A stretch of 26,013 nucleotides of DNA from a virus, in the IMG/VR virus record IMGVR_UViG_3300048433_000201, positions 1-26,013 of that record, one strand, 5' to 3'. Below, piece by piece: positions 1 to 26,013 of the stretch. A program made the position numbers and the translations under genes. The number at the start of each line of letters is the position of its first letter. The stretch's first letter is position 1. The notes below the pieces were generated by a model that saw only the letters and a list, made by a program, of their open reading frames with translations, was not told the origin of the DNA and ran no database searches.

Positions 1-26
1 TATATTATATATTTGCAAAAAGAAAA

Positions 27-54
27 GCCCCTACGGAGCAGATCACATAGGGGC
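27..54 (-). terminator. Intrinsic terminator of the leftward replication operon
   Basis: A perfect 7-bp stem (GCCCCTA at 27-33, TAGGGGC at 48-54) is followed, reading leftward, by TTTTCTTTTT. That is the form of a Rho-independent terminator on the minus strand. It lies 85 bases past the stop codon of the last leftward gene and probably ends the regulator-initiator-loader transcript. The 14-base loop is longer than usual. Confidence 0.7.
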
Positions 55-138
55 AGTTGAGGCAACCTCACATTGGGAGGATTATGAAGCAGTATCGCCC
101 CAATGTAGAGTAACACAAAAATGTGTTGTTTGCTATTA
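55..138. other. Structured intergenic segment with two further inverted repeats
   Basis: No gene is seen. Two more dyads are present: ACATTGGG (70-77) with CCCAATGT (99-106) around a 21-base loop, and AACACA (112-117) with TGTGTT (122-127) around AAAA. Neither has a T-tract on either strand, so they are not simple terminators. They could be mRNA 3' structures or protein-binding sites. Confidence 0.4.
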
Positions 139-627
139 TCATATTCTGTTTATTTTTTCTACAGCTAAGTATTCTTTATATGGCTGTAGATCATGCTCAG
201 TTATTAAACCATCATTTATTAATTCTTCACCTAGCTTACCATTGATATAAAATTCGCTTACTGGCTCACCACGCTTAATTCTGTTGGCGTTAATTACCTT
301 TGGATCAGGATACCAGGTTGCAGAAACACCAGAAGCTTCACTATCACTTGCAATGCTAACTTTAATCGCTGTGGCAATATCTGATGCTTTAGGCCATGAC
401 CTAGACATATGTGCAGCTTTTATTTTTAATTCAGCGCGTTCAAATGCTCCAGATATAACCTCTTGGTTACAATCATTAGGAAACAATTGATTTAATGCTT
501 TAGAAATAATCTCTATTTCTTTTGCTTTTACGTCTTCATCGTGGCGTAAGTGCATAGGAATAGAATAGCTACTTAATAAGTTTTCTAATTCTTTTTTAAT
601 TAAATTTATACGATAACCATAATTCAT
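139..627 (-). CDS. Putative helicase-loader-like replication protein
   Basis: A 162-residue soluble protein of uncertain function. Its ATG overlaps the stop codon of the initiator gene as TAATG (shared base 627), so the two are probably translationally coupled. The central stretch around residues 74-89 (HMSRSWPKASDIATAI) resembles a motif often found in small proteins encoded just after phage initiators, where lambda P or other helicase loaders sit. The acidic C-terminal half has no catalytic motif I recognise. The loader role is inferred from position and this weak resemblance. It is the last gene before the terminator at 27-54. Confidence 0.45.
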   Translation of the reverse strand: MNYGYRINLIKKELENLLSSYSIPMHLRHDEDVKAKEIEIISKALNQLFPNDCNQEVISGAFERAELKIKAAHMSRSWPKASDIATAIKVSIASDSEASGVSATWYPDPKVINANRIKRGEPVSEFYINGKLGEELINDGLITEHDLQPYKEYLAVEKINRI

Positions 628-1343
628 TAGTTTATACCTTTTTTAACTTCTAATATTCTTTCCATAGCCTTCTTATATTCTAAACTATCTTTACCAAAAA
701 GTGTACCAAAATACCAATCAGGTTCTATAGATTGCCAACCTTTTTCCTCACACATTGCCAAGGCATCTTCTGGCGTTCCACCACCAACAAAAATATATCT
801 TAACTTCTCAGCTAATCTTTTTGCTGCTGTTTCTGTAAGCTCTTTTTTAATTCCCTTGCGATATTTAATAAAACTATCTGCTGAATTTTCTTCTACTAAC
901 CACTCACATAAAATAGTCCTAACACTTATATAAGGTTTAATGGATGGTTCTAAGGATGGTTTGGGTGCATCTCCTGCAGGGGTAGGGGTGCATTTGCTGC
1001 GGGGGTAGGGGTGCATCTCCTGCAGGGGTGCAGCTATTGCATGGGGTTCTCTAGTGTTCTCAAGTGTTCCAATACGTTCTAGGTTAAGAGAATAGTCTAT
1101 AGTATATCCAGTTTTACATTTTTTCTGTCCAGCCTCAGTTAATAAACCTGAAGAAACCATATCTCTCATATTTGTTTGAAGCGTTCTAATAGCCATCTCC
1201 AAATCAGCAGCCATATTTTTTTTGCTAACCCAGATACCACTGCCATCATCACTAGCCTTGTCTGCCATATACATTAGGATTGCTTTTTGAGTAGTAGAAC
1301 CAATCCGTTTTGTTTGGACTAAATTACTTACTAAATTTGACAA
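627..1343 (-). CDS. Winged-helix replication initiator (lambda O-like) with intragenic origin
   Basis: A 238-residue protein if started at the TTG at 1343, which has an AAAAGGG ribosome site 7 bases upstream. An upstream TTG at 1370 is open but lacks a good site, and an in-frame TAA at 1377-1379 blocks further extension. Residues about 10-90 read as a winged helix-turn-helix: STTQKAILMYMADKA, a W near 38, a helix pair near 41-63 and GLLTEAG. This is typical of phage initiators such as lambda O and DnaD-like organisers. Residues about 104-127 are a low-complexity linker encoded by 23-bp iterons. The C-terminal part (KKELTETAAKRLAEKL, GW near 202-203, PDWYF) resembles phage replisome organiser tails. 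The probable role is to bind its own iterons and open the origin. Confidence 0.65.
   Translation of the reverse strand: MSNLVSNLVQTKRIGSTTQKAILMYMADKASDDGSGIWVSKKNMAADLEMAIRTLQTNMRDMVSSGLLTEAGQKKCKTGYTIDYSLNLERIGTLENTREPHAIAAPLQEMHPYPRSKCTPTPAGDAPKPSLEPSIKPYISVRTILCEWLVEENSADSFIKYRKGIKKELTETAAKRLAEKLRYIFVGGGTPEDALAMCEEKGWQSIEPDWYFGTLFGKDSLEYKKAMERILEVKKGIN
963..1033. repeat. Iteron array, probable replication origin
   Basis: Three near-identical 23-bp direct repeats begin at 963, 986 and 1009, each starting GGGTGCAT and containing a CTGC-G4 or G5 core. A fourth partial copy of GGGTGCA begins at 1026. Two of the units contain the palindrome CCTGCAGG. The period is not a multiple of three, so the repeat is read in changing frames by the initiator gene, which implies selection on the DNA. 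The array is GC-rich in AT-rich surroundings, and the side downstream in the gene (about 880-960) is AT-rich, as expected for an unwinding element. This matches the layout of lambda ori inside O. Confidence 0.7.
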
Positions 1344-1440
1344 TTTTTTTACCCTTTTCTTGTTGGGCAAGATCGTTTATGTTGACCTTGCATATTTCAT
1401 TGGTTTTGACATTATGCACAAAACGTACCTTTTTGGGAAG

Positions 1441-1475
1441 CCCACAGTATTACCTCACTGTGGGTTTTTCCTTTT
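1441..1475 (+). terminator. Hairpin with T-tract at the end of the HTH gene
   Basis: A perfect 8-bp stem (CCCACAGT 1441-1448, ACTGTGGG 1457-1464) with an 8-base loop is followed rightward by TTTTTCCTTTT. It has terminator form on the plus strand and would stop rightward transcription entering from the left, antisense to the replication genes, before the switch. On the leftward HTH transcript the same hairpin has no T-tract, and the gene's stop codon lies in its loop. It may therefore act as a 3' structure there rather than a terminator. Confidence 0.55.
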
Positions 1476-1641
1476 CAATTAGGTAATCGGATAGTTTTTT
1501 AACTGTAGAATAATATACGTCCTCACCTTTCATAATGCGGTAAACAGTATGCTTAGAAATGCCTACATCCCTTATGACTTTAGCAAGAACACGCCCATCT
1601 AAACGCCTTACTATTTCCTCAGTTGATAAAATATTTTCCAT
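1450..1641 (-). CDS. Small Cro/CI-type HTH transcription regulator
   Basis: A 63-residue protein starting at the ATG at 1641, with GGAGAC 6-7 bases upstream. The open frame continues upstream, but that part overlaps the promoter region and is not credible. Residues about 17-54 form a compact HTH (RVLAKVIRDVGISKHTVYRI as the core helices, then KGEDVYYSTVKKLSDYL), typical of the HTH_3/Cro class. The length fits a Cro-like repressor with no separate oligomerisation or peptidase domain. It is transcribed away from the recombination genes, with a shared 89-base control region between. It probably binds the repeats there and regulates both directions. Whether the phage is temperate cannot be told from this gene. 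Confidence 0.75.
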   Translation of the reverse strand: MENILSTEEIVRRLDGRVLAKVIRDVGISKHTVYRIMKGEDVYYSTVKKLSDYLIEKEKPTVR

Positions 1642-1657
1642 AAAAAAGTCTCCATTG

Positions 1658-1675
1658 TGCAACTTTATGGTTGCA
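1658..1675. promoter_or_regulatory. Operator-like inverted repeat TGCAAC-N6-GTTGCA
   Basis: A perfect 6-bp inverted repeat (1658-1663 and 1670-1675) separated by 6 bases gives an 18-bp dyad, the usual size for an HTH dimer site. It covers most of the -35 box of the rightward promoter and the predicted start region of the leftward promoter. The adjacent regulator gene is the obvious candidate binder. A separate 10-bp direct repeat, TATATAAGAC, occurs at 1676-1685 and 1693-1702. Confidence 0.5.
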
Positions 1676-1699
1676 TATATAAGACTAATAATTATATAA
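1671..1699 (+). promoter_or_regulatory. Rightward early promoter (sigma70-like)
   Basis: TTGCAT (1671-1676) and ATATAA (1694-1699) are separated by 17 bases; TATATA one base earlier gives a 16-base spacer. Transcription would start about 1706 and enter the recombination operon at 1731. The -35 box overlaps the inverted repeat at 1658-1675, so a bound repressor would block polymerase. Confidence 0.5.
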
Positions 1700-1704
1700 G
1701 ACAA
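1676..1704 (-). promoter_or_regulatory. Leftward promoter for regulator and replication genes
   Basis: Reading the minus strand, TTGTCT (complement of 1699-1704) and TATATA (1676-1681) are 17 bases apart. Transcription would start near 1669, inside the inverted repeat, and run into the regulator gene. This promoter lies face to face with the rightward one and occupies almost the same bases, so the two probably exclude each other. Confidence 0.5.
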
Positions 1705-1730
1705 TAGTAAATAAAAAAAGGTACGAAAAA

Positions 1731-1979
1731 ATGGACAATAAATTTGGTCAAAAACATCCAAGCCCATCACAACTACGGCTATATATAACTAATGCAATTT
1801 TAGAACTTAAAGACAAAGAATTTTCTGAAAGAAATTATGGCGAACCAGCTAACTATACTTTTGGTGCAAAAGCTATCTCTGTCATAGAAAAAGCAATAAC
1901 AAAAGCTTGTAATGACTTTGATAAAGATGGGATTTTTGCTGGCATTAAGTCTGATAAGAAGGAGACAAAGGATGCCTAA
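1731..1979 (+). CDS. Small protein of unknown function, first gene of rightward operon
   Basis: An 82-residue, mostly helical, soluble protein. The ATG has an AAAGG ribosome site about 10 bases upstream and is the first start after the rightward promoter. The sequence contains SPSQLRLYITNAILELKDK and a short helix around VIEKAITKACNDFDKDG, but I recognise no family. Its end overlaps the start of the annealing protein by 8 bases, which suggests coupled translation and a role linked to recombination. It has no signal peptide or membrane segment. Confidence 0.7.
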   Translation: MDNKFGQKHPSPSQLRLYITNAILELKDKEFSERNYGEPANYTFGAKAISVIEKAITKACNDFDKDGIFAGIKSDKKETKDA

Positions 1980-2562
1980 ATTACCAGAAAAGCTAGTTAA
2001 ATTATTAGACGAAATAAACATCACACAACACAAAGCGGTATGGGATTGTCACGGCACTCCTGTAATGCTGCATAAAGCTTTAGAAAAAATAGCTGCACAT
2101 AAAAATATTATGTTTGATGCACCACAGATTATATCTTGTGATGTTGCCTCTAAAGAAGCTGTTATATGCGTTACAGGACACATGGAGAACGCTACAGAGT
2201 GGTCAATAGGTGAAGCTGCACCTTACAACAATAAAAACAGTTATCCGTTTGCTATGGCAGAAAAACGCGCCAAAGATCGTGTTATACTGAAACTTGTGGG
2301 CTTACATGGTGATGTATACTCAGAAGAAGAAGCAGACGATTTTAAAAACGCAAAGCCACAAGAGCAAGAATTTGCCGTTGCTAATATACAAGAAAAAGTG
2401 GATGCCTGGTTAGAGTTTTTTCAAACGTGTGGTTGGGATAAATTTAAAGCTAACCAAGCAAAATTTAAAAAATTTCTTAACAACCCCAATATCAATGAAG
2501 ATCAATATAACCAACTAATAGATGCAAGAGATAAATTAAATAAAGAATTTGGAGTGGAATAA
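1972..2562 (+). CDS. ERF/Rad52-like single-strand annealing recombinase
   Basis: A 196-residue protein. The ATG at 1972 is chosen over an earlier in-frame start because AAGGAGA lies just upstream and the earlier part overlaps the previous gene. The central segment (residues about 91-119: PFAMAEKRAKDRVILKLVGL, then YSEEEAD) is a signature shared by phage ERF/Rad52-type annealing proteins, which coat single-stranded DNA and pair complementary strands in phage recombination. The basic C-terminal region (about 140-196) may bind DNA or SSB. The next gene encodes SSB, the usual partner, with Ref and RusA nearby. The assignment rests on the motif and context, so the exact subfamily is open. Confidence 0.65.
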   Translation: MPKLPEKLVKLLDEINITQHKAVWDCHGTPVMLHKALEKIAAHKNIMFDAPQIISCDVASKEAVICVTGHMENATEWSIGEAAPYNNKNSYPFAMAEKRAKDRVILKLVGLHGDVYSEEEADDFKNAKPQEQEFAVANIQEKVDAWLEFFQTCGWDKFKANQAKFKKFLNNPNINEDQYNQLIDARDKLNKEFGVE

Positions 2563-2565
2563 TCA

Positions 2566-2925
2566 ATGAAACAGATTACAATCGCTGGGCGCGTAACAAA
2601 AAACGCAGAAGTAAAACAATTTGATACAAATAGTGTTGTTAACTTTTCTGTAGCTGTTGATGATGGCTACGGAGAAAACAAAAGTACACTATTTTTTGAC
2701 TGCGAATATTACAGAACAGGCATAGCAGATTATTTAGTAAAGGGTACGCCAGTTGTTGCTGTAGGTGAGCTAAAGACCAGGGAGTATAATGGAAAGACTT
2801 ATTTAAAAGTTAAAGTCCAAGATATTCAAATGATGGGTAAGGCTGCAAGTAGCAGTTATTCTACTACACAGCAAAATGATCAGACACAACCCAATCAAGG
2901 TATGGACGATGAAATCCCTTTCTAA
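2566..2925 (+). CDS. ssb: Single-stranded DNA-binding protein
   Basis: A 119-residue SSB with the OB-fold pattern: MKQITIAGRVTKNAEVK at the N-terminus, VVNFSVAVDDGYG in the second strand, FFDCEYYRTGIADYLVKGTPV in the middle, and GELKTREYNGKTYLKVKVQDI before the tail. The tail after residue 95 is Ser/Thr/Gln-rich and ends MDDEIPF, the classic acidic tip that recruits partner proteins. It probably protects single-stranded DNA at phage forks and loads the annealing protein encoded 3 bases upstream. It is shorter than E. coli SSB (178 residues), as many phage SSBs are. Confidence 0.92.
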   Translation: MKQITIAGRVTKNAEVKQFDTNSVVNFSVAVDDGYGENKSTLFFDCEYYRTGIADYLVKGTPVVAVGELKTREYNGKTYLKVKVQDIQMMGKAASSSYSTTQQNDQTQPNQGMDDEIPF

Positions 2926-3316
2926 AATTCAAGTATATTTAAAAGATGGTCAATTGCTGCCATGTACTCAGTTTGACGCAGAACAAATAGAAGAACACAA
3001 ACAAAGTCAGACGTTTGATTTAATAGCCACTGGTAAGCGATCTAACCCACATCACAGTTTGTATTGGGCAACATTAAACAACGTGTGTAAGGCTACAGGA
3101 AAGTGGCCTACACATAGACACTTACACGATGAACTTAAATGGGCTTGTGGTTATGTGCGTATGCGTTGGAATGGTCTAGCAAACTGTCATATGCGAATAA
3201 TTGATAGCATTAGCTTTGATGACATGGATCAAAAAGAATTTAATAAATACTTTGAAATGGCTATGGAAAAGTTGTCTGAGGCAATAGGCTATGACCCACT
3301 ACACCGTAACCCCTGA
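2909..3316 (+). CDS. DUF1367-like phage recombination-region protein
   Basis: A 135-residue protein starting at the ATG at 2909, with AAGG at 2897-2900, overlapping the end of ssb by 17 bases. An earlier in-frame ATG lies deeper inside ssb and has poorer spacing. The pattern GQLLPCTQFDAEQIEEHKQ, then KRSNPHHSLYWATLNNV, resembles DUF1367 proteins found in lambdoid and other phage recombination regions. Their biochemical role is not established. His and Trp residues are frequent but no metal-binding set is clear. The context between SSB and nuclease genes points to DNA metabolism. Confidence 0.55.
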   Translation: MKSLSKIQVYLKDGQLLPCTQFDAEQIEEHKQSQTFDLIATGKRSNPHHSLYWATLNNVCKATGKWPTHRHLHDELKWACGYVRMRWNGLANCHMRIIDSISFDDMDQKEFNKYFEMAMEKLSEAIGYDPLHRNP

Positions 3317-3740
3317 ACATCTAAAACGTGAATTAGAGCTTGCAGAATATTTATCTAAAAAATGGAATTGCTGCGTTCAACATCAGTATAAATACAGCAT
3401 TTATGATTGTGTTGCTCATAGAAACCATGAACCAAAAGCATTTGTAGAAATGAGGGTGGTTAATTATGCAGCCGATGATTTACCAGAAATAATGATACCA
3501 ATGTCTAAAATAATGGATGGTCAGCAACAAACTAATTTAACTAAGATACCATCTTTTTTTGTTGTGTATTGGTATAAATGTAAAACTGTTAAATTTGTTG
3601 ATGTAAATAATATAGAATGTATTCCAAAATTTAGAGTCACTAAAATGAATATGAACAGAACAAATAAACCTAAAGAAGTAGAGGTTGCGCGATTTGTTCC
3701 AAAAGAAGTTTTCACTTATGTAGGACAAAATAAGGCATGA
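3291..3740 (+). CDS. Unknown protein, possibly PD-(D/E)XK nuclease-like
   Basis: A 149-residue protein whose ATG lies 26 bases inside the previous gene, with GAGG upstream. The order SIYDCVAHRNHEPKAFVEMRVVNY (D near 39, E-x-R near 53-55), followed by a helix and then a hydrophobic strand (SFFVVYWY), recalls the core of PD-(D/E)XK enzymes with Lys replaced by Arg. This is a weak reading and activity cannot be assumed. The C-terminal part is rich in Lys/Arg and may bind DNA. The next gene starts within its stop codon (ATGA). Confidence 0.5.
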   Translation: MTHYTVTPEHLKRELELAEYLSKKWNCCVQHQYKYSIYDCVAHRNHEPKAFVEMRVVNYAADDLPEIMIPMSKIMDGQQQTNLTKIPSFFVVYWYKCKTVKFVDVNNIECIPKFRVTKMNMNRTNKPKEVEVARFVPKEVFTYVGQNKA

Positions 3741-4075
3741 CTAATTTAGCTGGACGCCCACCAACAGGGCAGAAAATAAAAGTAAAAAAGAAAGATAGTA
3801 AATATCTGCAAGCTATCAGGGAAATGCCTTGCTGCGTCTGTCAACGCTTTGGAGAGAGCCAAAACAGCCCTACAACAGCGCATCACCCAATACACGATAG
3901 ATTTAGCACTGGGAAACGTCCTGACAGCACTGCTATTCCGTTATGTGAGGGGCATCATCAAGGGCTTTGGGATCAGACTAAAATAGCTTTACATAAAGAA
4001 ACAAAGCTGTGGCGTGAAACTTATGGTGCTGATTATTCTTATTCACCAGGATTTGTCCAAGACACTGACATATAA
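3737..4075 (+). CDS. Ref-like HNH-type nuclease
   Basis: A 112-residue protein with a metal-finger arrangement: C32-C33-x-C35, the AHH pair at 48-50, C70, H73-H74 and H86, plus GKRPDSTAIPLCEGHHQG and WRETYGADY. This order matches the C-terminal domain of phage P1 Ref, a RecA-dependent HNH-superfamily DNA nuclease, and related phage proteins. The basic N-terminus (GQKIKVKKKD) corresponds to the disordered DNA-binding arm in Ref but is shorter. It overlaps the previous gene by ATGA and its last 37 bases are antisense to the end of the RusA gene. It may act on recombination intermediates made by the annealing protein. Confidence 0.75.
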   Translation: MTNLAGRPPTGQKIKVKKKDSKYLQAIREMPCCVCQRFGESQNSPTTAHHPIHDRFSTGKRPDSTAIPLCEGHHQGLWDQTKIALHKETKLWRETYGADYSYSPGFVQDTDI

Positions 4076-4479
4076 AGCACTGCACCACGATCAGGGTGAC
4101 AATACATCTTTTTAGCTTTTATACTGGTTACTTGCTTGTCATCCATAATAATTTTTCCAGACGAGATACCGTCTAGTGCTGCTTTTATAATGTTGTCTAA
4201 ATCAGGTTTTGTTGTGTGCGGTAGAGCGCCATATTCAGCTTCCATGCGTTTTACGTTAGACCATGACTTAGGTATTTCCATAAACGCTATTATTTCTACT
4301 GACACAAAACGTTCTGTCGGCTCTAGCTTTGCCTCTTGCATTGCTTTCCATGCTGCTGCTTGAATACGGCTTTCATATTCCCTGGTTTTATCTGGCGTAT
4401 ATGCCTTGCCTGTTCTGGTAAACCTGGGTCTGCCCTTGCCTTGCGGTTGACCTGATACCTCAATCTCTACTTTGTACAC
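4039..4479 (-). CDS. rusA: RusA-family Holliday junction resolvase
   Basis: A 146-residue protein starting at GTG (4479) with AGG about 9 bases upstream. RusA features are clear: GQPQGKGRPRF near 10-20, the acidic set KPDLDNIIKAALDG (D93, D95) and D113-D114 in MDDKQV, the residues that hold the metal in RusA. It would cut four-way junctions and branched DNA before packaging. The gene points against its neighbours and overlaps the Ref-like gene tail to tail by 37 bases. It has its own promoter upstream, so its timing can differ from the rest of the recombination genes. Confidence 0.92.
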   Translation of the reverse strand: MYKVEIEVSGQPQGKGRPRFTRTGKAYTPDKTREYESRIQAAAWKAMQEAKLEPTERFVSVEIIAFMEIPKSWSNVKRMEAEYGALPHTTKPDLDNIIKAALDGISSGKIIMDDKQVTSIKAKKMYCHPDRGAVLYMSVSWTNPGE

Positions 4480-4508
4480 TGCTTTAACCTGTCAATTGAT
4501 TTTTATTA

Positions 4509-4537
4509 TTTATAGTTTTTATCAAACTTTTTTTCAA
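4509..4537 (-). promoter_or_regulatory. Leftward promoter for rusA
   Basis: On the minus strand TTGAAA (complement of 4532-4537) and TATAAA (complement of 4509-4514) are separated by exactly 17 bases. This is a strong sigma70-type match in an AT-rich gap, placing the start near 4502 and the rusA GTG 23 bases further on. Confidence 0.6.
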
Positions 4538-4565
4538 TCTTGTTAAATTAATTGTAAATAAGGTG

Positions 4566-4594
4566 TTGACAAGTCTCACAAGAGAGACTATATT
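4566..4594 (+). promoter_or_regulatory. Rightward promoter for the small-gene operon
   Basis: TTGACA (4566-4571, perfect consensus) and TATATT (4589-4594) are 17 bases apart. The start would be about 4601, just before AAGGAG at 4605-4610 and the ATG at 4618. A perfect inverted repeat, AGTCTC (4572-4577), 6 bases, GAGACT (4584-4589), fills the spacer, so a repressor bound there would sit between the two boxes. Confidence 0.75.
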
Positions 4595-4617
4595 ATATGT
4601 ATAAGAAGGAGAAACCA

Positions 4618-4803
4618 ATGAATATTAATAAAAGAATAAACGAATTACAGAAATCTACCAAAGCAGCTTTAGAGCTAATGGAGATTGAAAAAGATAATCT
4701 AGAAATAGTCAGAGATCTTGGTAACATCATACGTCACAATAATAATACTTTATTAGCTTTAAGCAAAGTAAGACGTTATTTAGCCACACGTGAAAAAGTT
4801 TAG
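4618..4803 (+). CDS. Small coiled protein of unknown function
   Basis: A 61-residue protein starting at the ATG at 4618, which has a strong AAGGAG site 7 bases upstream. An in-frame ATG at 4597 lies at the promoter and would not be in the transcript. The protein is almost wholly helical and charged (INKRINELQKSTKAALELME, then KVRRYL), with heptad-like spacing suggesting a short coiled coil. It is the first gene behind the strongest promoter in the window, so it is likely made early and in quantity, as expected for a host-takeover or regulatory peptide. That role is inferred from position only. Confidence 0.75.
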   Translation: MNINKRINELQKSTKAALELMEIEKDNLEIVRDLGNIIRHNNNTLLALSKVRRYLATREKV

Positions 4804-4812
4804 GGGGAAACA

Positions 4813-5064
4813 ATGTTAATTAAATTACCAAAACGATTTTTTCAGGATCACAAAGAACGCGATTTAGACACACCTACAATTGTCAAAGAAAACAATCGCA
4901 ACGTGTGGGTCAATGCTAACGATCCACACTTAGCAGAGTTAAAATCTGATGCAGATTATTATTCTTTAATGTGGGATATGGGAAGTTTTGACAAATGGGT
5001 TTTTGGTATAGCCAGAAGCGCAAAAGCTACAGTCAAAGCAATAGATAATGGAACAGGGGCGTAA
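4813..5064 (+). CDS. Conserved-looking small phage protein, unknown function
   Basis: An 83-residue soluble protein with a GGGGA ribosome site 6 bases before its ATG. The pattern LPKRFFQDHKERDL at the N-terminus, a middle VWVNANDPHLAELKSDADYY and a C-terminal ARSAKATVKAI recalls a class of small uncharacterised phage proteins with unknown roles. No catalytic motif is evident. Its stop codon lies in the loop of a GC-rich hairpin (5055-5070). It has the same operon position and spacing as its neighbours. Confidence 0.7.
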   Translation: MLIKLPKRFFQDHKERDLDTPTIVKENNRNVWVNANDPHLAELKSDADYYSLMWDMGSFDKWVFGIARSAKATVKAIDNGTGA

Positions 5065-5070
5065 GCCCCT
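5055..5070 (+). other. GNRA-capped hairpin holding a stop codon
   Basis: AGGGGC (5055-5060) pairs with GCCCCT (5065-5070) around the tetraloop GTAA, a GNRA type. The loop contains the TAA stop (5062-5064) of the gene ending there. The following sequence is only weakly T-rich, so a stabilising or processing role seems likelier than termination. Confidence 0.5.
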
Positions 5071-5097
5071 TCACCAAACTTTTAGAAAGGTACACCA

Positions 5098-5340
5098 ATG
5101 AAACCACATTACCAACATATACCAGTAGAGTATCGTGGCTTTGAATTTGTATTAGAGGTTTATTACTCTTTTACAGAAAGCCAATACAGTGACGAATTAC
5201 AGGGCTGTAGTGCAGACTTTGATGTTTGTGACTTGCACCACCCAGAAAGAGCTAGACCTATCTCAGCGCGGCTCTCCAAGGCTCTTATAGCCGAATACCA
5301 CAACAGTATCCATGAACAGTTAGTAGAGGAGCATATATAA
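5098..5340 (+). CDS. Small acidic protein of unknown function
   Basis: An 80-residue protein with AAAGG about 9 bases before its ATG. The N-terminal half (IPVEYRGFEFVLEVYYSF) looks like paired beta strands; the middle has two Cys (near 41 and 49) and several His; the end is helical (LSKALIAEYHNSIHEQLVEE). I recognise no family. Its stop overlaps the next start as TAATG (shared base 5340), which indicates coupled translation with the following gene. Confidence 0.7.
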   Translation: MKPHYQHIPVEYRGFEFVLEVYYSFTESQYSDELQGCSADFDVCDLHHPERARPISARLSKALIAEYHNSIHEQLVEEHI

Positions 5341-5687
5341 TGCAAGTAAGTGAAGAAGAAATAGAAGCAGCTAAAACCAACAATGGCGGTTGGACTAAAA
5401 AACAACTTAAACAATGGGGTGTTTCTTGGCCTCCAAAAAAAGGCTGGAAAAATAAACTGTTAGAAGGAAATAAAAAAATGCGTGTTAAATTAGACATTAT
5501 GGAACAGGAAGAAATGGCATGGTCTGCGTTTGCTGACATATTGCCAACTTGTGAGACATTAGGTGATGCACAAGAAAAAGCACACAAGCTAATGAAAGAA
5601 CGCAACTTAGAAGAATACATAGAAGAAAACACCATTGACGAAACAGTAACCGAATACTGGAACGAAAGATGGAGTAAGTACATATGA
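5340..5687 (+). CDS. Small helical protein with a GGWT...WGVSWPPKKGWK motif
   Basis: A 115-residue protein. Residues about 17-37 hold a Trp/Pro-rich motif (GGWTKKQLKQWGVSWPP, then KGWK) of a kind seen at the C-terminus or alone in small phage proteins; its function is unknown, though it may serve for DNA or protein contact. The rest is acidic and helical (EEMAWSAFADIL through EYIEEN). Its end overlaps the next start by ATGA. It belongs to a tightly coupled chain of tiny genes. Confidence 0.7.
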   Translation: MQVSEEEIEAAKTNNGGWTKKQLKQWGVSWPPKKGWKNKLLEGNKKMRVKLDIMEQEEMAWSAFADILPTCETLGDAQEKAHKLMKERNLEEYIEENTIDETVTEYWNERWSKYI

Positions 5688-5776
5688 GCAAGCAAGAAAG
5701 ATGGATAGCGTTTTTCTGGGCTGTAATGCTTGGATTAGCAGTCATTAATATAGATACATTTTTTGTGGTGCAATAA
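5684..5776 (+). CDS. 30-residue single-span membrane peptide
   Basis: A 30-residue reading frame that starts within the previous stop codon (ATGA at 5684) and ends within the next start (TAATG, shared base 5776). After a charged start (MSKQERW) it has one hydrophobic segment, IAFFWAVMLGLAVINI. The exact fit between two real genes on both sides supports it as a gene despite its size. A single-span inner-membrane peptide is predicted. Its function is unknown. Confidence 0.6.
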   Translation: MSKQERWIAFFWAVMLGLAVINIDTFFVVQ

Positions 5777-5973
5777 TGGAAACCTGGAACGAAATAAATG
5801 AAAGACATAGGCGTGAACGGCTTAACCTAGTAGCGCAATTCTCAAAAGAAACTACGCAAACAGAAGCAGCAAAAAAGCTAGATATGTCTTTGCAAGCACT
5901 TAATAACTTTGTGCATAGAAACAACATACATTGGAGTATTATCAAACAAGGCATTAGAAATGAAAAAACTTAA
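5776..5973 (+). CDS. Small HTH protein
   Basis: A 65-residue protein. Residues about 25-55 (TTQTEAAKKLDMSLQALNNF, then VHRNNIHW) read as a helix-turn-helix like those in small transcription regulators where TEAAKKLGMS is typical. It lacks any second domain. It could regulate later phage or host genes. It starts at the shared base of TAATG and its end overlaps the next gene by 14 bases. Confidence 0.65.
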   Translation: METWNEINERHRRERLNLVAQFSKETTQTEAAKKLDMSLQALNNFVHRNNIHWSIIKQGIRNEKT

Positions 5974-6142
5974 TTACGGACAAGAACAGGAGCTTAAATA
6001 TTTTAAACAACAAGAAGCAAAATGGTCTGAGGAAAGGTATAAAAATGACCATGATAAAAACGCTTGGAATAATTATGAATTAGCAAAAACAGAGTTAAAA
6101 CTGTTTGTAAGTAAATTGAGGAAAGAAGGTTATCACATATGA
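5960..6142 (+). CDS. Small charged helical protein, unknown
   Basis: A 60-residue protein started at the ATG at 5960, with AAGG about 8 bases upstream. A longer frame from 5909 would lie deep inside the previous gene without a clear ribosome site. The sequence is very rich in Lys, Glu and Gln with few hydrophobic residues and is predicted to be one long helix (QEQELKYFKQQEAKWSEERY). No family is recognised. Its stop overlaps the next ATG. Confidence 0.6.
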   Translation: MKKLNYGQEQELKYFKQQEAKWSEERYKNDHDKNAWNNYELAKTELKLFVSKLRKEGYHI

Positions 6143-6318
6143 ATTATATAGAGGCATTTAAAAGTAAATTTCAAAGATTACCAACGGAAAAAGAAATAGG
6201 TTTCTTAATGGTAGCAGTAGCAGAAGAAGATCAAATGACACCCCAAGCAAGAGCAAATCGTTTTATGAGAAATGGATTTGTTGCAACTACATACCAGGAG
6301 TGTCGTGGGGAAGATTAG
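6139..6318 (+). CDS. 59-residue protein of unknown function
   Basis: A 59-residue frame starting at the ATGA overlap (6139-6142) and ending TAG at 6316-6318. It looks real because of this coupling and its regular amino-acid make-up. It begins NYIEAFKSKFQRLPTEKEIG and later has QARANRFMRNGF. The TPQARANRFM stretch could be part of a short HTH, but this is weak. Its stop codon lies in the loop of an 8-bp hairpin. Confidence 0.55.
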   Translation: MNYIEAFKSKFQRLPTEKEIGFLMVAVAEEDQMTPQARANRFMRNGFVATTYQECRGED

Positions 6319-6331
6319 GAGTACTTCCCCA
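6306..6331 (+). other. Hairpin around the stop codon at 6316
   Basis: TGGGGAAG (6306-6313) pairs perfectly with CTTCCCCA (6324-6331). The 10-base loop contains the TAG stop (6316-6318). On the plus strand it is followed by A-rich rather than T-rich sequence, so it is not a normal terminator. It separates the coupled small genes from the last gene of the operon. Confidence 0.5.
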
Positions 6332-6364
6332 AAAAATTAATACAAAACCAATAAGGAAAAAACA

Positions 6365-6577
6365 ATGCTAAAATACTTCACATTTATGGTATTAACTTAT
6401 TTTATCCAAGGCGAACAAACCACGCATAACATAGTATTCCCATCATATGACGCTTGCAGCCATTCTAAGGCCGCTATGTACGCTATAATGGAAAATCAGC
6501 ATGATGATGTACTAATTTACTGTAAGGGTACTCAGGTGGCTTCTAATACGCTTGTAAAGCCTATGCCTAGACCTTAA
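6365..6577 (+). CDS. Small exported protein with two cysteines
   Basis: A 70-residue protein with AAGGA 7-8 bases before its ATG. The N-terminus (MLKYFTFMVLTYFIQG) is hydrophobic and could be a signal peptide or membrane anchor. The mature part has Cys near 31 and 53 separated by about 22 residues, which suits one disulphide in the periplasm. It resembles in outline the 58-residue late protein at 8344-8520. Its stop overlaps that of the endolysin, encoded on the other strand, by 4 bases. Its function is unknown. Confidence 0.65.
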   Translation: MLKYFTFMVLTYFIQGEQTTHNIVFPSYDACSHSKAAMYAIMENQHDDVLIYCKGTQVASNTLVKPMPRP

Positions 6578-7182
6578 CTAAACCATTTATATATTTTCAT
6601 GGTTTCTTCTTGGCGGTGCTTTAATCCATTGTAACCGCCATTTACTCTTTTTGTCAGAGCCTTAACGCTTTCTGATGATGGAGTAACATCACACATATCC
6701 CAAAGCTTGTTACGCTTAAAAAACCATATGGCACTTTCCATAGGATAATCTGTTGCAACCAGGTCTGGGTCTTTCATTACTTCTGGCAGGTTCATATCAT
6801 TGGCAAACATGGCATAATTTTCTTTAAAAGTGCATTGTAAAAATCCGCGTCCTCGCCATAAATAACCTTGACCCATATTACCGTATCTGTGTCCGTAAAC
6901 CCTATCAGCAAGCGCCTGTGGGTTTCTAGCGCACGTTTCTGCTTCACTTTCGCTGTCAAAATATTTACCGAAAACTTTAAGAATAGATGCTGTAGAATAA
7001 TTAAGGTTTTCTTCTGTGTAACGAAATGTACCACTTTCATGCACTAACTGCCCTAGAAAGTGCGCTCCACGCTCTGGGTTTAACGTGTAGTGATTGCAGA
7101 TAGCTTTAGCGGTATTAGGGCCGAAACTACCATCAGCACTTGATCCTATTTTAACCTGGAGTTTTTTTAATGCTTCACTCAT
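6574..7182 (-). CDS. Endolysin, glycoside hydrolase family 19 with N-terminal wall-binding motif
   Basis: A 202-residue enzyme started at the ATG at 7182 (AAGGA upstream), not at a longer upstream frame that runs into the preceding gene. Residues about 5-28 (LQVKIGSSADGSFGPNTAKA) form a short peptidoglycan-binding motif. The catalytic part follows the GH19 plan: HFLGQLVHESGTF with E49 as the likely acid, E58/E59 in the TEENLNYS stretch, YRWG-type LWRGRGFLQ near 108-115 and KRVNGGYNGL near 178-187. Phage GH19 enzymes cut the glycan of peptidoglycan to lyse the host. There is no signal peptide, so release needs the holin encoded upstream. It is the last gene of the late operon. Confidence 0.92.
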   Translation of the reverse strand: MSEALKKLQVKIGSSADGSFGPNTAKAICNHYTLNPERGAHFLGQLVHESGTFRYTEENLNYSTASILKVFGKYFDSESEAETCARNPQALADRVYGHRYGNMGQGYLWRGRGFLQCTFKENYAMFANDMNLPEVMKDPDLVATDYPMESAIWFFKRNKLWDMCDVTPSSESVKALTKRVNGGYNGLKHRQEETMKIYKWFS

Positions 7183-7435
7183 TAACAAATTCCTTTGTTC
7201 CACATAATCGTTCGTAAACCATATCGGTTGTATATGCTTCTGCCCATTTATTTTCTGTGAATGTACAGAACGTCCACAAGTCATTTACATCTTCATTTAG
7301 TATATCAATTATATCTTGTTGTGCCGATGTTTGGCCTTGCAAATGCTCAATGTCATGCACCAGCCCAGAAATATACCACACCAGTGCAACCAATTGTACA
7401 GCCATTGCAAAGGCTAATGAAATGTTTACCTTCAT
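7175..7435 (-). CDS. Membrane-anchored lysis protein, possibly spanin-like
   Basis: An 86-residue protein with one N-terminal membrane segment (about 5-25, ISLAFAMAVQLVALVWYISG) and a periplasmic, partly coiled-coil stretch (VHDIEHLQGQTSAQQDIID). This is the topology of an inner-membrane spanin (Rz), though shorter than usual and with two Cys near 57 and 78. It is placed between holin and endolysin, overlapping the holin by ATGA and the endolysin by 8 bases. The lysis role is inferred from location; no outer-membrane lipoprotein partner is seen within it. Confidence 0.6.
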   Translation of the reverse strand: MKVNISLAFAMAVQLVALVWYISGLVHDIEHLQGQTSAQQDIIDILNEDVNDLWTFCTFTENKWAEAYTTDMVYERLCGTKEFVNE

Positions 7436-7890
7436 TTTTTAACTCCGTAGTATTTACTTACGGCTCTGTTACCAAACCAAAAAGACATTATTGCAGCGAA
7501 TAAACCTTGTGTCTCTGGCGTCCACATTAATGGTATGGCATCTTGCCAATTGCCACCTTCATTAATAACTTTCATCATCACAACTACTTGTACGGCAACG
7601 AAAAGACCAAAAAAAGCATAAGTAATAACAGGACGTACACTACCTCGTAGTGCGTTAACAAACCCTCCAGCGTCAATAGCGTCATGCTTATATAACCCCT
7701 CAGTTTCTTTTATTTCTGCTTGCTTATCTATGATGTTTAGCTTGAGTTCGTTACGCTTAGTCATCATGTCCATTTCAACACTCATACGTTCTAAGGTGTG
7801 TTTATGATCCTGACTAGCTTTGAAGTAGTTAAGGATTTCTGGAAGGAAAGATGTGGAAAAGCCCAATAAACTGCCTAGTAATGTCATCAT
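7432..7890 (-). CDS. Holin, GTA/3-TM type
   Basis: A 152-residue membrane protein. It has a hydrophobic N-terminus (LLGSLLGFSTSFLPEIL), a charged helical middle (about 25-75), then two C-terminal membrane spans. The first is introduced by GGFVNALRGSVRPVITYAFF and continues FVAVQVVVMMKV; the second is near GLFAAIMSFWFGNRAV. The LRxSVRPVxTYxFF motif is that of the three-span holins known from gene transfer agents and marine phages. Two adjacent ATGs follow GGAG. It would form the inner-membrane lesion that lets the endolysin reach the wall. Confidence 0.75.
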   Translation of the reverse strand: MMTLLGSLLGFSTSFLPEILNYFKASQDHKHTLERMSVEMDMMTKRNELKLNIIDKQAEIKETEGLYKHDAIDAGGFVNALRGSVRPVITYAFFGLFVAVQVVVMMKVINEGGNWQDAIPLMWTPETQGLFAAIMSFWFGNRAVSKYYGVKK

Positions 7891-8237
7891 TGTTCATTCT
7901 CCATTTTTACACTTGTTGATTTGCCGTTTGATTTTGCGCTGTAGGCATTGAACCCCATAAATGCCCCTACTACGGCACTGGCACTAAGGACATAGACTGA
8001 TGCAACATCTGTGATTAAACTTGCCGCCTTATCAAAACCAAGGACAGAGGCAAGCAAAATAAAAAAAGGATAAATTAACATCCCTGCTAATGCAAAGGCA
8101 GTGAACCTACGTTCTGAATTGCGCTTTAAATCTTGGTCTACCATCTCCAATCTGGCCTGTTCCAACCGCAGATTATCCCACTCATTTCTTTCTATAACAC
8201 CATTTTTATTGGCGTCTACTTTATCAAACTCTGTCAT
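7887..8237 (-). CDS. Two-span membrane protein with an EF-hand calcium loop
   Basis: A 116-residue protein starting at the ATG at 8237 behind AGGG. Residues 8-19 (DANKNGVIERNE) form a textbook EF-hand loop: D1, N3, N5, G6, I8 and E12 all at the calcium-ligand or structural positions. A charged helix follows (RLEQARLEMVDQDLKRNSER), then two membrane spans at about 46-69 and 75-99. It lies directly before the holin and overlaps it by ATGA. A calcium-responsive holin, antiholin or membrane regulator is possible but unproven. It has a single EF-hand rather than the usual pair, so dimer formation may be needed. Confidence 0.7.
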   Translation of the reverse strand: MTEFDKVDANKNGVIERNEWDNLRLEQARLEMVDQDLKRNSERRFTAFALAGMLIYPFFILLASVLGFDKAASLITDVASVYVLSASAVVGAFMGFNAYSAKSNGKSTSVKMENEQ

Positions 8238-8347
8238 TTATTCGCCCTAGCATATGCAATTGCTATTCTTTTTTCTCGTGTAATTATAACAACTTTTCCT
8301 AATTTGTCATATATTATGTATTTTCCGCGAAATTCTCTAAGTGTCAC
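8234..8347 (-). CDS. 37-residue basic peptide in lysis module
   Basis: A 37-residue frame that begins at a GTG overlapping the previous stop (GTGA) and ends with a TGA overlapping the next ATG (ATGA). The sequence (TLREFRGKYIIYDKLGKVVI, then TREKRIAIAYARANK) is strongly basic and looks like two or three beta strands with a helical tail. The perfect fit between flanking genes is the main support. No function can be assigned. Confidence 0.5.
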   Translation of the reverse strand: MTLREFRGKYIIYDKLGKVVIITREKRIAIAYARANK

Positions 8348-8520
8348 AACTCTATTTGAATACAGACTATTTTTGAGTTGTCGTTTGTTACAAGAACTTT
8401 AGCTTCTTCTTTGGCTATTTCGCAGACTTCTTTTTTTGTGTAGCTGCCAACGTGATAGTGTTCAAATTCATTACCACTAGCTGTGCTAGTTGTTAATTGA
8501 ACCCACAGTAAAACCCACAT
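8344..8520 (-). CDS. Small exported two-cysteine protein
   Basis: A 58-residue frame with GGGAG 7 bases before its ATG. The N-terminus (MWVLLWVQLTTSTASG) looks like a short signal peptide, possibly cut after the Ala near 14. The mature part has Cys at 33 and 53, with a helix between them (EVCEIAKEEAKVL) and a strand at the second (SKIVCIQIEL). The layout matches the 70-residue protein at 6365-6577. A disulphide-bonded periplasmic peptide that acts during lysis or in superinfection control is possible. Its function is unknown. Confidence 0.6.
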   Translation of the reverse strand: MWVLLWVQLTTSTASGNEFEHYHVGSYTKKEVCEIAKEEAKVLVTNDNSKIVCIQIEL

Positions 8521-8601
8521 TTAAATACTCCCAAAAAGCATATATAAAAATGGAGATGTTGCTACAAACATTAAAAACAAAACAGTTAATACTAATTTCA
8601 T
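8521..8601 (-). CDS. 26-residue hydrophobic membrane peptide
   Basis: A 26-residue frame whose ATG overlaps the previous stop as TAATG (shared base 8601) and whose TAA immediately abuts the next ATG. Nearly all of it is one membrane segment (KLVLTVLFLMFVATSPFLYM). The position between other membrane genes of the lysis region and the tight junctions on both sides support it. It could be a small holin or a holin accessory. Confidence 0.5.
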   Translation of the reverse strand: MKLVLTVLFLMFVATSPFLYMLFGSI

Positions 8602-9080
8602 TACCAGCGCCCTTGCTTGCTTCCCCAGAAATAAAATAACCCAAATAATATAGCTGCACCAATGCTAAATATTACTGCACCTATTGCAAAATTTATTGCA
8701 GCATCAATTCTAGCTTGTTTTTTGTATATTTCATCTTTTCTTTGTTTTCTCATTTGCGCCTCTATTGACAAAATTTCATCCCATTTTTTTGGCCCAAAAT
8801 TCCAACTGACATAGTCTTTTAGCTCAGACCGCATACGCGACATTTCTTCTTTTTTTGCCCAGAGAAGCGTTGCGGTTTCCATGTCAGAACCTTTAAAAGT
8901 TTTTTCCCAGAAGGGTGGATTTTTATGACGCTCTTCTATTTGCTGAAAATCCGAACACGCTTTCCCCCAATTTGCTAAAGCACCACCCATTTCAGAAATA
9001 TCTTTATAAGTGTCTAAACCTGCGCGGAGAGTTTTATATGCCCCAGTTGCCAGGGCAACGCAAGAAACTGGGTCAATCAT
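8601..9080 (-). CDS. Tail-anchored membrane protein of unknown function
   Basis: A 159-residue protein. It opens with MIDPVSCVALATGAYKTLRA, a start I associate with small marine-phage proteins near the lysis or head genes. The middle is a long charged coiled region (about 30-125), and the end holds one strong membrane span (127-151, AINFAIGAVIFSIGAAILFG) followed by a short basic tail. A coiled domain anchored at the C-terminus is predicted. It overlaps both neighbours by TAATG junctions. It could be a virion-associated or lysis-regulating membrane protein. Confidence 0.65.
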   Translation of the reverse strand: MIDPVSCVALATGAYKTLRAGLDTYKDISEMGGALANWGKACSDFQQIEERHKNPPFWEKTFKGSDMETATLLWAKKEEMSRMRSELKDYVSWNFGPKKWDEILSIEAQMRKQRKDEIYKKQARIDAAINFAIGAVIFSIGAAILFGLFYFWGSKQGRW

Positions 9081-9250
9081 TAGACCTTAGTAAGAATAGA
9101 AACCAACATTATGATCATCGCGCCAGCACTGCCAAGAATAACCATTTCCACCCTTTGTATTCTTGCCATCATTTGTTTCCAGCGTTCATCAAGTTGAGTT
9201 TCCACTTTTACTACCCTTTTATCCAAAGATGCTAATGTTGGTTTATTCAT
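9080..9250 (-). CDS. XhlA-like small amphipathic membrane protein
   Basis: A 56-residue frame from the ATG at 9250 to a TAA that overlaps the next start (TAATG, shared base 9080). A short coiled-coil (LDKRVVKVETQLDERWKQMM) leads into one C-terminal membrane span (MVILGSAGAMIIMLVSIL). This is the layout of XhlA-type hemolysin/holin-accessory proteins, often annotated in phage lysis modules. The match is by architecture, not a confirmed family hit. Confidence 0.55.
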   Translation of the reverse strand: MNKPTLASLDKRVVKVETQLDERWKQMMARIQRVEMVILGSAGAMIIMLVSILTKV

Positions 9251-9251
9251 A

Positions 9252-9536
9252 TCAATATCCGTTTGCTACTAACCTAGAAAAATCGCCACTCATTAGTTTC
9301 TTTTTAACATATTCTTGAAACTCTTGCGATCCTATATTTGCACCACACTCTCTAGCCCACATTTCCGCAATGACAAAAGGGATAGAACCAGCTAACCGCA
9401 TTTCGCTGTTAGGGTTGTGACCTTCTATGTTTCGTTCCTTGTTAAAATCAAGTATGCGCTGTACGTCCTGAGAACGCTTTACAACGAGCTTACCATCTTC
9501 TGTGTGGTAAGAGGTATTTAATACTGTATTGCTCAT
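9252..9536 (-). CDS. Small conserved-looking protein of the head region, unknown
   Basis: A 94-residue protein started at the ATG at 9536, which overlaps the previous stop (ATGA) and has GGAG upstream. It begins SNTVLNTSYHTEDGKLVVKR and continues with QDVQRILDFNKERN and a helical end (SQEFQEYVKKKLMSGDFSRL). It has no membrane segment. Its location just after capsid and accessory genes suggests a virion or assembly role, which the sequence alone does not show. Confidence 0.65.
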   Translation of the reverse strand: MSNTVLNTSYHTEDGKLVVKRSQDVQRILDFNKERNIEGHNPNSEMRLAGSIPFVIAEMWARECGANIGSQEFQEYVKKKLMSGDFSRLVANGY

Positions 9537-9775
9537 TCTGGGGCTTCTCCACCTTCCCACGCTTCATTTACGTCAGGGGTATCAGGATTATCTCCGATTA
9601 ACTGCCCTTTATCGTTTCGCGCTCGTTTAGGTTTGCTTGTTGTTTTCACTTCTTCTGCAAATCCGTTTTCAATAAATGTTGCAGCTTCTTCTGCACTAAC
9701 CTCAACAATATCGCCCATGTTTTTAGCTTCATTATCTAAAAATGGCTGGCGATCTGTAGTAATTTTTATTTTCAT
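9533..9775 (-). CDS. Small acidic protein after the capsid gene
   Basis: An 80-residue protein started at the ATG at 9775, which has GGAG at an ideal distance; an ATG four codons earlier is a weaker choice. The N-terminus forms strands (KIKITTDRQPFLDNEAKNMG, then DIVEVSAEEAATFIENGFAE), a fold pattern common in small phage proteins encoded next to coat proteins. The tail is disordered and acidic (DNPDTPDVNEAWEGGEAPE). A head-completion or accessory role is possible. Confidence 0.6.
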   Translation of the reverse strand: MKIKITTDRQPFLDNEAKNMGDIVEVSAEEAATFIENGFAEEVKTTSKPKRARNDKGQLIGDNPDTPDVNEAWEGGEAPE

Positions 9776-9794
9776 ATAAAACTCCATTGGTAGA

Positions 9795-9810
9795 GGGGCA
9801 TTGCTGCCCC
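9795..9810 (-). other. GNRA-capped hairpin just after the capsid gene
   Basis: On the leftward transcript GGGGCA and TGCCCC (9805-9810 and 9795-9800) form a 6-bp GC-rich stem capped by GCAA, a GNRA tetraloop. It starts 8 bases after the capsid stop codon and is not followed by a T-tract. A likely role is to protect the 3' end of the abundant capsid message or to lower read-through into the next genes. Confidence 0.5.
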
Positions 9811-9818
9811 CCTGAATA

Positions 9819-10811
9819 TTATGATGCGTTTATATCTGCAACAACACCGTGTGCCTTCTGTGAAGTCACCTGTAAGCCATATTCACAAGAAATGAGGCGT
9901 CTTTCGCTCAGACCTGTTTTTGCTAATGGCTCTTGCTTTGCTGTTTGTAAATAAGCAACTTCCGCATAGTTTGGATCAAGAACAAAAACATCTGGTGTAT
10001 AATCTACACTAGACACTGTTCTTACACGCATATGACGGTTTGGCACTATCTGAAGCTCACCAAAATCACTGATATACACATCAATAGCAGCATTTAGTTT
10101 GCTATCTTCAGCTTCCTTAAAGCGCGTTGCGTTACCAGTAAAAGTTGATATTTTTTGCTTCTGTGCAGAACCACACATAACAATAGTTGGCGTAGCACCA
10201 GAGTTCCAACAATCTGCAATTACAGATTTAAGAAGTGTCTCCGTAATAGGACGCAAAGTCCCATCTGTTGCTGCTGCGTTTACCGAACCACTTTCACCTG
10301 TTCCAGATGTAGTACCATTAGCACCACCTGAACCACGAGATACGTTAGAAGTAAGGTAAGCTGGTAGCCCTGCTGTTTGTCTAGCAGTACCAGAAGAGCC
10401 TACAGCGGCTGCCACGTTTGCTAGAAGCATTGCTTCCATATCACGCTTTAGTTCGCTTAATTTGTAAGCTACTTGCTTTGCAACAGTTTGTGCATTTGCC
10501 ACACCATTAACAGCTTGGTTAGTAGAAGATACTTCCACAACTTTAGCTGAAATCTGTGTGTAACCACCTTTACGAACAGCGTTAGTTGGTGCTGTGTTGG
10601 ATAGTCCTACATCACCCTCTATCTGCCTGTTTGCCCCAGTAGCCGCCAGGTCAACTTCACTCCACTCAAAGTAAGTGTTGTCAACGTTGCGTGTGCCAAT
10701 AGCAGACATAAAAACAGTCTCCGTTGGCGAGATAGAAGCCATAGCTTCCGCTAAGTCCTCTCGTATTGTAGAAACATCATATGTTTCATTTGTATTTGCT
10801 GTAACAGCCAT
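9819..10811 (-). CDS. Major capsid protein, SU10/DUF5309 type
   Basis: A 330-residue coat protein with AAAGGA ahead of the ATG. The N-terminal arm (TNETYDVSTIREDLAEAMAS) then ISPTETVFMSAIG, the stretch YFEWSEVDLA and the helix KLSELKRDMEAMLLAN fit the SU10-like branch of HK97-fold coat proteins. The later parts SGATPTIVMCGSAQKQ, DVYISDFGELQIVPN and VFVLDPNYAEVAYL fit the A-domain core of this family. The length is close to the family norm. It lies after the portal and scaffold-like genes in the usual order and forms the icosahedral shell. Confidence 0.88.
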   Translation of the reverse strand: MAVTANTNETYDVSTIREDLAEAMASISPTETVFMSAIGTRNVDNTYFEWSEVDLAATGANRQIEGDVGLSNTAPTNAVRKGGYTQISAKVVEVSSTNQAVNGVANAQTVAKQVAYKLSELKRDMEAMLLANVAAAVGSSGTARQTAGLPAYLTSNVSRGSGGANGTTSGTGESGSVNAAATDGTLRPITETLLKSVIADCWNSGATPTIVMCGSAQKQKISTFTGNATRFKEAEDSKLNAAIDVYISDFGELQIVPNRHMRVRTVSSVDYTPDVFVLDPNYAEVAYLQTAKQEPLAKTGLSERRLISCEYGLQVTSQKAHGVVADINAS

Positions 10812-10826
10812 AATTTAGTCCTTTCG

Positions 10827-11813
10827 CTAAGACAATAAATAATCAGCGACACTATTAATATCGCCTTTTTGTTTCATCCTAGAACGCGCTTGTTGTGCTT
10901 TTTTAATCTGACCACTTTCAGTCCGTTTTGCTCCTGGCTTAACCATAGGACGAGCGCCCTTAGTTTTTTCAACAACTTTATCTTTGCTTGCCATTAGCTT
11001 ACGATAAGCTACCGCATCACGCATGATTTTGAACTCCCAACCATGAGTTAGTTTGCCAACAATTTCTTCAGGTACTCCATAAAAAGAAGTTACTGTTTCT
11101 GTAATGTCTGTTAAAAGTTTCTTGCTTTTTTCAGGGTCATTAAGTTCAGGTATCTCTTTTTTTAAAGCTTCAGCTTGTTGAGCTACATATAACTCTTCGC
11201 TTTGTCGTTCTTGCGCTTCTTGCTGTTGACGTAAATAATCAGCCTCATCTTGAAACTTCTCAAATTCACCAACTTGCTCACGGTATTGTTCCATTTTTTC
11301 CAAATAACCTAGAGGGTCACTATCTTGTAGCTCCTTTGGCGGTTTCTGAGGAATTTGTGGAATATTGCCATTATTGAATTGCTCAAATTTTTGCAACAAC
11401 TGTTCACGTTCTTGTTTAATAGAAATAGCCATTTGCTCTAACTCTTTACGAGCGTTAGCATTCTGTTCCATTCCTTTTTGGATATAATCTTGTCCTGCTG
11501 CGCTACGCTTTAGCTCCCCAAGGGTTGCTTTCTTCATCTGACCGTCTGCCTTATACTCAATTTCAACGTCATCAGAAAGTTCCATAGGAGCGGCTGCGCT
11601 GCTCTCTAATTCATCCTCATCTATAGTTTCTTCTTCACTACTATAGTTAGTGTCATCCTCGCTCTCAGAAACTTCTACTTCTGCATCGGGTTCAACGTCT
11701 TGACTTGCCTCTACAGGAGCTTCTGTTTCTTCGCTAGGATTTTCTTGTTGAGGGGTTTCCATCAACATTTCTGTAACAGCCTCAATGCTGCCTTGTTTTG
11801 GTTCAGTTGCCAT
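10827..11813 (-). CDS. Capsid scaffold-like protein
   Basis: A 328-residue protein begun at the ATG at 11813; a longer upstream frame overlaps the preceding gene. Residues about 8-90 are extremely acidic and disordered, the middle (about 110-240) is a Gln/Glu/Lys-rich coiled coil (KQEREQLLQKFEQFNNG and similar), and the end is basic (VKPGAKRTESGQIKKAQQAR, then SRMKQKG). This order, with a basic helical C-terminus that would touch the coat protein, is typical of phage scaffolds. So is its place between portal and major capsid. No protease domain is seen. Confidence 0.75.
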   Translation of the reverse strand: MATEPKQGSIEAVTEMLMETPQQENPSEETEAPVEASQDVEPDAEVEVSESEDDTNYSSEEETIDEDELESSAAAPMELSDDVEIEYKADGQMKKATLGELKRSAAGQDYIQKGMEQNANARKELEQMAISIKQEREQLLQKFEQFNNGNIPQIPQKPPKELQDSDPLGYLEKMEQYREQVGEFEKFQDEADYLRQQQEAQERQSEELYVAQQAEALKKEIPELNDPEKSKKLLTDITETVTSFYGVPEEIVGKLTHGWEFKIMRDAVAYRKLMASKDKVVEKTKGARPMVKPGAKRTESGQIKKAQQARSRMKQKGDINSVADYLLS

Positions 11814-12051
11814 GCAGTGCCGTCCCTTTCTTTGTAATGAGTTTTTCTGCATTTATATCAGCTTGCAGAATATACTCTATTTCATTTAATGCTCGTAAAA
11901 TGGCGTGTGCGTCCTCACGTTTCTCCACCTCACTCGCGCTGCTACTTGCAAAAACGTCTAATTGACGATCTCGCAAATCCTTTAAGATGCTTTGGAAAAT
12001 TTCATCGTTTTGTAAAGATTTTGCTCTTGAAGCTCTAACCTTGTAATCCAT
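11803..12051 (-). CDS. Small helical protein between portal and scaffold
   Basis: An 82-residue protein whose ATG lies 17 bases inside the portal gene and whose end overlaps the scaffold-like gene by 11 bases. It is helical and charged (ASRAKSLQNDEIFQSILKDL, then REDAHAILRALNEIEYIL). No family is recognised. A small protein at this place in podovirus late operons is often a virion or assembly component. Confidence 0.65.
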   Translation of the reverse strand: MDYKVRASRAKSLQNDEIFQSILKDLRDRQLDVFASSSASEVEKREDAHAILRALNEIEYILQADINAEKLITKKGTALHGN

Positions 12052-14182
12052 TTCCCATACCCATCATTTGTTCATTGTGTGGTCTAGGCGCTTCTTGCTC
12101 TGCCTTAACCGCTGCAACGTCTACTTGCGCCCCATATTGTCCAAGTATTTTAGCGACTTCAACAGCTAAATCTTGCACCATTTCGTCACGCTTAACGTCA
12201 TCCTTCATAGCCAATTCGTGCATTTTAAACTGCTGATCTGCTTGAATTTTTTGTGCGTCTAACTGCAATTTAGCCATATCAACTTGCATTTTACCTTGCG
12301 CTTTCATTTGCTCTGCTGCCAAGAATGCTTGGTTAGGATCACTTGATGGCATACCACCTTCTTCTTGTTGTTGCGCTGCCATCTGCGCTTCTTGTTGCTT
12401 TTGAGCTATCAATTGCTGTTCACTTTCAGGAGTAACTGGCAAATAATAACGCTCTGAATTTTTTAAACCCACACTACTTAACATATCGGCTAATGTATTA
12501 CGAACATTGGTCATCGTAACCAAACCGTTGTTAGGGCCGTACTGTTGCCAAACGCTCATTTGCATTTGCAGTGTTTCGCGCAGTACAGCAGCTTTCTCGT
12601 TTTCTCTCCCTGTACCAACACCTACATTAACTATCATATCCATGTCAGCGTTCCACGCTCTAGGATCAACAGCAACGAATTGGTTATTTAACCTAATTAT
12701 TTCTTCTTTATCAGAGTTTTTAATGATGCAGCTTGCAATAAGTTTAAACAGCCTACGCATACCACCTTCCGCTAAGTTTCTTGCCATTACCTCTGCTTGC
12801 CCTGCTGCGCCCTCTACAGTAGCAGCAACCGCTGTAGCAGTAGCAGATTGCAGTACATCTGGATCAAGCCCTTGTGAAGCCTTAGAAACGCCTGTTTTAT
12901 TATCAACCAACATATCAAAATATTGCAATGCAGGGAGAGTTGAGCCAGCCGTAAAAGGGATGACTTGCTCACGAATAGCATTTGGCTGTTTTACCCTGAC
13001 TATTCGTCCTATCTCATTATTAAGCAAATCATCTACAGAAACTTGACCATCTAGAATTTCAAGACCTGGGTTGTTAGTTAATGCTACGTTATCCAATACA
13101 CCACGCAACATTGCAGTTGCAGCATCTTGGTCATCCATAATTAGATCAACTACACTGCGACCAAAAAATGCGTGTGGTTCTGGATCAACCTCAAAAACAG
13201 CAAATGGTACTTCGTCTGCTAGTTCGTAAGACAACATTTTATAGCCCGAACCAGCTAACACAAATTGGTACAGTTGAGGTATTCCTGTACCCTCTGCGTC
13301 TACTTTCATATAAGCTTCTGTAACAGCAATCTTTTTTGACGTTGGGTCTGCACTTTCGTCATCATCCTCATTTATAGAATAACCTCTGCGTTCAAACTCC
13401 GCTTCTGCGTCCATCGTATCTGTTGTGCCGCTTATTCCTTGCAATTCATCTTCGTTATAACCCATAGCCAACAAATCGCCTACTGTCATGTCTGTCCTGT
13501 GACCAATCACAAAAAAATCATCAACACTACGAGCGTTTCTGTTTACAAAAAATTCTTCTGGTGGCACTGAAGTTATTAAAATATCACCGTCAGAAATTGT
13601 GCGGCTCAACTTAACATCATAAATGGGCGTTTCTATTTCTACACCCATCTGATCTATTTCAATTTCTTGTGTAATTGTTTGCTCTAATACTTCTATATCA
13701 TCATCGTCAACAACAAGTGTAAATTCTTCCTCAGTCAATCCTGAAAGTGTGTAAATTTCATTTTCAGTTTTATCGTCATACATAACCTTTGCAATGCCAC
13801 ATTTTTTAACCATAGCATCTTGGAAAACGTCATTCAGCATACGATAACCGTTATTCTGCATAAACTTATAGTTTGCGTACTTGGTCATTTGTTCCGCTAC
13901 TTGTACATCTTCTGGCATTCTTGGAACAAACTCTACGGGGTTTTCTGTGCTTAGAAAAACTCGTTGGATAGACGGTTTAATTCCACGGACAACATCACGG
14001 CATTTAGTAGCAACTACTCTTGACCGACCTTGTTCAAACCCAATGTCAACTTCACCATCAAAATAACGCTGTGCTTTTAATCGTGGCTCTGATATTTCGC
14101 TCTCAATAAAATCCACTGCGTCTTGTACCGCTTTTTGAATGATACCTTCTATTGTGTCTTTATCCATCGGTTCTATACGCAT
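12035..14182 (-). CDS. Portal (head-tail connector) protein
   Basis: A 715-residue protein with AAGGA before the ATG. The N-terminal part (residues about 30-130: LKAQRYFDGEVD, CRDVVRGIKPSIQRVF, KYANYKFMQNNGYRML) and the later FAVFEVDPEPHAFFGRSVVD and KASQGLDPDVLQSATATAV follow the pattern of large podovirus portals. The length matches P22- and SU10-type portals. A Gln/Met/Ala-rich helix at about 610-700 corresponds to the barrel-like C-terminal extension. It forms the dodecameric DNA channel at one vertex, and the terminase that would dock there is outside the window. Confidence 0.9.
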   Translation of the reverse strand: MRIEPMDKDTIEGIIQKAVQDAVDFIESEISEPRLKAQRYFDGEVDIGFEQGRSRVVATKCRDVVRGIKPSIQRVFLSTENPVEFVPRMPEDVQVAEQMTKYANYKFMQNNGYRMLNDVFQDAMVKKCGIAKVMYDDKTENEIYTLSGLTEEEFTLVVDDDDIEVLEQTITQEIEIDQMGVEIETPIYDVKLSRTISDGDILITSVPPEEFFVNRNARSVDDFFVIGHRTDMTVGDLLAMGYNEDELQGISGTTDTMDAEAEFERRGYSINEDDDESADPTSKKIAVTEAYMKVDAEGTGIPQLYQFVLAGSGYKMLSYELADEVPFAVFEVDPEPHAFFGRSVVDLIMDDQDAATAMLRGVLDNVALTNNPGLEILDGQVSVDDLLNNEIGRIVRVKQPNAIREQVIPFTAGSTLPALQYFDMLVDNKTGVSKASQGLDPDVLQSATATAVAATVEGAAGQAEVMARNLAEGGMRRLFKLIASCIIKNSDKEEIIRLNNQFVAVDPRAWNADMDMIVNVGVGTGRENEKAAVLRETLQMQMSVWQQYGPNNGLVTMTNVRNTLADMLSSVGLKNSERYYLPVTPESEQQLIAQKQQEAQMAAQQQEEGGMPSSDPNQAFLAAEQMKAQGKMQVDMAKLQLDAQKIQADQQFKMHELAMKDDVKRDEMVQDLAVEVAKILGQYGAQVDVAAVKAEQEAPRPHNEQMMGMGNGLQG

Positions 14183-14191
14183 TTTATTTCC

Positions 14192-16192
14192 TTACTGTGG
14201 TTGATTTGACAGACGTTGCATCAAATTACCTTGAAACTCAGGGTTTTGTGCTTGCGTTTGTGTAGCTACCCTTAATCCACCACGCTTTAATGTATTAGCT
14301 GTGGTTTTTAAATAATCTTGTAACACAGCTAAACCACTATCATCTTGAAGTATTTGTTTAATTCTATTTGCATCTCGTGATAACATAATTTGAACAATTT
14401 CAGTTCGTTGTCCGTCAGTAAGTTGTGGATCAGCTTTTTTTAGCCCTCTTAACAATAACCTACCAAGTGCTATTGTGGAAGATCCAGTTGCCATATCAAG
14501 GCCAAGATCAAGCAAATCAACATCACCTTTTTGACGCTTTACCAATTCAGTAGTAATTGAAGTTGGTGATGAACCTAAAACCTCGTTTACAGTATCATTT
14601 GCAAGTTTTGATACAGACAACTTTCTAAGCATTTCTGGCAATTCTTGTTCTGGAAAAACTTCTTCTAAAACCGAACGCATACTATTATTTTCATCAAGCA
14701 TTTTTTTAATTGTACCAGCTGACGAACCACTTGCTAACATTCTTCGTAATTTAGACATAACACCAAGCCTAAAAGCTTTAATTTGTTCATCGCCTTGTAC
14801 AAGAACTCTATCCCATTCAGTTTGCAATAAATCAAAATCAGGACTTGCAGTTGTTAATTTTCTTGCTGTTTCCCAGGCATCATTTTCAGACATCATTTGT
14901 GAATAGGTTTGTCGTGCTTGCTGAGTTTGTGGGCTTATATTGTCAATAATACCACGCAATTCAAGCTCTACTTCTTTAAGAGCTTTTGCAGCCAAAGGCT
15001 GATCTGCTTTATATAATGCGTTAACCCTATTACTTATAGCTGTGCGTACTTTTTCAGCTTGCGCTATGGTAGGTGTCCCAGTCACTTTTACATTCCCAGC
15101 CTTATCAAGACTAAAAAACATTTTTTCACCCGAAATTTGCATAGCTTCTTTAACTTCATCAAAAGCTCTAGGAACTCTACTAAAAATATTTGCCATGCTA
15201 GTAACAAATTGTTGTGGAACTGGTGTTTTTCCCCAATCAGCATCATCGTACAAAGAACTTGCTTTATTTCCCAAGTCATCAAGACGAGTTGTTTGTTGTT
15301 TTAAGATATTTCTATTTGTTACACCAAAACCACTTTCTAATGCTGTAACAACAGCTTCACGAGTTTCTTTTTTACGACCACGCAAACCCTTTTGCAATTC
15401 TGCCGCAGCCTCTCCCCCTGTTGCACGATATGTACGCACCATGTCTCTCATGGTAACATTTTCTGCTAATATTGATCCATCCATAAGCTGTTGAAAAGCA
15501 TCCTCTGGCGTTATACCACGTTCTTGTGCCAATCGTTGTATCTCACGCTCTGCAACAGCACTTGCCCTATTGCCAAATCGCCTTCTAGCATGGTCAATCA
15601 AGCCACCAATTGTTTTGCCTATAATTTTTCCAGCAACTTCACCACCAGCACCTAAAACCATACCTGTGCCAGCACCAATTATTGTTTCGTCAAGTCTTTC
15701 ACCAACACCGCCTTCTGCCGTTCCAAAGCCTGTAACCGCGCCTTGACCTCCGCCAACTGCAACACCGCCAGTAACTGTTTGTGTGCCGCGTGTTCCCAAT
15801 AATCTACCAAATACTCTACCAATAAGGTTATTGAGCAAAGGAAGTCTTGTAGCAATAGCTGGTAATGCACCACCACCAGTTAAAATTGTAGCAATAATCG
15901 CAGGAGCAGCCGCGCCAGCTATTTCTGTTGATGCAGCCTCTATTGGCCTTGCATCTTTGTAAGCAGAAAGATTACCACGAATTTCGTTTACGAGATCCTC
16001 ATACTCACGTTCAGACCCAATGCTTCTAATATAAGCTTCTAATTCATCTGCTGTGCCAAAAGTGATGCCTTGCAAAAAAGTTCTGCTGCGTTGTGTTGGC
16101 GTTTCTTCTTTGAGTTTTTCGTTTTCTACTTGTTCACCAGCTATACGTTTTTTATATGCGTCTGCTGCTTCCCTTTGAGCCTGTGTGACCAT
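14192..16192 (-). CDS. Large internal virion / DNA-ejection-like protein
   Basis: A 666-residue protein with AAGGA before its ATG. After a charged start it has FLQGITFGTADELEAYIR (about 39-56) and EAASTEIAGAAAPAIIATIL, followed by a Gly/Ala-rich stretch to about 190 that could insert into membrane. A long alpha-helical region follows. These features resemble ejection proteins carried inside podovirus heads and passed into the host envelope before DNA. No lytic transglycosylase or peptidase motif is visible. It is the first of the internal genes upstream of the portal in the physical map. The function is inferred. Confidence 0.65.
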   Translation of the reverse strand: MVTQAQREAADAYKKRIAGEQVENEKLKEETPTQRSRTFLQGITFGTADELEAYIRSIGSEREYEDLVNEIRGNLSAYKDARPIEAASTEIAGAAAPAIIATILTGGGALPAIATRLPLLNNLIGRVFGRLLGTRGTQTVTGGVAVGGGQGAVTGFGTAEGGVGERLDETIIGAGTGMVLGAGGEVAGKIIGKTIGGLIDHARRRFGNRASAVAEREIQRLAQERGITPEDAFQQLMDGSILAENVTMRDMVRTYRATGGEAAAELQKGLRGRKKETREAVVTALESGFGVTNRNILKQQTTRLDDLGNKASSLYDDADWGKTPVPQQFVTSMANIFSRVPRAFDEVKEAMQISGEKMFFSLDKAGNVKVTGTPTIAQAEKVRTAISNRVNALYKADQPLAAKALKEVELELRGIIDNISPQTQQARQTYSQMMSENDAWETARKLTTASPDFDLLQTEWDRVLVQGDEQIKAFRLGVMSKLRRMLASGSSAGTIKKMLDENNSMRSVLEEVFPEQELPEMLRKLSVSKLANDTVNEVLGSSPTSITTELVKRQKGDVDLLDLGLDMATGSSTIALGRLLLRGLKKADPQLTDGQRTEIVQIMLSRDANRIKQILQDDSGLAVLQDYLKTTANTLKRGGLRVATQTQAQNPEFQGNLMQRLSNQPQ

Positions 16193-16204
16193 ATTAATTA
16201 ATCC

Positions 16205-17191
16205 TTAAAGAAATGGTGCAATTTCGTCTTGGTTCATAGTATTCCAATCTTCTTGCGATAACCCTGCATCTATTGCTGATTGTGGAATTACACCATTTGG
16301 TTGTTCAGTATTTTCATTGCTTGTTGGTATTGGCGTAATTGATATTTGCTGTGGTTTAGAAAAAACTTGTTTTGCTATCTCATCAGATATTCCATATAAT
16401 TTTGCAGTTCTTACAACCCTGTCATATTCATCGGTTGACTTTTGAAACCACGTTTTTGCAGTATCACTTGCAACTTTAAATATTCTTTGTCTTACATCAT
16501 CAGCAAGCAACCCTTCACCAGTTAAAAAGTTTTTGAAAGCATTTATTGCAGCGTTTATACCGCCACCAGCACGAGATACAGCCGCACTTTCTTCACTTCG
16601 CACAACGCTTTCTGGATCAAGAATTTTTGCAAAAGCAATGGTAACAGTTAAATCATCAATACCAGAAGTTATATTACCCTCTTGTGCGCGAGAAATAGCA
16701 TTTTTAATTAAATTATATCCATTAAATATTTCGTCATAAGGACGATAAATTTGTCTTAGCTGACCATTTAACTGAGCTACAACACCAACTTGATCTTTGT
16801 CTAAGCTATTTAAAGCCTTATCGTCTTCGTAAATAATTTCTCCAGTATTTGGATCAATAAGTCTATCACCTACTTTTACACCAGCCGTACCCTGCTGATC
16901 CGAAACGTACTGAGAATAAATAGAGGAAGCTGGCATACCAGCCAATATTGCTTCTGCATATTTTTGACCATTAGGCTGTGTGGCTAACCATTGGGCAGTT
17001 CTGTTTTGTTCGTCTCTTTCATCTTGTCGCGTAATATCTCTACCAGCTTGCTCTGCAACACCCTTAAACATTCCCGATCTATCCATAGAAGCCAGTGTTT
17101 GGCGTACCCTTGGATCACGCAAAAAGCCCATCAAGCCCCTTGGCTGCCTCTGCATTTGCTGCATCTGCATTGCTGTTGGTTGTTCTGCCAT
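16205..17191 (-). CDS. Internal virion protein, unknown function
   Basis: A 328-residue protein with AAGG about 9 bases before its ATG. The N-terminus is Gln/Met-rich (about 6-18), then a basic GLMGFLRDPRVRQTLASM. The centre (about 160-215: AISRAQEGNITSGIDDLTVT, then AFAKILDPESVVRSEE) recalls a motif of phage internal or DNA-injection proteins. The C-terminal 40 residues are low complexity with DWNTMNQDE near the end. It sits between two Ala/Gln-rich virion-type genes and is probably ejected with them. Confidence 0.6.
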   Translation of the reverse strand: MAEQPTAMQMQQMQRQPRGLMGFLRDPRVRQTLASMDRSGMFKGVAEQAGRDITRQDERDEQNRTAQWLATQPNGQKYAEAILAGMPASSIYSQYVSDQQGTAGVKVGDRLIDPNTGEIIYEDDKALNSLDKDQVGVVAQLNGQLRQIYRPYDEIFNGYNLIKNAISRAQEGNITSGIDDLTVTIAFAKILDPESVVRSEESAAVSRAGGGINAAINAFKNFLTGEGLLADDVRQRIFKVASDTAKTWFQKSTDEYDRVVRTAKLYGISDEIAKQVFSKPQQISITPIPTSNENTEQPNGVIPQSAIDAGLSQEDWNTMNQDEIAPFL

Positions 17192-17203
17192 TAACTTAAA
17201 CCT

Positions 17204-18274
17204 TTATCCAAAACCTGGTATTCCACCTAAACTACCCAAAACACCAAACAAGCCTGGTGTACCACCTGTTTGCTGCCCTACTGTTGGAAGCCCACTTAGT
17301 ATTCCTGTGCCTGTTTGTAGAGCCTGTGGGCCATATCCTAAATTAGCAGCCGTTTGACCTCTAGCAGCGTCTAACATAGCTTGCTGTTGTCTCTGCGCCC
17401 TCTCAGCGGCTCTCTGCTGCATTTGTAGCCCTTGCATACCCTGACCGAACACTTGACTGCCTAAACCACCTAAACCACCAGCAGCGGCCTGTTGTATCCC
17501 TGCTGCTTGAAACTGACCACCGTAATTTGCTTGGTTTGCCGCTTGCTCCATTTGTGCTTGCTGTATAGCAAATTGATTTGCTGCTGACTGATTTAATTGA
17601 CGGGATTGTTGTTCTAGCTGTGCTTGTTGCACAGCAAATTGATTTGCAGCTTGCATGTTTCCTGATCTTGCCGCTTGTTCTCTTGCCGCTGCTGCTTCCC
17701 TTGCTTGCTGACCAAACTGCTCTGCTTGAAATTGTTGCTGAGAACCTAATGTTCTTGCCTGTTGCATTTGACCTATATCAAATTGCCCTGATTGTAATGC
17801 CGTCTGAAAGCCTTGTTGTCTTTGCTGTGCTGATAATGCTCCTGCTTGTCTCAACGCTTCACCAGCCAATACACCTTCTTGTACAGCTTGTCTTGAACCA
17901 CCAAAAGCCCCTGCACGTTGAGCTTGTGCAGCTAAGTTTTCTGACGCAAGTTGCCTTTGACGTTCTATGTCAGCTTGACCAGCCTCAATAACTTGCTGTT
18001 GATACGGTGACATATACGGATTTAAATTAGTAGAAGCTAACTGATTAACTGCCATTTGACCTGGTGCTTGTGCCGATTGCACCGCGCCCACACCTTGCAT
18101 TGTTTGTGCTTGCCCTAATTGAGCAGCTTGCATTCTTTCAGCATCTGCTAACTGTGCAGCTTGCATGGCTTGGGGAGTAAAATTAGCCAATCTACCATAA
18201 GTATCAGCAGCTTGTGTTTGGTATTGTTGCGCCCTACCAAAAGCGCCTTGACCTGATGTTTGTCCTCCGATCAT
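17204..18274 (-). CDS. Ala/Gln-rich internal virion protein with internal repeat
   Basis: A 356-residue protein dominated by Ala, Gln and Gly. An ideal GGAGG site precedes the ATG, which overlaps the previous stop (ATGA). The middle (about 60-310) is a long series of Gln/Ala helices, including a duplicated unit, AANQFAVQQAQLEQQSRQ and AANQFAIQQAQMEQAANQ, mirrored by a DNA duplication at about 17550-17655. AGAFGGSRQAV near 120-130 is a motif seen in marine-phage internal proteins. A flexible, unfoldable ejection or core protein is likely. Confidence 0.65.
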   Translation of the reverse strand: MIGGQTSGQGAFGRAQQYQTQAADTYGRLANFTPQAMQAAQLADAERMQAAQLGQAQTMQGVGAVQSAQAPGQMAVNQLASTNLNPYMSPYQQQVIEAGQADIERQRQLASENLAAQAQRAGAFGGSRQAVQEGVLAGEALRQAGALSAQQRQQGFQTALQSGQFDIGQMQQARTLGSQQQFQAEQFGQQAREAAAAREQAARSGNMQAANQFAVQQAQLEQQSRQLNQSAANQFAIQQAQMEQAANQANYGGQFQAAGIQQAAAGGLGGLGSQVFGQGMQGLQMQQRAAERAQRQQQAMLDAARGQTAANLGYGPQALQTGTGILSGLPTVGQQTGGTPGLFGVLGSLGGIPGFG

Positions 18275-18996
18275 CTGCCACCTCCAAAAATACTACTTAT
18301 AGCCGATCTAAAACCTCTGCCACCACTTGGGTTTGTTGACGTTCTATTACCTCTTGCTACTGGCATTCTTGATCTTGTTACCGCGCCACTTGTTCTAGTT
18401 GTGCTACTATTCGCAGTTGGAAGATTTCTAGCATTTATACGACCTGGTAATCTTGAAACCAATTCAGAAACAACACCGCCAGTACTCCTATTTGCTGGGT
18501 TCATATTTCTTCTGTTTTGTTCTATTCGCTCTCTGTTTCTTCTACTACGTCTGCGCCTCCGTCTGCGCCTCTCTCGCTCTTCTTCTTCAGGGTCAACAAC
18601 TGGCTCTGTTGGAGCATTTGGGTCTGCACCTCTTGGCATTCCTGTTACTGGATCAATAAAGGGTTGTCTTAAATAATCATATTGCCCAGGATATTGTTCT
18701 GCAAAGGACTGTTCCATTTGCGTTTGAAAAGGCTGAGAGGTATAAACGTCCATACCACCAATGTTGGTTGTAGGCATACTTGGTGCTGAAACTTGGCCTA
18801 AACCTAAACTACTTAATAAGTCATTTGTACCGCTATACATTTGTGGCTGATCCATAGCCATGTAAGTTGGTAAATTGATAGGGCCAGCTTGATACTGCCT
18901 CATCATCTGATCTAGAAAATAATCTCTAGCCTGTTGGACTTGTGGTTCTAACTGCCCTTGAGACGGTTTACCAAATAAAAAATCCATTATACCCAT
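18271..18996 (-). CDS. Virion-associated protein with an arginine block
   Basis: A 241-residue protein started at the ATG at 18996 (GGAG 8 bases upstream) rather than a longer frame. The N-terminus (MGIMDFLFGKPSQGQ) could associate with membrane. A middle part rich in Pro, Met and Tyr is followed by an acidic patch (PEEEE, 136-140) that runs straight into a block of about 17 Arg in 23 residues (141-163). The rest is Ser/Arg/Gly-rich and disordered. The Arg block suggests DNA or RNA contact inside the head. No family is recognised. Confidence 0.6.
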   Translation of the reverse strand: MGIMDFLFGKPSQGQLEPQVQQARDYFLDQMMRQYQAGPINLPTYMAMDQPQMYSGTNDLLSSLGLGQVSAPSMPTTNIGGMDVYTSQPFQTQMEQSFAEQYPGQYDYLRQPFIDPVTGMPRGADPNAPTEPVVDPEEEERERRRRRRRRSRRNRERIEQNRRNMNPANRSTGGVVSELVSRLPGRINARNLPTANSSTTRTSGAVTRSRMPVARGNRTSTNPSGGRGFRSAISSIFGGGR

Positions 18997-19021
18997 TTTA
19001 CTTCTCCACAACCTTAAATAA

Positions 19022-19030
19022 CTTATAGCA
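19022..19030 (-). promoter_or_regulatory. Possible internal extended -10 promoter
   Basis: The 56-base gap 18997-19052 is the longest in this part of the late operon. On the minus strand it holds TGCTATAAG, an extended -10 with TATAAG. No good -35 box is found upstream. It could add transcription of the internal-protein genes, but the support is weak. Confidence 0.25.
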
Positions 19031-19052
19031 TAGTTTATACATATTTACACCC

Positions 19053-19703
19053 CTACCCATGTAATCTTGTAATTGACAAAGTTGAAGCAGGAATATTTGG
19101 CACTGGTGCAGAGGCAGCCGTAGCATTTAAAAAACCATTAGTGCTATCTGTCATCCAATTTACTTCTAAATAATCATTTGCCGCTACTGTAAAAATTTGA
19201 GTTCGTGACGTTACAAGAGTAGCGTTGTTCTGATGTAAAGCTGTCGTCATTGCGCTGTTATTTATATCTGTGCCATTAACGCTAGGCCAGAAATAAAAAT
19301 GAACAGTGCTTGAAGATGTAGAGGATATTTGAGCAGAAAACGATATAACATATTGCCCTGCTTCTCCAAAAACAATTCTACTTGCAGGACTTCCTAAAGT
19401 AATACCAGAATTACTAGCTTCTGCCGTGTATGTAAGCTGATATTCTGTATTTGCACTTGCTGCCGTTACGTCTGCGTTAATGTAAAAATCACCGTGTCCA
19501 TCTTCTAAAACTATTTGACGCCACACACCGTTTTTACTGACAACAGGATAACCGTTTTGCCTATCATATAAAATAACGCCATCTTCAGCAGCAGAACTAT
19601 ACTGATCTTTTGCATCTAATTGATTAAGGGCTTTGCCAAGAAAGCGCCTAATATTTTCAGCCCATGATTGTATATCTGGTGTATACGGTGGGACGATCCT
19701 CAT
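19053..19703 (-). CDS. Tail tip / fibre protein with a C-terminal beta-sandwich
   Basis: A 216-residue protein. The first 65 residues are a small helical domain (YTPDIQSWAENIRRFLGKAL, then NQL) and a connector (GVILYDRQNGYPVVSKNG). Residues about 71-216 are all beta: FYINADVTAASANTEYQLTY, IVFGEAGQYVISFSAQIS, VHFYFWPSVNG, ending STLSITRLHG. This pattern resembles C1q/TNF-like jelly-roll heads found on phage tail fibres and decoration proteins. It is encoded right after the tail nozzle (ATGA overlap), so a tail-attached receptor or plug role is likely. Confidence 0.6.
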   Translation of the reverse strand: MRIVPPYTPDIQSWAENIRRFLGKALNQLDAKDQYSSAAEDGVILYDRQNGYPVVSKNGVWRQIVLEDGHGDFYINADVTAASANTEYQLTYTAEASNSGITLGSPASRIVFGEAGQYVISFSAQISSTSSSTVHFYFWPSVNGTDINNSAMTTALHQNNATLVTSRTQIFTVAANDYLEVNWMTDSTNGFLNATAASAPVPNIPASTLSITRLHG

Positions 19704-21178
19704 CTACGCCCACCTTGCCGCGCATCTAATCGCATTATGCCAACGCGCCAATCTGACGCTGTGTTGCCCTCTACACGCATACGAACCTGACGCCCCTGAA
19801 ACCTTACAGATGTTGGGTTGCTCATTGTAAATGGGCCGTAAGTTGTTTCAGCAGCAGTAGGATAAAACCTTGTTTTAAACTTTGCAGTAACGTCACCTAA
19901 TGTTTTTTCATCAGGTATAAGTTCTACAACATTCATTAAGTTTTCACCATTTCCAATTGATATTGGGCCTGTTTCAGCAAATGGCGTTCCAGTGTCATAA
20001 TTATAACCTATTTCGTGTTCGTATAAGATACCATTGCTTTTGATGTACATAGGGTAACGAAATACACCACGATCAACTCCAGCAGTGCGATCCATAGAAC
20101 CAGTAGTCCATATGTTTTCTGCGTAATCGTAAGCTACATATCTGTTACATTCCATGCTATCTGAGCTAGGATAAAACCACCATATTTCATTCCAAGCAGA
20201 GTTTACTACAGCACTAACTTTACTACGTTGGTCATTATTAAAATCAGAGAAAACATAATCTCCAACTTCACATGGTATATCTTGAACTCTACCACCAGAA
20301 TAAGCAAAGAAACCACGCTGACCCATCCAGAACACTCCAGCGTCTACAGCTACAGCAGCAGCAGCGCCTATTAACCCACAAGACGTTCCAACTCTTTCTA
20401 AACCATAAACAAATGGTGGCCCTTGATAGGTCATGCTGTGGGCATCTTCTGTGGTTAAAATCAGTGATTGGCCTCTTGTTCTTACACCTCGTAAAATAAC
20501 GCCATTAGTCTGTAGTAGTATATCACCAGCTTGGTTTGTAGCGGCTGCTGTCCAGGTTGTGTTGTCTTCTTGATCTGACCACTGCACTTTTCGGCTATCA
20601 CCACCAGCGCCAAAACAAACTACAAATCTCTCTTCTGTAACCATAAACCCAGAACAAGAAGTAGGTGAGTTAGTTACTTGTGCAGCTTTAACAGCGTTGT
20701 TTAGTTGCCATTGGTACAGCTTACCATCGTCAGGAGACATAGCTAGAAGAAATTCTCCATAGTTATCTAATGACCAAACGGTAGCTTTTAATATGTTTTC
20801 ACTGTCGGCTCTTGGTAGTCCGTATTCTTCACGCCCATAAAAACTAGCGCCATAACCAGTGTTTATAGTTGCATCTACACGCCCAGCAGTAAGTCCAACA
20901 GGAGTAATATCTGTTGAAGTTCCATCGGCTTGTAATGCGTACAGTTTGTTAAAAGTTCCAGCAGCTAGTCTTCTGTTTGCGCTGTTATCTTCCCAGGCTA
21001 TTATTGAACGAGCAACACCGCTAATATTTACGCTTTGCCTTTGACGCCAACCACCTATAGGACGCAAAGCGTCTTCATGCCAGCGAACTAAATCTACATC
21101 ACGCCATCTACCTTGTGACATAAGATCAGTGCCATTTCTATACTGACCTTTTGGAATTTGCATAGAAATTAACGGCAT
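19700..21178 (-). CDS. Tail nozzle protein, P22 gp10-like beta-propeller
   Basis: A 492-residue protein with AAGG before its ATG. It has a repeated beta-strand pattern with many Trp/Gly (GRWRDVDLVRWHEDALRPIG, SIIAWEDNSANRRLAAGT, AVFWMGQRGFFAY-like runs, CNRYVAYDYAENIWTTGS). This fits the packaged-DNA stabilisation / tail-hub proteins of P22 gp10 type, which form a propeller ring below the portal and close the channel. The C-terminal part (VVELIPDEKTLGDVTAKF onward) is a separate beta domain. The length is close to P22 gp10 (472). Confidence 0.8.
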   Translation of the reverse strand: MPLISMQIPKGQYRNGTDLMSQGRWRDVDLVRWHEDALRPIGGWRQRQSVNISGVARSIIAWEDNSANRRLAAGTFNKLYALQADGTSTDITPVGLTAGRVDATINTGYGASFYGREEYGLPRADSENILKATVWSLDNYGEFLLAMSPDDGKLYQWQLNNAVKAAQVTNSPTSCSGFMVTEERFVVCFGAGGDSRKVQWSDQEDNTTWTAAATNQAGDILLQTNGVILRGVRTRGQSLILTTEDAHSMTYQGPPFVYGLERVGTSCGLIGAAAAVAVDAGVFWMGQRGFFAYSGGRVQDIPCEVGDYVFSDFNNDQRSKVSAVVNSAWNEIWWFYPSSDSMECNRYVAYDYAENIWTTGSMDRTAGVDRGVFRYPMYIKSNGILYEHEIGYNYDTGTPFAETGPISIGNGENLMNVVELIPDEKTLGDVTAKFKTRFYPTAAETTYGPFTMSNPTSVRFQGRQVRMRVEGNTASDWRVGIMRLDARQGGRR

Positions 21179-21186
21179 TATTCACC

Positions 21187-22716
21187 TTACGTTTTTACTA
21201 ATAATTCTGTCGCTGAGATAGCAGTCCCTGCCAGTACACTTGGCGTTGCAGCCGTTGTGCCTATCGTTCCATTTGTTTGTACGAAATATTGCTGTCCTGC
21301 GGTAAGGCCAGATTGCTCATCATTTACTGCACCAATAATATCTACAGTTGCACCCTTGGTGTCAGCTACAGCGCCACCTTTGGATATACCAATGTAGTTT
21401 TCTGAGGTGATGTTTGTGGAGGTGTAACCTGCTTGTACGGCAATAGCTTTTGCTGCGTTTGAATTATTTCCAAAAGGTATTACTACCTTACCAACATCAG
21501 GGGCAAAAGAAAGTAAGCCTATTCTTCTTGGTGCATCACTTCCGAAAGTAGTAGGATTTGTCTGAACCGCACCACTTGCTGCACCAGAAAAAGTTAAGGT
21601 TTCGCCATCAGCGTCTAAAGTTGCTGTATAAAGTTTTCCAACTTCTCCAGTTCCGTCTTCAGCGGCAATCACAAATACTTTACCTGTAGTGTCATAAATT
21701 ATGGTAGAGTCACTTGCGCCACTCCCACAATTATAGTTAGTATAAGCTGTAGACGCAGCAAAGGTTACACTTGTTCCAGAAACACTTCCTACAGAATACT
21801 TCCCAACATTAGATGCATTTGAAGCTCTGTAAATACAAATTACTTTGCCACTGTCAGGATCGTATGTAATTTTACAAGAATCGTCAGATGTATCTGCCCC
21901 TGCACTTGGTATTTCTGTTTCAGATCCAAAAGAAATAGATGTACCACTAACAGTTCCAACTATACCTTTCATTTTATTACTGTCATTTCTATCAAAAAAC
22001 GTAATAACTACCTTTCCATTCGCTGAATCAAAAGCCATAGCCATAGATTCAGGCCCATTACCTGTAGTATTTAAAAAGGTTGCATTGCTTCCAAAAGAAA
22101 TACTTGTGCCACTAACAGTTCCAACACATGCTTTACCTCTATTAGATGAACTAGAATCTTTAAAAGCAAATACACATTTATTGTTAGTAGAATCAAAAAC
22201 TGAAGACATAAAAGTTTTATTACCTGAATCTGGCATACTAGCTTTTGTACCAAAACTTATAGAATTATCTGAGGGGTCTACAGTACCAACTATTGCATCT
22301 CCTGAACCGCCTGAAGCATTGTTTTGTGAACTAAGAACAACCTTGTTATTACTACTGTCAAACAAAGCACTCATGTAATCGTTGTTACTACTAATACTTA
22401 CAACTGGAGTTCCAAAACTAAGAGAGTTATCTGAGCCAACAGTTCCTACTACAGCAGTTGGATAATCACTGTTATCATCATCTTTGTAATAAATCACAAC
22501 TCTGTTTGAATTAGTGTCGTAAGTTGAGGCTATATGGCCTGTAAGTGCTCCAGACTCATAGCTAGTTGCTGATCCAAGAGCTTCTGTAACACTCGTTTGA
22601 GCAACAACAGCCACAGTACCATCAGCATTAACCACCACTGGCTTACCGCTTGGCAATGTGCCACTGGCTACTGCTTTAAACTCACCACTTTCTTCAGCCC
22701 CTATACGCTTTAACAT
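21187..22716 (-). CDS. Seven-repeat predicted beta-propeller tail protein A
   Basis: A 509-residue protein with AAAGGG before its ATG. It has an N-cap (AVASGTLPSGKPVVVNADGT, about 15-34), seven repeats marked by Y/FD-x4-KVV at about 66, 119, 174, 229, 285, 341 and 404 (53-63 residue steps), and a C-cap (SENYIGISKGG to the end). Most repeats contain VGTVSGTSISFGS. Seven units of this size suggest a seven-bladed propeller. It is the most diverged of the three paralogues, with irregular last repeats and two Cys pairs. It is likely a receptor-binding or fibre component; the position beside tail genes supports this. Confidence 0.7.
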   Translation of the reverse strand: MLKRIGAEESGEFKAVASGTLPSGKPVVVNADGTVAVVAQTSVTEALGSATSYESGALTGHIASTYDTNSNRVVIYYKDDDNSDYPTAVVGTVGSDNSLSFGTPVVSISSNNDYMSALFDSSNNKVVLSSQNNASGGSGDAIVGTVDPSDNSISFGTKASMPDSGNKTFMSSVFDSTNNKCVFAFKDSSSSNRGKACVGTVSGTSISFGSNATFLNTTGNGPESMAMAFDSANGKVVITFFDRNDSNKMKGIVGTVSGTSISFGSETEIPSAGADTSDDSCKITYDPDSGKVICIYRASNASNVGKYSVGSVSGTSVTFAASTAYTNYNCGSGASDSTIIYDTTGKVFVIAAEDGTGEVGKLYTATLDADGETLTFSGAASGAVQTNPTTFGSDAPRRIGLLSFAPDVGKVVIPFGNNSNAAKAIAVQAGYTSTNITSENYIGISKGGAVADTKGATVDIIGAVNDEQSGLTAGQQYFVQTNGTIGTTAATPSVLAGTAISATELLVKT

Positions 22717-22718
22717 AG

Positions 22719-24182
22719 TTACCCTTTCACGATAAGTTTAGTTGCCGATACAGCCGTCCCTGCAAAAACGCTAGGACTAGCAGCCGTTGTACCTAGTGTG
22801 CCATCATTCTGAACGTAGTAGCTTTGCCCTGCTGTCAGCCCTGATAGGTTGTCGGCTATTGCACCCTGCGTATCTATGATAGCCCCTGCACCAGAAGCTG
22901 CACCGCTACGAGATATGCCTATGTAGTTTTCTGAGGTGAGGTTTTGTGCTGTTCCAGAGTTTTGAAAAACAACGGCTGTTCCATAATTAGAATTACCTCT
23001 GTCTTGAAAACCAATAACAATTTTATTGTTTGTACTATCAAAAGCAGGACTGTTGCCCCTGCTATCAGCAGCATTAAAAATTGTATCAGAGCCGACTGTA
23101 ATAGATGTACCACTTACTGTTAAAGGTACTATAGTGCCATTGTCTGAGTTAGGTGGATCAGTATATGCCGCAACCATTTTTTGAGCATTACTATCGTATT
23201 CTAACTCAATAAAATTTGTAGTAGCATTGTGGAATACAACCCTACTTCCAAAACTTATAGATGTACCACTAACTGTTCCTACCTTCGCTGCACCAACTTG
23301 TGAATTGTCATAATCAACATAAGCAACAACTACTTTCTGTGCAGAGCTATCATATGATATTTCCATTTTATCTACATAAGAACTTTGAAAAACAACAATT
23401 GAACCATAACTAACTGAAGTACCACTGACTGTCCCAACAATAGCTGTTCCATAGTTTGTTCCACCGTTTTGAAATACAACAACTAATCTATTTGCATTTG
23501 CATCATATGTAATCCTATTTCCTGCTGTTGCTTCGTCTATGTCAATAAGGTTTTGTGAACCAAAACTAATAGATGTTCCACTTATTGTACCCATTTTGAC
23601 GTAAGCACGATTTGACGCACCCCCATCCATATAAACTACAGCAACTTTTTGTGACGAACTATCGTATGTAATATCAATATGATTTACATCACCACTACTA
23701 AATATTGTTGTTGAACCAAAACTAATTGACGTACCACTTACTGTCCCGACAATTGCTTTACCTCTTTGTTGACCATCAGCTTGATCTCTATAAACCGCAA
23801 CAACTTTTTGTGCGTTTGCATCATAACCTGACCTTATATGTCTTGTTTCTGAGCTTTGAAAAACTACTGGTGTGCCGAAACTTATTGACATACCGCTAAC
23901 CGTTCCCACAACAGCCGTACCATACTCAGAGTTTCCTGAGTCACGATAAAATATAACTACTTTACCGCTTGCTACATCAAAAGTAGAGTGCATTTTTTCA
24001 TTAATAGCTGCTGATTCAAATACTGCTTCCGAACCAACTTGCTGCGATAAAGAGGTTTCAGCTACAACACTCACAGTACCATCAGAGTTCACAACAACAG
24101 GAGTACCATCCGTCAACGTACCACTGGCTACAGCGTGTTCCTGTCTTGGTAAATTCTGATCGTTGCCTATGACACGCAGCAT
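22719..24182 (-). CDS. Seven-repeat predicted beta-propeller tail protein B
   Basis: A 487-residue paralogue of its neighbours with GGAG about 10 bases before its ATG. Repeats start at about 68, 120, 173, 226, 277, 329 and 381, a very even 51-53 residue step, each with Y/FD-x4-K-x-V, a Y-x-D or F-x-D turn and GTVSGTSISFGS. N-cap (AVASGTLTDGTPVVVNSDGT) and C-cap (LTSENYIGIS, then SGLTAGQSYYVQNDGTLGTT) match the other two copies. The conserved strands and Asp turns suggest a propeller with ligand sites on the loops. No enzymatic residues are evident. Confidence 0.7.
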   Translation of the reverse strand: MLRVIGNDQNLPRQEHAVASGTLTDGTPVVVNSDGTVSVVAETSLSQQVGSEAVFESAAINEKMHSTFDVASGKVVIFYRDSGNSEYGTAVVGTVSGMSISFGTPVVFQSSETRHIRSGYDANAQKVVAVYRDQADGQQRGKAIVGTVSGTSISFGSTTIFSSGDVNHIDITYDSSSQKVAVVYMDGGASNRAYVKMGTISGTSISFGSQNLIDIDEATAGNRITYDANANRLVVVFQNGGTNYGTAIVGTVSGTSVSYGSIVVFQSSYVDKMEISYDSSAQKVVVAYVDYDNSQVGAAKVGTVSGTSISFGSRVVFHNATTNFIELEYDSNAQKMVAAYTDPPNSDNGTIVPLTVSGTSITVGSDTIFNAADSRGNSPAFDSTNNKIVIGFQDRGNSNYGTAVVFQNSGTAQNLTSENYIGISRSGAASGAGAIIDTQGAIADNLSGLTAGQSYYVQNDGTLGTTAASPSVFAGTAVSATKLIVKG

Positions 24183-24187
24183 TATTT

Positions 24188-24451
24188 TTATTCTCCGTCA
24201 TCCGCATCTGGATCTACCCAATCAGGATTAGCTGACCAGGTTGTGCCATCTAACTTATACTTGTTGCCTGTCCAATCATCGGGTGCGTTGGTCACGTTCT
24301 CAGTAATAGTCGTATTGCCACTGTTTAGATCAGCGATAATAAACTGAGCAGGATCACCTACTGTAATATTATCTGACGTTGCTGTGATTGCCACGTCATC
24401 TGCAAGGAGATACTTGCTTAACTTAGTTGATGTTTCCACGATAGTTTTCAT
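24188..24451 (-). CDS. Small fibre-associated protein
   Basis: An 87-residue protein with AAAGG, part of the end of the preceding gene, 7 bases before its ATG. It begins KTIVETSTKLSKYLLADDVA and continues VGDPAQFIIADLNSGNTTIT, then WTGNKYKLDGTTWSANPDWV. I associate this pattern with small proteins encoded among phage fibre genes, whose role is not known; a fibre subunit, cap or chaperone is possible. It interrupts the set of three propeller paralogues. Confidence 0.65.
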   Translation of the reverse strand: MKTIVETSTKLSKYLLADDVAITATSDNITVGDPAQFIIADLNSGNTTITENVTNAPDDWTGNKYKLDGTTWSANPDWVDPDADDGE

Positions 24452-24454
24452 TGT

Positions 24455-25903
24455 CTAACCTTTCACTATTAGTTCCGTAGCTGATATAGCAGTCCCTGCT
24501 GTTACTGAGGGGTCTGCTGCTGTTAATCCTAATGTGCCATCACCTTGCACAAAATATGTTTGCCCTGCGGTTAGACCGCTTTGGTTTCTGTCTATTGTAT
24601 TAGCTGTGTTTATTGCTGCACTTTGAGTGGTTGCAAACGCACCATCTGAAAAACCTATGAAGTTCTCTGAGGTGACGTTAGTTGAACCAATAGTAACTAC
24701 ACTAGAAGTACCGTAATCTGAGTTTCCTTCATCTCTATAGTTTACTATAATTTTATTACTGTTACTATCAAACGCTGCTGATATATGGTCAATTGCCGTA
24801 TCTGCAATAATAAAAGGTGTTTCAAACGAAACACTTGTGCCGCTTATAGTTGCAACAATTCCTGTGAGCTTGTTACTATTTCCTTTGTCCATGTATGAAA
24901 CAACAAACTTATTTGTGTTTGTATCATAAATAATTGTTATATCTTCAGAATCTGCTTGCTCAAAGACTACAATGCTTCCAAAGGTTATTGAGCCTCCAGA
25001 AACTGTACCGACTATTGCTTTACCATAACCAGAGTCATCTTCGTCTGAATATGCAATAAGGTGTTTTTGTAATGTGCTATTGTAAGCTATTGATAAATGG
25101 GTTGAATTGACATTACTAAAGTTAGTAGCATTAGCAAATGAAATAGAAGTACCACTTACAGTACCAATCATAGCGTAGCCTTTATTGCTATCTGAACTAT
25201 TTCTCCACACTACAACGGTTTTATTATTAGAAACATCATAAGAAGCTTTAATAAAATTTGCATTATGTGAAGCAAATACCACCTCTGAGCCAAAACTTAT
25301 ACTTGTTCCGCTAAGTGTACCTACTCTTCCTGTGCCATAATTTGAATTACCTTGATCTTTATAAATAAAAACAAGTTTATCAGAGCCGCTATCATAAATT
25401 ACATTATTATAAACGGTATTAGCAGAGTTTACTATATTGCCACTACCAAAAGATATTGACGTTCCAGATACAGTGCCTACCCATGCCGTTCCCTGATAAT
25501 ATCCAACACCACCCACATCCGACCCACCAAACACTATAACCTTGTTGTTTGTAGTGTCAAAAGCTGCGGTAAGGTGTGTTGTGTTGTTACTTTGGATAAC
25601 AACAGGAGTACCAAAACTAATAGATGTCCCCGATACCGTACCAACAGCAGCAGTGGCGTACTCATTGTTGCCTACATCTCTATAAGCAACAACAATTTTA
25701 TTGTTGCTAGAATCAAAAGTAGTACCAGTAAATTGTACAGCAGCAGATTCAAAAACAGAAGCAGACCCTGCGCTATCACTGCCTCCTGCAACAACACTCA
25801 CAGTTCCATCTGCATTTACAACTACAGCCGTGCCATCAGTCAGCGCACCAGAAGCTACTGCCCTAACCTGACCATCTTTAGCAATGTTACCAAAAGATTT
25901 CAT
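24455..25903 (-). CDS. Seven-repeat predicted beta-propeller tail protein C
   Basis: A 482-residue paralogue started at the ATG at 25903; a TTG just before it is less likely. The ribosome site is weak (GAAAG). Repeat starts lie at about 63, 115, 170, 222, 274, 326 and 378, six steps of 52-55 residues. N-cap (AVASGALTDGTAVVVNADGT) and C-cap (VTSENFIGFSDG, then SGLTAGQTYFVQGDGTLGLT) match the other two. The first of the three to be transcribed, it may be made in the largest amount. It is probably a tail or capsid surface component that contacts the host. Confidence 0.7.
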   Translation of the reverse strand: MKSFGNIAKDGQVRAVASGALTDGTAVVVNADGTVSVVAGGSDSAGSASVFESAAVQFTGTTFDSSNNKIVVAYRDVGNNEYATAAVGTVSGTSISFGTPVVIQSNNTTHLTAAFDTTNNKVIVFGGSDVGGVGYYQGTAWVGTVSGTSISFGSGNIVNSANTVYNNVIYDSGSDKLVFIYKDQGNSNYGTGRVGTLSGTSISFGSEVVFASHNANFIKASYDVSNNKTVVVWRNSSDSNKGYAMIGTVSGTSISFANATNFSNVNSTHLSIAYNSTLQKHLIAYSDEDDSGYGKAIVGTVSGGSITFGSIVVFEQADSEDITIIYDTNTNKFVVSYMDKGNSNKLTGIVATISGTSVSFETPFIIADTAIDHISAAFDSNSNKIIVNYRDEGNSDYGTSSVVTIGSTNVTSENFIGFSDGAFATTQSAAINTANTIDRNQSGLTAGQTYFVQGDGTLGLTAADPSVTAGTAISATELIVKG

Positions 25904-25917
25904 CAAACTACTTTCTA

Positions 25918-26013
25918 TTAAGCGTCATCAATCTCTTCATATGAACAAACAGCAGATAAATCCCCTGCTGCACTTGCTTGTATCTTGAGTATATCACCCT
26001 CATTTAAATACAG
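25918..26013 (-). CDS. C-terminal end of a small fibre-region protein (partial)
   Basis: The last 31 codons of a leftward gene that runs in from the right edge and stops at TAA (25918-25920). The visible part (LYLNEGDILKIQASAAGDLS, then CSYEEIDDA) resembles small phage proteins beside fibre genes that contain a beta strand pair and an acidic C-terminal tip. Too little is present for a function. It shows that the late operon continues beyond the window. Confidence 0.6.
   Translation of the reverse strand: MYLNEGDILKIQASAAGDLSAVCSYEEIDDA

Follow-up and report, generated by a model that had tools for sequence, protein, structure and literature searches.

Among the described systems closest to the locus reported here is the replication origin of phage lambda, in which four iterons lie in the middle of gene O (NC_001416), after the part encoding the N-terminal DNA-binding domain, and are followed in gene direction by AT-richer DNA. 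The lambda iterons are reported to be imperfect inverted repeats of 19 bp to which O binds as a dimer, and the minimal unwinding unit consists of two iterons together with AT-rich DNA, whose single strands O also binds (PMC7466680). A further likeness, drawn from the literature only, is to RK2-type iteron plasmid origins with a repeat-type DUE, in which the iterons likewise adjoin repeated units of the opening region and in which both the sequence and the arrangement of the DUE 13-mers matter (PMC5043065); RK2 differs in its Rep family and in its 13-bp repeats. Here we analyze a window of 26,013 nucleotides, the whole of a 26-kb IMG/VR fragment (IMGVR_UViG_3300048433_000201) from a tailed phage with an SU10-type portal, and describe repeats that, judged by sequence comparison, are very probably part of the phage replication origin, carried within the gene for its own initiator. 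The layout resembles that of lambda in having four iterons mid-gene behind the DNA-binding domain, with DNA downstream only slightly raised in AT, and lambda iteron 1 (CCCTC-N5-GAGGG) has the same dyad geometry with a 5-bp gap; lambda differs in its initiator family (PF04492/TIGR01610 rather than HTH_36), in its half-site and in the absence of a second array of AACC units that we describe below.

The initiator gene occupies 627..1370 on the minus strand and encodes 247 aa when read from the TTG at 1370; because the ATG of its relatives aligns with an internal TTG at about 1343, the latter is the likelier start, and the TTG at 1370 may be wrong. The product matches the 'replication initiation O-like' profile phrog_678 (E 1.6e-18, residues 27-219) and, in Pfam, only HTH_36 (24.7 bits, E 2e-5, 0.3 bits under the cut-off of 25), with no match to PF04492 or TIGR01610, both of which lambda O itself matches. 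On these profile matches we place it with the HTH_36/O-like phage initiators (phrog_678, 391 and 1032), outside the lambda O family. The AlphaFold2 model, with a mean pLDDT of only 62.8, comprises a winged-helix DNA-binding domain (1071..1337, minus strand; residues ~12-100, HHHH-EE, pLDDT mostly 62-85) and a helical C-terminal domain (636..887, minus; residues ~162-245), the latter a presumed partner in helicase loading, separated by a disordered linker (870..1052, minus; residues 107-167, pLDDT <50) whose coding segment contains both the iterons and the AACC array. Foldseek comparison of the model with the PDB returned winged helices only, all weak (E 0.02 or worse) and including the DnaD N-terminal domain (2v79), and a PDB sequence search gave no match.

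The 162-aa ORF that immediately follows the initiator (139-627, minus strand), placed where lambda has P, matched no family in Pfam, PHROG or NCBIfam; by position, it is possibly a helicase loader. On the other side, a small HTH regulator (1450-1770, minus) diverges from a recombination block with SSB, NinB-like, PDDEXK and HNH genes (1731-4075, plus), with a probable control region at ~1650-1730. Farther along the window, at 21187-25906 (minus), are three genes of 483-509 aa rich in GTVSGTSISFGS-like repeats; they have no PHROG match and probably encode paralogous virion or fibre proteins.

Read on the gene strand, each iteron consists of a dyad of 13 bp, YGCA-N5-TGCA, with CCC behind it, and four copies are present, all on the minus strand within the linker behind the winged-helix domain. 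In gene order these are iteron 1 at 1026..1041 (TGCA-ATAGC-TGCA-CCC; dyad TGCAATAGCTGCA at 1029-1041), iteron 2 at 1009..1024 (TGCA-GGAGA-TGCA-CCC; dyad TGCAGGAGATGCA at 1012-1024), iteron 3 at 986..1001 (CGCA-GCAAA-TGCA-CCC; dyad CGCAGCAAATGCA at 989-1001) and iteron 4 at 963..978 (TGCA-GGAGA-TGCA-CCC; dyad TGCAGGAGATGCA at 966-978), with dyad centres 17, 23 and 23 bp apart. A direct-repeat search found the same series at 958-1046 with spacings of 23, 23 and 17, and TRF reported a period of 23 with 2.9 copies at 963-1029. The preliminary description had counted three 23-bp units and a partial fourth ending at 1033; the 23-bp repeats are borne out, but the copy taken as partial contains the whole dyad, is missing just the CTACCC linker and reaches 1041.

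To assess these repeats against the constraint of coding, we used synonymous-codon shuffles, which keep the encoded protein and its synonymous-codon pool unchanged. Four iterons arose in none of 5000 shuffles of the initiator gene (maximum 3), and the 23-bp self-match at the iterons (38/44) was never attained at any lag in 1000 shuffles, where the maximum was 32. No further YGCA-N5-TGCA-CCC site was found elsewhere in the 26-kb record. In a looser dinucleotide shuffle of the whole 26 kb, allowing one mismatch, the iteron count alone was not significant (14/100); the case rests on clustering within one gene and on conservation.

Conservation points to the DNA rather than to the peptide, as the preliminary description had proposed. 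The iteron copies are read in different frames (PLQEMHP / PRSKCTP / PAGDAPK). Among 11 close relatives, only 2/44 half-site and CCC columns vary, and third-codon positions within them are variable in 0/16 cases, as opposed to 46% in the HTH-coding part, while 60% of the N5 spacer columns vary, with amino-acid changes. With third positions frozen and spacers free to change amino acids, the conserved thing is the iteron DNA. Furthermore, all 20 distinct same-HTH relatives examined carry four copies at this position, spaced 17/23/23 as in the window, retaining the half-sites while spacer DNA and linker peptide vary.

The pattern can also be recovered without reference to protein. When 2.9 million viral contigs were scanned at the DNA level with TGCACCCN{1,14}GCANNNNNTGCACCC, at least 120 loci were obtained; 82/120 among the matches listed fall in an ORF with a related HTH, mostly just behind the HTH, whereas the 41 loci obtained with a scrambled pattern of equal composition include none (0/41) in such an ORF. 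Matches to the iteron pattern in genome contigs were set aside, as most are due to chance in so large a database. Dyads of the YGCA type also occur in isolated Pseudomonas and Aeromonas phages: Pseudomonas phages LESphi3, phi2 and Itty13 and Aeromonas phage 4_4512 have a related HTH and YGCA-N5-TGCACCC at the same linker position, but with 3-7 copies at 16-27 bp spacing, other C-termini and ~24-30% protein identity; the three Pseudomonas phages have the AACC array, and 4_4512 has one AACC there. In coliphage mEp460 (NC_019716), too, the initiator is of the HTH_36 kind; its dyads are TGCA-N5-TTCA, four AACC units come directly behind them, and the differences lie in copies ~24 bp apart, asymmetric half-sites and another C-terminus.

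Where the HTH changes, the half-site changes with it. In L018-L024, whose HTH is ~60% identical and is joined to a different C-terminus, the sites are TGAA-N5-TTCA, a change mirrored in both half-sites as expected for a symmetric dimer; conversely, L025-L043 share the C-terminal domain (~60% identity) yet have another HTH, and with it another repeat. One of these, L041, carries TGCCCCACAGGGCA twice, spaced 22 bp, in place of the YGCA dyads. In L017, whose neighbours have CGCA-N5-TGCA at iteron 3, this site is CGCA-N5-TGCG, with both half-sites again altered in step. Half-sites across initiators include TGCA, CGCA, TGAA, TGAC, TCAA, GGCC, CGAC, GGAA and CGAA, and the dyad gap is nearly always 5 whatever the half-site. 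Such inverted-repeat iterons would suit an initiator dimer, itself putative, in that both dyads and dyad-preserving changes are found. In a set of 38 initiators identified solely by protein, 27 carry a dyad repeat unmatched by any codon shuffle, the dyad scan found no significant perfect-dyad repeat in the remaining 11, and 36 have either dyads or the AACC array. HTH identity correlates with half-site identity (Mantel r 0.39, 3/5000 permutations, without correction for phylogeny). A clean recognition-helix code, pairing Gln/Arg after RAV with C/A in the half-site, was considered and rejected, as L357 and L361 break it. Some initiators (L060, L062, L158) have a fuller palindrome, GGGTGCA-N5-TGCACCC, as their site, and a template-strand class (e.g., L053, L059, L128) has the site in the opposite orientation; in both, the AACC array, where present, lies on the coding strand.

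This second array had been missed by the preliminary description, which saw in the same place only an AT-rich stretch at 880-960. We find 50-bp windows of 68-74% AT in 831..960 (a flank assigned to neither strand), making it a moderately AT-rich candidate melting region; base content as evidence for melting was rejected, since these windows exceed the local value of ~65% by a z of only ~1 and other stretches equal them. The notable feature of this stretch is a series of AACC units at 958-961, 946-949 and 934-937 (array 934..961, minus strand), 12 bp apart and starting 4 nt after the last dyad. Class-wide, the units follow the consensus (G)AACC(A/G)TCAA, usually begin 4-5 nt behind the last dyad and recur every 10-12 bp. 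Across 48 initiator clusters with <60% HTH identity, the 60 nt behind the iterons hold 97 AACC against 40.5 +/- 5.0 in codon shuffles, and 50 neighbouring AACC pairs lie 10-12 bp apart against at most 6 in shuffles. The units shift reading frame in 39/54 genes, and where a unit codes for Glu-Pro, the Glu codon is GAA rather than GAG in a ratio of 79:1, compared with 484:595 elsewhere in the same ORFs. The coding strand of the array region is rich in A+C, and in 49/55 cases the region exceeds the remainder of its gene in AT content (51.6% vs 43.0% AT class-wide).

The array accompanies every iteron type. It is present in 35/38 protein-found initiators and in 94/115 non-redundant initiators, a set that includes array-seeded loci, as opposed to 5/115 codon-shuffled controls. 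A search with the array alone (GAACCNTCANNGAACCNTCANNGAACC) returned 53 contigs, of which 47 hold such initiators, 4 look like the same initiator gene cut at the contig end and 2 are unrelated. In whole genomes, the array occurs in Pseudomonadota and some Actinomycetota loci, and none was seen in 20 Bacillota loci. One Pseudomonadota-type prophage initiator with the array (L607/L236) lies in a contig titled Alistipes, a title that looks wrong because the phylum sample overlaps gammaproteobacterial genomes. Runs of at least three AACC were absent from the few gammaproteobacterial PF04492 loci, and the lambda O relatives from IMG/VR, all near-identical, were not used; lambda, having no array, offers no proof of a role for it. 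Initiators with an unrelated HTH (BcepMigl type) were considered as carriers, but have only weak ACCAGATA-like repeats. An open-access literature search of partial coverage found no description of the iteron or the array sequence.

Taken together, the comparisons show a cis-acting DNA array matched to the DNA-binding domain of the initiator and an adjoining phased array independent of that domain. With good confidence, though from comparative evidence, we read the locus as an origin inside its initiator gene that would work as in lambda with a different initiator family, the protein lying outside PF04492. The earlier proposal of a lambda-type origin thus stands as to principle in the comparative tests, and its order of iterons followed by locally AT-richer DNA matches the annotated iterons of NC_001416, but the protein is of the HTH_36/O-like kind and not lambda O proper. 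Winged-helix dimers would occupy the four 13-bp dyads, each subunit contacting one half-site, as the comparisons support, and the bound dimers may stack into an O-some-like complex whose wrapping would strain the DNA downstream of the last iteron. There the AACC(A/G)TCAA array, its units one helical turn apart, may be the element at which the DNA is opened and the helicase loaded. Either the initiator or a shared replication factor would hold it during the loading of DnaB, for which the C-terminal domain or a loader would be the route. The disordered linker would be what allows coding DNA to carry both sets of sites. GC skew of the fragment tracks gene direction and is uninformative on the origin.

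Several other explanations bear on the iterons. The dyads could be operators for transcription, through autoregulation by the initiator or through a repressor, with replication starting elsewhere; winged-helix proteins commonly repress via dyads, and the fold matches are mostly to transcription factors, yet the sites lie mid-gene between domains in every relative, not at a promoter, and are found together with the HTH of O-like replication proteins and an adjoining phased array, so that we consider this role unlikely. That the linker DNA, iterons and array together, is a homologous joint for the exchange of initiator domains between phages seems less likely still: N- and C-terminal domains have indeed recombined on either side of it, but a joint requires long identity, whereas here 4-mers are phased within variable sequence and the changes preserve the dyads. 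Least credible is that the repeats have no DNA function and simply follow from the proline-rich peptide (PxP, EPxxEP) of the linker. Prolines do abound there and the EPxxEP motif recurs; this reading is already contradicted by the synonymous shuffles, which never yield four iterons, by frozen third positions beside spacers free in amino acids, and by the frame shifts and GAA bias of the array.

Competing solely with the array step of the proposed mechanism is the idea that the AACC units are not a melting element and instead form, on one helix face, a duplex binding site for a factor of host or phage origin shared by the phages of Pseudomonadota and Actinomycetota. The 10-12 bp phasing fits duplex binding, and the distribution over these two phyla and in 0/20 Bacillota loci is in keeping with such a factor; moreover, AACC stays constant against changing iterons, HTHs and C-termini, none of which would need to read it specifically. 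Set against this, there is no candidate protein, and the array is located at the position of the lambda unwinding region and is mostly AT-richer than the rest of its gene, leaving duplex binding a doubtful but serious contender. That the HTH and the C-terminal domain, which is swapped between relatives, vary while AACC stays makes a common factor, or else some property of the DNA itself, the likelier basis of its conservation. Its putative role is that of an unwinding or helicase-loading element. We therefore propose, tentatively and at somewhat less than even confidence, that the AACC(A/G)TCAA array is an undescribed, broadly conserved module of tailed-phage origins, phased, read by one common reader (host or initiator core) and combined with any iteron set.

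These observations would make it possible to find the replication origins of many phages, uncultured as well as named, with no more than their sequence, and they show selection on DNA function within a protein-coding linker across many families. The natural pairs of DNA-binding domain and half-site are usable for working out recognition, and the reader of the shared second element could be sought in E. coli with coliphage mEp460. If the array is indeed such a module, phage origins would consist of a private part for recognition and a public part for opening and loading.
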